A model generated the notes under the pieces. That model made no database searches, was not told where the DNA came from, and was given only the letters and a program-made list of their open reading frames with translations. The position numbers and the translations under genes were made by a program. A stretch of 64,000 bases of DNA from Yersinia proxima. Its GTDB lineage: Bacteria > Pseudomonadota > Gammaproteobacteria > Enterobacterales > Enterobacteriaceae. Positions 1 to 64,000 of the stretch are shown piece after piece; positions within the stretch are counted from its first letter, which is position 1, and each line of letters begins with the position of its first letter. The stretch is taken from positions 1 through 64,000 of the forward strand of contig NZ_CABHYG010000013.1 in assembly GCF_902170785.1 (NCBI RefSeq). The letters run 5' to 3'.

Positions 1-1
1 C

Positions 2-127
2 ATTTACACGTCTACATTTGTTAGTATTGATAATAACAGACACTTTGTTTCCATCTGTAAAAAAGACAATAAAGGTTATATGTATAACTGTCGTAGCGTC
101 CTAAGTTTAATTGTTGGTGGCGTATGA
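2..127 (+). CDS. C-terminal end of a probable ToxR/MarT-type membrane regulator (partial)
   Basis: The reading frame is open from the left edge to a TGA at 125-127 and encodes the last 41 residues of a protein whose start lies outside the window. The tail contains two cysteines 11 residues apart (SICKKDNKGYMYNC). This resembles the periplasmic end of ToxR/CadC-like winged-helix regulators, where such a pair can form a disulfide. The stop overlaps the start of the next gene (ATGA at 124-127), so the two are probably translationally coupled. Because the next gene looks like FidL, a MarT-like regulator is the likeliest identity. The DNA-binding domain is not visible, so this is inference from the tail and context. 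Confidence 0.5.
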   Translation: MYTSTFVSIDNNRHFVSICKKDNKGYMYNCRSVLSLIVGGV

Positions 128-660
128 TAATGCATAAAAAAACCTTGTTAATATTAATCCTGATTATTGCTCTAGGTTTGTTTTTTGTTTTTTTATTTAA
201 AAATACTGATGAAATTATAGATATGCCACATTATATACAAAGAAAATGCGAGGCGAATATTAGTGTTAATTTGTTTACTAAAGAGGAAACATTGACTCTA
301 AATGCATCTATAATTCTTTTACTCAGTCAAGGAAAGAATAGTGTATATTCAATGAATGGCACAATTGAGTCTCAGCATAGAGATAGTAAAGATGTGAAGA
401 CATTTCGGCTGCTTAGAAATATCTATTTTCATTATAAAGAAATAGATAGGAATAATAATGTATATAAATTTGAGAATGATTATGTAGATATAGATAATTA
501 CGATAATGTCAGTGAGTCTATCGCAAAAATAATACTAATGAAACTGCATTATATAAGTGATGCGACAGATACTATCGTGTTGACACCTTATGGGAAAAAT
601 GGACTTATATTCTCCACTCTTTACTATCCCGCTTTTATTTGTTTTTTTGAGATAAGTTAG
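124..660 (+). CDS. FidL-like small inner-membrane protein, probable partner of the upstream regulator
   Basis: A 178-residue protein with a lysine start followed by one hydrophobic membrane segment (about residues 7-26). The rest is polar and probably periplasmic, with Cys near residue 43 and another near the C-terminus. This architecture and the coupled position behind a putative ToxR-like gene match the FidL family (partner of MarT in Salmonella SPI-3) and, more loosely, ToxS/PsaF/MyfF. ATG at 124 overlaps the upstream stop; ATG at 130 is an alternative. The gene is strongly AT-rich compared with the core genes, which suggests horizontal origin. The family call rests on pattern and context, not on alignment. 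Confidence 0.55.
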   Translation: MIMHKKTLLILILIIALGLFFVFLFKNTDEIIDMPHYIQRKCEANISVNLFTKEETLTLNASIILLLSQGKNSVYSMNGTIESQHRDSKDVKTFRLLRNIYFHYKEIDRNNNVYKFENDYVDIDNYDNVSESIAKIILMKLHYISDATDTIVLTPYGKNGLIFSTLYYPAFICFFEIS

Positions 661-1227
661 TCTCCTATTTGGTTGTTGCCATTATTTTTTTGGGGTACAA
701 ACGCTGTGCAATAAATAGAGTTATATTTAAGCAGGTGTCAATATTAAATTGATGCCTGCTTTGTATGTTGGTAATAAATTGGGTAGTCAATGTATAAATT
801 TAATCATCCTTACAGCAATAATTAATTTATTCTATAAAATTAAATTTATAAATTAAAACTTTTTAATGTGGTCTAGGTGTTAATCTGATTCAAAAATATT
901 TTGTGGGATATTTAATATCTATTGCTCTTTCTTTATTAATATTAAGTTTGGAATTTTAACCTTAATTCTCGCTTAATTTATGTTTTATACAGAGTTTTAT
1001 ATCGAATATTTGGCTTATGTTGGTTAATGATGGAAAGTTAGGTATCCACGAACATATTATATAAATAGATTACAAAAACTTAACGGTTAGATAAAGGAGG
1101 AGGAGGTCTGAGACTAATCTTGATAAAAAAACACTAAAAATTGTTCACTAATGAGATGAATATTTAAACTTATGGTAGTACTTCCATGCCACTACCAGGT
1201 TATATTTTAATGGAAATAGGTAACTCA
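661..1227 (+). other. AT-rich intergenic stretch, no gene seen
   Basis: There are 567 bases between the FidL-like gene and the FaeA-like gene. It holds a terminator-like hairpin near 729-765 and, at 1094-1107, a very purine-rich AAGGAGGAGGAGGT that looks like an ideal Shine-Dalgarno sequence but is not followed by a usable ORF (the first ATG, at 1151, is closed two codons later). No other gene is convincing. Confidence 0.5.
729..765 (+). terminator. Probable intrinsic terminator after the FidL-like gene
   Basis: Arms at 729-742 and 748-761 form a 14-bp stem with two G-U pairs and a 5-base loop, followed by a short T-rich stretch (TTTGT). It lies about 70 bases after the FidL-like stop. Confidence 0.5.
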
Positions 1228-1512
1228 ATGAATAATGCAGACGTTAGACGTTTAGAAGTTTTAACTACTTTAACCGATTTCTGTAGTGAAAGTTTGTCTA
1301 AGAAAAGTAGCTCAAGCTCTATAGAGTTATGTCATGCTCCAAAAACGAGAGATATTGCAAATTTGTGTGATTTGGATATTTATATTACCCGATTAGATTT
1401 ACTTTATTGGGTGAAAAAAAATAAAGTGGAATGCTATTCTGAAGGGCGTGGAAAAGATTCCAGATGGTGGTGTAGAGGTGATAAAGAAATGCATCATATT
1501 GATGAAGGTTGA
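1228..1512 (+). CDS. FaeA/PapI-like winged-helix regulator, paralogue of the one at 57.8 kb
   Basis: Predicted 94-residue DNA-binding protein. The core reads PKTRDIA-x(5)-LDIYITRLDLL and ends with RGKDSRWWCRG. This fits the FaeA-like family: a 'control switch to helix-turn-helix' pattern with a basic aromatic tail. PapI and FaeA are small Lrp co-regulators of fimbrial operons. I chose ATG 1228 over in-frame ATGs at 1186 and 1210 because it has AGG at a suitable distance and because the N-terminus then aligns with the 87-residue paralogue encoded at 57816-58079 (similar MN/MK-x-x-D-x-R-x-x-EV start, shared Cys near residue 19, shared PKTR and LDIY motifs). It sits immediately before a large adhesin gene in the same direction and probably controls it. 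Strongly AT-rich. Confidence 0.6.
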   Translation: MNNADVRRLEVLTTLTDFCSESLSKKSSSSSIELCHAPKTRDIANLCDLDIYITRLDLLYWVKKNKVECYSEGRGKDSRWWCRGDKEMHHIDEG

Positions 1513-2047
1513 TAATAACATATTTATACCATTTGAACCTAAACTTGTCATTAAAGTTACATGCTGCCTGTTTTTGATCTAATTTATTCCTCAACGAAAA
1601 TAGGCAGTTTTATCTATGTGAAAAATATCAAACCCTGGTGTCGCGTTGGCTTAATTCCTCGATTTTTCTCTACAAAAAATCATCTTGCCTTCTTCAATTG
1701 CTTTTAAAACCCACTGGATTTTTTATTCTGTCTAATTCCAGAATATTGATTGTTATAACTATATTATTTTTTAAATATCAAATTCCCAATAAAGAAATCA
1801 TTTATTTTCATATTTACTCTAATGAATAAATGTTCTCTCTCTATATATAACAAATTGATTATTATGGGTTGTTTGGCGATTAAGCAATAAAATGGCAAGA
1901 AATGTCCTATTTTTTTTGGGTTATTGCATTGCTATAATAATAACATGGTATCAGATTTACTATATAGCTACATTTTTTTATTAATACTTGAGTTTCATCG
2001 GACAGATATCTATGCCTCCGCTCACCATTTGATTATTGTGGATAAAA
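1513..2047 (+). other. AT-rich leader region of the inverse autotransporter gene
   Basis: 535 bases with no convincing gene. It contains a terminator at 1564-1613 whose loop edge carries the only GATC site of the region (1576-1579), and a good -10-like TATAAT at 1933-1938 without a clear -35. A GTG-started frame at 1638-1829 has no ribosome site and looks accidental. Confidence 0.45.
1564..1613 (+). terminator. Probable terminator after the FaeA-like gene
   Basis: Arms 1564-1576 and 1595-1607 pair over 13 bp, allowing G-U pairs, and are followed by TTTTATCT. The stem begins 52 bases after the stop codon. Confidence 0.5.
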
Positions 2048-5000
2048 ATGGGTAAATTCAAAGAATTTAAAAAGAAGACTATTTTATTTTTAGCCTGGCT
2101 GCAGATCTTTTTTCAGTTTTTTTTTCCTATTGCTATTAATTATCCAGCATCAGCCATAGGAGCATTAAAACAACAAGAGCCTGAGTCTGTGTTTAGTGTT
2201 GATAGGGAAAACAGTCACCAGTCAGAACAAGTGCCACTTGAGATCCCCTTTTCAAACACTCTATCTTCTGCCGCGAATAGTGCTGCTAATGGTGGCACTA
2301 AAAATATAGCTAATCAGGCTATATCCACAGCATCAGGATATACAACAAACTCGATACAAAATTGGCTTCAACAATTTGGTACTGCACAAGTTCAGTTAAA
2401 TATTGATAATAACGGTAAATTGGATGGAAGCAGTTTAGACTTTCTTACACCACTGTATGAAGATAAAAAATCAATATTGTTTACTCAGTTAGGTGTAAGA
2501 GAACAAGATAATCGTATTACCAATAATGTAGGTGCTGGTATACGAACTTTTACTCGTCATTGGATGTATGGAGGCAATGCTTTCTTTGATAATGACTTAA
2601 CTGGAAAGAATCGGCGAGTTGGCATTGGTGCCGAAGCATGGGCAGATTTTGTGAAATTTTCTACTAACACTTATATGACAAGTAGCAACTGGCACCAATC
2701 TCGTGATTTTACGGAGTATAATGAAACAGCAGCTAGTGGATTCGATATTCGAGCTGAGGGATATATTCCTTCCTATCCCCATATTGGTATGAGAACTATG
2801 TATGAACAATATTATGGTGAAAGTGTTGGATTATTTGGCAGCGATCATCTGCAAAAAGATCCATCGGCAGTTACAGTTGGGTTAAATTACACACCAATTC
2901 CACTGGTGACATTAAATATTGATCATAAACGCGGGCAGGGTGCTCTTAAAGAAACAAAATTTAAAGTCGATTTACGTTATAGTTTTGGAAGTGCCTGGTC
3001 TAAGCAAATAGACTCAACTCAAGTGAAAAATCAGCGTATTTTGTCTTATAGCCGCTACGATTTGGTTAATCGAAATAACAATATAGTCTTACAATATAAG
3101 AAAAAAGCTCAACAAAGTGTATTTTCTCTTGATTTGTCGGTGATCGTTGATAATAGTCCTGCAGATGGATTAACTTCAAATACAGCTATTGTAAAGGCGA
3201 TCGATGCCTCTGGTAACCCTATTGCCAGTACTGCAATAAATTGGCATGTAACGGGTAAGGCAAAACTCAAAATGCCAATATCCTCAACGGATAGTAATGG
3301 TATCGCTCGGATAGAATTCACTAATGAACTTGCTCAAACTGTTATTCTTCAGGCAATGTCAGGTGAGGTTACAGCTGAGAAGAATAGTCAATTTAATCAG
3401 CCCGTTGTGCATGATATAAAGTTGGATATAATCCAAGACCAAAGTGTTGCAGATAACCAGCATAACAATATCGCAAAGATAACAATAACTGATATTAATA
3501 ATAAGCCAATAGCAAATGCTCCGGTTCGTTGGTTCGTCAGTTTACCAGCACAAATTGTAACAGCGCAGACATTAACTGATAATAATGGACAAGCCCTTGC
3601 TGAGTTTCATTCAGCTCAAGCTGCAACTGTAATGTTGACAGCTGAATCTGGCAATAAACTGGCTCAAAAAAAATCAATATTTGTTGCGAGTACTGATACA
3701 GCTCGGATTAATAATCTCACCATAACAACTGACGGCTCTGTTGCGAATGGCTCTGCGATGAATATTGCAACTACGTTAGTTGAAGATGAAAGCGGCATTC
3801 CTCTTTCGGGTATATATGTTTCATTCAGTAGCAATAGTCCTACAGTAGTACTTACTCCAGCAAAACAAGTAACCGATAGTAATGGAAACGCATTGATCAG
3901 TTTTACGAATACTCGCGCTGAAAATATTATGCTAACGGCAGTACTTGATAATGGACATCAAGCCAGTGCTACTGGGACGTTCGTATCTCATCTGGATAAA
4001 GCTATTATAAATCTTAAGTTATTAAAAGATAATGAGCCTGCCAATGGGATAGCACAAGATAGCGTAGAAGTCTGGATTAAAGATGATAAAGGTAATGCGC
4101 TCGGCGATGTTCCTCTCTCTGTTACGACTGACAGTGCTACGGCAATATTAGCAACGCAGAATGTAATAACTGGGAAAGATGGTAAGGCATTGGTTTATTT
4201 TAGCGATACAGTAGTGGAAACCGTTATTTTAACAATTAAGTTGGATAATGGGCTTAGTGCAAAAATTGACAGCCACTTTATCGCTGACAACAATAATGCA
4301 ACAGCTACCCTGACAGCGGTTACGGATAATAGTGTGGCTGATGGTGTGGCGCGGAATCAGCATAAATTGCAGGTGTTGGACGGAAAAGGTAACGCCGTAA
4401 GCGGGATGAGTGTGGCGCTGAGCAGTAGTAGCACGAGTGCCGTGCTGGCCGAAAGCAGTGTCATTACTGCGGCTGACGGCACCGCAATGGTCAGTGTCAG
4501 CAATACAGTGGCAGAAACCCTGCTCTTGACGGCGGCACTGGGTAATGGTCAGACCGTGAATGGTGACAGTCATTTTATTGCCGACAACAATAGTGCAACA
4601 GTCACTCTGACAACGGTTACGGATAACAGTGTGGCTGATGGTGTGGCGCAGAATCAGCATAAATTGCAGGTGTTGGACGGAAAAGGTAACGCCGTAAGCG
4701 GGATGAGTGTGGCGCTGAGCAGTAGTAGCACGAGTGCCGTGCTGGCCGAAAGCAGTGTCATTACTGCGGCTGACGGCACCGCAATGGTCAGTGTCAGCAA
4801 TACAGTGGCAGAAACCCTGCTCTTGACGGCGGCACTGGGTAATGGTCAGACCGTGAATGGTAACAGTCACTTTATTGCCGACAACAATAGTGCAACAGTC
4901 ACTCTGACAACGGTTACGGATAACAGTGTGGCTGATGGTGTAAAACAGAATAAAATTGATGTATTGGTTTTAGATGGGAAAAATAACCCAGTTAGCGGCG

Positions 5001-5890
5001 TTAATGTCACATTTACAAGTAGCAGTACAACAGCAATATTGGTTCCTGTGAAAGGTGTGACAGATATTACTGGTAAAACCAGCGTTAGTCTTAGTAATAC
5101 TGTCGACGAGAAAGTCACAATAACGGCTACTCTAGACAATGGAATAGCTAAAGGACAAATAGTCACCTTTATCCATAACATTTATAAAGTAGCGTCTTAT
5201 ATTACGCTCTCAGATTTGGCTATGCCACGAGGGCCTGTGGGGGATGGTGCAGAATATAATACTACGCAGTTTTTGCTACAAGATAGCGTCGGGATACCGG
5301 CTCCTGCGGGGGTAAAAGTTGCTGTCAGCTTAGCCTACAAAAGTGCGCAAACACCAAACGCTGGGCTAACGTTAATAACACCTGCTACGGATGTGACAGA
5401 CAGCAATGGACAGTTTAAGGTGAGCTATGCTGGCATATCTCAAGGCGTCGTTATAATAACTGTTACTCCTGAAAATGGAGTATCTTTTACGGCTGAAAAT
5501 ACTCGCCTTTCTATTCCTAGTTTGAATATAACAGTAATAAAGAATGGCGCGAAAGCTAATAGTAAGGATAAAAATTCGCTTAAGTATACAATTACCTCAC
5601 CTCGTGGTGTTCCTGTTAAAGGGTTAATATTAAAATCTGTCTTAGTGCGCTATTATACCTCAGCGGGTTCAGTACCACTCGAGAAAAAATATGGATGGGT
5701 TGTATCACCTTCAGTTACAACAGATACCAGTGGATCTGCAATTATTGAATATCTATCAAGTGATATATTACCAACAGGTGCAGTACATGATTGGTTTATT
5801 ATACCTAATTGGATAGAAGGCAGTGAAAACCAGGAGTTTGGGAGTGTTTATATGGGAAATATTGGTGTTCCAATTACGTTTGTTAAATAA
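2048..5890 (+). CDS. Invasin/intimin-type inverse autotransporter adhesin with Big-1 repeats
   Basis: An outer-membrane adhesin of about 1280 residues. Numbering from an upstream TTG at 2036, a lysine-rich start and hydrophobic stretch form a signal peptide (cleavage probably after PASA, about residue 40). Residues about 105-357 form the intimin/invasin beta-barrel, with typical stretches such as FTQLGVREQDNR and YGGNAFFDNDLTG. From about 362 on there are seven bacterial Ig-like (Big-1) repeats of roughly 97-99 residues, each with the VxDNSxADG-type opening and an SN/TxTxAE-type strand, then two more diverged domains to the end. No LysM domain or C-type lectin cap is obvious. ATG 2048 is preferred over TTG 2036 (weak purine-rich GTGGA upstream). 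Repeats 5 and 6 are nearly identical and less AT-rich than the rest of the gene. It is probably expressed from its own promoter downstream of the FaeA-like gene. The natural ligand cannot be told. Confidence 0.85.
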   Translation: MGKFKEFKKKTILFLAWLQIFFQFFFPIAINYPASAIGALKQQEPESVFSVDRENSHQSEQVPLEIPFSNTLSSAANSAANGGTKNIANQAISTASGYTTNSIQNWLQQFGTAQVQLNIDNNGKLDGSSLDFLTPLYEDKKSILFTQLGVREQDNRITNNVGAGIRTFTRHWMYGGNAFFDNDLTGKNRRVGIGAEAWADFVKFSTNTYMTSSNWHQSRDFTEYNETAASGFDIRAEGYIPSYPHIGMRTMYEQYYGESVGLFGSDHLQKDPSAVTVGLNYTPIPLVTLNIDHKRGQGALKETKFKVDLRYSFGSAWSKQIDSTQVKNQRILSYSRYDLVNRNNNIVLQYKKKAQQSVFSLDLSVIVDNSPADGLTSNTAIVKAIDASGNPIASTAINWHVTGKAKLKMPISSTDSNGIARIEFTNELAQTVILQAMSGEVTAEKNSQFNQPVVHDIKLDIIQDQSVADNQHNNIAKITITDINNKPIANAPVRWFVSLPAQIVTAQTLTDNNGQALAEFHSAQAATVMLTAESGNKLAQKKSIFVASTDTARINNLTITTDGSVANGSAMNIATTLVEDESGIPLSGIYVSFSSNSPTVVLTPAKQVTDSNGNALISFTNTRAENIMLTAVLDNGHQASATGTFVSHLDKAIINLKLLKDNEPANGIAQDSVEVWIKDDKGNALGDVPLSVTTDSATAILATQNVITGKDGKALVYFSDTVVETVILTIKLDNGLSAKIDSHFIADNNNATATLTAVTDNSVADGVARNQHKLQVLDGKGNAVSGMSVALSSSSTSAVLAESSVITAADGTAMVSVSNTVAETLLLTAALGNGQTVNGDSHFIADNNSATVTLTTVTDNSVADGVAQNQHKLQVLDGKGNAVSGMSVALSSSSTSAVLAESSVITAADGTAMVSVSNTVAETLLLTAALGNGQTVNGNSHFIADNNSATVTLTTVTDNSVADGVKQNKIDVLVLDGKNNPVSGVNVTFTSSSTTAILVPVKGVTDITGKTSVSLSNTVDEKVTITATLDNGIAKGQIVTFIHNIYKVASYITLSDLAMPRGPVGDGAEYNTTQFLLQDSVGIPAPAGVKVAVSLAYKSAQTPNAGLTLITPATDVTDSNGQFKVSYAGISQGVVIITVTPENGVSFTAENTRLSIPSLNITVIKNGAKANSKDKNSLKYTITSPRGVPVKGLILKSVLVRYYTSAGSVPLEKKYGWVVSPSVTTDTSGSAIIEYLSSDILPTGAVHDWFIIPNWIEGSENQEFGSVYMGNIGVPITFVK
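4325..4918 (+). repeat. Two near-identical 297-bp tandem repeats inside the adhesin gene
   Basis: Copies at 4325-4621 and 4622-4918 differ at only a few bases. Each encodes one 99-residue Big-1 domain, and a third, partial match begins at 4919. The unit is clearly richer in G and C than the flanking repeats, which share the protein pattern but little DNA identity. Period and reading frame agree exactly (297 = 3 x 99), so copy-number changes by recombination would keep the protein in frame. Confidence 0.9.
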
Positions 5891-5920
5891 AAAAATAGTT
5901 ATATTAACATAAGAGATAAG

Positions 5921-5952
5921 AAGGGGGCCGTATATAGAGGCCCCTTTATTTT
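5921..5952 (+). terminator. Intrinsic terminator of the adhesin gene
   Basis: GC-rich arms GGGGCC (5924-5929) and GGCCCC (5939-5944) are extended by three outer pairs and followed by TTTATTTTTT. The stem begins about 30 bases after the stop. Confidence 0.85.
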
Positions 5953-5960
5953 TTGCATTA

Positions 5961-5985
5961 CCCGTCGATATATTATATCGATGGG
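5961..5985. repeat. Near-perfect palindrome downstream of the adhesin terminator
   Basis: The two halves, 5961-5972 and 5974-5985, are complementary apart from one G-T pair. There is no T run, so it is not a terminator. It may be a protein site or a recombination scar; no function is assigned. Confidence 0.5.
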
Positions 5986-6215
5986 GGGATGCATTATAAC
6001 TATGGGTAAGTGTCATTGGATGATATGAGATTGTTTATTTCGATATAAATATTCGAAGTTTAATGAATTGGATTTTAAATGATTAATTTAATTGTGACTA
6101 CTCTATACTGATTAGCGGTGGTTTTAGTGAGATGACCCTATTTCATATTATCGATAAGCCTAATGTACTTAGGGAAATTGACTAAATGGTAAAGGATAGA
6201 TTACAAGGGGGCTTA

Positions 6216-6530
6216 ATGGATCCGTTATTTCAAGAGGATGTGAAAGACATTACCTGGATAATAATTGGTGGTTTGGCTATTTGGGGAGGGCTGGTTAGGT
6301 ATATTATTGATAGTCAACAGAGAGGTAATCAGTGGTGCTGGATTGGGGCGAGTAGCCAAATTGTAGTATCGGGTTTTACCGGGTTATTAGGTGGTTTGCT
6401 GAGTATAGAGATAAATAGTGAACCTTACTTCACATATGCTATTGCTGGTTTGAGTGGAACACTAGGCAGTACTGCACTCAGTTATTTTTGGCAGCGATTT
6501 CTTTTTTCAGATAAACTACCGTTAGATTAA
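6216..6530 (+). CDS. Phage holin-like membrane protein (holin superfamily III/LydA-type), orphan
   Basis: A 104-residue protein with three likely membrane segments: around residues 12-32 (WIIIGGLAIWGGLVRYIID), the segment starting at SQIVVSGFTGLLGGLLS, and the Gly-rich TYAIAGLSGTLGSTALSYF. The WGGLVRY and SGFTGLLGGLL patterns are those of small phage holins that let endolysins through the inner membrane. ATG 6216 is chosen over the in-frame ATG at 6186 because AAGGGGG stands five bases before it. No endolysin, spanin or other phage gene is next to it, so it may be a phage remnant or a host-used release protein. Yersinia is known to use a holin/endolysin cassette in its Tc toxin locus, but nothing here shows such a role. 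Confidence 0.6.
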   Translation: MDPLFQEDVKDITWIIIGGLAIWGGLVRYIIDSQQRGNQWCWIGASSQIVVSGFTGLLGGLLSIEINSEPYFTYAIAGLSGTLGSTALSYFWQRFLFSDKLPLD

Positions 6531-6556
6531 CTTATTTATAGATTAACTTATTTATA
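6525..6556 (+). repeat. 16-bp direct tandem repeat spanning the holin stop codon
   Basis: GATTAACTTATTTATA occurs at 6525-6540 and 6541-6556, followed by a partial third copy. The TAA stop of the holin-like gene lies inside the first unit. Confidence 0.8.
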
Positions 6557-7035
6557 GATTTACTCACTTTACTAGTGATGATTATCAATCACTATAAATA
6601 TAGAAGATATACAGTTTGATTTTGAAAATAATTTCATATTGGTGGTGTTTTTTTGATATATAACGCTCTTTATTAATGGGTTTTAAAAGTTTCTGCTTAC
6701 TATGAGATTATTGGCTAGTTATGTAAATGAATTTATGCATTTCATGGGGGGATAACACTTGGTGTAGATATCAAGTTTGTGTAAGGCAACTTATTGATTC
6801 ACTAAAATATAACTGATTCTATTCTGGTGTGTATTGACTGGAGTAAATTTAAGTTTTTTTGAGCGGTTATTTATATTTATAATTAAAATTCTCTGTGTCC
6901 TCTGTATAGAAATGCCAACATTATTAACTGACTCACATAGTTGGATTGTCTGCACTCTGCGGATTGTCTACGATTAAGGGTAATATATCAGTGCTAAAAA
7001 ACTGCATCGAAAGAAAAGATGCAGTTTCTCAGGGA
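6531..7035. other. Intergenic stretch between the holin-like gene and hemL
   Basis: About 500 AT-rich bases holding the 16-bp tandem repeat at the left and the hemL terminator at the right. I see no gene. The boundary between accessory and core DNA probably lies here. Confidence 0.5.
6995..7029 (-). terminator. hemL terminator (could act in both directions)
   Basis: Arms AAACTGCATC and GATGCAGTTT (about 6999-7008 and 7018-7027) form a 10-bp stem. Read on the minus strand it is followed by a short T run, just after the hemL stop. Confidence 0.8.
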
Positions 7036-8316
7036 TTAAAGTTTAGCGAAACACCGACGTGCAGCGTCTACAGTCTTCTGAATATCTTCTTTACTGTGCG
7101 CTACAGACATAAAGCCAGCTTCAAAAGCTGAAGGAGCCAAATAAACACCTTCTTGCAACATCAAATGGAAGAAACGTTTGAAGCGCTCGACGTCACAATT
7201 CATCACATCCTGATAGCAAGTCACTGTTGGGGCATCAGTAAAGAATAAGCCAAACATACCGCCAACGTGGTTAACCACCAGTGGGATATTTTCTTCTTTA
7301 GCCGCTGCTAGCAGGCCATCTGCCAGTGAATCAGTCAATTCAGTCAGTGTTTCATGAATCCCCACCTGTGCAACTTCAGTCAGACAGGCAAAACCGGCAG
7401 CCATGGCAATTGGGTTGCCAGACAGGGTTCCGGCTTGATAGACCGGGCCAGTAGGTGCCAGTGCATCCATCACATCGCGACGGCCACCAAATGCGCCGAC
7501 CGGCATACCACCACCAATTATCTTACCCAGACATGTCAGGTCAGGAATCACATTGTAGTAATCTTGTGCCCCCGCTAATGCGACGCGAAAACCGGTCATC
7601 ACTTCATCGATAATCAACAGTGCGCCGAACTCATCACACAATGCGCGCAGACCAGGCAGGAACTCTGGCAATGGTGGCACGCAGTTCATGTTACCGGCGA
7701 CAGGCTCGACAATAATACAAGCGATATCAGCTGGATACTGTTCAAAGGCTTCACGTACAGAAGCTAAATCGTTATAAGTACAAGTCAGGGTATGTTTGGC
7801 AAAATCTGCAGGCACACCGGGTGAGTTAGGCTGACCCAGAGTTAGGGCGCCTGAACCAGCTTTAACCAGCAGGCAATCTGCATGGCCATGATAGCAGCCT
7901 TCAAATTTGATGATTTTATCGCGGCCGGTGAAGCCGCGGGCCAGGCGAATGGCACTCATCGTTGCTTCCGTTCCGGAGTTGACCATCCGCACCATATCCA
8001 TCGTTGGGACTAAATTGGTGACCAACTCGGCCATTTTGACTTCCATCTCTGTCGGCGCACCGAAGCTCAGGCCACGCTCCACAGCTTCAATCACGGCCTG
8101 ACGAATTGCCGGATGGTTGTGCCCTAAGACCATTGGCCCCCAGGAACCAACATAATCAATATAGGTTTTACCATCTACATCAAACAGATATGCGCCATCG
8201 GCACGTTCGATGAATAAGGGGGTGCCACCAACACCAGTGAAGGCTCGCACTGGAGAGTTAACCCCGCCTGGAATCAACTCTTTTGCCTGGGTATACAGAC
8301 TTTCGGATTTACTCAT
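7036..8316 (-). CDS. hemL: Glutamate-1-semialdehyde 2,1-aminomutase
   Basis: A cytoplasmic PLP enzyme that converts glutamate-1-semialdehyde to 5-aminolevulinate, the last step of the C5 route to tetrapyrroles. At 426 residues it has the family's usual length. The PLP-binding lysine is Lys265 in [17 protein letters not shown]. The cofactor-contact [10 protein letters not shown] and substrate-side [10 protein letters not shown] are present. AGGAG lies just before the ATG on the minus strand. It is a single gene with its own terminator, divergent from clcA as in other enterobacteria. Its product feeds haem, sirohaem (see cysG) and B12-type tetrapyrroles. Confidence 0.98.
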
Positions 8317-8585
8317 ATATGGCTCCTGAATTAGGCGACATTAACATTGGTAACATCAGCCTTGGCAATCAACAATGCCGCTTATTCTAAAGTACTGGCT
8401 GCGGTTATCAAATGATTGGGTATATTTAGCAAATAGCTTGCGCGATGAGCCGCAAACTCAAGAAAAAAGCCTTTTCTGAGCAAGATCATTTCATTGGTGT
8501 TTAAACAGGCGTACTAGCAGCGTGTAAGCTAGACTCATACAGCGGATTTGTATTACTTATTATTTAACTGACAAGCATACAAACT

Positions 8586-10019
8586 ATGACTGATTCGACA
8601 CAAAATATAACTAGTGAAAGTATTTCTGAAGTTAAACGTGGGCGCTTTATCCATGCTTTGGTTAATCGCGACACAACACCCTTAGTTATTCTTATCATGG
8701 CTGCAGTCGTGGGGGCAGTCACAGGTTTGTTGGGGGTAGCATTTGATCGTGGGGTTGATTGGATACAGCAAGAAAGGTTAGCGACTCTTGCTAAGGTTGC
8801 TGATAGTGCGATTTTAGTCTGGCCGCTGGCTTTTCTTATGTCAGCATTGCTGGCCATGGTGGGTTACTTTCTGGTGCGTCGTTTTGCGCCCGAGGCGGGT
8901 GGTTCAGGGATACCTGAAATAGAAGGGGCAATGGAAGAAATGCGCCCGGTTCGCTGGTGGCGGGTTATTCCGGTCAAGTTCATTGGCGGGCTTGGTACGC
9001 TTGGGGCCGGCATGGTGTTGGGCAGAGAAGGGCCAATGGTACAAATGGGGGGTAACAGTGGGCGGATGGTTGTCGATATCTTCCGCCTACGCAGCGCTGA
9101 AGCGCGTCACTCATTATTAGCGACCGGTGCCGCTGCGGGGCTGTCAGCTGCTTTTAATGCTCCGCTAGCCGGGATTTTATTTGTTATCGAAGAGATGCGG
9201 TCGCAGTTTCGCTATAGCTTGGTTTCAATTAAAGCTGTTTTTGTTGGAGTTATTACTTCAACTATCGTTTACCGCTATTTTAATGGTGAGCGTGCAATTA
9301 TTGATGTAGGTAAACTCAGTGATGTTCCTCTGAATACCTTATGGCTCTATTTGTTGCTAGGCATTATTTTTGGTGCAGTGGGAGTGATATTCAATGCACT
9401 AATATTTCGTACACAAGATCTGTTTATGCGTTTTCACGGAGGCGATTGGCGCAAGTTGGTACTGATAGGTGGCCTGCTGGGTGGGATGTGTGGCTTACTT
9501 GCATTGATTCATGGTGAGGCAGTGGGCGGCGGGTTTGCATTAATTCCTATCGCAGTCGCCGGTAATTTCAGCATTGGTATGCTGCTCTTTATTTTTATTG
9601 CCAGAGTGATTACCACTTTACTGTGTTTTGGTTCTGGTGCACCAGGTGGGATATTTGCTCCGATGTTGGCTCTGGGAACCATTCTGGGAACCGCTTTTGG
9701 CTTGTCTTGTGCGCACTTTTTCCCTCAATACAGCATTGATGCAGGTACTTTTGCCATTGCTGGGATGGGGGCGCTATTTGCCGCCTCGGTTCGTGCGCCA
9801 TTGACCGGGATCGTATTGGTGCTGGAAATGACCGATAATTATCAGCTTATTTTACCAATGATAGTCACTTGTCTGGGAGCGACTTTAATCGCGCAGTTTA
9901 TGGGAGGGCAGCCCTTGTATTCAGCTATTTTGGCCCGCACATTACAAAGACAAGAGCAGGCAGCAAAGGCTGCAGAAGAGCAAGCAGCGGTTGAAAGTAG
10001 CACTCAAACAGGTAGATAA
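8586..10019 (+). CDS. clcA: H+/Cl- exchange transporter ClcA
   Basis: An inner-membrane CLC antiporter that exchanges two chloride ions for a proton and supports extreme acid resistance in E. coli. Its 477 residues cover the full CLC fold. The selectivity motif GSGIPE starts near Ser107, the gating glutamate Glu148 is in GREGP, the internal proton glutamate Glu203 is in [11 protein letters not shown], and the [11 protein letters not shown] loop is present. A hydrophilic, Ala/Glu/Gln-rich tail follows the last helix. The start ATG has only a weak ribosome site. It stands between divergent hemL and co-directional erpA, as is usual in this family of genomes. Confidence 0.97.
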
Positions 10020-10136
10020 TATATAACATTAAGCCACAATACTTGAATGAATTACTCGGGTATTAGATAATCAATACATAGATCAGGCTGCCATTGTAGT
10101 AACCTGCACCTCGAACACCGGTTGGGAGTGATGAGT

Positions 10137-10481
10137 ATGAGCGATGAAACAGTACTGCCCCTGCAGTTTACCGAGGCAGCGGCAAAGAAAGTGAAGCTGC
10201 TGATTTCTGATGAGGAAAATCCAAATCTGAAACTGCGGGTTTACATTACCGGTGGTGGATGCAGCGGGTTCCAGTATGGCTTTACTTTTGATGATCAGAT
10301 CAACGATGGCGATATGACTATTGAGAAGCAAGGTGTCGAGTTGGTCGTTGATCCTATGAGCCTACAATATCTGGTTGGTGGTGCAGTGGATTACACGGAA
10401 GGTCTGGAAGGCTCTCGCTTTATCGTGACTAATCCGAATGCGAAGAGTACCTGTGGATGCGGTTCTTCTTTCAGCATCTAA
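10137..10481 (+). CDS. erpA: A-type iron-sulfur cluster insertion protein ErpA
   Basis: A 114-residue A-type carrier that passes Fe-S clusters to targets, including the isoprenoid enzymes IspG and IspH. The three cluster ligands are Cys42 ([11 protein letters not shown]) and the pair in the C-terminal CGCGSSF. ATG 10137 gives exact agreement with the E. coli length and is preceded by GGGAG at a good distance. A longer frame from TTG 10122 or ATG 10131 is less likely. It has its own strong terminator. Confidence 0.97.
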
Positions 10482-10534
10482 TTTACCCTTAACAGCAATG
10501 AGTTAGGGTATAAGACCACAGCTAGATTTTTGAT

Positions 10535-10569
10535 AAAAAAACCGCAGCTTTAACAACTGCGGTTTTTTT
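10535..10569 (+). terminator. erpA terminator, probably bidirectional
   Basis: Arms AACCGCAG and CTGCGGTT with a 9-base loop, A-rich on the left and a T run on the right, so it can serve erpA (+) and the convergent small gene (-). Confidence 0.9.
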
Positions 10570-10580
10570 ATATCTGAATA

Positions 10581-10883
10581 TTACCATTCTACAGTAATCA
10601 ATTGCGCCATTTGGTCGGCACGGGTTTTGCTAACATGCGTGCCATTTGATGCAATAAAAGAATGGCTGATTTTAGGTTCTGTAACCAATCCATTTCCTCT
10701 ATGACACTGTATTTCTGGATAATTCATTTTGAGGTCATTGACTACGTGTTTGTTTTGATTTTGCGATCGTATCTGACAAGATGACACTATAGTCAGATGT
10801 AAATCTATTGTGCCGCTTAGCCCCTGGGCTAGCGACGGACTGGCAAGAAAGACCAGCCAAAACATCAACAAAAAGTATTTCAT
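10581..10883 (-). CDS. Small exported protein with two cysteines, function unknown
   Basis: A 100-residue protein with a clear signal peptide (hydrophobic core LLMFWLVFLASPSLA, cleavage likely after ALA-type SLA/Q). The mature part of about 80 residues begins GLSGTIDLHLTIVSSC and contains a second Cys in EIQCHRGNG. The small size, early Cys in a beta-strand-like segment and EW ending vaguely recall spore-coat-U/pilin-like periplasmic domains, but this is only a resemblance. No strong ribosome site is seen at ATG 10883; ATG at residue 7 is possible but would shorten the signal. It lies alone between the convergent erpA and the co-directional yadS, which is separated from it by its own terminator. 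Confidence 0.7.
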   Translation of the reverse strand: MKYFLLMFWLVFLASPSLAQGLSGTIDLHLTIVSSCQIRSQNQNKHVVNDLKMNYPEIQCHRGNGLVTEPKISHSFIASNGTHVSKTRADQMAQLITVEW

Positions 10884-11014
10884 AATTTATAACTACATTT
10901 TTAACTGCCGCTACCGGAGTCGGCAGAGATAACACTAGATATCGGCTAATTATTTAAAAACTTGAAGATTTAACTCGCACTAAAAACGGATTTCATCTTT
11001 ATTTACAGCACAGA

Positions 11015-11049
11015 TAAGAAAACTTACGGGTTCTACAAGAACCCGTAAG
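11015..11049 (-). terminator. Terminator of the mtn-btuF-yadS operon
   Basis: 12-bp perfect arms at 11023-11034 and 11038-11049 with a three-base loop. On the minus strand it is followed by TTTTCTTAT. Confidence 0.85.
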
Positions 11050-11105
11050 AACGTGCATTGTATAAAATATAATCTACACCTGACAATCAAAAACTGGAAT
11101 TACGA

Positions 11106-11720
11106 CTAATGCTCTATTTCAAATGTGGGCAGTTTCAAGCGCCAGCGGATAGCGGCAAGCCGGATACCAAGAGTTATCACCATGCCCAGCATCATTGCTT
11201 GTTGCAGTGGCATACCAAAAGTATAAAACGCCGTAGCATGCACAATGCCACCAATGATACAGGCAGTGGCATAGATTTCAGTACGTAGAATCATGGGGAT
11301 CTCGCGAGCTAAAACATCACGAATAATCCCGCCACCAACACCGGTTATTACCCCCATACAGATAGCAACTAGTGGGCTGGCACCTGCAGCGAAGGCTTTA
11401 TTGACCCCGATACCCACGAATACCGCCAGACCAATAGCATCCAGTACGGGTAGGATCCATTTTGGGGTTCGTCGTGGTTGCCGCACCAGCAAAATAGTTG
11501 CCAGACAAGTTACCATCGCAACAACCAGATCTGTGGGATCTTTCACCCAAAATACAGGGCCATTGGCTAAGGCCATATCGCGAATTGTGCCACCACCAAC
11601 GGCTGTCACCACACCCAATACCAGCACACCAAACGGGTCCATACGCAGCTTCCCCGCCAGCAATACACCAGAGATTGCAAATACCGCAGTACCTAAAATA
11701 TCCAGCCAATAAACCAGCAT
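11106..11720 (-). CDS. yadS: TRIC-family inner-membrane cation channel YadS
   Basis: A 204-residue membrane protein of the TRIC (formerly UPF0126) family, with about seven helices and the duplicated GGGxxRD signature (GGGTIRDM and GGGIIRDV) that marks the two inverted halves. It is very close to E. coli YadS, which begins MLVYWLD. ATG 11720 (minus) is therefore preferred to a start 16 codons upstream, and GGAG precedes it. Its ATG overlaps the btuF stop by one base (TAATG), which indicates coupled translation. Family members conduct monovalent cations; the physiological role in bacteria is not settled. Confidence 0.93.
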   Translation of the reverse strand: MLVYWLDILGTAVFAISGVLLAGKLRMDPFGVLVLGVVTAVGGGTIRDMALANGPVFWVKDPTDLVVAMVTCLATILLVRQPRRTPKWILPVLDAIGLAVFVGIGVNKAFAAGASPLVAICMGVITGVGGGIIRDVLAREIPMILRTEIYATACIIGGIVHATAFYTFGMPLQQAMMLGMVITLGIRLAAIRWRLKLPTFEIEH

Positions 11721-12592
11721 TAATGTGACTCCGCCACAGAGGATGGAAGGCTGGCCATTTGTTGGCACAGCTGTTTAGCGGCCAGCAGAATACGTGGGCC
11801 AGCGCGATTAAACCAGTCCTCATTAAGAGTTATTATTGGTACTGCAAGTTGGGGACGCCAGAAAGCGCTGATGTTATCTGCTTGAGACTTATCACCGCTG
11901 ACTACGATCACCTGTGGTTGGCGGATCATCACTTGTTCACGGCTAACCTGCGGCCAGGGAACGCGACTACCAGCAAAAATATTTTCACCACCACAAAGGG
12001 AAATAACCTCACTCTGCAATGTATGTCCGGAACTGGTAAACAGAGGCTGAGTACCAAATTGCAGGAACGTGCGTAATGGTTGGTTGCGCGCATTATGGTT
12101 ACGTAACTCGCGAACTTCCTGGCGTAGCTGTTGCGCAGATTGATGTGCTTGCTCTGGATATGGGCTGTATTGGGCCAATTTATCCAGGTCATCCGCTATC
12201 TGATCAATATTAACGGGATCAGAATAGAAGATCGGAATACCAAAAGAGGCTAATTGATCTAGTGGACGTTGCGGATTCCCCCCACGCCAGGCGAGAATCA
12301 AATCAGGTTTTAATGCCAGAATACGTTCGACATTTACCCCTTGCCACGAAGCAACATGTTCTAGTTTTTTAGCGGCTTCTGGGTAGTCAGAGTAAGCACT
12401 TACGGCAACCAGTTTCTCCCCAAGCCCAGCGGCATAGGCCATTTCTGTGGTGCTGGGTGATAAACTGATAATCCGCTCTGCCGCCAGCGCGGGTGAGTTA
12501 AACAGGCCGAGCAACAATAGCATCACTGCTTGGGGCAGAATTATTGCTGCTCGAACCCTGGACGGAATATTAAACCGTACCATTAACCGCAT
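11720..12592 (-). CDS. btuF: Vitamin B12 ABC transporter periplasmic binding protein
   Basis: The periplasmic cobalamin receptor that delivers B12 to BtuCD. The signal peptide ends near SPALAAE. The mature part matches E. coli BtuF throughout ([60 protein letters not shown]). At 290 residues it is slightly longer than E. coli because of the N-terminus: ATG 12592 or the in-frame ATG three codons later (which would give a TAATG overlap with mtn) are both possible. Order mtn-btuF-yadS and the overlaps show one operon. btuC and btuD are not in the window. Confidence 0.95.
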
Positions 12593-13284
12593 TTAGCCAG
12601 CTTGGTTAACATAGCTTCAATCATTCGCGTCGATTGCTTAGCGGCAACAACCAGGAATTCATCAAAACTTAAATGAGATTCTTGATCGGCAACGTCAGAA
12701 ATAGCTCGCACGACAACAAAAGGTGTCTTGAATAGGTAACAAACATGACCGATAGCCGCCGCTTCCATTTCAACTGCTGCAACGCTCGGGAAGGTGGCGC
12801 GAATGCGAGCCAAAGGAGCTGCACCATTGATAAAGGCATCACCACTACAAATCAGGCCGCGTACTGCATTTAAATCCAATTGTTTGATGCAGCTTTCAGC
12901 TAATTCAATCAACTTTGGATCAGCAATGAACGCGGCTGGGCAACCAGCCATTTGGCCAGGCTCGTAGCCAAAAGCTGTCACATCAGCATCGTGATAGCGA
13001 ACTTCGGTAGAAACCACGATATCACCGACTTTCAGGCTAGAGGCCAGGCCACCAGCAGAACCGGTATTGATAACAATGTCGGGTTGGCAATGTTCTAACA
13101 AGAGAGTGGTGCCCATTGCGGCAGACACTTTACCGATACCGGATTTCAGTAAGGCGACATCAACGCCATTGAGCTGGCCAGTGTAAATCTCACAACCTGC
13201 GCGAGATAAAGTTTGGCGATTTTCAATTTGGTCACGTAGCAATGTGACTTCTTCTTCCATTGCGCCAATAATTCCTACTTTCAT
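12583..13284 (-). CDS. mtn: 5'-methylthioadenosine/S-adenosylhomocysteine nucleosidase
   Basis: Cleaves MTA and SAH to adenine and the thioribose sugars, removing inhibitors of SAM-dependent reactions and feeding AI-2 synthesis. 233 residues, like E. coli MtnN. The start is [10 protein letters not shown]-like ([13 protein letters not shown]), the nucleoside site shows SGDAFING and [11 protein letters not shown], and the catalytic Asp is in ISDVAD. ATG 13284 is chosen because it matches the family start; the longer frame from 13332 adds 16 unlikely residues. First gene of the mtn-btuF-yadS operon. Confidence 0.97.
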
Positions 13285-13492
13285 ATGGATACCCACCGAT
13301 TTTAAAGGATTAATTAATCTGTAATAAGCCATACACAGTTTATCAGGTAAGTGAGATTGCCGGGTAGTTCACCAAAGATAATGCGTAATGTGCCGCAGTT
13401 CATATGCAATCAGCCAAAGTTCACACGTAATCAATTGCATCTTCTGCTGAGAGTGAGTATCACTGTATTTAGATGAATGATCAGGGGGTAAT

Positions 13493-15010
13493 ATGTCCGG
13501 GATCGACTTTAAACAGAAAATTAGTGTTCAGCGGCCATTTGGTAAACCCAGCTCGGCTGAAGATGAATATGAGATTACCCGGGTATTTGAAAGTGATCGC
13601 GGCCGAATTGTAAACTCTGCCGCTATCCGGCGTTTACAACAAAAAACACAAGTCTTCCCGTTAGAGCGCAATGCCGCTGTCCGTAGCCGTTTGACTCATT
13701 CGCTGGAAGTTCAGCAAGTTGGCCGTTATATCGCCAAAGAGATCCTCAATCGTTTTAAGCAAGATAAAAAAATCAGCGTCTATGGGCTGGATAAACTGCT
13801 AGATCCTTTTGAAAGTATTGTAGAAATGGCGTGTCTGATGCATGACATCGGTAACCCGCCTTTTGGGCATTTCGGTGAATCAGCAATTAATAATTGGTTT
13901 ACTAAACAAATGGATCCTAATGGTGGCGGTGCAGAGCCGCGGGGCAAGGATCAATGCCTGGTTAATATATTAAAATTGCGGGAAGGGGAGACTGAACTCA
14001 ATATTCTACGTAGTAAAATTCGCCAGGATTTAAGCCATTTTGAAGGTAACGCACAAGCGATTCGTTTGGTTTATAGCTTATTAAAACTGAACCTCACTTA
14101 TGCACAAGTTGGCTGTATTCTTAAATATACCAAACCGGCTTATTGGTCAGGTGATATTCCCGCTTCCCATAACTATTTGATGAAGAAACCAGGCTTTTAT
14201 CTCGCTGAAGAAGACTATGTTAAAGATTTACGTCGTGAACTGAATATGGGGGAGTTTAATCGTTTTCCGCTGACCTATATTATGGAAGCTGCGGATGACA
14301 TCTCTTATTGTATTGCCGATTTAGAGGATGCGGTCGAAAAAAATATTTTCAGTGTTGAACAACTTTATGACCATATGGTGCAAGAGTGGGGCGAGATTGC
14401 GCATGGTGATCTGTTTGATAAAGTTGTAGGTGGCGCGTTTCGTCAATTAGGTCGAGGGCAAGGACGGCGCAGTTCGGAAGATCAATTCTTTATGTATTTG
14501 CGGGTGAATACCGTAGGGAAATTAGTTCCGCATGCTGCTCAGCGTTTTATTGAGAATCTACCTGCAGTGTTTTCTGGTTCGTTTAATCAGGCTTTATTAG
14601 AAGATTCCAGCCCGGCGTGTAAATTACTGCAAATTTTTAAAAAGGTGGCAGTGAAACATGTATTCAATTATCCAGAAGTAGAACAGCTTGAGTTACAAGG
14701 GTATAGGGTGATTAGCGGGTTACTTGATATTTATAGTCCGCTATTAGCTATGCCACAAACGGCATTTACGCAATTAGTCGCTGAAGACAGTCATCGGGAG
14801 TACCCTATTGAGACGCGTTTGTTCCATAAACTGTCGACTAAGCACCGCCTGGCTTATGCTGAATCAGTAGAGCGGCTACGTAATTTGCCAGCAGAACAAT
14901 ATGAGATATATGAATATTATTATCGTGCTCGTTTAGTTCAGGATTATATCAGTGGGATGACCGATCTTTATGCTTACGATGAATATCGACGTTTGATGGC
15001 TGCGGAATAG
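13493..15010 (+). CDS. dgt: Deoxyguanosinetriphosphate triphosphohydrolase
   Basis: A cytoplasmic HD-domain hydrolase that splits dGTP into deoxyguanosine and triphosphate. 505 residues, normal length. The metal site is clear: His in [10 protein letters not shown], the HD pair in [13 protein letters not shown], and the distal Asp in [22 protein letters not shown] precedes the ATG. It is the only gene before the degP promoter, is followed by a hairpin and T run, and is divergent from mtn. Confidence 0.97.
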
Positions 15011-15026
15011 TATGCAGAAAAACTGA

Positions 15027-15075
15027 ATTGTCCGTTTAATTAACTATAGATTTGTAAAGACGGACAATATTTTTT
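15027..15075 (+). terminator. Possible dgt terminator with a long loop
   Basis: 8-bp arms ATTGTCCG (15027-15034) and CGGACAAT (15061-15068) with a 26-base AT-rich loop, followed by ATTTTTTAC. Confidence 0.55.
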
Positions 15076-15098
15076 ACTTTTCCAATTATTGGTTCTCT

Positions 15099-15125
15099 GA
15101 ACTTCACCCCCCATATTTAATCTTA
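15099..15125 (+). promoter_or_regulatory. Sigma-E-type promoter of degP
   Basis: GAACTT (15099-15104), exactly 16 bases, then TCTTA (15121-15125). This is close to the sigma-E consensus (GGAACTT-N16-TCTGA), and E. coli degP is a known sigma-E gene. Transcription would start near 15132 and give a leader of about 175 bases. Found by eye. Confidence 0.6.
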
Positions 15126-15308
15126 CTATGCAAGACGACTATATCCTTCTTAACTTGCATTGTTGCGCTGCATCCACCCGATTAACTAAATTGAGTTCGA
15201 TTATCGGGTTCATCAGCTTAACCGGCAGCAACGTCAATTATTATTGGATAAGTCTGTTATACACCATTTATTGACTCATTATTAATTGTATAGCGAGAGC
15301 CAGAATAC

Positions 15309-16751
15309 ATGAAAAAAACAACTTTAGTGTTAAGTGCATTGGCATTGAGCATCGGTCTAGCCATGGGGCCGGTTTCTTCTGCCATTGCGGCAGAAACGGC
15401 TTCTTCCAGCAGCCAGCAGCTCCCTAGCCTGGCGCCAATGCTAGAGAAGGTAATGCCTTCGGTTGTGAGTATTAATGTGGAGGGAAGTGCTCAGGTAAGT
15501 AATGCAGGTGCTGGCGGCATTCCTCCACAGTTCCAGCAATTCTTTGGTGATGATTCACCATTCTGTCAGGACGGTTCTCCGTTCCAGGGGTCACCAATGT
15601 GTCAGGCTGGGCCTGGTAGCAGAGGTGGAGCACCCAGCAAGCAGGATTTCCGTGCACTGGGTTCAGGTGTAATTATTGATGCAGTTAAAGGTTATGTCGT
15701 TACCAATAACCACGTCGTCGATAATGCAACCAAAATCAACGTTAAGCTCAGTGATGGCCGTAGTTATGAAGCAAAAGTGATTGGTAAAGATCCACGTACT
15801 GATATTGCATTGTTGCAGCTGAAAGATGCTAAGAATCTAACTGCGATTAAAATTGCCGACTCCGATCAACTGCGAGTTGGGGATTATACTGTCGCGATCG
15901 GTAACCCCTATGGTCTGGGTGAAACCGTCACCTCCGGTATCGTGTCGGCGTTGGGCCGCAGTGGTTTGAATGTCGAAAACTACGAAAACTTTATTCAGAC
16001 TGACGCGGCAATTAACCGTGGTAACTCTGGTGGTGCATTGATCAATCTGAACGGTGAACTTATCGGGATTAACACGGCTATCCTGGCACCGGATGGCGGC
16101 AACATCGGTATCGGTTTTGCTATCCCAAGTAACATGGTGAAAAACCTGACCTCACAGATGGTTGAATTTGGTCAGGTGAAACGCGGTGAACTGGGCATTA
16201 TGGGTACAGAACTGAACTCTGAACTGGCGAAAGCCATGAAGGTTGATGCGCAGAAAGGGGCCTTTATCAGTCAGGTACTGCCAAAATCTGCTGCGGCTAA
16301 AGCAGGGATTAAAGCGGGTGATGTGATTGTCAGCATGAATGGCAAAGCCATCAACAGCTTTGCTGGCTTCCGTGCCGAGATTGGTACTCTGCCTGTGGGC
16401 AGCAAAATGACTTTGGGTCTGTTGCGTGATGGTAAACCGGTCAATGTTGAAGTGACATTAGAGCAGAGCAGCCAAACTCAGGTTGATTCCGGCAATCTCT
16501 ATACTGGGATTGAAGGCGCTGAATTGAGTAACTCTGATGTGAATGGTAAGAAAGGCGTGAAAGTTGATAGTGTGAAACCAGGCACTGCTGCTGCGCGTAT
16601 CGGCTTGAAAAAAGGCGATATCATCATGGGTGTCAACCAGCAACCGGTTCAGAATCTGGGTGAGCTGCGGAAAATCCTTGATACCAAACCATCGGTATTG
16701 GCGTTGAGCATTCAACGTGGTGATACTTCACTCTATTTACTGATGCAGTAA
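15309..16751 (+). CDS. degP: Periplasmic serine protease and chaperone DegP (HtrA)
   Basis: Degrades or holds misfolded envelope proteins. A 480-residue precursor with a signal peptide cleaved after AIAA. The trypsin-like domain has the triad His135 (TNNHVVDN), Asp165 (DPRTDIALLQ) and Ser240 (NRGNSGGAL). The long LA loop with two cysteines (Cys86 and Cys98) is typical of DegP rather than DegQ/DegS. Two PDZ domains follow (around ELGIMGTEL and GIEGAELSN). The sigma-E-like promoter upstream fits envelope-stress control. It probably also helps adhesins such as the ones in this window fold, as known for autotransporters. Confidence 0.98.
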   Translation: MKKTTLVLSALALSIGLAMGPVSSAIAAETASSSSQQLPSLAPMLEKVMPSVVSINVEGSAQVSNAGAGGIPPQFQQFFGDDSPFCQDGSPFQGSPMCQAGPGSRGGAPSKQDFRALGSGVIIDAVKGYVVTNNHVVDNATKINVKLSDGRSYEAKVIGKDPRTDIALLQLKDAKNLTAIKIADSDQLRVGDYTVAIGNPYGLGETVTSGIVSALGRSGLNVENYENFIQTDAAINRGNSGGALINLNGELIGINTAILAPDGGNIGIGFAIPSNMVKNLTSQMVEFGQVKRGELGIMGTELNSELAKAMKVDAQKGAFISQVLPKSAAAKAGIKAGDVIVSMNGKAINSFAGFRAEIGTLPVGSKMTLGLLRDGKPVNVEVTLEQSSQTQVDSGNLYTGIEGAELSNSDVNGKKGVKVDSVKPGTAAARIGLKKGDIIMGVNQQPVQNLGELRKILDTKPSVLALSIQRGDTSLYLLMQ

Positions 16752-16803
16752 TCACTATTGATGCAGTGACAGGTATCTATGTAGTAAAAGTATAGATACC
16801 TCC

Positions 16804-16845
16804 AAAAAGGGCACAACCGCTTATCGGTGTGCCCTTTCTATTTAG
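16804..16845 (+). terminator. Terminator between convergent degP and barA
   Basis: Arms AAAGGGCACA(A)CCG and CGGTGTGCCCTTT, with one bulged A and a 5-base loop, then TCTATTT. It may serve both genes. Confidence 0.8.
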
Positions 16846-16862
16846 ATTTGGTGCGACCGGTA

Positions 16863-19673
16863 TTAGGCTGCGCCGAGATAATTCTGCGCAGCAAAGCGGA
16901 CGTTATCTATCTCATCTAATAATTCAAGCCACTCAGGTTGCAGGTCTTGTAAGTCAGTTTGTTGACGCAATTGCTGTTCAATCGTCATGCACAATTGCCG
17001 CAGTCGTGGCACACCGCTACATGCGCAACTGCCATGGAACTTGTGAATCAGATTCAGAATATCATCATCATGACTACCGGCCAGAATCGCCTGCACACGC
17101 TGTGTCACTTGTGGCGTAAACTCTAACAACATGGTTAAGAGGTCTTTAGCCAGTGCTTCTTTATTTGCTGCTTGTCTCACCGCGAGTGGCCAGTCGATTG
17201 ACTCTTTACATTCAGATAGCGGAACTGACTGAATATGATCTTCGCCCTGTTGTTGCAAAGAATGAGATTGTTGCAAAGCATGAGGCTGTTGAACATGAGG
17301 CTGTGGATCACAATCAGGTAGATAGCGCGAAAGTGCTTGTATCAGTCGGGCTTCATCAATAGGTTTCGCGAGATAATCAGCCATACCCAATTTTAATAAT
17401 TGTTCCTGTTGCCCTCTAACGGCGTGAGCCGTGACCGCAATGATCGGCGTGTCCTGATGATGTGACATCTGATGAATCACTTCACTGGCACGGATGCCGT
17501 CAATTTCTGGCATTTGAATATCCATTAAGATGATATCTAGCGTATTTTCACGGGCATAGGCTATGGCTTTTGCCCCGCTGTCACATAACACCGTTTCTTC
17601 AACCTGTTCTTCCAGCAACGTCCCCATTAATTTCAAGTTAGCCGGGTTGTCATCAACGGCCATCACTTTGAAAGGCAGTTTGGGTTGCTTATGTGCTTGT
17701 TCTACCACTGGTAATTCACAATGCGCCTTTTCATAAGACAATAAAGGAATTAACCGGTTAGCAGATATGGGTTTCACCAGACACGCTTTAGCACCGATCT
17801 GTTTAAGTTGTTCCGCTTCTACCTGTGATTGACTCGGCAGTGCCAAAATAACTTGCTCGGAAATTTTCATTGCTGCGATCAGTTTGTCTTGGTGAACAGC
17901 CATATTATTGCGGTACGGGATAGGCACCCCGACGAGCAGGAAATCATAATGTTGAATCGGTAACTGGGCCAACGTCAGGCTATGAGTCACCTGTAAAGGC
18001 GTGATGCTGAGAATATCTAATGTTGCTCTTGCCGCTGCGGCATTACGTTCAATATAGGCCAGCGTTTTCCCTTCCAGATGCGACATATCTGGGCGGCGGG
18101 AGGGAATGGCTTCATTGAGATCCAGGGTCAGGTGAAACCTGAAAGTCGAACCCCGATCAACCTGACTGTGGAAGCTGATATCGCCTCCCATTTCCTTCAC
18201 CAATCTTTCGGTGATAACTAGCCCAAGGCCGGTTCCCCCGTGCCGACGTGAAATGCTGGCATCAGCCTGACGGAATGCCTGGAACAGTTGGGCTTGCTGG
18301 GATTCGGAAATACCGATGCCAGTATCGTGAATTTCTACTACCAGTGTCACCTGCTGGCTGGCTATCGCTCGTACGGCCACCAGAATATCGATATTGCCTT
18401 GTTCGGTGAATTTAATCGCATTACCCAGCAGGTTGGTGACGATTTGCTGTAAACGCATGGCATCGCCAATCACTTGTTCCGGCACATCGTTATTAACATG
18501 TAGGGTCAGTTCCAGGCCTTTTTCATGAGCGGTGTGTGCCAACAGAATAATGACCTCATCTAGCGCTCCGCGTAGTGAGAACGGGATATGCTCAAGGATC
18601 AGTTTTTCAGCTTCTAACTTGGAGAAATCCAGCACATCATTAATGATGCATAGCAGGTTGTTCGCTGATCGCTGGATAGTTTGCAGATAGTCAGCTTGCG
18701 TCGGGGTCAGTGACGTTTTCAGTGTCTGGCGGGTAAAGCCAATCACCCCATTGAGTGGGGTACGCAACTCATGGGACATATTAGCCAGAAATTCAGATTT
18801 TATTCGCGCAGCTTCTTGCGCACGCTTTTTCGCCAGCCCCAACTCCACGTTCTGGATTTCCATTTGCTCCAGTGTCTCACGTAAATCTGATGTGGCTTGA
18901 TCGATGTTTTGTTGCATCTCTTCGTGATAGGCCGCCAATGACATTGCCATCGAATTGATGCCGTTTTTCAAAATATTCAACTCGCCGAGCATATGTCCTT
19001 CCACCCGGCTGTCTAATTGTCCGCGGCGAATGCGGTCAACAGCGTTCACCATGTTGCGGATGGGGCCTGTGACATCACGCATCAGCCGATAAGCAAACAA
19101 GATAGCCACACACATACAGAACAGCAGCAGGAGGGTCGAAATAAAGATTTCTTTATATTGCTGCAAGCGAACGGATTGTAAATCCAAATCCATGGCGATA
19201 TAGCCCAATGGCCGATTGGTGATATCCGAATCGGAAGTTCGGTCACTGGAAAGGTTAGATTCTGAAACAATAGGCATTCGCAGAATCAAAGAGTCTCCAC
19301 GATAGGAAAGCATCAGTGAACTGGGAATAGCGTCGCCTTTGGGCAATCTTAATTGTGAGGAATTGTAATTATAGTTAGATGTGACAAAAAGATTATTATC
19401 TGCGTCAAAAACAGATATTGACCGAACAATATTCGAATGACGGCGATGAAGAAGATTAATTAGCTGGCGGACAGTATCACGGTTGCGAAAGGTCATTCCG
19501 TACTCACTGGCAACCGCCAGCGGTTCGATAATATTTGTTCCCGCATTAACTAATTGTTTTTGCAGTTCATTGTAACGATTGACCATAAAGGTTGTACTGA
19601 GTAACAGCCCAAGAAGCAGCGTGGGGGCCAGGATTAAAATCATCATGCGCGCGCGGAGACTGTATTTGGTCAT
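16863..19673 (-). CDS. barA: Hybrid sensor histidine kinase BarA
   Basis: Inner-membrane tripartite kinase that phosphorylates UvrY/SirA and so drives the Csr small RNAs. 936 residues from ATG 19673, which matches the E. coli start (MT[16 protein letters not shown]). Order: TM1 (9-31), periplasmic domain, TM2 (about 176-196), HAMP, coiled region, H-box with His301 in [12 protein letters not shown]-box NAIKFT, G-boxes, a degenerate receiver-like part, receiver with Asp718 ([12 protein letters not shown]), and C-terminal Hpt with a His in IHKFHGSC (His877). Odd feature: a Gln/His-rich linker at about 791-809 before the Hpt domain. Divergent from rlmD, with only 56 bases between them. Confidence 0.96.
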
Positions 19674-19729
19674 GGTATTCCAATGTGGGAGAATTAGCGG
19701 CTTACGAAACCGATGCTTGATCAATCAAT

Positions 19730-21061
19730 ATGGCGCAATTCTACTCTCCAAACCGACGTGTGACGACCAAACAAACACTAACTGTGACTGTAAACTCGCT
19801 TGACCCTTTTGGGCAGGGGGTAGCACACCACAAAGGCAAAGCTATCTTTATTCCCGGCGCCCTACCAGGAGAGCAAGCTGAAATTGAGCTTACTGAGCAA
19901 AAGCGCCAATATAGTCGCGGTAAACTTAAACGTTTGTTGAATCGATGCAACGAAAGGGTCGTTCCTGCTTGCCCTCACTTCGGTATTTGTGGCGGCTGTC
20001 AGCAGCAACACGCCAATAGCCAGTTACAGCAAATGAGCAAAGCAGATTCACTCCAGCGCTTGATTGTGCGAGAGGCTGGAGTTTGCCCTGAATTAGATCC
20101 GGTTATTTGTGGGCCGGAATACGGCTATCGGCGGCGAGCGAGGTTAGGGCTGATCTATCAACCTAAGCAGCATCGATTGCAAATGGGGTTTCGCCAAACA
20201 GAGTCTCATGATTTAGTTTGTATTAAGCACTGCCCGGTTTTACGGCCTGAGCTGGAGCGCTTGTTACAGCCACTTTATCAATGTTTATCAGGCTTACAGG
20301 CTGTTCGCCGCCTTGGGCATGTAGAGTTGGTATTGGCCGATAATGGCCCATTAATAGTTTTACGCCATCTTGATGCCCTGAAAGAGGTAGATCGTGCGGC
20401 GTTAATTGACTTTGCCAAACGAGAGCAGGTCGCCGTCTATCTGGCTGGTGATAGTGATAATGTAGAAAAACTCATTGGCGAGGAACCCTATTACCAGATT
20501 GAGGGTCTACGCTTAGCGTTCCATCCGCGCGATTTTATTCAAGTCAATGATACGATCAACCAGCAAATGGTGGCTCAGGCTATAGCATGGCTTGATGTAC
20601 AGCCTGATGAGCGGGTGCTGGATCTATTCTGCGGTATGGGCAATTTCACCTTGCCGCTGGCAAAGTTGGCTCGTGAAGTGGTTGGTGTGGAAGGAGTTGC
20701 GGCGTTAGTAGCGAATGGGCAGTATAATGCTCTAATTAACGCGCTGCCCAATGTCTCTTTTTTCCATGAAAATCTGGCATCTGACATCAGTTGTCAGCCA
20801 TGGGCAACACAAGGGTTTGATAAAGTATTGTTAGATCCCGCCCGCGCAGGTGCTGCCGGGGTCATGTCACATATAGTTAAACTGGCGCCAAAGCGGGTGG
20901 TGTATGTTTCGTGTAATCCCACCACGCTGGCACGAGATAGTCAGGTGTTGTTAGCCGCCGGTTACCGTCTTGCTCAGGTGCGAATGTTGGATATGTTTCC
21001 CCACACCGGGCATCTTGAATCTATGGCGCTGTTCATGCAGGAGCCAGGGGTCGCAAAGTAG
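19730..21061 (+). CDS. rlmD: 23S rRNA (uracil-1939-C5)-methyltransferase RlmD
   Basis: SAM-dependent enzyme (formerly RumA) that makes m5U1939 in 23S rRNA. 443 residues. The N-terminal TRAM RNA-binding domain includes LDPFGQGVA. The Fe-S cysteines are in [15 protein letters not shown] plus a later Cys (VCIKHCPV). The Rossmann SAM site is [16 protein letters not shown], and the catalytic Cys is in [13 protein letters not shown]. It is ten bases ahead of relA and probably co-transcribed with it, as in E. coli relatives. Confidence 0.97.
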
Positions 21062-21070
21062 GGAGAAGTT

Positions 21071-23305
21071 ATGGTTGCGGTACGAAGTGCACATTTGAAT
21101 CCAGCGGGCGAGTTTGCTCTCGACGATTGGATCGCCAGTTTGGGGCTTTCTAACCCGCAGTCAGGTGAGCGCCTGGCCGAAACCTGGCGGTATTGTGAGC
21201 AGCAAACGCAAAACCATCCCGATGCCTCATTGTTGCTGTGGCGCGGTCTTGAAATGGTGGAGATTCTTTCCACTCTTAGCATGGATAATGACAGCATGCG
21301 CGCGGCGCTGCTGTTCCCGCTGGTGGACGCCAATGTGGTGGATGAAGCCACGCTGACCGAACAATTTGGTAAAGGTATTACTTATCTGGTGCATGGTGTG
21401 CGCGATATGGATGCCATCCGTCAGTTAAAAGCCACCCATAATGACTCCATGAGCTCTGAGCAAGTGGATAATGTGCGCCGTATGTTACTGGCTATGGTGG
21501 AAGACTTCCGTTGTGTGGTCATCAAACTGGCAGAGCGTATTGCTCATTTACGTGAAGTGAAGGATGCACCGGAAGATGAGCGCGTGCTGGCGGCCAAAGA
21601 GTGTTCCAATATCTATGCGCCACTGGCTAACCGTTTAGGGATCGGCCAGATCAAGTGGGAGTTGGAAGACTTCTGCTTCCGCTATCTGCATCCAGATGAA
21701 TATAAGCAAATCGCCAAATTACTCCACGAGCGTCGTATCGATCGTGAGCAATTCATTGACGATTTCGTGGCTTCATTGCACAAAGCCATGGCAGATGAAG
21801 GAATCAAAGCCGACATTTATGGCCGTCCCAAGCATATCTACAGTATCTGGCGCAAAATGCAGAAGAAGTCGCTGGCTTTTGATGAACTGTTTGATGTGCG
21901 AGCCGTGCGGGTGGTAGTGGAGCGTTTACAGGATTGTTATGCCGCACTCGGTATTGTCCATACCCATTTCCGCCATTTGCCTGATGAATTTGATGATTAC
22001 GTTGCTAACCCTAAACCCAATGGTTATCAGTCAATTCACACTGTAGTGCTCGGGCCACGCGGCAAAACACTCGAAATTCAAATTCGTACCCGTCAGATGC
22101 ATGAAGATGCTGAACTGGGGGTTGCTGCGCACTGGAAGTATAAAGAAGGTGCTGTGGCCGCCGGCCGCTCCGGTTACGAAGGGCGGATTGCCTGGTTGCG
22201 TAAATTGATTGCCTGGCAGGAAGAGATGGCGGATTCCGGTGAAATGCTGGATGAAGTGCGTAGTCAGGTATTTGACGATCGGGTATATGTGTTTACACCG
22301 AAAGGTGATGTTATTGATTTACCAGCAGGTTCGACACCGCTGGACTTCGCTTACCATATTCATAGCGATGTGGGCCACCGCTGTATTGGGGCTAAAATCA
22401 GTGGCCGAATTGTGCCGTTTACTTACCAGTTACAGATGGGTGATCAGATCGAAATTATCACCCAGAAACAGCCAAACCCGAGCCGTGACTGGCTGAATCC
22501 GAACCTCGGCTATGTCACTACCAGCCGTGGTCGCTCCAAGATCCATAACTGGTTTAGAAAACAAGATAGAGACAAGAATATTCTTGCTGGTCGGCAGATG
22601 CTGGACGATGAGTTAGAGCATCTGGATATCAGCCTGAAAGAGGCGGAGAAGCTGCTAGTACCGCGCTATAACATGAATTCTATGGATGAAGTGTTGGCGG
22701 CTATTGGCGGTGGTGATATCCGTCTGAATCAGATGGTCAACTTCCTGCAAGGCAAACTGAATAAGCCAACGGCGGAAGAGGCGGATTTAGAGGCGTTACG
22801 CCATCTGAATAATAAACATCAGGCACCGCCACGCAATGCCAGCAAAGACAGTGGGCGTATTGTCGTCGAAGGTGTCGGCAACCTGATGCACCATATTGCG
22901 CGCTGCTGCCAGCCTATTCCGGGTGATGAAATTATTGGCTTTATCACTCAAGGGCGGGGGATATCCATTCACCGTGCTGATTGTGAGCAGCTAGCTGAAT
23001 TGCAATCCCATGCACCTGAGCGGATTGTCGATGCGGTCTGGGGCGAAAGCTATTCCAGTGGTTATTCGCTGGTGGTGCGGGTTACCGCCAATGATCGTAG
23101 CGGCTTGCTGCGCGATATCACTACCATTTTGGCGAACGAAAAGGTCAATGTACTGGGGGTTGCCAGCCGTAGCGATACCAAAAAGATGATGGCAACTATC
23201 GATATGGATATCGAGATCTACAATCTGCAGGTGCTGGGCAGAGTGTTGGCCAAGCTGAATCAGTTGCCGGATGTGATAGATGCCCGTCGGCTACACGGCA
23301 ATTAA
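21071..23305 (+). CDS. relA: GTP pyrophosphokinase, (p)ppGpp synthetase I
   Basis: Ribosome-associated alarmone synthetase of the stringent response. 744 residues, the usual length. An inactive HD-like domain lies near the N-terminus (the catalytic His-Asp pair of SpoT is not present). The synthetase domain has GRPKHIYSIWRKM and the NPKPNGYQSIHT loop. TGS domain (VYVFTPKGDVIDLPAGST), zinc-finger/CC region (ARCCQPIPGDEI) and C-terminal ACT domain follow. AGGGAGAAG-type ribosome site before ATG 21071. Confidence 0.98.
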   Translation: MVAVRSAHLNPAGEFALDDWIASLGLSNPQSGERLAETWRYCEQQTQNHPDASLLLWRGLEMVEILSTLSMDNDSMRAALLFPLVDANVVDEATLTEQFGKGITYLVHGVRDMDAIRQLKATHNDSMSSEQVDNVRRMLLAMVEDFRCVVIKLAERIAHLREVKDAPEDERVLAAKECSNIYAPLANRLGIGQIKWELEDFCFRYLHPDEYKQIAKLLHERRIDREQFIDDFVASLHKAMADEGIKADIYGRPKHIYSIWRKMQKKSLAFDELFDVRAVRVVVERLQDCYAALGIVHTHFRHLPDEFDDYVANPKPNGYQSIHTVVLGPRGKTLEIQIRTRQMHEDAELGVAAHWKYKEGAVAAGRSGYEGRIAWLRKLIAWQEEMADSGEMLDEVRSQVFDDRVYVFTPKGDVIDLPAGSTPLDFAYHIHSDVGHRCIGAKISGRIVPFTYQLQMGDQIEIITQKQPNPSRDWLNPNLGYVTTSRGRSKIHNWFRKQDRDKNILAGRQMLDDELEHLDISLKEAEKLLVPRYNMNSMDEVLAAIGGGDIRLNQMVNFLQGKLNKPTAEEADLEALRHLNNKHQAPPRNASKDSGRIVVEGVGNLMHHIARCCQPIPGDEIIGFITQGRGISIHRADCEQLAELQSHAPERIVDAVWGESYSSGYSLVVRVTANDRSGLLRDITTILANEKVNVLGVASRSDTKKMMATIDMDIEIYNLQVLGRVLAKLNQLPDVIDARRLHGN

Positions 23306-23482
23306 TTTTTTTGATCTGGACGGCTACTGCGCTTTGGCATATTGATATTGGGCAGTGCTTGCCCTCCTCATGTACCGATTTTTATAAGATCAGGTGTACA
23401 TTCCGGGGGCTGTGCGCTGGCCGCAATCAATCTGCCTGCGCTCGCTACGCCTCAAATTTTTTTAAAAAGTGAATAAATTCAG

Positions 23483-24325
23483 ATGACCCAATCAGTGACT
23501 TCCCCTGCTACCACCGCTTTAGCACTACAACGTTTGCTGGATATTATGCGTACTTTGCGCGATCCGGCGCATGGCTGCCCGTGGGATCGTAAGCAGACCT
23601 TCGACACTATTGCGCCTTATACATTAGAAGAAACCTATGAGGTGCTTGACGCGATTCAGCGTAAGGATTTCGACGATCTTCGTGATGAATTGGGGGATTT
23701 GCTGTTTCAGGTGGTGTTTTATGCACAGATGGGGCAGGAGCAAGGGCTATTTGCGTTCGATGATGTTTGTCATGCCATCAGCGATAAGTTGGTACGCCGC
23801 CATCCACATGTGTTCCCTGATGCGCCGCAAAACGTTTCAGACGCTATAATTAGCAGTGACACTGTATTGGCAGGGTGGGAGTCGCGTAAAGCTGAAGAAA
23901 GGGCGGAGAAGGCGTTATATTCGGCATTAGATGATATCCCTGACGCGCTGCCCGCGCTGATGAAAGCGCATAAAATCCAGAAACGTTGCGCATCAGTCGG
24001 TTTTGATTGGGACACTCTGGGGCCGGTGCTGGATAAAGTCTACGAAGAGATCGATGAAGTGATGTTTGAAGCTCGCCAGGCGGTGGTGGATGAAGAGAAA
24101 TTAGGTGAGGAAATTGGTGATTTACTGTTTGCCACCGTCAACTTATCTCGTCATTTAGGCCATAAAGCTGAAAATGCCTTACAGGCGGCAAATCGTAAGT
24201 TTGAACGTCGTTTTCGTCAGGTAGAACAAATAGTTACGGCGTCAGGTAAAACTATGGAGAGTGCGACACTGGATGAAATGGAATCTGCCTGGCAGCAAGT
24301 TAAAAAGCAAGAAACTGAAATGTAA
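23483..24325 (+). CDS. mazG: Nucleoside triphosphate pyrophosphohydrolase MazG
   Basis: Cytoplasmic all-alpha NTP pyrophosphatase that hydrolyses (d)NTPs to monophosphates and can lower ppGpp. 280 residues with two MazG domains; the metal-binding EExYE-type patterns are visible in LEETYEVLDA and in DEVMFEARQ/EEIGDLLFA. Somewhat longer at the N-terminus than the E. coli form; an internal in-frame ATG exists at LLDIMRTLRD. It follows relA after 177 bases, with no mazE/mazF pair between, unlike E. coli K-12. Confidence 0.95.
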   Translation: MTQSVTSPATTALALQRLLDIMRTLRDPAHGCPWDRKQTFDTIAPYTLEETYEVLDAIQRKDFDDLRDELGDLLFQVVFYAQMGQEQGLFAFDDVCHAISDKLVRRHPHVFPDAPQNVSDAIISSDTVLAGWESRKAEERAEKALYSALDDIPDALPALMKAHKIQKRCASVGFDWDTLGPVLDKVYEEIDEVMFEARQAVVDEEKLGEEIGDLLFATVNLSRHLGHKAENALQAANRKFERRFRQVEQIVTASGKTMESATLDEMESAWQQVKKQETEM

Positions 24326-24462
24326 GGTGTTTTAATTCATTTGATGGATGGTTGTTGAATTTTAATTACGTTAATATATTGAATTATAACGGATAGCAAG
24401 ACGATGTTCCGCACAGAAAAAACGGCGAAAACGGCTACTGGTGCGGAGATAGTTTGTAGCGA

Positions 24463-24499
24463 AACCAAGGTTCGGGTATACTACTTTCCCGTCTTGGTT
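24463..24499 (+). other. Hairpin in the pyrG leader or mazG trailer
   Basis: Outer arms AACCAAG (24463-24469) and CTTGGTT (24493-24499) enclose inner arms CGGG and CCCG. No T run follows. It could be a weak mazG terminator or a leader structure of pyrG, whose ATG is 38 bases downstream. Confidence 0.4.
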
Positions 24500-24521
24500 C
24501 TTCCATCGTCTTTAAACCTAA

Positions 24522-27549
<3,028 letters not shown>

Positions 27550-27583
27550 TTACTGCGCTTAATCTTCTGTAAAAGTTGATTGA

Positions 27584-27608
27584 AAAACCCGCTTCGGCGG
27601 GTTTTTTT
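27584..27608 (+). terminator. eno terminator
   Basis: AAAACCCGC-TTCG-GCGGGTTTT with a UUCG-type tetraloop and a T run; a textbook intrinsic terminator. Confidence 0.95.
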
Positions 27609-27745
27609 ATGGCTTTATTTTGGCTTTAAAGAATAATAATAGTTATAAAGATAATTTGAGATGGCATTAAGCCTATTTTAGATAGAATAGATTGGCGTGA
27701 CCATATGAAAATATATTAGCTATCTACTCATTTATAAGGATTTAT

Positions 27746-29899
27746 ATGAGAGACCTCTCATCTATACTATCTGAAAATACATCATCATTAAGCTATAATA
27801 ATTTTGAAAACAAAATAAGTGAATTCAATAATGCGGTTAAAATAAGAGGAGATTATATTTATAGTGTTATGGAACGTGATTTTAGCGGAAAGTCTAGTTT
27901 ATCAGATCTTTTTTATCACCTATTTCCAAAATTGAGTAAATCTGATTTTGATAATTATTTGAATAAAGCTGATGGCTCATCCCCGCGATATAATTTAGCC
28001 CGATTATTAGTATTGCAAGATTCTGGTGTATCTAACGAATTAATGTCTCAAGCTGTTGAAAATGAAAATAAATATGAACTAATTTACTTTTTGATTAAGA
28101 ATGAAGTTAATGAAAATGAGATAAATGAATTATTTCGTAGGCATGATTCTCCCCACGAGATAAATATAAATAAATTACGTCAGGATTTAGATGTTTTATT
28201 GCAAGAAAAGGAGATACTACAAAATATAAAAAAACAGTATACTAATAATTCGTCTTTAACCGAAACTTCATTCTCTAAGCGAGAAGTGGGCACAATTAAT
28301 CTCCCATTATCTGATGAAAAAGTAATTTCTCATCTAAATAAAGAAATACTCAATAGTAAAAAAATAGAGATCTCAAATAAAAATGCTATGGTAGATATCA
28401 TAGAGAAAAATAGGAAGATAACTCGAACTGTAGATGATTATGGAGTTAGTAAAAAGCTGGCAAGACTTGCATATAACAATAAAATAGTTTTCCATAAATC
28501 TATTGTTATTTTAAAAAAAATGATGACTAGCGGTATTAGATATGAAGTTTTAAAAAGAATTGTGAGAGGATCATTCGATTCATCTATGCTCCATTACTCT
28601 AAGTCTATTACGGATTTCTATTTGGAACAATATAACTACAATATTAGCATTGAAGGAAATAAAGTAAATGATAGTTTGACAGGTTCTTTAATTATAGATT
28701 TAAATCACGTCCTTTCAGGTGAGAGCAGTGAGTTACGTAATAATATAATTGAAATTATTAATTTAAAAAAGGGTGAGGCTGCTTTTAGTACAGTGGAGTT
28801 AGTCACCTTGGTCAACAGCGGCGTATGCAATAAATTATTATACTCAGTTGCTAAAGGGGAAATTACTGCCAGCGATGCTTATCTTATTCATGTATTTAAA
28901 GTGAGTAAAAAGGAAATAAAAAGATTATGTAATAAGATTAGAGACAAGGAACTATCCTCAGAAGACATTTTTGCGTATGCAAAGGGGGTGCGTCAGGATG
29001 GAAATATTCAGCCAGACATAAACAATGAGTTAGTATCCGGTGTTCAAGATACCTTAAGCGGTAAGGTGAAAACCGATTCTCTCTATACTGAATCGGAATC
29101 GAAAGGAATAATCGAACCTGTTAATAACTCTGAATCTGAGAGGGGGATAGCTAGAGTTAATGTTGACATCAATATATCGGAAAGTAGTTCAACATTGGAT
29201 AGACAGAAATCTCAAATAGATGAAGGTATGAGTAAATCTTTTATTTTATACTTGAATTTATCTAAGGAAACGAATGATGTAATTTTTGACAAAATGAATA
29301 TAGAGGGGCTTTTTCAGAATGTTCGCTTAAAGGATCATAAAAAAATAATTAGCTTTCTCTCGCCCGAACACAATTATGGACTTATTGAAATTTCAAACTT
29401 GGTTATTTTGACTGAAAACAAAGCATCTGACGATCTATTAAAAAGAGTCGCGAATAGAGAGGTCTTATTTCAGCAGGCTTATGCCGAAACTCAAAGAGGC
29501 GTAATTGATACTAATATAGTTGAAAAACGTATTAAGCGTGAAGATGGAGAAGATAGCGAGCAGCAATTTATTGATGGTGTGATGGTAATTGCCAAATACA
29601 AAAAATGCCAAGAAAACTTTATATTTGATGAATGCCACGATATTTTTAAGAATGAGATGGTTAAATTGGTTGATAAAGCGATTAATGAGGCCGAAGGGAA
29701 ATACAAACCTGTTACGAATAATATTAACTCCACGGTAATATCATCTCAGAAGAGTGATATATCATCTGAAGGAAACTTCGCCTCCTTAACGGATCTAATG
29801 TCTTCCATTCTGGAAAATAGCGAAATGCTATGTTCATATAACTCACCAACCAATTCTAGTGCATGGGCCAGCCTCGGTAATATGTTAGCCGTGAGCTAA
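27746..29899 (+). CDS. Unrecognised 717-residue protein with four helical repeats
   Basis: I do not recognise this family. The protein has no signal peptide or membrane segment and is rich in Ser, Asn, Glu and Lys; the DNA is far more AT-rich than eno or sodC on either side, so it looks horizontally acquired. Four diverged units of about 60 residues can be aligned by eye, with core patterns at about 86-105 (LLVLQDSGVSNELMSQAV), 254-273 (VILKKMMTSGIRYEVLKRIV), 350-369 (VELVTLVNSGVCNKLLYSVA) and 549-568 (ISNLVILTENKASDDLLKRV). The shared pattern is roughly L-x-x-L-x-x-SG-(V/I)-x-x-x-LL-x-x-(V/A). Between units lie low-complexity stretches, and a charged segment lies near 590-608. AAGGA stands six bases before the ATG, and the eno terminator isolates it upstream. 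A Ser/Asn-rich N-terminus and lack of signal would fit a secreted effector, but that is only a guess. Confidence 0.8.
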   Translation: MRDLSSILSENTSSLSYNNFENKISEFNNAVKIRGDYIYSVMERDFSGKSSLSDLFYHLFPKLSKSDFDNYLNKADGSSPRYNLARLLVLQDSGVSNELMSQAVENENKYELIYFLIKNEVNENEINELFRRHDSPHEININKLRQDLDVLLQEKEILQNIKKQYTNNSSLTETSFSKREVGTINLPLSDEKVISHLNKEILNSKKIEISNKNAMVDIIEKNRKITRTVDDYGVSKKLARLAYNNKIVFHKSIVILKKMMTSGIRYEVLKRIVRGSFDSSMLHYSKSITDFYLEQYNYNISIEGNKVNDSLTGSLIIDLNHVLSGESSELRNNIIEIINLKKGEAAFSTVELVTLVNSGVCNKLLYSVAKGEITASDAYLIHVFKVSKKEIKRLCNKIRDKELSSEDIFAYAKGVRQDGNIQPDINNELVSGVQDTLSGKVKTDSLYTESESKGIIEPVNNSESERGIARVNVDINISESSSTLDRQKSQIDEGMSKSFILYLNLSKETNDVIFDKMNIEGLFQNVRLKDHKKIISFLSPEHNYGLIEISNLVILTENKASDDLLKRVANREVLFQQAYAETQRGVIDTNIVEKRIKREDGEDSEQQFIDGVMVIAKYKKCQENFIFDECHDIFKNEMVKLVDKAINEAEGKYKPVTNNINSTVISSQKSDISSEGNFASLTDLMSSILENSEMLCSYNSPTNSSAWASLGNMLAVS

Positions 29900-29968
29900 A
29901 CTTAAATACCGTAGAACACCGGCTTGCTGGTTTGACTCTTCTAAAACTAACCTATTATTACCGCTTGT

Positions 29969-30000
29969 TTCCTGCGAGATTAATCTGAATCTCGCAGGAA
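29969..30000. repeat. 13-bp perfect inverted repeat between the 717-residue protein gene and sodC
   Basis: TTCCTGCGAGATT and its exact complement flank a 6-base loop. It is not followed by a T run on the plus strand, so it is either a weak terminator for the preceding gene or an operator or RNA structure upstream of sodC. Confidence 0.6.
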
Positions 30001-30113
30001 CGACCTCACCTGACTCACATCTAAAACACCACTGCCGTGCAGATAATTCATCACCGGTTATCATTAATGTGTACCCGAATGATTCGGTAATAATGCATAA
30101 AGGAAGATAACAG

Positions 30114-30638
30114 ATGAAACTGAGATATTTAATGTTGCCTGCAATGCTTTTTGCCGGCAATGTGCTGGCCGCAGGCGTTACCGTGACCATGAATGAAGCG
30201 CTACCAGAAGGTAATGGCAAAGCTCTTGGTACGGTTACCGTGACCGAAACCCCTTATGGATTACTGTTCACACCTAATTTGACCGGACTGGTGGTGGGGA
30301 TACATGGGTTCCATCTGCATGAGAATCCAAGCTGTGCGCCGGGAAAAAAAGAGGGTAAAGCCGTGCCGGCATTAGCTGCGGGCGGCCATTTTGACCCACA
30401 AAAAACCGCTGTCCACCTTGGGCCTTATAGTGATAAAGGGCATTTAGGTGATTTACCCGGATTAGTGGTGAATACCGATGGGACTGCCATTTATCAGGTA
30501 TTGGCTCCGCGGCTGAAATCACTCTCTGAACTGAAGCAGCATGCTTTGATGATCCATGCAGGAGGGGATAACTATGCCGACCATCCGATGCCTCTGGGCG
30601 GTGGCGGTGCACGAATGGCATGTGGCGTGATTGAGTAA
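30114..30638 (+). CDS. sodC: Periplasmic Cu/Zn superoxide dismutase
   Basis: Dismutes superoxide in the periplasm. 174-residue precursor with a signal peptide ending VLAA. The copper-binding HGFHLHE, bridging and zinc ligands (AAGGHFDP, then HLGPYSDKGHLGD), and the C-terminal HAGGDNYADHP and GGGGARMACG are present. The disulfide cysteines are those in NPSCAP and MACGV. AGGAAG-type ribosome site before the ATG. It stands alone between the unknown repeat gene and queE. Confidence 0.97.
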   Translation: MKLRYLMLPAMLFAGNVLAAGVTVTMNEALPEGNGKALGTVTVTETPYGLLFTPNLTGLVVGIHGFHLHENPSCAPGKKEGKAVPALAAGGHFDPQKTAVHLGPYSDKGHLGDLPGLVVNTDGTAIYQVLAPRLKSLSELKQHALMIHAGGDNYADHPMPLGGGGARMACGVIE

Positions 30639-30741
30639 CACTCTGATACAGACAAACTGGCGGCTAAGGTGCAGCCAGTTTGGTCAGCGCGCGGGAATCT
30701 GCGATAATCGCCCATTGGTTTGAATGACGATAGAGATACTG

Positions 30742-31413
30742 ATGCAGTACCCGATTAATGAAATGTTTCAGACCTTGCAGGGCGAGGGTTACTTCACCGG
30801 CGTACCGGCGATCTTTGTGCGCTTACAGGGCTGTCCAGTCGGTTGTAGCTGGTGCGATACCAAACATACCTGGGAAAAAGAGGCCGATCGGGAAGTCGAT
30901 ATGCAGCGCATCATGGTAAAAACTGCAGAAAGTGATGCCTGGGCAACCGCCAGTGAACAGCAATTATTGGATATTTTCTCTCAGCAGGGGTATACCGCTC
31001 GCCATGTGGTCATCACCGGCGGTGAGCCTGCTATTTATGACTTGTTCCCTTTAACGTCTAAGTTGGAACAGGCCGGTTACAGTTGCCAGATTGAAACCAG
31101 CGGTACTCATGAAGTGCAGTGTTCCGCCGCCACTTGGGTCACAGTTTCGCCAAAAGTGAATATGCGTGGTGGACTGAAAGTGTTGCCTCAGGCATTACAG
31201 CGCGCAGATGAAATTAAGCATCCGGTGGGGCGTTTACGGGATATTGAATCACTTGAGCAACTGCTGGAAACACTGACGGATGATAAAAAGCGGATTATTG
31301 CGTTGCAGCCCATCAGCCAGAAAGACGAGGCTACCAGGCTTTGTATCGAAACCTGTATTGCCAGGAACTGGCGGTTGTCGATGCAGACACATAAGTATTT
31401 AAACATCGCTTAA
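30742..31413 (+). CDS. queE: 7-carboxy-7-deazaguanine synthase
   Basis: Radical-SAM enzyme of queuosine synthesis that turns 6-carboxytetrahydropterin into 7-carboxy-7-deazaguanine. 223 residues from ATG 30742, the E. coli start (MQYPINEMFQTLQGEG); the frame remains open six codons further upstream. The cluster motif is CPVGCSWC (the family's CxxxCxxC), with GGEP for SAM binding. It is convergent with queD, which makes its substrate; the two are separated by an ERIC-like element. Confidence 0.97.
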   Translation: MQYPINEMFQTLQGEGYFTGVPAIFVRLQGCPVGCSWCDTKHTWEKEADREVDMQRIMVKTAESDAWATASEQQLLDIFSQQGYTARHVVITGGEPAIYDLFPLTSKLEQAGYSCQIETSGTHEVQCSAATWVTVSPKVNMRGGLKVLPQALQRADEIKHPVGRLRDIESLEQLLETLTDDKKRIIALQPISQKDEATRLCIETCIARNWRLSMQTHKYLNIA

Positions 31414-31509
31414 TCCCCTTCATCCTTGCCGCCGCAGCTGTGTTGCGGCGCTCATTACTCGGCCCGTCCATGGGCCTCGCCTCTGCGAGGCCGCTGCCAG
31501 CAGCGTTCA

Positions 31510-31601
31510 AATCTGCTCCCAGCAGATTTGTCACCCGAATCACTTACTTATGTAAGCTCATCGGGGTTCATTTACTTGCGGCCTTGCTGCAATATCAATG
31601 A
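31510..31601. repeat. ERIC-like element between queE and queD
   Basis: The centre CACTTACTTATGTAAGCTC around 31541-31559 is the ERIC core palindrome, with CACCCGAAT on one side and CGGGGTTCA on the other. The ends are diverged, so the borders are approximate. Confidence 0.65.
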
Positions 31602-31647
31602 CTTTGGAGATCAATCTTACTCGCCGCGATTTGTTCACCGCGATTTA

Positions 31648-32007
31648 TTAGCCGCGAAAAACACAACCCGCAGAACAAGTCTCTTTTACCATGACGGCGC
31701 TCAGTTCTGGTAATTGCGGTTTAAGCTGTTGCCAAATCCAGCTGGCCAGCACTTCACTGGTCGGATTTTCCAGACCGGGAATATCATTCAGATAGTGATG
31801 ATCCAAACGTTCCCAAATCGGTTTAAACGCAGCTTTGAGTTCAGCAAAATCCATCACCCAGCCGGAGTGAGCATCAACTTCACCGGTGACCTCGATACGG
31901 ATCATAAATGAATGGCCGTGCAAACGACCGCATTTATGGCCCTCTGGGACATGGGGTAACAAGTGGGCGGCTTCAAACTGAAAATCTTTAAATAGGGTGG
32001 TGCTCAT
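31648..32007 (-). CDS. queD: 6-carboxy-5,6,7,8-tetrahydropterin synthase
   Basis: Converts dihydroneopterin triphosphate to 6-carboxytetrahydropterin in queuosine synthesis. 119 residues. The zinc-binding histidines are in FEAAHLLP and LHGHSF, and the catalytic Cys is in [17 protein letters not shown] precedes the ATG on the minus strand. Divergent from cysJ and convergent with queE. Confidence 0.97.
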
Positions 32008-32374
32008 TATTCTGACCTTATTGACTCAAAAAACCGCCGCATAGTACCGGAAAGCATCGATGCTGGCTATGAATGCGCTAGCGGTGTGGCCTCCCGAGCC
32101 TGACGCATTGTGCTTATCTACAGCGTAGCCTACTGATTTATATACAGACGAACTCAATCTGTGGCGCAATATCAGTGGGCGAAAATTTCCTAATAAGTTG
32201 AACACTTTAACTCATATCTATTACCTGAAAAACCGCTTAGTCGTTTTGGTTATTTATTATTTCTATTGCTTCTTTAATTGTTATTATCGGGATGGTTAAC
32301 CTTACAAACATCAAGATTTATTTGCTGAATATATCAGCTGACACTGGCTATAGCTTAAGGGAATTAGTACTGCA
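32008..32374. promoter_or_regulatory. Divergent promoter region of queD and cysJ
   Basis: 367 bases with no gene. The cysJ-proximal half is AT-rich with repeated TTATT runs around 32245-32275, the kind of sequence CysB binds at cys promoters, but I cannot delimit a site. The queD-proximal half is GC-richer with short palindromes such as GCATCGATGC. No riboswitch is recognised. Confidence 0.4.
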
Positions 32375-34180
32375 ATGACGACTCAGGTTCCTCCTAGTTC
32401 TTTACTTCCGCTATCGCCGGAGCAGTTAGCCCGCTTGCAGGCGGCGGTGGGTGAGTTTTCCCCAACCCAAATGGCATGGTTATCTGGCTACTTTTGGGGC
32501 ATGGTTAATCAGCAACCCGGTGCGGTTGTTGCTCCAGCTGTAGCGGCTCCTGCGGCGGTAACTATTACCCTGATTTCTGCCTCTCAAACCGGTAATGCAC
32601 GCCGCCTGGCCGAACAGTTACGCGATGACCTTTTGGCTGCCAAACTTAACGTCAATCTGGTTAACGCCGGTGATTATAAGTTTAAGCAGATCGCGCAAGA
32701 GCGCTTGCTGGTGATTGTGGCTTCCACTCAAGGTGAAGGTGAGCCGGCCGAAGAGGCTGTTGCCCTGCATAAGTTCCTATTCTCTAAAAAAGCGCCGAAA
32801 TTGCCAGAAACGGCCTTTGCGGTATTTGGTTTAGGCGATACCTCATACGAGCATTTTTGTCAGGCAGGCAAAGACTTCGACAACAAATTGGCTGAGTTGG
32901 GTGCACAGCGGTTATTGGAGAGAGTCGATGCTGATGTGGAATATCAAGAATCCGCACAACAGTGGCGTCAACAGATTGTGGCGGCATTGCAGGCAAGAGT
33001 CCCCGCGCAATCAGCGGCTGCGGTAGCAGTAACACAAAGCGGCGCGGTTGATGAAATTACCTCCAGCCCATACAGCAAGGCTGCGCCACTGACCGCACAG
33101 TTATCTGTGCAGCAAAAAGTGACGGGTCGCAACTCTGAAAAAGATGTGCGCCATATTGAAATTGATTTAGGGGACTCCGGGCTGCGCTATCAGCCGGGTG
33201 ATGCTCTGGGTATCTGGTTTGATAATGACCCGGCATTGGTTGAAGAGTTGTTGGCGTTATTGTGGCTTAAAGGTGATGAGCAGGTCAGTATTGATGGGCA
33301 GAATATATCGCTGTCGCAAGCACTGCGCAGCCAGCTTGAACTGACACAAAATACTACTCTGATCGTCGATAAATATGCCGCACTTTCCCGTGATGAAAAA
33401 TTGATTGCTTTGCTGGCGGATAAACCGGCGCTGCAACACTATGCTAAAAATACCCCAATTGTTGATATGGTTCGTCAGGCTCCTTCAGACCTGAATGCCG
33501 ATCAACTGGTTGCGTTGTTACGGCCACTGACACCTCGCCTCTATTCCATCGCCTCCTCACAGGCTGAAACCGAGAATGAAGTGCATATTACCGTCGGTGT
33601 GGTGCGCTATGACATTGATGGCCGGCCACGTACAGGTGGTGCATCGGGTTATCTGGCGGATCGGCTGGAAGTGGATGGTGATATTCGCATCTTTATCGAA
33701 CATAACGATAACTTCCGTCTACCCGCTAACCCAGAAACGCCAGTGATAATGATTGGGCCGGGAACCGGAATTGCACCTTTTCGCGCTTTTATGCAGCAGC
33801 GCGAAGCCGATGGTGCTACGGGCAAGAACTGGTTACTTTTCGGCAACCCGCATTTTACTGAAGATTTTCTCTATCAGGTCGAATGGCAACGCTATGTTAA
33901 AGATGGCTTGCTGACTCGTATTGATCTGGCATGGTCGCGCGATCAAGCCCATAAAATATATGTACAAGACAAACTGCGCGAACAAGGTGCAGAACTGTGG
34001 AACTGGATCCAACAAGGTGCCCACATTTACGTCTGTGGCGATGCTAATCGCATGGCGAAAGACGTTGAGCAGGTTTTACTGGACGTGGTGGCTCTGCACG
34101 GCGCGATGGATGCTGAGCAGGCTGATGAATATTTAAGTGAGCTGCGCCTGGCGCGCCGTTATCAGCGGGATGTGTACTGA
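32375..34180 (+). CDS. cysJ: Sulfite reductase (NADPH) flavoprotein, alpha component
   Basis: Carries electrons from NADPH through FAD and FMN to CysI. 601 residues. After an Ala/Pro linker comes the flavodoxin-like FMN domain ([28 protein letters not shown]), then the FAD domain (RLYSIASS) and NADPH domain ([21 protein letters not shown]-like [14 protein letters not shown]). First gene of cysJIH; its TGA overlaps the cysI ATG by one base. Confidence 0.98.
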
Positions 34181-35910
34181 TGAGTGAAAAACACCCTGGG
34201 CCGTTGGTCGTGACGGGAAAACTTTCTGACGGCGAGCGCATGAAGTCGCAAAGCAACTTCCTACGCGGGACGATTGCAGAAGATTTGAATGACGGGCTGA
34301 CCGGCGGGTTCAACGGCGATAACTTCTTGCTGATCCGCTTTCACGGCATGTATCAACAAGATGACCGTGATATCCGTGCCGAGCGCGCTGAACAGAAGCT
34401 GGAACCACGCCATGCCATGATGTTGCGCTGTCGTTTACCCGGTGGGATCATTACCCCGCAACAGTGGTTGGGGATTGATAAGTTTGCTGCGGATAACACC
34501 TTATACGGCAGTATCCGTATCACTAACCGCCAGACATTCCAGTTCCATGGCATTCTAAAAGGGAATGTGAAACCGGCTCACCAGTTGCTCAATCAATTAG
34601 GTTTGGATGCATTAGCGACGGCAAACGATGTTAACCGTAACGTGCTTTGCACCTCGAATCCGGTGGAATCAGTGCTCCATCAGGAAGCCTATGAATGGGC
34701 GAAGAAGATTTCTGAACATTTACTGCCGCGCACTCGTGCTTATGCTGAAATCTGGTTGGATGCAGAAAAAGTCGCGACTACGGATGAAGAACCGATCCTC
34801 GGTGCCACTTATTTGCCCCGCAAATTCAAAACTACGGTAGTCATTCCGCCGCAAAATGATGTGGATCTCCATGCCAATGACCTTAACTTTGTCGCTGTGG
34901 CGGAGAAGGGCAAGTTAGTCGGCTTTAACGTGCTGGTAGGCGGTGGGTTATCTATTGCTCACGGTGATAAGAATACTTATCCACGCAAAGCCAGTGAATT
35001 TGGCTATATCCCGCTACAACACACTTTAGCTATCGCCGAAGCGGTGGTGACAACCCAGCGTGATTGGGGTAACCGTACTGACCGTAAGAATGCCAAAACC
35101 AAATATACGCTAGAGCGCGTCGGTGTTGATGTGTTTAAAGCCGAAGTTGAAAAGCGCGCGGGGGTGAGTTTCGGAGCCATCAAACCTTATCAATTTACTG
35201 GCCGTGGCGATCGTATCGGTTGGGTGAAAGGTATTGATAAAAAGTGGCACCTGACCTTATTTATCGAAAATGGCCGTTTGCTGGATTACCCCGGCCGCAG
35301 TCTGAAAACCGGCGTGGCGGAAATTGCCAAAATCCATCAGGGCGACTTCCGTTTAACCGCTAACCAGAACCTGATTGTGGCTGGCGTGCCGGAAAAAGAC
35401 AAAGCGCGCATTGAAGCATTGGCCCGTGAACATGGCCTGATGGATGACAGCGTCAGCCCGCAGCGTGAAAATTCAATGGCTTGTGTTTCATTCCCAACTT
35501 GCCCATTGGCGATGGCGGAGGCTGAACGCTTCCTGCCGGAATTTGTCACCCGTATTGAAGGTATTTTGCAACAGCACGGTCTGCCCGATGAGCATATTGT
35601 GATGCGCGTCACCGGCTGCCCGAATGGTTGTGGCCGTGCGTTATTGGCGGAAATGGGGCTGGTGGGGAAAGCGGTTGGCCGATATAACCTGCATCTGGGC
35701 GGCAATCGCGAAGGTACACGAATACCGCGAATGTACCGTGAAAACATTACCGAAGATGAAATTCTGGCCATTACTGATCAATTGGTCGGGCGCTGGGCGA
35801 AGGAACGTCATACTGATGAAGGTTTCGGTGATTTTGTTATTCGCATCGGTGTTATTGCTCCGGTGATAGATTCAGCCCGCGACTTTTATGATGTTCAGGA
35901 GGCGGTGTGA
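34180..35910 (+). CDS. cysI: Sulfite reductase (NADPH) hemoprotein, beta component
   Basis: Reduces sulfite to sulfide with sirohaem coupled to a [4Fe-4S] cluster. 576 residues. The four cluster cysteines are in CVSFPTC and TGCPNGCG. Sulfite and sirohaem-contact arginines lie in [12 protein letters not shown] and nearby. Its sirohaem comes from CysG, encoded 3.2 kb downstream. Coupled by overlap to cysJ and to cysH (4-base GTGA). Confidence 0.98.
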
Positions 35911-36641
35911 GCCAATTTAATCTCAATGAACTTAATGCGCTGCCGAAAGCGGAACAAGCGGCGGCATTGGCGCTGGTTAATGGGCAATTGGAGCATCTAA
36001 CCGCACAGGAGCGCGTCAGCTGGGTGTTGGAAAATCTACCCGGTGAGTTTGTGCTCTCTTCCAGCTTTGGTATTCAGGCCGCAGTTTGCTTGCATCTGGT
36101 GACACGCCAGCAGCCTGATATCCCAGTGATTCTCACTGATACTGGTTATCTGTTCCCTGAGACCTATCAGTTTATTGACTCTCTCACCGAAAAACTTCAG
36201 CTCAATTTACAGGTGTTTCGCGCGCAGCAAAGCCCCGCCTGGCAAGAAGCTCGCTATGGCAAACTGTGGGAGCAGGGTGTTGAGGGGATTGAGCGCTACA
36301 ATGATTTGAATAAAGTTGAGCCAATGAATCGCGCACTGGAAACCTTAGGTGCTCAAACCTGGTTTGCGGGGCTGCGTCGTGAACAATCGGGGAGTCGTGC
36401 AAAACTACCCGTTTTGGCAATTGCGCGCGGGGTCTTCAAGTTGCTTCCTATCATTGATTGGGATAACCGCCAGGTTTATCAGTATTTGACGCAACATGGC
36501 TTGAGCTACCATCCACTGTGGGAGCAGGGCTATCTCTCGGTCGGTGATACCCATACCACCCGTAAATGGGAACCGGGTATGAGTGAAGAAGAGACGCGTT
36601 TCTTCGGCCTAAAACGTGAATGTGGTTTGCATGAAGGCTGA
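35907..36641 (+). CDS. cysH: Phosphoadenosine phosphosulfate reductase
   Basis: Thioredoxin-dependent reduction of PAPS to sulfite. 244 residues. It starts with GTG at 35907 inside the end of cysI and has a strong AGGAGG site. The N-type ATP-pyrophosphatase fold includes [10 protein letters not shown]. The catalytic Cys lies in the C-terminal [11 protein letters not shown]-reductase-type extra cysteine pairs are absent, so PAPS is the substrate. A short hairpin (GGCGC/GCGCC, around 36662-36676) follows the stop. Confidence 0.98.
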
Positions 36642-36893
36642 TCGTGACAGATTGAGAATAGGGCGCTAATTGCGCCTTGAGGTTAATGGCAAAGTGCTCG
36701 TAGCGGTGAAAACAGGCAGATCGTAAAGACGCCACACTTCTTTTGTTAAAACAAGCCCTCCCTGGGGGCTCGAGCTGCGCCATCCCTGGCGCGGACGCTT
36801 TACTCTTCTACCTGCCTTCACCTTGCAAGGTCGAGTTGTTGGGGTTTGTCAGCAGTCTGAGAGAGCTAATCGCACCCTTTCTTTTAGTGGCCA

Positions 36894-37301
36894 CTAACGA
36901 GCAATTCGCTCACGCGCCAACTCGGCCAGAAACTGACTACGATTCTTATAACCACGATGGGTGGCGATAAACTTATCAATCGCAGTGAGTAGATTCTGTG
37001 ACATCGTCAGATTAAATTTTATTGCCTTACTTTCATACTTGGCCGGATCGATCTCGACAAACCCTAAAATGCCGCCATCTTCTTTTAAACGCGGATCATT
37101 GATATACCGTTGTGGATCTTTGGGGGGCGTTGGTAATGGAAAACCTTCATCCATTAGCGCCTCAATATGAGTGGCAAAGGCTTCTTCAGCATGCTGACTA
37201 ATCTCCGCAAAGGTATTACCCGCAAAGAAGCAGCCGTCAATATCGGGAAAATAGCCGTCGAATCCTTCTACAGTACTGAAGATGAAAATAGGGTAGATCA
37301 T
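36894..37301 (-). CDS. hicB: HicB-type antitoxin (HicB3-like)
   Basis: Antitoxin that binds HicA and represses the operon. 135 residues: an N-terminal partly degraded RNase-H-like fold (IYPIFIFSTVEGFDGYFPD, then GCFFAGNTFAEI) and a C-terminal ribbon-helix-helix DNA-binding part (KFNLTMSQNLLTAIDKF, then YKNRSQFLAELARERI). This is the Yersinia HicB3 plan. ATG 37301 is preferred to a start 13 codons upstream because GGGGAG is correctly spaced before it and MIYP is the family start. Second gene after hicA on the minus strand, unusually far (127 bases) because an ERIC element lies between. Confidence 0.9.
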   Translation of the reverse strand: MIYPIFIFSTVEGFDGYFPDIDGCFFAGNTFAEISQHAEEAFATHIEALMDEGFPLPTPPKDPQRYINDPRLKEDGGILGFVEIDPAKYESKAIKFNLTMSQNLLTAIDKFIATHRGYKNRSQFLAELARERIAR

Positions 37302-37320
37302 GGTTAACTCCCCAAGCTGT

Positions 37321-37420
37321 TTATACCTGTCTGGCAGCAAGCTGCATCTGTGTTGGCTGCCCCAGCCACTTACTTGTGTAAGCTCTTGGAGATGTGCAAC
37401 TTGAACTATTTAGGGTATAC
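37321..37420. repeat. ERIC-type element inserted between hicA and hicB
   Basis: It begins TTATACC and ends TTTAGGGTATAC, with the core CACTTACTTGTGTAAGCTC near the middle and GCTGCATCTGTGTTGGCTGC on one arm, like the 126-bp copy at 50867. It is about 100 bp, a shortened variant, and fills most of the space between the two coupled genes. Confidence 0.85.
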
Positions 37421-37428
37421 CGCGTTGC

Positions 37429-37629
37429 TTAAATCAATTTAATCCCGGAAATCTGCTGAGCTTGCCGCAGCATGCCTTTGGATAACTCTTTGCGTGGATG
37501 AGGGAGCGTAATAACTTTACGGATACCTGGTTTACACAGAGTGATATGGCTCCCACCATTGTTTTTTTTACCTCCTCTGATTTGCCAGCCCGCATCCTGC
37601 AATCGCTTTATTAATTCGCCACTCTCCAT
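37429..37629 (-). CDS. hicA: HicA-type mRNA interferase toxin
   Basis: Small ribonuclease toxin that cuts mRNA. 66 residues with the double-stranded RNA-binding-like HicA fold; the catalytic His is His28 in NGGSHITL, and the family's TLPHPRKELSKGMLR follows. AGGAGGTCACATG-type ribosome site on the minus strand. First gene of the pair, directly behind two palindromic operators. No inactivating change is seen. Confidence 0.93.
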   Translation of the reverse strand: MESGELIKRLQDAGWQIRGGKKNNGGSHITLCKPGIRKVITLPHPRKELSKGMLRQAQQISGIKLI

Positions 37630-37646
37630 GTGACCTCCTGGTGAGT

Positions 37647-37671
37647 GCTGGTAGGTATCATACCTACCAGC
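37647..37671. promoter_or_regulatory. Operator 1 of hicAB, perfect 25-bp palindrome
   Basis: 12-bp arms around a central C at 37659, centred on GGTAGGTATCATACCTACC. It overlaps the likely -10 of the hicA promoter, so HicB bound here would block transcription. Two such operators are known in front of Y. pestis hicA3. Confidence 0.88.
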
Positions 37672-37684
37672 AAGATTGAGTCAA
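37657..37684 (-). promoter_or_regulatory. hicA promoter
   Basis: On the minus strand TTGACT (37684-37679), 16 bases, then TATGAT (37662-37657). The -10 lies inside operator 1, and the -35 lies between the two operators. Confidence 0.7.
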
Positions 37685-37691
37685 TTGTTTA

Positions 37692-37706
37692 TAGGTATCA
37701 TACCTA
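37692..37706. promoter_or_regulatory. Operator 2 of hicAB, 15-bp palindrome
   Basis: TAGGTATCATACCTA, the same core as operator 1, with its centre at 37699, 40 bases from the first centre (about four DNA turns). Same-face binding by two HicB oligomers is therefore possible. Confidence 0.85.
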
Positions 37707-37815
37707 CCAAAAGTTATACGCTGAAAACACGGAAAAGGGCGATCGTACTGATCGCCTTTGATTTGAATTAATTGGTTTTTTTACTTGTTTTGCGTGATGT
37801 TTCGCATAGTGGAAA

Positions 37816-38850
37816 CTATTTTTTAGCGGCAGCTAACTCTTGTATCAGTGGCAGCAATATCTGTACGGTATCGTGTGTACGTTTGGTGATTCGGCCCGGT
37901 AAGAATTTATCCAGATAATTTAAGTTATCCAGTTGGCTTTGATGACGCGTGGTTCCCTGTGGGAAATGCTTACTGATAGCTCGTTGTTGGCAGCCATCTT
38001 TATTGCCTAATGTATAGTTGCTAGCCTCGACGAATAACACCGGTATCCCTGTAGAATCAAAAGCATCCTTCTCTACCCGGCATGGCGAAGTGACTTTGTC
38101 TTTTACGGTGGAGGCTGTAATGCCATAGCGGCGCGCTAGCGTCAGTGCCTGATCCCTGGCAGCCTGAGCCGAGGGTTGGTTACTGGCATTAAAATAGAGG
38201 CGATCGCCAGTGATCAGGTTATCTATATTGATGACCAGCAAGGTGTTGGCTTTCTCTGCCGGACTCATTCGTTGTAGATAATTTTCAGTGCCTTGCGCGC
38301 CAATTTCCTCGGCACTGAGCGCGACAAAACGCACATCATAGCGCAACGGCGCTTTTTTGAGGCGCTCCGCCAGTTCCAGCATCACTCCGACCCCCGCGGC
38401 ATTGTCATCAACACCTTGTAAGGTCAGACCGCCCAGATTTTTATCTAAATCTTTATCACTTTGCGGGGTGTAAGTATCAAAGTGCGCCATGATGACTATC
38501 TGTTTTTGATCATCTTCTTTATTGGTCGATGCGTTGTGGGCAGCTATTACCGAGGTGGCACTGACGTTGCGCCAGCTTTGCTTGCCATTTTTACTGGTAT
38601 AGAGATAACGGGTATTGAAGCCACGTAAATTACTCTGATAGCCCATCTGCTGAAAACGATGATTAATATACTCCGCTGCCAGTAATTCAGCAGGACTGCC
38701 TGCCATGCGGCCAGGAAAGTAGGTGCTGATATGGCGAACTTGTTGTTCAGCTATTTGACCGGTGGCGGGAGATGTCGCTGCCTGAAGTGGCAGGACGGTC
38801 GTTAAACTCAGCGTAAAGAGTGCCCACTTTAGGCAACGACGGGAAAGCAT
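37816..38850 (-). CDS. iap: Aminopeptidase Iap (M28 zinc peptidase)
   Basis: Exported metallo-aminopeptidase; in E. coli it converts alkaline phosphatase isozymes. 344 residues from ATG 38850 (AAGGA before it), matching the E. coli length; a frame 61 codons longer is unlikely because the signal peptide KWALFTLSLTTVLPLQA would then be internal. M28 zinc ligands are visible: His and Asp in IMAHFDTY, Asp in GVDDNAAGV, Glu-Glu in LSAEEIG and the later Asp in NIDNL. Divergent from cysG. In E. coli K-12, CRISPR-Cas lies next to iap; here hicAB does. Confidence 0.93.
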   Translation of the reverse strand: MLSRRCLKWALFTLSLTTVLPLQAATSPATGQIAEQQVRHISTYFPGRMAGSPAELLAAEYINHRFQQMGYQSNLRGFNTRYLYTSKNGKQSWRNVSATSVIAAHNASTNKEDDQKQIVIMAHFDTYTPQSDKDLDKNLGGLTLQGVDDNAAGVGVMLELAERLKKAPLRYDVRFVALSAEEIGAQGTENYLQRMSPAEKANTLLVINIDNLITGDRLYFNASNQPSAQAARDQALTLARRYGITASTVKDKVTSPCRVEKDAFDSTGIPVLFVEASNYTLGNKDGCQQRAISKHFPQGTTRHQSQLDNLNYLDKFLPGRITKRTHDTVQILLPLIQELAAAKK

Positions 38851-39142
38851 ACCGAAATATCCTTGTTTATAGTCTGCGCTATACCTGTTGGCATAGATAA
38901 CGTCATTAGTATGGGAGTGTCGTGTGTAATAGACAATCCGTATGGCTCCTAAAGTGCAGATATTTATGTCAGCAGATAAGAAAATTGTCCGCAGTGATAA
39001 TCTGAGTAACATCGCTGGGAACCTTACTATCACGCCTATATATCATTATGGAACTTGTAATTACTTTTAGTCATTTCATAAGGTCATAACCCCCCCCTAT
39101 AGTCACCCTACGTATATGCTTATTATGTAATTGAAGGATGCT

Positions 39143-40561
39143 GTGGACTATCTACCTCTTTTTGCCGACTTGAAACGACGCCCGGTACTGGTCGTTGGTG
39201 GCGGTGAAGTTGCTGCGCGAAAAATTGACTTACTCCACCGCGCGGGCGCACAGGTGCGGGTAGTGGCACAGACTCTCTCATCCGAACTCGAGCAACTTCA
39301 TCAGGATGGCCGCATTCACTGGCTGGCATTAGACTTCTTGCCCGAGCAGTTGGATGAGGTGTTTTTGGTGATTGCCGCTACCAATGATACTGCGCTGAAT
39401 GCAGCAGTTTTCGCGGCAGCAGATAAACGGCATCTTCTGGCGAACGTGGTTGATGATCAACCCCGCTGCTCATTCATCTTCCCGTCGATTGTCGATCGTT
39501 CTCCGCTGGTGGTGGCGATTTCCTCCGCCGGTCAGGCGCCGGTACTGGCACGTATATTGCGTGAGAAGTTAGAAGCCTTGTTACCCAGCAGCTTGGGCGA
39601 TATGGCCGCTGTCGCCGGGCGTTGGCGTGGTCGGGTTAAACAGCATGTTGCTTCAATGGGTGAGCGCCGCCGCTTCTGGGAGAATGCGTTCAGTGGCCGT
39701 TTCGCCAGCTTGATCAGCCGTGGTCAGTTAGCGCAGGCTGAAGAAGAGTTGCAATTATCATTGGAGGGGCAGAACCGCAATCAGGGGGAAGTCGCTTTGG
39801 TGGGGGCAGGCCCCGGAGATCCCGGTTTGTTGACCTTACGCGGTCTACAAGTTATTCAGCAGGCTGATGTGGTGCTGTATGACCATTTAGTTAGCCCAGA
39901 AGTGCTGGATTTAGTGCGCCGTGATGCGCAACGCATTTGTGTTGGTAAGCGAGCGGGATCGCACTCGGTTGCCCAAGAAGAAACCAATCAATTATTAGTC
40001 ACCTTAGCGCAGCGCGGCAAACGCGTGGTTCGGCTAAAAGGGGGCGATCCTTTTATCTTTGGTCGTGGTGGTGAAGAGCTGCAAGTTGTGGCGCGTGCGG
40101 GCATCCCCTTTCACATCGTGCCCGGGGTGACAGCCGCTAGCGGGGCGACAGCCTATGCGGGTATTCCTCTGACTCATCGTGACTACGCACAAAGCGTGAC
40201 ATTTATTACCGGGCATTGCCGCGCTGATGGCGATGATGTGGATTGGCAGGCGCTGGCCCGTGGTCGCCAGACGTTGGCAATTTACATGGGCACAGTGAAA
40301 GCGGCTGAGATCAGCCAGCAATTAATCACCCACGGCCGGGCCAGTACCACGCCAGTAGCGGTGATTGGTCGGGGCACGCGTGCTGATCAACAAGTCCTGA
40401 CGGGCACATTGGCAGAGTTGGAATTATTAGCGCATCAGGCCCCGACACCGGCACTGTTGGTTATCGGCGAAGTGGTGGATTTACATCACCAAATTGCCTG
40501 GTTTGGGCAACAACCTCAGACTGAACAGGCCATCAGCCCGTCAGTCGTGAATTTGGCATAA
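39143..40561 (+). CDS. cysG: Sirohaem synthase CysG (trifunctional)
   Basis: Turns uroporphyrinogen III into sirohaem for CysI. 472 residues. The N-terminal NAD-dependent dehydrogenase/ferrochelatase half has [15 protein letters not shown]. The C-terminal SAM:uroporphyrinogen methyltransferase half has [31 protein letters not shown] and [12 protein letters not shown] 39143 is chosen because it gives the family start (M/V-DYLPLF), with AAGGA five bases before; an in-frame TTG at 39131 is less likely. It leads cysG-cysDNC, only ten bases before cysD. Confidence 0.96.
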
Positions 40562-40571
40562 AGGATCTGTT

Positions 40572-41480
40572 ATGGACGAAAAACGACTCACTCATTTGCG
40601 GCAATTGGAGGCGGAGAGTATCCATATCATCCGTGAAGTGGCCGCCGAATTCGGTAACCCGGTGATGCTCTATTCCATCGGTAAAGACTCTTCTGTGATG
40701 CTGCATTTGGCGCGCAAGGCATTCTTCCCCGGTAACTTGCCATTCCCATTGTTGCATGTGGACACCGGCTGGAAATTCCGTGAAATGTATGAATTCCGTG
40801 ACCGCACGGCTAAAGCGTTTGGCTGTGAGTTGCTGGTGCACCGCAATCCGGAAGGAGTGGCGATGGGGATTAACCCATTTGTTCACGGCAGTGCCAAACA
40901 CACCGATATCATGAAAACTGAAGGCCTTAAACAAGCGCTGAACAAATACGGTTTTGATGCGGCTTTTGGTGGAGCGCGGCGGGATGAAGAGAAATCTCGC
41001 GCCAAAGAACGTATCTATTCGTTCCGTGACCGTTTCCATCGCTGGGACCCGAAAAACCAGCGCCCGGAGCTGTGGCATAACTACAACGGCCAGATTAACA
41101 AAGGTGAAAGTATCCGCGTTTTCCCGCTTTCTAACTGGACTGAGCTGGATATCTGGCAATATATCTTCCTGGAAAAAATCGACATTGTGCCGTTGTATTT
41201 GGCGAAACCACGGCCAGTGGTGGAGCGCGATGGGATGTTGCTGATGGTGGACGACGATCGTATTGATTTGCAGCCAGGCGAAGTGATCACTCAGAAGATG
41301 GTGCGTTTCCGCACGTTAGGTTGCTGGCCACTGACAGGTGCGGTGGAGTCCGAGGCGCAAACCTTGCCTGCCATTATCGAAGAGATGCTTATTTCGACCA
41401 CCAGTGAACGTCAGGGTCGTATGATCGACCGCGATCAATCCGGCTCCATGGAGCTTAAAAAGCGTCAGGGATATTTCTGA
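40572..41480 (+). CDS. cysD: Sulfate adenylyltransferase subunit 2
   Basis: Catalytic half of ATP sulfurylase, which makes APS from sulfate and ATP. 302 residues, usual length. The PP-loop [11 protein letters not shown] and the later [12 protein letters not shown] are present. Runs ten bases ahead of cysN, whose product drives the reaction with GTP. Confidence 0.98.
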
Positions 41481-41490
41481 GGAGCGCCCG

Positions 41491-42990
41491 ATGAACACCA
41501 AATTTCAAAACCAATCAGTGGCAGAAAATCAGCCGATTGAAGAAACTAAATCCATGATTTTACAAAACACCTCTATCGCCCAGCAAATCGCTAACGAAGG
41601 CGGAGTGGAAGCCTATCTGCATGCGCAACAACATAAAACCATGCTGCGTTTTCTGACTTGCGGCAGCGTGGATGATGGTAAAAGTACGTTAATTGGTCGT
41701 TTATTGCATGATACTCGCCAGATCTACGAAGATCAGCTCACTACGCTGCACACCGACAGTAAGCGTATTGGTACTCAAGGCGAAAAACTGGATCTGGCGT
41801 TACTGGTGGATGGCTTGCAGGCTGAGCGTGAGCAGGGCATTACTATTGATGTCGCTTATCGTTACTTCTCGACAGAACAGCGCAAATTTATCATTGCCGA
41901 TACTCCAGGGCATGAGCAATACACGCGCAATATGGCGACGGGTGCTTCGACCTGTGATTTGGCTATTTTGCTGATCGATGCCCGTAAAGGGGTTTTGGAC
42001 CAAACTCGCCGTCACAGCTTTATCGCCACCTTACTGGGTATCCGCCACTTGGTGGTGGCCGTGAATAAGATGGATTTGGTCGATTATCAGGAAAGTGTTT
42101 TTGAGCAATTTAAACAAGATTATCTGAGTTTTGCCCAGCAACTTCCCACTGATCTGGATATTAAATTTGTCCCGCTATCCGCGCTGGATGGCGACAATGT
42201 GGCCTCTCCCAGTGAGAAGATGAATTGGTATTCTGGCCCGACACTGCTTGAAGTACTGGAAAGTGTTGATGTGGTTAATGCCAGCCGCCAGCAGCCGCTG
42301 CGCTTCCCGGTGCAATATGTTAACCGGCCAAATCTGGATTTTCGTGGTTATGCTGGCACCTTATCTGCCGGTATCGTGCGAGTTGGGCAAAAAATCAAAG
42401 TGTTGCCCTCAGGAGTGGAATCCACTGTTGCGCGCATTGTTACTTTTGATGGCGACTTAACTCAGGCTGGCCCCGGTGAAGCTATCACGCTGGTGCTGAC
42501 CGATGAAGTAGATATCAGCCGTGGTGATTTATTGGTTGATGCCAGTGAAACCCTGAAAGCGGCGCAAAATGCGCTGGTAGATGTGGTATGGATGGCGGAA
42601 CAGCCATTAGTGGCCGGGCAAAGTTATGACATCAAAATCGCCGGGAAAAAGACCCGTGCGCGAGTCGAAAATATTCAGTATCAGGTTGAAATCAACTCGC
42701 TGACCCAGCGGGTAGTTGAAAGCCTGCCACTCAATGGTATTGGTTTGGTTGAACTGGCGTTTGATGAGCCGCTGGTGTTGGACAGCTATCAACGCAATCG
42801 CGATACCGGCGGTATGATCTTCATCGACAGATTGAGTAATGTCACGGTGGGGGCTGGGTTGATCCGTGAAACGCTAGAGTCGGTTTATCAGGAAAATACT
42901 GAGTTCAGTGCCTTTGAACTGGAGCTGAATGCGCTGGTCCGCCGCCACTTCCCACATTGGGGTGCACGTGACCTGTTAGGGGGGAAATAA
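41491..42990 (+). CDS. cysN: Sulfate adenylyltransferase subunit 1 (GTPase)
   Basis: EF-Tu-like GTPase that powers CysD. 499 residues, about 20 longer at the N-terminus than in E. coli; GGAG before ATG 41491 supports the long start, though an in-frame ATG at codon 22 ([11 protein letters not shown]) aligns better with the family start. G motifs: [17 protein letters not shown] and NKMD. One base separates it from the cysC GTG. Confidence 0.96.
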
Positions 42991-42991
42991 C

Positions 42992-43642
42992 GTGCACGCC
43001 GATCAGACTAATCATGTGGGTGTCAATGAGCGGGAAGGCGCGCTAGCCGACGAAAATGTCGTCTGGCATCCCCATGCGGTGACCCGAGAAGATCGTGAGC
43101 AACAGCATGGGCATCAGGGCGTAGTGCTGTGGTTCACTGGCTTGTCTGGTTCCGGTAAATCTACGGTAGCCGGTGCGCTGGAGCAGGCACTGTTTGCTCG
43201 CGGTGTCAGTACTTACTTACTTGATGGCGACAACGTGCGCCACGGTTTATGCCGTGATTTGGGCTTTTCTGATACTGACCGACGCGAGAATATTCGTCGG
43301 GTTGGAGAAGTGGCTAAATTGATGGTGGATGCCGGTCTGGTGGTGCTAACTGCGTTTATCTCTCCGCATCGGGCAGAGCGAAATATGGTGCGGGATATGC
43401 TGGCATCAGGCCAGTTTATTGAAGTGTTTGTGGATACGCCGTTGGCAATTTGCGAAGCCCGTGACCCGAAAGGATTGTATAAAAAAGCCCGTGCCGGTGA
43501 GCTGAAAAACTTCACTGGCATCGACTCTATTTATGAATCTCCTGAGCATCCCGATATTCATTTGCAGGGTGAACAATTAGTAACAAATTTGATTGAACAA
43601 TTGTTAGACGTACTGCGTGGTCGAGCTATTATCAAATCCTGA
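42992..43642 (+). CDS. cysC: Adenylylsulfate kinase
   Basis: Phosphorylates APS to PAPS, the substrate of CysH. 216 residues. P-loop GLSGSGKST, the phospho-acceptor Ser in ISPHRAER, and the [13 protein letters not shown] lid. GTG 42992 has a strong AGGGGGG site 8 bases upstream, and only one base separates it from the cysN stop. The first 20 residues are variable and may not be conserved. Confidence 0.97.
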
Positions 43643-43739
43643 TATATACCCTTCGTTTTTGAGCCAATGACCTTGGGTATTTTATGTATAGGCAAAACGC
43701 CCTCAGAGCGTGCCGGTAAACTGTACCCACAGGATTTCT

Positions 43740-44057
43740 ATGCTCAATATCACCCAGATTACTATCGACGAACAACGGGAACGGGAGGAGCCGTCTTACT
43801 CCTTTCTCGGTGGCGTTACAGGTTTTGTTTTCTATTGGCTGGCGTTCGCGATCCCTTTCTTTGTCTATGGCCCCAATACTGTCTTCTTCTTGCTCTACAC
43901 CTGGCCGTTCTTTTTAGCTTTGATGCCGGTGTCGGTGTTGATCGGGATGACGCTCAGTATGCTATCGCGCGGTAATGTACTCATCACCGTGGGGGGAACG
44001 GGGATTGCGGTAGTGTGTTTATTCTGGATGCTGTTTTCATTTCTCACCGGTTGGTGA
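43740..44057 (+). CDS. ygbE: Inner-membrane protein YgbE (DUF3561 family)
   Basis: A 105-residue membrane protein with about three hydrophobic segments. The GGVTGFVFYWLAFAIPF and YTWPFFLALMPVSVLIGM stretches match E. coli YgbE, which lies in the same place between cysC and ftsB. ATG 43740 (AGGA upstream) is preferred to GTG 43710, which adds ten residues not seen in the family. Function unknown. Confidence 0.85.
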   Translation: MLNITQITIDEQREREEPSYSFLGGVTGFVFYWLAFAIPFFVYGPNTVFFLLYTWPFFLALMPVSVLIGMTLSMLSRGNVLITVGGTGIAVVCLFWMLFSFLTGW

Positions 44058-44068
44058 GTGGTGAATCG

Positions 44069-44102
44069 GCGGGCTGCCCGGTTTGATTTTATGACAGCCC
44101 GC
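44069..44102. terminator. Weak hairpin between ygbE and the convergent ABC genes
   Basis: 8-bp arms GCGGGCTG and CAGCCCGC with an 18-base loop. Only a short T-rich stretch follows, so activity is uncertain. Confidence 0.4.
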
Positions 44103-44134
44103 TTCAATTTGTGACAAGTTTACTCAGATAGCGT

Positions 44135-44869
44135 TTATCTTTGTGCGGACAGCACCTTGCTAAGAAATGCTTGCGTGCGCGGGTTGCCAGGCGCAGTAAA
44201 GATCTCTTCCGGTTTGCCCTCTTCCTGAATCACTCCCTGATCAATAAACAATACCCGGTCGGCAACATCACGGGCAAAGCCCATTTCATGCGTGACCACC
44301 ACCATGGTCATGCCCTCCAGAGCCAATGCTTTCATCACCGCCAGCACTTCGCCCACCAGTTCCGGATCGAGCGCCGAGGTTGGCTCATCAAACAGCATGA
44401 TTTCAGGTTCCATCGCCAAGGCTCTGGCGATAGCGACGCGCTGCTGTTGCCCACCTGACAGGCTGCTGGGATAGGCATCAATTTTGTCCAACAAACCCAC
44501 TTTACGCAGGAGCAACTCAGCTCGTTCGATGGCCTGCGCGCGTGGCAGTTTTTTGACATCCATGGGCGCCATAATCAGGTTTTCCAACACTGTCATATGA
44601 GGGAACAGATTGAAACGTTGGAACACCATGCCGACACTTTCGCGCATACGGTTGAGATCGGTTTTTGGGTTATGGATCTCAAAACCATTCACCGTTATTT
44701 CGCCACCGGATAAGGTTTCCAGTGCATTAATGCAGCGTAAAAAGGTACTTTTTCCTGATCCCGAGGGGCCGATGATACAAACCACTTCTTTTGGCTGGAT
44801 TTCACATGAAATACCGCGTAGCACATGGGTTTCGCCAAATTGTTTTTGCAGGTTATGTACGTGAATCAC
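44135..44869 (-). CDS. Polar amino-acid ABC transporter ATP-binding protein
   Basis: A 244-residue ATPase with Walker [11 protein letters not shown]-loop [11 protein letters not shown], signature LSGGQQQR, Walker [14 protein letters not shown] and H-loop VVTHEMG, all GlnQ/ArtP/HisP-like. It begins with GTG 44869, 17 bases inside the permease gene, so the two are coupled. Last gene of a three-gene minus-strand operon. The substrate cannot be read from the ATPase. Confidence 0.93.
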
Positions 44870-45620
44870 TTTTACCGAACCTCGTTTCCATATGCCGAAC
44901 TAACAGCGAAAGTAAGAATGTGATAACCCAATACACCACGGAAATGACCAGGTAGGGTTCCCAATAAGTCGCATAGGCACCGGAGACGGTACGCGCGGCA
45001 TAGGCTAAGTCAGCCAGTCCAATGGCAGATGCCAGTGATGAATCTTTCACAATAGCGATGGCATTGTTACCGAGCGGCGGTAACATGCGGCGAAAAGCCT
45101 GCGGCAGGATAACCTTGCGCATGGTTTTGCCATAACTCATCCCCAGTGAGCGGGAGGCTTCCATTTGACCGCGATCAATGGATTGAATCCCCGCCCGGAA
45201 AATTTCGGAAACATAAGCCCCGGCGTTTAATGTGATAGCGACGATACAGGATAAAAATGCGCCGTAATCAGAACGCAGCATTCTGGCAAAATCAGAGGAC
45301 ATAATGCCATTAGTGACCAGAATGCCATCTCGTGGATTGATAAACAGCGGCACCAGAGCAAAGTGCACCACCATTATTTGCACAAAGAGTGGAGTCCCGC
45401 GAATGGCACTGATATAGATTCGCACCGGCCATTGAACAAAGTAATACAGGATGGGCTTCCAGATACCATGAGGTGCCTGGGCTAACCGCCCCAGACCCAA
45501 AGTTAATCCCCAAGTGGTTCCCAAAATGACACAAATAATGGTGCACTTTATTGTCATCCAGGCACCGTCCATGAACAGTGGGGCGTATTCCTGAATGATT
45601 TCCCAACGAAATCCCGACAT
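44853..45620 (-). CDS. Polar amino-acid ABC transporter permease
   Basis: 255 residues with about five membrane helices and the EAA motif [25 protein letters not shown] (around the middle). There is a single permease gene, so it probably forms a homodimer with the neighbouring ATPase. Family: HisM/GlnP. A long periplasmic loop around residues 90-115 is unusual compared with short GlnP-type permeases. Confidence 0.92.
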
Positions 45621-45693
45621 AAGACAAACAACCTGGTCAGTGAAGTAAAACGAGTGCCACCGCAGCTACTCGGTGGCTAAAATAAGACGATAT

Positions 45694-46467
45694 TTATTTT
45701 GCAGGTAGGGTTGGAACCTGAGCATCAAACCATTTTTCATAAATTTTGGCGTAAGTGCCGTCAGCGACGATTTTTTGCAGGCCACTGTTGATTTTGCTGC
45801 GTAGTTCTTCGTTACCTTTCGCCACTGCGATACCGAAATATTGACGCTCAAACTTATCATCAGCCACCAGTTCAAAGGCTTTTTCCGGATGGGTTTTCAG
45901 ATAGAACTTGGCAACGCCCACATCAGCTACTGCTGCGGCTATACCATCTTCATATAACTCTTGCAGCATCAGCGGAGTATTATCAAAGCGCTTGATTGCT
46001 GTGCTGTTTTTTCCCAAAACATCGGATACCACGATATCCCCGGTGCTGGAATTCACGACGCCAACATTCAGGTTTTTTAATGCGGCAATAGAATCAACTT
46101 TGGAGCCTTTAGGAACGACGATAGTTTGTTCTGCTGGGAAGTAAGGGTTTGAGAAATCAACCATTTGCTTACGTTTATCGGTAATGGTAATCCCAGAAAT
46201 AATGATATCGCGATCACCTGAGCCTAAAGTGGCAAAAATACCTTCCCACGGCGTATTCACCAATTTGACCTGAAAACCTTCCGCTTTGCCGATCGCTTTA
46301 ATGATATCGATATCAAAACCTTCCAGTTGTTTTTGGCTGTTCTCATATTCGAATGGACGATAAGTGCCACCGGAACCAACTACATAAGTCGGTTCGGCGG
46401 CAATAGCAGCGCCTGCAGACAATACGGCGGCCAGACAAGTCCCGACTAACATTAAACGTTTAAACAT
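45694..46467 (-). CDS. Periplasmic amino-acid binding protein
   Basis: A 257-residue type-II solute-binding protein with signal peptide ending AAIA and the SBP_bac_3 family body (GTYRPFEYEN, GFDIDIIKAIG, IISGITITDKRKQMVDFS). The alpha-carboxyl-binding Arg is in the DKRKQ stretch. GlnH-like overall, but lysine/arginine/ornithine or cystine remain possible. First gene of the transporter operon, behind an inverted repeat. Confidence 0.93.
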   Translation of the reverse strand: MFKRLMLVGTCLAAVLSAGAAIAAEPTYVVGSGGTYRPFEYENSQKQLEGFDIDIIKAIGKAEGFQVKLVNTPWEGIFATLGSGDRDIIISGITITDKRKQMVDFSNPYFPAEQTIVVPKGSKVDSIAALKNLNVGVVNSSTGDIVVSDVLGKNSTAIKRFDNTPLMLQELYEDGIAAAVADVGVAKFYLKTHPEKAFELVADDKFERQYFGIAVAKGNEELRSKINSGLQKIVADGTYAKIYEKWFDAQVPTLPAK

Positions 46468-46866
46468 GTAAATCTCCCGGTTAAAAACTAAAGATGAGTA
46501 AAAGCCTGATTTTATTTATGCAGTTTGAGTGCATAAAAATAAACTTTTATAAATATAAACTCAACTATGATGAGGGTTATTTATTTATGGCGATATTAAA
46601 TGTGCATATTTAATCTGTTGACCAGTGCAAGTTAATGGCAGAATCAATATTTACAGTGTTTATCTCTGCATAAGGTTGCTAGTTTCTTAATTGATAATGG
46701 CGGCGGGAAAGTGTGTTGAAAATTAGCATTTAATGACATTTTGCCGAATTACATGGTATTTTTGCCGCCAATTCTCCTTAATCTGCAGCTTGTGGCCTAT
46801 TTCCGTCACACTGTGGAGTCCGGCGAAGAGTTGTGGGATGATTAGGCAGTTTTTCAGGGGGCGGGA
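46468..46866. promoter_or_regulatory. Divergent control region of the ABC operon and ftsB
   Basis: 399 bases with no gene. It contains one clear inverted repeat (46515-46537) close to the ABC operon and AT-rich sequence, then GC-richer sequence before ftsB. An open frame overlapping the ftsB start on the same strand looks accidental. Confidence 0.45.
46515..46537. promoter_or_regulatory. Operator-like inverted repeat upstream of the amino-acid transporter
   Basis: Perfect 8-bp arms TTTATGCA and TGCATAAA separated by 7 bases, 48 bases upstream of the binding-protein ATG. It has some likeness to ArgR-type AT-rich boxes, but I cannot name the regulator. Confidence 0.5.
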
Positions 46867-47190
46867 ATGGGAAAACTTACGCTACTATTGCTGGTTTTAC
46901 TTGGTTGGTTACAGTATTCATTGTGGCTGGGCAAGAATGGTGTTCATGATTTTGTTCGGGTTAAGGATGACGTGGCGCTCCAAGAGGTCAATAACGGCAA
47001 ACTTAAAGCCCGAAACGATCAGCTATTTGCTGAAATCGATGATTTAAACGGTGGTCAAGAGGCGATCGAAGAACGCGCACGTAACGAACTGGGTATGATT
47101 AAACCCGGCGAAAGTTTCTATCGTTTGGTTCCTGACCAATCCAGACGCAATGCGAGTATCCCTTCGACACAAAATAACGCACAACAATAA
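46867..47190 (+). CDS. ftsB: Cell division protein FtsB
   Basis: Bitopic inner-membrane divisome protein that links FtsL and FtsQ. 107 residues: TM helix [19 protein letters not shown], then a coiled coil with heptads ([20 protein letters not shown]), then the conserved [21 protein letters not shown] precedes the ATG. Leads the operon ispD-ispF-truD-surE-pcm. Confidence 0.96.
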
Positions 47191-47193
47191 ATA

Positions 47194-47907
47194 ATGAGTA
47201 ATTTCGCAGTTTCCCTTCCTGAAGTTATAGCGATAGTACCGGCGGCCGGTATTGGTAGCCGCATGCAGGCTGATTGCCCTAAACAGTATTTAATCGTGGG
47301 GGGCAAGACTATCATTGAACATGCTATTTTTTCTTTGCTTGGCCACCCACGAATTCAGCGGATTATTGTGGTGATACACCCGCAGGACACGCAATTCTCG
47401 CACTTATCTATCGCCGATGATCCCCGTATCAGCATGGTTCACGGCGGTGATGCGCGAGCTGATTCTGTCATGGCAGGTTTGCAGCAGGCTGGGCAGGCTG
47501 AATGGGTATTAGTCCATGATGCGGCTCGCCCTTGTTTGCACCAAGGCGATCTTGAAAAGCTGTTAGCGATTACCGAACACAGCAAGGTCGGCGGCATTCT
47601 GGCCGCACCGGTTCGTGACACCATGAAGCGGAGTGAGGCTGGGGTTCAAGCCATTGCCCATACTGTTGATCGTCAAGCGCTGTGGCATGCCCTTACACCG
47701 CAACTTTTCCCGCTTGAGTTATTAAAAATGTGCTTATCCCGCGCCTTAAAAGACGGCGCAGTGGTCACCGATGAGGCTTCAGCTTTAGAGCATTGCGGCT
47801 ATCATCCGATACTGGTTTCGGGACGTTCGGATAATATTAAGGTGACGCGCCCAGAGGATCTGGCGCTGGCAGAGTTTTATTTAACCCAACGGCAATATCC
47901 AAAGTGA
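47194..47907 (+). CDS. ispD: 2-C-methyl-D-erythritol 4-phosphate cytidylyltransferase
   Basis: Third step of the MEP isoprenoid pathway. 237 residues. The nucleotide-binding PAAGIGSRM-x(4)-PKQYL motif, HDAARPC and the TDEASALE-type region are present. Three bases follow the ftsB stop. Its extra eight N-terminal residues are not conserved. Confidence 0.97.
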
Positions 47908-47921
47908 TTGGAGTGCAATTA

Positions 47922-48410
47922 ATGCGAATTGGTCATGGTTTCGATGTTCATAAATTTGGCGAAAATGGCAGCGGCCCGCTGATTATTGGTGGGGTGCGCA
48001 TTCCTTACGAAAAGGGCTTGTTGGCACATTCTGATGGTGATGTCGCCTTACATGCCGCCACCGACGCATTATTGGGTGCAGCGGCGTTAGGTGATATCGG
48101 TAAGTTATTCCCTGACACTGATCCGGCATTTAAAGGGGCTGATAGCCGCGCTTTATTACGTGAAGCATATCGCCGCATTCTGGCGAAAGGCTACCGGTTG
48201 GGTAATCTGGATATCACGATTATCGCGCAGGCACCGAAAATGGCCCCGCATACCCCGCAAATGCGCGTTCATTTGGCAGAAGATCTACAATGTCATATGG
48301 ATGACATCAACGTAAAAGCGACCACCACTGAACAGCTCGGTTTTACCGGCCGTGGTGAAGGCATTGCGTGTGAAGCGGTAGCGCTATTAATTAAAGTTGA
48401 ACAGGCTTAA
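47922..48410 (+). CDS. ispF: 2-C-methyl-D-erythritol 2,4-cyclodiphosphate synthase
   Basis: Fifth MEP step. 162 residues. Zinc ligands in GHGFDVHKF and [11 protein letters not shown], plus the late GFTGRGEGI and [11 protein letters not shown] 47922 (TTGGAG upstream) gives the family start [10 protein letters not shown]; a GTG at 47904 overlapping the ispD stop is less likely. ispD and ispF being adjacent fits their work in one pathway. Confidence 0.97.
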
Positions 48411-48420
48411 GGCATAACTG

Positions 48421-49470
48421 ATGGATATGGACAATCTAACCTGGTTGCACGGCAAGCCCAAGGCAAGTGGTGTTTTAAAAGCCAACCCGGAAGATTTTGT
48501 GGTAGTGGAAGATCTGGGTTTTGAGCCGGACGGTGAAGGCGAGCATTTATTGGTTCGTATCCGCAAAAATGGCTGTAACACCCAATTTGTTGCTGATTAT
48601 CTGGCGCGTTTCGCCAAAATTCACCCACGCTTGGTGAGCTATGCGGGCTTGAAAGATCGTCACGCTGTCACCGAGCAGTGGTTTTGTCTGCACTTGCCGG
48701 GTAAAGAAGCGCCGGATCTTTCGACTTTCGAGCTGGAAGGTTGTGAAGTGCTGGAGTCTGTGCGGCAGAAAAGAAAGTTACGTATTGGTTCATTGAAGGG
48801 CAATGCTTTTACCTTGGTATTGCGCCACATAACAGATAATCAGGACGTAGAACAACGCTTGCAACAGATAGCCGCGCATGGCGTACCTAACTATTTTGGT
48901 AGCCAACGATTTGGTCGTGGTGGCAATAATCTGGTGCAGGCTCGCTTGTGGGCGAACAATGAAATTCGGGTGAAAGAGCGCAGTAAACGTAGCTTTTACT
49001 TATCCGCCAGCCGTAGCGCCATGTTCAACCTGATTAGCAGTGAGCGTTTGGCTCAACAGCAGGCGACGACGGTGCTGGAAGGTGATGCATTACAGCTTTC
49101 GGGGCGCGGCAGTTGGTTTGTGGCCGCAGCTGATGAGTTGGCTTTGTTACAGCAGCGAGTCGATGCGGGCGAACTGAATATTACTGCGCCATTGCCCGGT
49201 GATGGTGAGCTGGGCACGCAAGGCGCAGCATTAGCTTTCGAGCAGGCATGTTTAGCGGATCAAACCGAGTTACTGGCGCTGATTAAACGCGAACGTGTTG
49301 AAGGGGCACGCCGGGCCATTTTGCTGAAACCGCAGAATATGGCATGGAACTGGTGGGATGAGGTCACGTTGGAACTCAGCTTCTGGTTACCCGCCGGTAG
49401 TTTTGCTACCAGTGTGGTGCGCGAAATCATGAATCAGGATAATGCCGATGCTGCGGATATTGCTGAGTAA
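48421..49470 (+). CDS. truD: tRNA pseudouridine(13) synthase TruD
   Basis: Makes pseudouridine 13 in tRNA-Glu. 349 residues, the same as E. coli. The catalytic Asp is in [13 protein letters not shown], with [14 protein letters not shown] and the TRUD insertion domain following. Its end overlaps the start of surE by about 23 bases. Confidence 0.97.
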
Positions 49471-50200
49471 CGATGATGGTATTACTGCGCCGGGCATACA
49501 GACGCTGGCTGCCGCATTGCGGGAGTTCGCGCAGGTACAAATCGTAGCACCCGATCGTAATCGCAGCGGCTCCTCTAATGCATTGACGCTAGATAGCGCC
49601 TTGCGCATTACCACTTTATCGAATGGCGATATTGCAGTACAGCAAGGGACGCCAACAGATTGCGTCTATCTGGGGGTCAATGCGTTAATGCGCCCGCGGC
49701 CAGATATTGTGGTTTCTGGCATTAATGCTGGCCCTAATCTGGGGGACGATGTTATTTACTCAGGTACGGTAGCCGCAGCGATGGAAGGGCGGCATTTGGG
49801 TTTTCCTGCTTTAGCGGTTTCACTCAATGGGCATCAGCATTATGCGACGGCGGCAGCGGTCACTTGCCGTATCTTGCGCGCGTTACAACATAAACCGTTG
49901 CGTACCGGCAAGATACTGAATATTAATGTACCTGACTTACCCTTATCTGAAATTAAAGGGATGCGGGTGACGCGTTGTGGTAGCCGTCATCCGGCAGAGC
50001 AGGTATTTTGTCAGCAAGATCCGCGTGGGCAAGATCTCTATTGGATTGGCCCCCCTGGGGAGAAGTTTGATGTTGCGGAGGACACTGATTTTGCTGCTGT
50101 TGAGCAAGGTTATGTGTCTATCACGCCGTTGCAGGTTGATTTAACGGCTTATGGGGCTCAAGACGTGGTTGAAAACTGGTTAGCCAGCATGACTGATTAA
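49448..50200 (+). CDS. surE: 5'/3'-nucleotidase SurE (stationary-phase survival)
   Basis: Metal-dependent phosphatase of nucleoside monophosphates and short polyphosphate. 250 residues from ATG 49448. Metal site LSNDDG at the start, then PDRNRSG and [22 protein letters not shown] 49442 is also possible; AGGATAATGCCG spacing favours 49448, and homologues begin M[10 protein letters not shown]. It overlaps truD, so the genes are coupled. Confidence 0.96.
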
Positions 50201-50221
50201 CCAATATGAGGTCGACGGGGA

Positions 50222-50848
50222 ATGGTAAATAAACGCATGCAAACATTGTTGATGCTGTTACGTCAGCAGGGTATTCAGGACGAGCGCTTGTTACAAGCGA
50301 TCGAAGCGGTGCCGCGTGAGCGTTTTGTTGATGAGGCGTTATCCCATAAAGCGTATGAGAACACAGCCTTGCCTATAGGCTCAGGGCAAACTATTTCTCA
50401 GCCTTATATGGTGGCGCGTATGACGGAGTTGTTGCAATTGACACCCACTTCGCGCGTATTAGAGATAGGCACCGGATCGGGTTATCAGACCGCTATTTTG
50501 GCGCATTTAGTCGAACATGTCTGCTCAGTTGAACGAATCAAAGGGTTACAGTGGCAGGCAAAACGTCGCCTGAAACAGCTGGATCTGCATAATGTCTCTA
50601 CCCGCCATGGTGATGGTTGGCTAGGTTGGGCATCCCGCGGGCCATTTGATGCGATCATTGTGACCGCTGCCCCACCAGAAATACCGAATGCTTTATTAGA
50701 GCAATTGGATGAGGGCGGGATATTGGTTCTGCCTGTGGGAGAACAGGCTCAAACATTGAAGTGTGTGCAGCGCCGCAACAATGAATTCAAGGTCGAGACA
50801 GTAGAAGCGGTTCGTTTTGTGCCTTTAGTTAAAGGCGAGTTGGCCTGA
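50222..50848 (+). CDS. pcm: Protein-L-isoaspartate O-methyltransferase
   Basis: Repairs isoaspartyl residues in aged proteins. 208 residues, as in E. coli. SAM motif [13 protein letters not shown], conserved [14 protein letters not shown] and GDGWLGW. GGGG stands just before the ATG, with spacing shorter than usual. Confidence 0.97.
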
Positions 50849-50866
50849 GGCCTGACAGAAAGTCAT

Positions 50867-50992
50867 TATACCCGTCATACTTCAAGCTGCATATGCGTTG
50901 GCTGCTTTCGTTCACCCCAGTCACTTACTTGTGTAAGCACTTGGGGGGGCGCTCAATTGCCGCCTTCCTGTAACTCGAATTATTTAGGGTAT
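50867..50992. repeat. Full-length ERIC element between pcm and nlpD
   Basis: 126 bp starting TATACCCGTCATAC and ending TTTAGGGTAT. The core CCCCAGTCACTTACTTGTGT followed by AAGCACTTGGGGG matches the ERIC consensus. It lies inside the surE-pcm-nlpD-rpoS transcription path. The rest of the 307-base pcm-nlpD gap is AT-rich, with no gene. Confidence 0.93.
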
Positions 50993-51155
50993 GTTTCAGT
51001 CTTAATTTTCGACTAAAGTCGAAGTGTGGTTTTTTTGTGCTAAAGATTGGACAAAAATCAGTAACATAAATTATATGGTATGGCAGGGGCGCTATTGATA
51101 GCATGCGCGCATCTCTATTGGATATATCGCTTATTATTGCTGTCATGGGGGAAGC

Positions 51156-52139
51156 ATGAGCACGGGAAGCCCAATGATTACATTACGCCGGGTAGCGGCA
51201 TGTACGGTTATGAGTTTATGGTTGGTTGGTTGTAGTAATGATAATACAACATCTGCGCCCATCAGCAGTGTCGGTGGTGATCGTTCCGGTACTATGCTAA
51301 GTGGCTCGGACACTAATAGCTCGGGTGAACGCATCGTTTATAACCGTAGTTACGACAATATCCCCAAAGGAAGTTACAGTGGTAACACCTATACCGTTAA
51401 ACGTGGTGACACGCTGTTTTATATTGCCTGGATAACGGGGAATGACTTCCGTGATCTGGCGGCAAAAAATAATATTGCTGAGCCTTATAACCTGAATGTG
51501 GGGCAATCTATCCAGTTGGGTAATGGTTCTGGTGGTGGAATGTTAGCCGCAACGGATGCTACATCAGGCGGACTAACGAAACCGCCGTCAAATATTCAGA
51601 ACACAACTACAACGGTTGATTCTCAATCAACTAGCGCGTATTCTGAAAACTCGGGTAAACAGAATGTTGGCAAAATGTTGCCATCATCAGGAGCTGTTGT
51701 CGCTACAACCGCACCTGTTACCGCACCAAGCAGTACTATCAGTGACCCTACCAGTAATGGTGGTCCAGTCAGTAACTGGAAATGGCCAACTGAAGGTAAA
51801 ACGATCGATAGTTTCTCTGCTTCCGAAGGAGGCAATAAAGGGATTGATATCGCCGGTTCTCGCGGGCAACCCATCTTCGCTACAGCAAATGGGCGAGTGG
51901 TATATGCTGGGAACGCACTGCGCGGTTACGGTAATCTAATCATCATCAAACACAATGATGATTACCTGAGCGCCTACGCTCATAACGATACAATGCTGGT
52001 CCGGGAACAAGAAGAAGTGAAGGCGGGTCAAAAAATAGCAACCATGGGTAGCACCGGAACCAGTTCAGTAAGATTGCACTTTGAAATTCGTTACAAGGGG
52101 AAATCCGTAAACCCGCTGCGTTACCTTCCGCAGCGATAG
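51156..52139 (+). CDS. nlpD: Outer-membrane lipoprotein NlpD, amidase activator
   Basis: Activates AmiC for septal peptidoglycan splitting. 327 residues. Lipobox LVGC with the acylated Cys at residue 26, one LysM domain ([19 protein letters not shown]), a Thr/Ser/Pro-rich linker, then a LytM/M23 domain ([13 protein letters not shown], then LHFEIRYKG) lacking the full zinc set, as expected of an activator. Shorter than E. coli NlpD in the linker. The main rpoS promoter is known to lie inside nlpD in E. coli. Confidence 0.95.
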
Positions 52140-52193
52140 ATTGGGCAGAATACGCTGTATTCTGCTCGCCGGATTCACGGGTAGGAGCAGCAT

Positions 52194-53192
52194 ATGAGCC
52201 AAAATACGCTGAAAGTTAACGAGTTGCATGAAGATGCTGATTTTGATGAGAACAGTACGGAAACTGAAATTTTCGACGAAAAAGCATTAGTAGAAGATGA
52301 ACCTACTGAAAGCGAGTTAGCAGAAGATGAGCTGTTGGCGCAAGGCGTTACCCAGCGAGTGCTGGATGCGACGCAGCTCTATCTTGGTGAGATTGGTTAT
52401 TCGCCGTTGTTGACTGCAGAAGAAGAGGTTTATTTCGCCCGGCGTGCATTGCGCGGAGATGTGCCTTCACGTCGGCGTATGATCGAAAGTAACTTGCGGC
52501 TGGTAGTGAAGATTGCCCGCCGTTACAGTAATCGCGGTTTAGCGCTGCTGGATTTGATTGAAGAGGGTAACCTCGGTCTTATCCGTGCAGTGGAAAAGTT
52601 CGATCCTGAGCGCGGTTTCCGTTTCTCCACTTATGCCACCTGGTGGATACGTCAGACGATTGAACGGGCAATAATGAACCAAACCCGTACTATCCGCCTG
52701 CCCATCCATATCGTTAAAGAATTAAACGTTTATTTGCGTACAGCACGAGAACTTTCTCATAAATTGGATCATGAACCGAGTGCAGAAGAGATTGCTGAGC
52801 AACTCGACAAGCCGGTCGATGACGTGAGCCGTATGTTACGCCTTAACGAACGTATCACTTCTGTTGATACGCCTTTAGGCGGCGACTCAGAGAAAGCCTT
52901 GTTAGATATTCTGTCTGACGAAAATGAAAATGGCCCAGAAGACACCACGCAAGATGACGATATGAAACAAAGTATCGTTAAATGGCTGTTTGAATTGAAT
53001 GCAAAACAGCGCGAAGTTCTGGCCCGTCGTTTTGGTTTGTTAGGATATGAAGCTGCAACGCTGGAAGATGTTGGCCGTGAAATTGGTTTAACACGTGAAC
53101 GTGTACGCCAGATTCAGGTTGAAGGGTTACGTCGTTTGCGGGAAATTCTGCAAGCGCAAGGACTGAGCATCGAGGCATTGTTCCGCGAATAA
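52194..53192 (+). CDS. rpoS: RNA polymerase sigma factor RpoS
   Basis: General stress and stationary-phase sigma factor. 332 residues: an acidic N-terminus (region 1.1-like), then [16 protein letters not shown], region 2 ([17 protein letters not shown]), region 3 and region 4 ([19 protein letters not shown]). The acidic tract near residues 10-45 is somewhat longer than in E. coli. GGAGCA before the ATG. Convergent with mutS. Confidence 0.99.
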
Positions 53193-53195
53193 AGA

Positions 53196-53252
53196 TATCC
53201 GTTATACTTCAGGTTGCTGCTTTCCTGTAACACGAATTATTTAGGGTATAAA
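53196..53252. repeat. Internally deleted ERIC remnant after rpoS
   Basis: Starts CCGTTATACTTCAGGTTGCTGC and ends CACGAATTATTTAGGGTATA, i.e. both ERIC ends joined without the core. About 55 bp, it lies between the rpoS stop and its terminator, so it is part of the rpoS 3' untranslated RNA. Confidence 0.75.
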
Positions 53253-53274
53253 TAGAGTTATCACAAGAAAACAC

Positions 53275-53307
53275 AAAAACGGTGGACATTAGTTCACCGT
53301 TTTTTTA
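53275..53307. terminator. Bidirectional terminator between rpoS and mutS
   Basis: Arms AAAACGGTG and CACCGTTTT with a loop of about 10 bases, A-rich on the left and T-rich on the right. Confidence 0.88.
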
Positions 53308-53332
53308 TGGCTGCAATGAATCTCTAACCGAG

Positions 53333-55888
53333 TTACACCATATTTTTCAGGCGATAAATCCACTCAAGCGCCTGGCGTGGTGATAGTGAGTCTGGGTCCA
53401 ATGCCTCTAAGGCTTCCACTGCTGGCGATACCTCTTCATTTAGCAACGTGAGTTGCGAGCCATCAATCTTGCTTGCCGCTGCATTATTCGACAACGATTC
53501 CAGCTCTTTCAGTTTTTGCCGCGCACGCTTAATTACATCACGTGGCACACCGGCCAAGGCTGCAACAGCTAAACCATAACTTTTACTCGCCGCACCATCT
53601 TGCACACTGTGCATAAAGGCGATAGTTTCGCCATGTTCCAATGCATCAAGATGAACATTGACCACCCCCTCCATTTTTTCCGGCAGGGTCGTCAGTTCAA
53701 AGTAATGAGTAGCAAATAGCGTCATGGCTTTGATACGGCTAGCCAGATTTTCAGCGCAGGCCCAGGCTAATGACAAGCCATCATAGGTTGATGTGCCGCG
53801 ACCAATTTCATCCATTAATACCAAACTTTGTTCGGTGGCATTATGCAGAATATTGGCCGTTTCTGTCATTTCGACCATAAAGGTTGAGCGGCCGGATGCC
53901 AGGTCGTCAGCAGCACCGACTCGAGTAAAGATGCGGTCAACTGGCCCAATGGTGGCTTGGTCTGCAGGAACGTAGCTGCCCATATGTGCCAGTAAGACTA
54001 TCAATGCGGTTTGGCGCATATAGGTACTTTTACCGCCCATATTCGGGCCAGTAATGATCAGCATTCGTCGTTGAGGTGAGAGTGTCAGCGGGTTAGAAAT
54101 AAAAGGCTCACTGAGCACCTGCTCCACTACCGGATGACGGCCGCCAGTAATTTTGATCCCCGGTTTATCACTCAGTACAGGGCAGTTGTAGTTGAGTGTT
54201 TCGGCTCTTTCGGCCAGATTAGCCAAAACATCAAGCTCGGCTAGAGCATTGGCGCTGGTTTGTAATTCAGGTAAATGCGGCAGCAGCAGATCGAAAATTT
54301 CTTCGTACAAACCTTTTTCAATCGCCAAAGCCTTGCCTTTCGAAGTCAGAACTTTATCTTCATACTCTTTCAGCTCTGGAATGATGTAGCGCTCGGCATT
54401 CTTCAATGTTTGTCTGCGAACATAATGAATTGGCACCAGATGGCTCTGACCACGGCTAACCTGAATGTAATAGCCATGGACACCATTAAAACCGACTTTT
54501 AGGGTATCCAGCCCCAGCTTTTCGCGTTCACGGATTTCTAACCGGTCGAGATAATCGGTGGCACCATCAGCCAGCGCTCGCCATTCGTCTAATTCTGCAT
54601 TGTAGCCAGGGGCGATGACACCGCCATCTCGTACCAATACTGGCGGCGCTTCAACAATTGCGCGTTCCAGTAAATCTTGTAATTCATCAAACTGGCCGAC
54701 TTGTGACAGTAAATTCTGTATATGGGGAACATTCACCGGCTGCAATAAACGATGAATTTCAGGTAGTTGTTGGAATGCATGCCGCATTCTTGCCAAATCT
54801 CTCGGGCGAGCGGTTCGCAGTGCCAGTCGTGCCAGGATACGTTCTAAATCTCCAACCTGACGCAGTGGTGTTTGCAGTTCAGCGGTAATATCTTGCAGAC
54901 CGCCAATGGCTTGCTGGCGATCAGTCAACACTTTGGTGTCACGGATTGGCATATGCAGCCAGCGTTTCAACATGCGGCTGCCCATAGCGGTTACCGTGCA
55001 ATCGAGGATCGCGGCCAGCGTGTTTTCCGTTCCACCCGATAAATTCTGCGTCAGTTCAAGATTACGACGGGTCGCAGCATCCATAACAATGCCATCTTGC
55101 TGACGCTCCATGGTCAAGCCACGAATATGGGGCAGGGAGGTGCGCTGGGTATCTTTGACATATTGCAGTAGGCAGCCCGCAGCCCGCAGTGCCTGATGGG
55201 CTTGTTCGACACCAAAACCGATTAAATCTCGGGTGCCGAATTGCAGGTTTAACTGCTGTTTGGCTGTTTCCAGCTCAAACTCCCACAATGGGCGGCGGCG
55301 TAAGCCATGTCGATGTTCGATCAACGACATTTGCTCGAAGTTTTCTGGATAAAGTAACTCAGCTGGATTGGTGCGTTGCAACTCGGCAGCCATGGTTTCG
55401 AGGTCTGCGGGTTCTGCGACTCTAAAACGGCCTGAACTGATATCCAGTGTTGCGTAACCAAATCCGCGTGCATCCTGCCAGATGGCGGCGAGAAGATTAT
55501 CTTGCCGCTCTTGCAGCAAGGCCTCATCACTCACTGTACCGGGGGTAACGATTCGCACGACTTTACGTTCAACCGGCCCTTTGCTGGTGGCCGGATCACC
55601 GATTTGCTCACAGATAGCCGCTGACTCACCCAATTGAACCAGTTTTGCCAGATAGTTTTCTATCGAATGATAGGGAACACCTGCCATAGGAATAGGTTCA
55701 CCGGCGGAGGCCCCCCGTTTTGTCAGTGAGATATCCAGCAATTGTGATGCGCGCTTGGCATCACTGTAGAACAACTCATAAAAATCTCCCATCCGATAAA
55801 ACAGGAGTATTTCAGGGTGTTGGGCCTTGAGCCGAAGATACTGCTGCATCATCGGGGTGTGGGAATCTAGCTTGTCAGTATTATTCAT
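53333..55888 (-). CDS. mutS: DNA mismatch repair protein MutS
   Basis: Recognises mismatches and starts repair with MutL. 851 residues. Mismatch-binding Phe-Tyr-x-Glu is in DFYELF, the ATPase has GPNMGGKST (Walker A), and STFMVEM and DEIGRGTST follow. The MutL-interaction and C-terminal tetramer regions are intact. Only about 140 bases separate it from rpoS, where E. coli K-12 carries several kb of variable DNA. Confidence 0.98.
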
Positions 55889-56046
55889 GCGGTTATGTTT
55901 TCTAGTTAAGTCCTTTTTCCAGCCGATATACTAGCCCAGCAGCCCGAAAACTGACATAGGTAAAAGCTGTAGAAGGTTCGCAAACTAACCAGATTAGCCC
56001 CTGAATTAAGGGGCTATTCAGTGATTATCCGCTGATTGAAATGGGA

Positions 56047-57720
56047 TTATCGGAAAACAGGATTATCTGGGAACAGTGCGTGAGCTGTTTGGTGCAGGTG
56101 ATTAGCCAGGACGAGATCGTTCTGATACTGGGTAATCATAATAAGGCTTTGATAAACATTAGGATCATTGTGCAATTGAATGTATTGCTCACCCCATACT
56201 CTGAACTGGGTCAGCAATACTGGGTCAGGGTTGTGGTTAAATTGCAATAACAGGTTGATATGTCGAATATATTGGTATCTCTCCCACTGTATATAAGGGT
56301 TTATCAGGTTATCCAGCGGCTGCATGTTAACCAAACCACTTCTTTCACTCAGTGTCAGTACTCGCCCTGTGTGGAAGCCCGTTATCATAAATAGCAAGGT
56401 GCAAAAGGCTGATAGCACAATTATGCCATACAGCCGGCTTCGCCAATGAGGTTGGGGAAGAGGCCTTGATATCAACATGTGTTCTGGAACCATCAATCTG
56501 CCCAATAAAATCAGTACCAGCCAATGTGCGACAGATTGATAAAGAGGCAATTCGGTCATCAGATGTAACGCAATGGGTAAAGTTAGCACCCAGAGAGGAA
56601 AAACTATCCTGGGCTGAATCAATAGCGGTTTTATGTAGCCGATAGCTAATACCACCATCCCTACCAGCGCCACAATACCGCCTTCGGCCCAGCCATAAAG
56701 CACTTCATTATGGGGATGAGAAGGGTAAGAAAAGTGATTCGGTACTTTACCGGCTTGCGCCAGAGCGTGGGCAAAGACAGATTCAAAGCGACCATAACCC
56801 CAGCCTTGCCACGGTTGCTGTCGTATCATGTGCCAGGTGTATTCGAGTATTAACCAACGTTCTTTGTTACTTCCCTCTTTAGATACCAGCGTGCCGCCTA
56901 TCACCTGCTCCAGCAGATAAGAAGCCACCAAGAGGCTGAACAGGCTACATAGCCACAACCCAGCCATTTTTCGCTGACGCCAGTAATAGAGAGAAAGCAA
57001 TAATAAGGTTGTTCCCCCTCCGAGCCAGCCAATCCTTGATTGCAACAGCAATAACATGCCGGGGAAAACCAGTAGCGTAAGGGTACTTATGCTTTGTATG
57101 GCACGATTACCCGAGACCATAAATAGATAGGCTGCTATGGCATAGCCGGTTGCTAAATAGCTAGCCAGAACATTAACTTGTTGGAAGATGCCATAAGGAC
57201 GTTGGGCAGGATCAAACTCCATCCAATTATCCGCTGTAAAAACAAACCATTGCAGTGAGGTCAGTATGGCTTGTCCCCAAACTGATAACAGTATTAGCAG
57301 CAACCATCCCTGCCGAGCTGCGGGGCTTAATTTCAGCCGAAACAACCCCAGTAGCAGTACTATCCCTCCCCACAAACCGAGCACGCGTGGCAACCAGGCA
57401 CCGACATGTTGCAATGATGTCGGCCACAATCCAGGAAGCGTTATCATTAGTGCGCCAATCAGCAGCCATAGCTTGCCCGGAGAACTCACCACCTGATGCT
57501 CTTCACTTTGCGGCCAATAGAGTGCGATCACCAGCAACGCCATCATGACCCAGATGATGATGTTATGAGGAAGATGCAGTCCGGCACCACCCCGATTGAG
57601 CTCATAGTGCAGCATGGAGATAAATGTAACGGCCATGAGCAGCAAAATAATAAGGTTAATTTTACGCGCTGAAAGCGTCATTTTTATTAAGGGTGAAAAT
57701 AATAATTTCATTTTTTTCAA
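56047..57720 (-). CDS. PglL/Wzy-family O-oligosaccharyltransferase or O-antigen ligase-like protein
   Basis: A polytopic membrane protein of 557 residues with about 11-13 predicted helices, the large periplasmic loop carrying the family motif SHPHNEVLYGWAEGG, and QPWQGWGYGRFESV ahead of it. A hydrophilic C-terminal domain of about 120 residues (Wzy_C_2-like) follows. This is the plan of PglL/PglO enzymes that move an oligosaccharide from undecaprenyl diphosphate to protein, and of O-antigen ligases. The acceptor is unknown: no type IV pilin gene is near, but a fimbrial operon is 1.3 kb away. No other glycan gene is in the window. Confidence 0.7.
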   Translation of the reverse strand: MKKMKLLFSPLIKMTLSARKINLIILLLMAVTFISMLHYELNRGGAGLHLPHNIIIWVMMALLVIALYWPQSEEHQVVSSPGKLWLLIGALMITLPGLWPTSLQHVGAWLPRVLGLWGGIVLLLGLFRLKLSPAARQGWLLLILLSVWGQAILTSLQWFVFTADNWMEFDPAQRPYGIFQQVNVLASYLATGYAIAAYLFMVSGNRAIQSISTLTLLVFPGMLLLLQSRIGWLGGGTTLLLLSLYYWRQRKMAGLWLCSLFSLLVASYLLEQVIGGTLVSKEGSNKERWLILEYTWHMIRQQPWQGWGYGRFESVFAHALAQAGKVPNHFSYPSHPHNEVLYGWAEGGIVALVGMVVLAIGYIKPLLIQPRIVFPLWVLTLPIALHLMTELPLYQSVAHWLVLILLGRLMVPEHMLISRPLPQPHWRSRLYGIIVLSAFCTLLFMITGFHTGRVLTLSERSGLVNMQPLDNLINPYIQWERYQYIRHINLLLQFNHNPDPVLLTQFRVWGEQYIQLHNDPNVYQSLIMITQYQNDLVLANHLHQTAHALFPDNPVFR

Positions 57721-57815
57721 TTGGTTGCTGTCTTTATGATATGACCTTACCGGTTCGTTCGTTAGCGAGCTATTCGGTATCTTGAGCCATAAATACTCAA
57801 TAATAATAATTATCT

Positions 57816-58079
57816 TTATTTTTCAGCTGGATGAGCAATAAACCAACGTAATGAGTTCATCACCTTGGTATCTGACATTTTGGCTCTATTTTCATCAACC
57901 AACTTCATTAATACCAATCTTGCTGTATAAATATCCAACTGTGCCTTATCTGCAAGCTCTCTTGTTTTTGGCCAATTGATTACAGGAGGAGGTGATTCAA
58001 TAAACTGTTCCTTCAGAGCATTACACTTTTCTTCCAATATACCCATGACTTCTTCTTTGCGTTGATCATTAGGTTTCAT
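57816..58079 (-). CDS. FaeA/PapI-like regulator of the fimbrial operon
   Basis: 87 residues with the same core as the gene at 1228-1512: PKTRELA-x(5)-LDIYTARLVLM, shared N-terminal pattern and Cys near residue 19, and a tail with LRWF. FaeA and PapI act with Lrp to switch fimbrial operons. AAGGA stands 8 bases before ATG 58079. It is divergent from the fimbrial genes across a 933-base control region, as papI is from papBA. Confidence 0.65.
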   Translation of the reverse strand: MKPNDQRKEEVMGILEEKCNALKEQFIESPPPVINWPKTRELADKAQLDIYTARLVLMKLVDENRAKMSDTKVMNSLRWFIAHPAEK

Positions 58080-58601
58080 TGAATAATTCCTTATGTGATT
58101 TAAATTTTAAGAATGTCTTATTTTTAATTTCTTACATTCTTATTTCTTGGTTTATATTTCCCACATATTAATGGGATATTTCCTACAAACAAAAAGACTA
58201 TTCATACAAACAATAATCTTTTATCTTATTTATTTTATATGGTTTTTATAATTCTTATTTTTTTCGCTAAAAGGAGTCAATGTAAATTTAACGATTAGAA
58301 GAAAAAACCCAGTCTAACAATTACTCTATTTAATCACGGCGGACAATAAAATCTATTGCATTATGTTTCAAACAACTATTTGAATTTAAATATAAAATCT
58401 CATTAATTTCAATATGTTAGTTTATTTTTCACATGCTAAAAACCCGACTAACATTTGAGTATCTCAAGGAGTTAGAAAGGTTTGAATGTAATATTATTAA
58501 GTTTTTTCTGCTTTTGGCGTTAAAGTGATAAGGATTTAATATCGATTATAATTTGACTTATGGAATAAGCAATCATTAATTTCGAAAAAGCGACTTTTAG
58601 C

Positions 58602-58605
58602 GATC
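58602..58605. promoter_or_regulatory. GATC (Dam) site 1 of the fimbrial control region
   Basis: Context TTTTAGCGATCTAATGTG. In pap-type operons two GATC sites bind Lrp and set on/off states by methylation. Chance would give a few GATC in this length, so only the pairing and regulator context support the role. Confidence 0.4.
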
Positions 58606-58662
58606 TAATGTGTCGATTTGCTCTTTTTGACAGTGCTATATGTCGAGGGTGCAATGTTTATC

Positions 58663-58666
58663 GATC
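58663..58666. promoter_or_regulatory. GATC (Dam) site 2 of the fimbrial control region
   Basis: Context TTTATCGATCAAAGTTATCG, about 60 bases upstream of the candidate -35. On opposite strands the two GATC sites share a nearby AAAGT. In pap the spacing is larger (about 100 bases), so this would be a different geometry. Confidence 0.4.
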
Positions 58667-58721
58667 AAAGTTATCGATATTATTGTTTTAAATTAGCCAA
58701 TTAAGATAAACACTCTGAATT

Positions 58722-58749
58722 TTGACTGTTTGAATTAAATAACTATGAA
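58722..58749 (+). promoter_or_regulatory. Candidate promoter of the fimbrial operon
   Basis: TTGACT (58722-58727), 16 bases, TATGAA (58744-58749). A good -35 with a moderate -10, typical of activator-dependent promoters. Confidence 0.4.
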
Positions 58750-59012
58750 CTACGACGTTATATTTGTATTATCTGCGTCGAACAAAAAGGGCTCTATCGT
58801 TATTTAAATGTTTTATTAAGATGTGGACATTTTTCAATGTCGCCATTTTAACTTTATGGCTCTAGGCAGTTGGCGGTTTATTTCTTCGTATTTAATCGAT
58901 AAGAAATCGCATGAATTTATATTTTTCAAACCACTTCGAAGCGGTATTTACCTTGATTTTATTAAGGTAATTCAGCGGGCAAAATTTTAATTGTGTATAA
59001 AGGAATCACGTA

Positions 59013-59537
59013 ATGAAACTGAATAAAACTATCTTGGCTGCTGGTCTGGTATTAGGTTTTGCTTCTATGGCTAACGCGGCTGATCAAGGCCAAGGTACTG
59101 TGACTTTCAACGGTTCAATCATTGATGCACCTTGCTCAATCGCAGCCGGTTCAGATGCACAGACTGTTGAAATGGGCCAGATCTCTAACGTGGCACTGCA
59201 AAATGGCGGCAAATCATCTGCACATGATTTCAAAATCAAATTGGAAAACTGTGACACCACAACTCTGAAAACTGTAACCACCACTTTCGGCGGTGCAGAA
59301 TCAGCGGCAGTACCTGGCCTGCTGGGTATCACCGGTGTAGCTGAAGGTGCTGGTATTGCAATCGTTGATGGTACTGGTTCTGTTGTTACTCTGGGTACTG
59401 CGACTGAGCAGCAGACTCTGGTTACTGGTAACAACACTCTGGCATTCTCTGCTTATCTGCAGGGTAGCACTGCATCTGACGCTATCAAACCAGGCAGCTT
59501 CTCAAGCGTTGCTGACTTCACCCTGGCTTACCAATAA
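59013..59537 (+). CDS. Major fimbrial subunit (chaperone-usher, MrpA/PapA-like)
   Basis: A 174-residue pilin precursor. Signal peptide MKLNKTILAAGLVLGFASMANA, then GQGTVTFNGSIIDAPCSIA with the first conserved Cys, the second in LENCDTTTLK, and the typical C-terminus DFTLAYQ with penultimate Tyr. Low Lys/Trp and high Thr/Gly/Ala are normal for pilins. AAGGAATCACGTA before the ATG. First gene; a hairpin with a T run directly after it would lower transcription of the later genes. Confidence 0.93.
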   Translation: MKLNKTILAAGLVLGFASMANAADQGQGTVTFNGSIIDAPCSIAAGSDAQTVEMGQISNVALQNGGKSSAHDFKIKLENCDTTTLKTVTTTFGGAESAAVPGLLGITGVAEGAGIAIVDGTGSVVTLGTATEQQTLVTGNNTLAFSAYLQGSTASDAIKPGSFSSVADFTLAYQ

Positions 59538-59554
59538 GTCACCTTTTCTAATTG

Positions 59555-59586
59555 GACATGCGGATTTTTCCGCATGTCTTTTTCTC
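59555..59586 (+). terminator. Attenuating terminator after the major pilin gene
   Basis: 10-bp perfect stem GACATGCGGA / TCCGCATGTC with a four-T loop, then a run of T with one C. It separates the major pilin from the rest of the operon, a known way to make far more pilin than usher and chaperone. Confidence 0.85.
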
Positions 59587-59622
59587 TTGAGAAAGAAACG
59601 TATTGGATGAGCTAGGTGATTT

Positions 59623-60168
59623 ATGTCCAGGTCATTTTTTTTAATAGTGCCTCCTTCCTTACTGATGGCGTCATTGCTGAGTTTCTCGGTAATGGCAGAC
59701 CCCATAAAGACAGATTGGGGCCGCGTGAGTATGGAAGGAAGTATTACTGATACTGCTTGTGCGATAGACCCCGGTAGTTTGGAACAGACGATTGATATGG
59801 CGATTTTGCCTATCGGTCAGTTAGTTCAGAACGGAGTCGGGGATGAACATCCGTTCGCGATCCGCTTGCTCGATTGCACGATAGTTCACCCAGATCCAGA
59901 TAAGTCGAACCAGCAGCATTTTGTTGTGACATTTGACGGTACTGCGGACGGTAATAATTTTGCGGTTAATGGCGAAGCCGAGGGAGTGGCAATGCAAATC
60001 ATTGATGATAAAGGCAATATTTCGACTCCTGGAGTGGTATCACCGGAGATCAATATTATCCCTGCTGAGATGAAACTCAATTATGCCCTGCGACTAGTGG
60101 GCAATGGCAAGACGCTGCGTGCTGGAACTTATCATTCTAGTGTTCGTTTCAAATTGGATTATTACTGA
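59623..60168 (+). CDS. PapH/MrpB-like minor fimbrial subunit (probable anchor/terminator)
   Basis: 181 residues with signal peptide, WGRVSMEGSITDTACAI (first Cys) and LLDCTIVHP (second Cys), and the C-terminus RFKLDYY. Its place after the major pilin and before the usher is that of PapH/MrpB, which stop fibre growth and anchor it. Function inferred from order. Confidence 0.8.
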   Translation: MSRSFFLIVPPSLLMASLLSFSVMADPIKTDWGRVSMEGSITDTACAIDPGSLEQTIDMAILPIGQLVQNGVGDEHPFAIRLLDCTIVHPDPDKSNQQHFVVTFDGTADGNNFAVNGEAEGVAMQIIDDKGNISTPGVVSPEINIIPAEMKLNYALRLVGNGKTLRAGTYHSSVRFKLDYY

Positions 60169-60173
60169 TTTCA

Positions 60174-62735
60174 ATGAGTAAGGTGACATATCTCATGGTA
60201 TCCGCTCGTTCCATTACCTCCGGTTTTGCCCGTCGTGATTTATTGCGAATTTTGATTGTGATTGCATTAAGTGGCAGTGCTTATGGTGTATTGGCCAACG
60301 ATGACATTCAGTTTAATACCGATGTGCTGGATACCAAGGATCGCGCTAATTTTGACCTGAGCCAGTTCTCCCAACGCGGCTACATCATGCCTGGGAATTA
60401 TAACTTGTTGGTTAGCATGAACAAACAGGAGCTTAGCGAACAGCCGATTGTGTTTTACGTCTCAGAAAAAGATGCAAAAAAAAGTGAGGCGTGTTTAACA
60501 CCCCAGTTAATCGAGTTGTTGGCATTGAAAGAGGATAGCTTCAAAAAGCTGACCTGGTCGCGTGATGGGGAGTGTCTGGATATTAGCAGTTTACCCGGCC
60601 TGACCGTGGAAGGTGATTTGGCGAAGTCATCGCTGTACTTGAGTGTGCCGCAAGCCTGGCTGGAATACAGCGAACCGGATTGGGATCCTCCTTCTCGCTG
60701 GGAGGAAGGTATTCCCGGTGTGCTGTTTGATTACAATTTGTTAGGGCAATTGAACCGTCAGGAAACGAACAATACCAATAACAATACGTTAAGCGGGAAC
60801 GGGACCACCGGCGCTAACCTGGGTGCCTGGCGATTCCGGGCTGACTGGCAAATGAGTGTCGACCAATCATCGGATTCATCGACGGAGCGTCAATGGGATT
60901 GGAGTCGTTATTACGCTTATCGTGCTATCCCGAGCCTGGGAGCCAAGTTGACGCTGGGTGAAGATTTTCTGAACTCGTCCATCTTTGATAGCTTCCGTTT
61001 TAACGGCGCGAGTCTGGCGACGGATGACAATATGTTACCGCCGAATTTACGTGGCTATGCTCCTGAAATTACGGGCGTTGCCCGTACTAACGCACGCGTC
61101 ATTGTGAGCCAGCAAGGGCGTGTGTTGAGTGAAACGCTGGTTGCTGCCGGCCCTTTCCGCATTCAGAACTTGAACAGTTTTGTCTCTGGTACGCTGGATG
61201 TGCGGGTAGAGGAACTTGATGGGCAAGTTCAACAATTTCAAGTAAATACTGCCAGTATTCCTTACCTGACCCGCCCTGGTATGGTCCGTTACCGTATCGC
61301 TGCCGGCAAGCCTTCGGATATCGGGCATCGGGCGGAAGGGCCAGTGTTTGGCACCGGGGAATTCTCCTGGGGGATCAACAGTGGCTGGTCACTGTTTGGT
61401 GGCGCGATGAGTGGTGAAAACGAATATCAAGCGGCATCTATGGGGATTGGCCGTGACTTGATGGAATTTGGTGCGGTGTCGGTTGATATGACCCAATCAT
61501 GGGCCACTTTACCCGAGCAAGGCACTTTGAGTGGCGGTTCTTATCGAGTCAACTATTCGAAAAACTTTCAGGAAACAGGTAGTCAGGTGACGTTTGCGGG
61601 TTATCGCTTCTCTGAACGTAACTTTATGAGCATGAGTGAATATCTCGACGCGCGTTATCGCAACAATGACGTGGGTGGCAATAAAGAGATGTACACCGTT
61701 AGCTTCAATCAGCAATTTCAGGATTTGGGGCTGAGCGCATATCTGAACTATAGCCATCAGACGTATTGGGATCGCTCAGCGAATGACCGCTATAACCTGT
61801 CACTCTCGCGTTATTTTGATATCGGTAAAGTGAAGAATGTCAGTTTGACCTTCTCGGCTTACCGTAACCGCTATAACGAAAGTAACGACGATGGCGTGTA
61901 TTTGTCCATGTCGATGCCATTTGGTAACAGTGCAACTATCAGTTATAGCGCGACGGTGAGTGGCCGTGAGCATAGTCAGCGAGTGGGCTATACCGATCGT
62001 CTGGATGCTCACAACAACTACCAGATCAATACCGGGGTAGCACGTAGCGGCGTGTTAGTCAGTGGTAACTATAACCACATAGGGAATAGTGCGGATATTA
62101 ACGCCAATGCCAGTTATCAGGAGGGGCAATACTCTTCCGTTGGTTTAGGTATTCAGGGCGGCGCAACTATCACGGCTGAAGGCGGTGCTCTACATCGGGT
62201 GAATACCCTCGGCGGCACCCGATTGTTACTGGATACCCAAGGTGTATCTGGTGTTCCGGTTCAGGGGTATGGCTCATCGATACGCACTAACCAGTTTGGT
62301 AAAGCGGTGGTCGGTGATGTGAATAGCTACTACCGCAATCGGGCCAGTATAGATATTGATAACCTGGCTGATGATGTTGAAGCCAGAGGAACCGTAGCAC
62401 AGGTCACACTGACCGAAGGGGCTATTGGTTATCGCCGCTTTAATGTGATTTCCGGCGAAAAAGCGATGGCAATGATACGGATGGCAGACGGCACATCTCC
62501 ACCATTTGGAGCCACCGTGTTAAATGAAAATCAGCAAGAGACCGGCATTGTTAACGATGATGGTTCTACTTATCTCAGTGGGATCAAAGCCGGTGAAACT
62601 ATGCTAGTAAACTGGAATGGTCAGGCGCAATGCAGCATCACCTTACCGAAGGCTCTTTCTCCAGCAATACTGGCGAATCTACTGTTGCCTTGCCAGCCAA
62701 TAGCCGCGGGGGATAAACCGCCGGTATCACAGTAG
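60174..62735 (+). CDS. Outer-membrane fimbrial usher (PapC/FimD family)
   Basis: A pore for pilin assembly, 853 residues. N-terminal chaperone-binding domain (DDIQFNTDVLDTKDRANFDLSQFS), 24-strand barrel with plug around WRFRADW-type and GTGEFSWGINSGWSLFGG stretches, and two C-terminal domains (GEKAMAMIRMADG, then CSITLPKAL). The signal region is unusually long (VSARSITSGFARRDLLRIL before the hydrophobic core), so ATG 60195 is an alternative start to 60174. Stands six bases after the PapH-like gene. Confidence 0.93.
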   Translation: MSKVTYLMVSARSITSGFARRDLLRILIVIALSGSAYGVLANDDIQFNTDVLDTKDRANFDLSQFSQRGYIMPGNYNLLVSMNKQELSEQPIVFYVSEKDAKKSEACLTPQLIELLALKEDSFKKLTWSRDGECLDISSLPGLTVEGDLAKSSLYLSVPQAWLEYSEPDWDPPSRWEEGIPGVLFDYNLLGQLNRQETNNTNNNTLSGNGTTGANLGAWRFRADWQMSVDQSSDSSTERQWDWSRYYAYRAIPSLGAKLTLGEDFLNSSIFDSFRFNGASLATDDNMLPPNLRGYAPEITGVARTNARVIVSQQGRVLSETLVAAGPFRIQNLNSFVSGTLDVRVEELDGQVQQFQVNTASIPYLTRPGMVRYRIAAGKPSDIGHRAEGPVFGTGEFSWGINSGWSLFGGAMSGENEYQAASMGIGRDLMEFGAVSVDMTQSWATLPEQGTLSGGSYRVNYSKNFQETGSQVTFAGYRFSERNFMSMSEYLDARYRNNDVGGNKEMYTVSFNQQFQDLGLSAYLNYSHQTYWDRSANDRYNLSLSRYFDIGKVKNVSLTFSAYRNRYNESNDDGVYLSMSMPFGNSATISYSATVSGREHSQRVGYTDRLDAHNNYQINTGVARSGVLVSGNYNHIGNSADINANASYQEGQYSSVGLGIQGGATITAEGGALHRVNTLGGTRLLLDTQGVSGVPVQGYGSSIRTNQFGKAVVGDVNSYYRNRASIDIDNLADDVEARGTVAQVTLTEGAIGYRRFNVISGEKAMAMIRMADGTSPPFGATVLNENQQETGIVNDDGSTYLSGIKAGETMLVNWNGQAQCSITLPKALSPAILANLLLPCQPIAAGDKPPVSQ

Positions 62736-62812
62736 AAAGATTTAGTAACGAACCTGCAGGTAACTGCCCGTTCAGATCAGCGAAAACGTTGGTAACACCA
62801 GGTTCTGACAAC

Positions 62813-62854
62813 ATTAATTCGAAAGAAAAAGTCATTAATTCGAAGGAAAAAGTA
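62813..62854 (+). repeat. Tandem 21-bp duplication carrying the chaperone ribosome site
   Basis: ATTAATTCGAA(A/G)GAAAAAGT(C/A) occurs at 62813-62833 and 62834-62854, directly before ATG 62855. Only the second copy has the better AAGGAAAAA. Confidence 0.88.
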
Positions 62855-63601
62855 ATGAAATTGAATAACAAATTGCGTATCACCACCATTTTGGTGACGG
62901 CACTGATGACTCAGCAAGCAACAGCAGCGATTGCACTGGACAGAACCCGGGCCATTCTCAATGGTGGCGATAAGTCGATGAGCTTGAACATCAGTAACCA
63001 GAATAAGGAGCTACCTTATCTGGCGCAGGGATGGATTGAAGATGAGCAGGGTAACAAAATCAATTCACCGTTGACGGTTGTTCCACCGGTTCAGCGAGTA
63101 GAACCTGGCGCAATGAGCCAGTTAAAAATACAAAGTTTGCCTGCGGTAAATCAGTTGGCGCAAGACCGGGAAACCTTGTTCTATTTTAATCTGCGTGAAA
63201 TCCCACCACGTTCGGACAAGCCCAATACTTTGCAGATTGCCTTACAAACGCGCATCAAACTTTTCTATCGCCCAACCGGGATCGTGCCACAAAAGGCCGA
63301 TATGTCGACTCCCTGGCAGGAGAAGCTACAGCTGACTCGTCAGGGTGATCGCTATCAGGTGAATAACCCGACGCCGTATTACATCACGCTGGTCGATGCC
63401 AGTGAGAGCAAAACCGGCAAAACAGCAGCAGGTTTCAAGCCGCTGATGATCGCACCAAAAGCGCAGGGCATGTTGGATGTGAGTGCTGCAGCATTAGGCA
63501 GCAAGCCAGTGCTGACCTATGTCAACGATTTCGGCGGTCGCCCTAAATTGATCTTTGGCTGCACGGGTAGCACGTGTTCTGTGGTGGAAAGTATCAAGTA
63601 A
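62855..63601 (+). CDS. Periplasmic pilin chaperone (PapD family)
   Basis: 248-residue precursor; signal peptide ends QATAA. The chaperone signature is clear: ALDRTRAILNGGDKS, the alternating strand QLKIQSLP, and DRETLFYFNLREIPP; the C-terminal domain has two Cys in FGCTGSTCSV. ATG 62855 (with AAGGAAAAA upstream) is chosen rather than an in-frame ATG at 62789, because the signal peptide then begins correctly. Confidence 0.94.
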   Translation: MKLNNKLRITTILVTALMTQQATAAIALDRTRAILNGGDKSMSLNISNQNKELPYLAQGWIEDEQGNKINSPLTVVPPVQRVEPGAMSQLKIQSLPAVNQLAQDRETLFYFNLREIPPRSDKPNTLQIALQTRIKLFYRPTGIVPQKADMSTPWQEKLQLTRQGDRYQVNNPTPYYITLVDASESKTGKTAAGFKPLMIAPKAQGMLDVSAAALGSKPVLTYVNDFGGRPKLIFGCTGSTCSVVESIK

Positions 63602-63675
63602 CAGCGTATTCCGCTACGACGCATAAGAATAAGACTGGGCGGATGTCTGGCTGAATGATGAAGAAGGAAGATGGG

Positions 63676-64000
63676 ATGGCTGTTAATTGTAAGGGAATAG
63701 TGACCCGGCTGGCCATGATTGGGATGACCGCCATCGTAGGGACGGCAACATTATTAAGTAGCCCGGCATGGGCATTAAATAAGACCGCGACGGTCAATGT
63801 TTCGGTCACTATTTTTGCCGCACCGCCTTGTGTGATTAACGGTAATAACACTATCAACGTCAATTTTGGCGATACCGTCCTGACATCAGATATCAATGGC
63901 ACCAACTACATGCAGCCGGTGAATTATACGTTGGACTGTACTTCGGCCGCCTCTAATGCGTTGAAATTAAGCATCATAGGTAATGGGGCAAATTTTGATA
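63676..64000 (+). CDS. Minor fimbrial subunit or tip protein, cut off by the window edge
   Basis: 108 residues visible. Signal peptide (hydrophobic AMIGMTAIVGTATLLSSPAWA), then KTATVNVSVTIFAAPPCVING with the first pilin Cys and VNYTLDCTSAAS with the second: a pilin-domain protein like PapK/PapE/MrpF. AAGGA stands seven bases before ATG 63676; an in-frame ATG at 63658 is possible. The operon continues beyond the right edge. Confidence 0.85.
   Translation, partial: MAVNCKGIVTRLAMIGMTAIVGTATLLSSPAWALNKTATVNVSVTIFAAPPCVINGNNTINVNFGDTVLTSDINGTNYMQPVNYTLDCTSAASNALKLSIIGNGANFD

What the first reader, a model, noticed from the sequence alone, without database searches (positions are those of the whole stretch)
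27746..29899. Unrecognised 717-residue protein with four ~60-residue helical repeats in an AT-rich islet between eno and sodC
Seen: four diverged units aligned by eye share an L-x-x-L-x-x-SG-(V/I)-x-x-x-LL-x-x-(V/A) core at about residues 86, 254, 350 and 549, separated by unrelated low-complexity stretches. The gene is far more AT-rich than both neighbours and has its own ribosome site. No known family comes to mind, and there is no signal peptide or membrane segment. Inference: a horizontally acquired intracellular or secreted scaffold/effector-like protein with a novel repeat.
Basis: partly seen in the sequence, partly recalled or inferred. Interest (0 to 1): 0.72.

Follow-up and report, generated by a model that had tools for sequence, protein, structure and literature searches.

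The report
Fast-evolving Yersinia protein with helical repeats
Between two housekeeping genes, this Yersinia carries a large, fast-changing, often-lost protein built from repeated small helical units that faintly resemble the DNA-gripping part of ParB, and it matches no described family that we could search.

Summary
The observation largely holds. Window 27746-29899 encodes an intact 717-aa protein (GC3 0.28; 0.47 in both neighbours) with no Pfam or NCBIfam match. Units A, C and D are homologous copies; unit B is shared with relatives, but its link to A/C/D is unsettled.

The family was found only in Yersinia and only between eno and sodC: genes in 6 of 25 genomes (one with an in-frame stop), a fragment in one, relics in four. 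Shared promoter and 3'-end relics point to an old resident gene repeatedly lost, not a recent arrival. It is maintained but evolves fast (dN/dS 0.49; sodC 0.06).

Function is unproven. Best guess: multivalent binding (DNA or protein) by tandem HTH-like units. Main rival: an injected effector.

The parts
27746..29899 (+). CDS of the 717-aa repeat protein
   Evidence: open frame with conserved start and ribosome site; dN/dS 0.49 to the Y. aldovae copy over 711 codons
27736..27740 (+). ribosome-binding site AAGGA
   Evidence: read directly; same sequence in G001 and G007
27643..27659 (+). core of the promoter region shared with G001, G007, G020, G003 and the relic in G010
   Evidence: local alignment 0/100 or 0/200 dinucleotide shuffles in those five; 2/100 in G005; not significant in G016; not a genome-wide motif
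27656..27684 (+). possible -35 TTGAGA and -10 TAGATA, 17 bases apart
   Evidence: by eye only; the promoter scan does not list this pair
27583..27608 (+). terminator-like hairpin of eno (CCCGC-TTCG-GCGGG and T run)
   Evidence: read directly; the terminator scan found none in the region
27875..28195 (+). unit A, residues 44-150
   Evidence: homologous to C and D
28388..28654 (+). unit B, residues 215-303, net charge +7
   Evidence: shared with G020, G005 and G016 proteins; link to A/C/D unresolved; charge
28736..28990 (+). unit C, residues 331-415 (modelled as 306-420)
   Evidence: homologous to A and D; fold model pLDDT 72.6, pTM 0.65
29321..29545 (+). unit D, residues 526-600
   Evidence: homologous to C and A
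29762..29896 (+). conserved C-terminal tail, residues 673-717
   Evidence: 80% identical in G001, 89% in G007, 49% in the G004 fragment; its 3' end is the relic left in G008 and G012

Best explanation
Shown: a protein family found here only in Yersinia, resident between eno and sodC, built from a small helical unit (three homologous copies plus a B-type unit in the 717-aa form; one of each type in the 321-345-aa forms), fast-evolving and repeatedly lost. Inferred: the unit is a diverged ParB/Noc-type helix-turn-helix domain without the ParB CTPase part, and the protein works inside a cell by multivalent weak binding, with several HTH-like units on flexible linkers gripping an extended partner. 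DNA or the nucleoid is the first candidate partner (unit B is the most basic, net +7). A protein partner is the alternative, because the segments that would be recognition helices in C and D carry net negative charge. The benefit must be conditional, since many species lack the gene.
Confidence: 0.36

Rival explanations
1. A secreted effector: the protein is exported, most likely through a type III system, and its helical units bind a host protein; fast change and loss reflect host interaction.
For: Fast evolution, AT-rich single-gene islet, unit gain and loss between species, SctV-type T3SS gene over the cut-off in the own genome and in 24 of 25 genomes; N-terminus 35% identical to Y. aldovae.
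Against: T3SS presence does not follow gene presence: the one genome below the cut-off, G005, has a family gene and many T3SS-positive genomes lack one. No chaperone-like gene beside it was seen (ORF list; not searched by profile). The N-terminus is 93% identical to G007.
Confidence: 0.28
2. A defence or conflict protein against phages or other mobile elements, held at a turnover site.
For: Rapid turnover at one site, with a second variable insert there in other species; fast evolution.
Against: No PADLOC model matches P0001 at E<=1 (the G005 relative has one weak hit, PDC-M48B, E 0.0013); no relatives in 72,556 plasmid or 50,697 phage records; no catalytic motif noticed.
Confidence: 0.12
3. 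A decaying orphan with little present function; the reading frame survives by chance in some species.
For: Stop codon in G007, fragment in G004 and relics in G003, G008, G010, G012.
Against: dN/dS is well below 1 between two intact copies (0.49 over 711 codons); frame, start, ribosome site and tail are conserved.
Confidence: 0.12
4. Helical repeat scaffold unrelated to ParB; the ParB resemblance is a common helical arrangement, and the units bind proteins inside the bacterium.
For: Low Z and designed helical proteins among the matches; sequence tests with close ParBs and HMMER negative for C.
Against: Agreement of fold and profile on the same natural family, with no decoy profile or template as good.
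Confidence: 0.12

Closest known systems
ParB / Noc / Spo0J central DNA-binding (HTH) domain
   Different: No ParBc CTPase domain or GERR box; the unit is repeated; no significant HMMER hit; would-be recognition helices of C and D are not basic.
TAL effectors / BurrH
   Different: Units of about 60-85 residues in three or four diverged copies on linkers; no tandem DNA repeat; the 33-35-residue repeat with a variable pair is recalled knowledge.
Chromosomally encoded type III effectors of enterobacteria (as a class)
   Same: Single-gene AT-rich islet, fast evolution, patchy presence (general knowledge for the class; for this gene).
   Different: No secretion evidence, no correlation with the secretion gene, no family match.

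Membership tests
ParB/Noc family | ParBc CTP-binding domain with GERR box | tested here: not met
   no Pfam or NCBIfam match in P0001 at E<=10; no GERR in the sequence
ParB/Noc family | HTH_ParB-type DNA-binding domain | tested here: inconclusive
ParB/Noc family | binding to a parS-like DNA site | not testable with these tools
   needs a protein-DNA binding assay
TAL effector / BurrH repeats | tandem 33-35-residue repeats with a variable residue pair (recalled) | tested here: not met
   units of about 60-85 residues with long linkers; no tandem repeat in the DNA
type III secreted effector | export by a T3SS | not testable with these tools
   SctV over the cut-off in 24 of 25 genomes does not discriminate
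described anti-phage defence protein | match to a PADLOC-DB model | tested here: not met
   0 families for P0001 at E<=1; one weak hit in the G005 relative (E 0.0013)
any described Pfam or NCBIfam family | profile match over the curated cut-off | tested here: not met
   0 families for P0001 at E<=10; relatives and single units only hits below cut-off or at chance level

The most novel reading that the evidence does not exclude
A Yersinia-only protein class in which a ParB-type HTH domain has been cut loose from its CTPase, multiplied into an array on flexible linkers and put under rapid turnover: a nucleoid- or host-DNA-gripping array, like TAL effectors in logic but not in descent.
Probability: 0.1. 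Interest if true: 0.82.

Novelty: new variant of a known kind. Interest (0 to 1): 0.42.

Why it matters
If the ParB-like reading is right, this would be an array of ParB-type HTH units without the CTPase switch, in a gene that changes and disappears unusually fast. Even if it is wrong, the eno-sodC site gives a clean natural series (717 aa, 722 aa, a side-by-side pair, single short genes, a fragment, relics) for studying how a genus-restricted gene gains units and dies, and it adds an undescribed protein family with known boundaries.

Tried and rejected
Recent transfer into this genome: rejected because of the relics and the shared promoter. Relatives outside Yersinia: only hits that I judge chance. 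These were G776 (a helicase-like frame, by eye) and G772 (a match with four stops), and G189 (40 positions in a 0.5-Mb genome). Regulon motif for the promoter core: 7 hits, 7 with the reversed control pattern. A recalled PhoP-box pattern in the upstream regions: no hit printed. CDK5RAP3 (E 0.13), phrog_29025 (E 0.0013, 27 residues, unknown function), YqzL in the G005 relative (E 0.0016, below cut-off), a lipoprotein and casein kinase II (E 0.034 and 0.26 or worse), a designed barrel (E 0.059), malate dehydrogenase (E 0.073): judged chance. Whole-protein AlphaFold model (pLDDT 33.2, pTM 0.21): not used for a fold search. Viral fold library: best E 0.83. G003's 126-aa frame is not significantly like the family as a protein (best E 0.037) and is counted as a relic by its promoter only. 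In the tail test G005 (1/100), G002 (3/200) and G024 (2/200) passed my 2% cut, but the aligned bases lie about 50-90 bases before sodC and match the start of the query, not the gene's end; not counted. A named-genome scan with the single protein found nothing; a second, with the two-sequence alignment, found only Y. aldovae. Papers: seven searches showed no such gene in their listings; beyond listings I saw only passages of PMC2847712. 'Not in print' covers those searches only.

Full report
What is there. The frame at 27746-29899 is open for 717 codons, starts with ATG behind AAGGA, and lies between eno (26254-27549) and sodC (30114-30638). Its GC is 0.320 against 0.489 and 0.510 in the neighbours, and its GC3 0.28 against 0.47 in both. 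It has no match in Pfam-A or NCBIfam at E<=10, and the best PDB sequence match is at E 0.13. The calculated pI is 5.7, Ser and Asn are abundant, and no stretch is hydrophobic enough for a membrane span.

Relatives. Among the 25 Yersinia genomes held, the protein finds full-length relatives in G001 (68% identity, intact) and G007 (77%, one in-frame stop), and a distant relative in G020. G001 is Yersinia aldovae ATCC 35236, judged by the same 116,583-base contig. Reading the eno-sodC gaps brought in shorter relatives: frames of 271 and 345 aa side by side in G020, 336 aa in G005, 321 aa in G016 and a 154-aa fragment at a contig end in G004. A six-member profile finds 7 of 25 genomes, each at this site. 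In samples of 198 genomes of the GTDB family and 394 of the order it matches only the own genome. A profile of the unit alone finds the same seven genomes at this site, and nothing else in the genus below E 0.13. Beyond the own genome it gives two chance-like hits in 369 class genomes and one in 295 family genomes. There is no match at E<=1 in 72,556 plasmid or 50,697 phage records, and a pattern-based scan of viral contigs confirmed none.

Anatomy. All-against-all comparison gives a domain map. The 717-aa form is A-B-C-D plus a conserved tail. The 345-aa protein of G020 resembles A-B. The G005 and G016 proteins carry a B-type and an A/C/D-type unit. The G004 fragment is an A-type unit followed by the tail. 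A, C and D are homologous (A-C probability 85%, C-D 91%, A-D 16%; each 0 of 100 column shuffles). The A/C/D-type units of G005 and G016 join them (81% to A, 65% to C, 14% to D, 0/100 each). B is a second type shared with G020, G005 and G016 (B against b 74%, 0/100). B against A (0/100) and against those units (2/100) fit other registers. B-C (6/100), B-D (16/100), b-A (14/100) and b-C (22/100) are not significant. Units of G007 and G004 that were not in the profile are found at 35 to 92 bits. Against Y. aldovae the N-terminus (35%) and linkers 1 and 4 (56%, 48%) vary most and the pre-D segment, D and the tail least (80% each); against G007 the N-terminus is 93% identical.

History. Traces remain where the gene is otherwise gone. 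Its 3' end survives in G012 (26 aligned bases) and G008 (33) (0 of 200 dinucleotide shuffles each), and its promoter region in G010 (0/200) and G003 (0/100). With genes in G000, G001, G007, G020, G005 and G016 and a fragment in G004, this makes 11 of 25 genomes. Of the other 14, 13 showed no trace that I accept. G021, where eno and sodC lie apart, was not tested for relics but has no profile match. On a pyrG-eno DNA tree with several weak nodes the 11 lie in four branches. The promoter region is shared clearly by G001, G007, G020, G003 and G010, is borderline in G005 (2/100) and not significant in G016. One old arrival with repeated loss is simpler than several arrivals at one site. Exchange between species is still likely: between G000 and G007 the dS of the two islet parts (0.36, 0.30) and of sodC (0.64) exceeds that of eno (0.08) and pyrG (0.06).

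Selection. Against Y. aldovae dN/dS is 0.49 over 711 codons; sodC has 0.06 and the other compared neighbours 0.01-0.11 (Nei-Gojobori counts with Jukes-Cantor correction, rough at this AT content). The protein is maintained but changes fast.

Sequence test of the ParB lead. I used 29 of 30 fetched ParB loci (L109 failed my motif filter) and 20 divergent ones, 49 in all. Against the diverse profile, unit C scores 23.1 (P 8e-4, 53 columns) and the A/C/D-type units together 19.8 (55 columns). None of 100 column shuffles, 94 profile decoys or 124 decoy templates (94 of them the same windows) reaches either score; 1 of 137 single-sequence decoys does. The other sets against this profile: A 4/100, D 37/100, G005/G016 units 1/100, B 4/100, B with b 1/100, b 24/100. 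Against the 29 close ParBs alone C is not significant (34/100); A (1/100, 18 columns), all A/C/D-type units (1/100, 18 columns) and B with b (1/100) give short or low matches, D, B and the G005/G016 units none. HMMER with the close-ParB HTH profile finds nothing significant. PDB-wide profile searches list no ParB (one search shows the best 60 of 70). The profile aligns residues 360-413 with the segment after the ParB recognition helix. The fold alignment appears to agree in register, but that rests on chain numbering of the GERR box that I recall and checked by no call. I take this as a lead at roughly even odds, not as a family assignment: CTPase domain and GERR box are absent.

How it may work. 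Shown: related helical units on variable linkers, a conserved tail, no membrane segment. Inferred: multivalent binding. Net charges are B +7, C +4, D +1, A -5; the would-be recognition helices of C and D are net negative, those of A and B +1 and +4. DNA is thus possible for B but not evident for all units. An injected effector is the main rival: SctV is over the cut-off in 24 of 25 genomes, which permits but does not favour it. Seven paper searches showed no such gene in their listings; passages of PMC2847712 were read.

Verdict. The finding is real, and the family is undescribed in the libraries searched. The recent-islet story gives way to an old, fast-evolving, loss-prone resident gene. The repeat has one weak structural lead. 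Function remains open.

Noticed in passing
L006, L007, L008, L014, L015, L017 (eno-sodC gap of G013, G023, G019, G009, G017, G004): In six genomes the gap holds another insert: a Pyr_redox_2 gene, a small gene without Pfam match and a Cys/Met PLP-enzyme gene (Pfam run on the G023 copy). G013, G023 and G017 have all three, G004's is cut by the end of the stretch that I took, G019 lacks the third and has a DDE transposase, G009 has only broken pieces.
   Followed up: partly
window 30114-30638 (sodC): sodC beside the islet has synonymous divergence of 0.60 and 0.64 to G004 and G007, while all other compared neighbours have 0.05-0.31, as if the site drew in foreign alleles.
   Followed up: partly
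L019, reverse complement 568-1227 (G022): SodC of G022 carries a repeated Met/Asn/Asp-rich insert near its N-terminus, possibly metal-binding.
   Followed up: no
L002 / L009 (G007): Transposase-like frames (IS110-type by eye, not searched) lie between eno and the repeat-protein gene, which has one in-frame stop.
   Followed up: no
G005:C1:1750378-1753838: G005, the only genome without a SctV match over the cut-off, has it as two separate pieces in this stretch.
   Followed up: no
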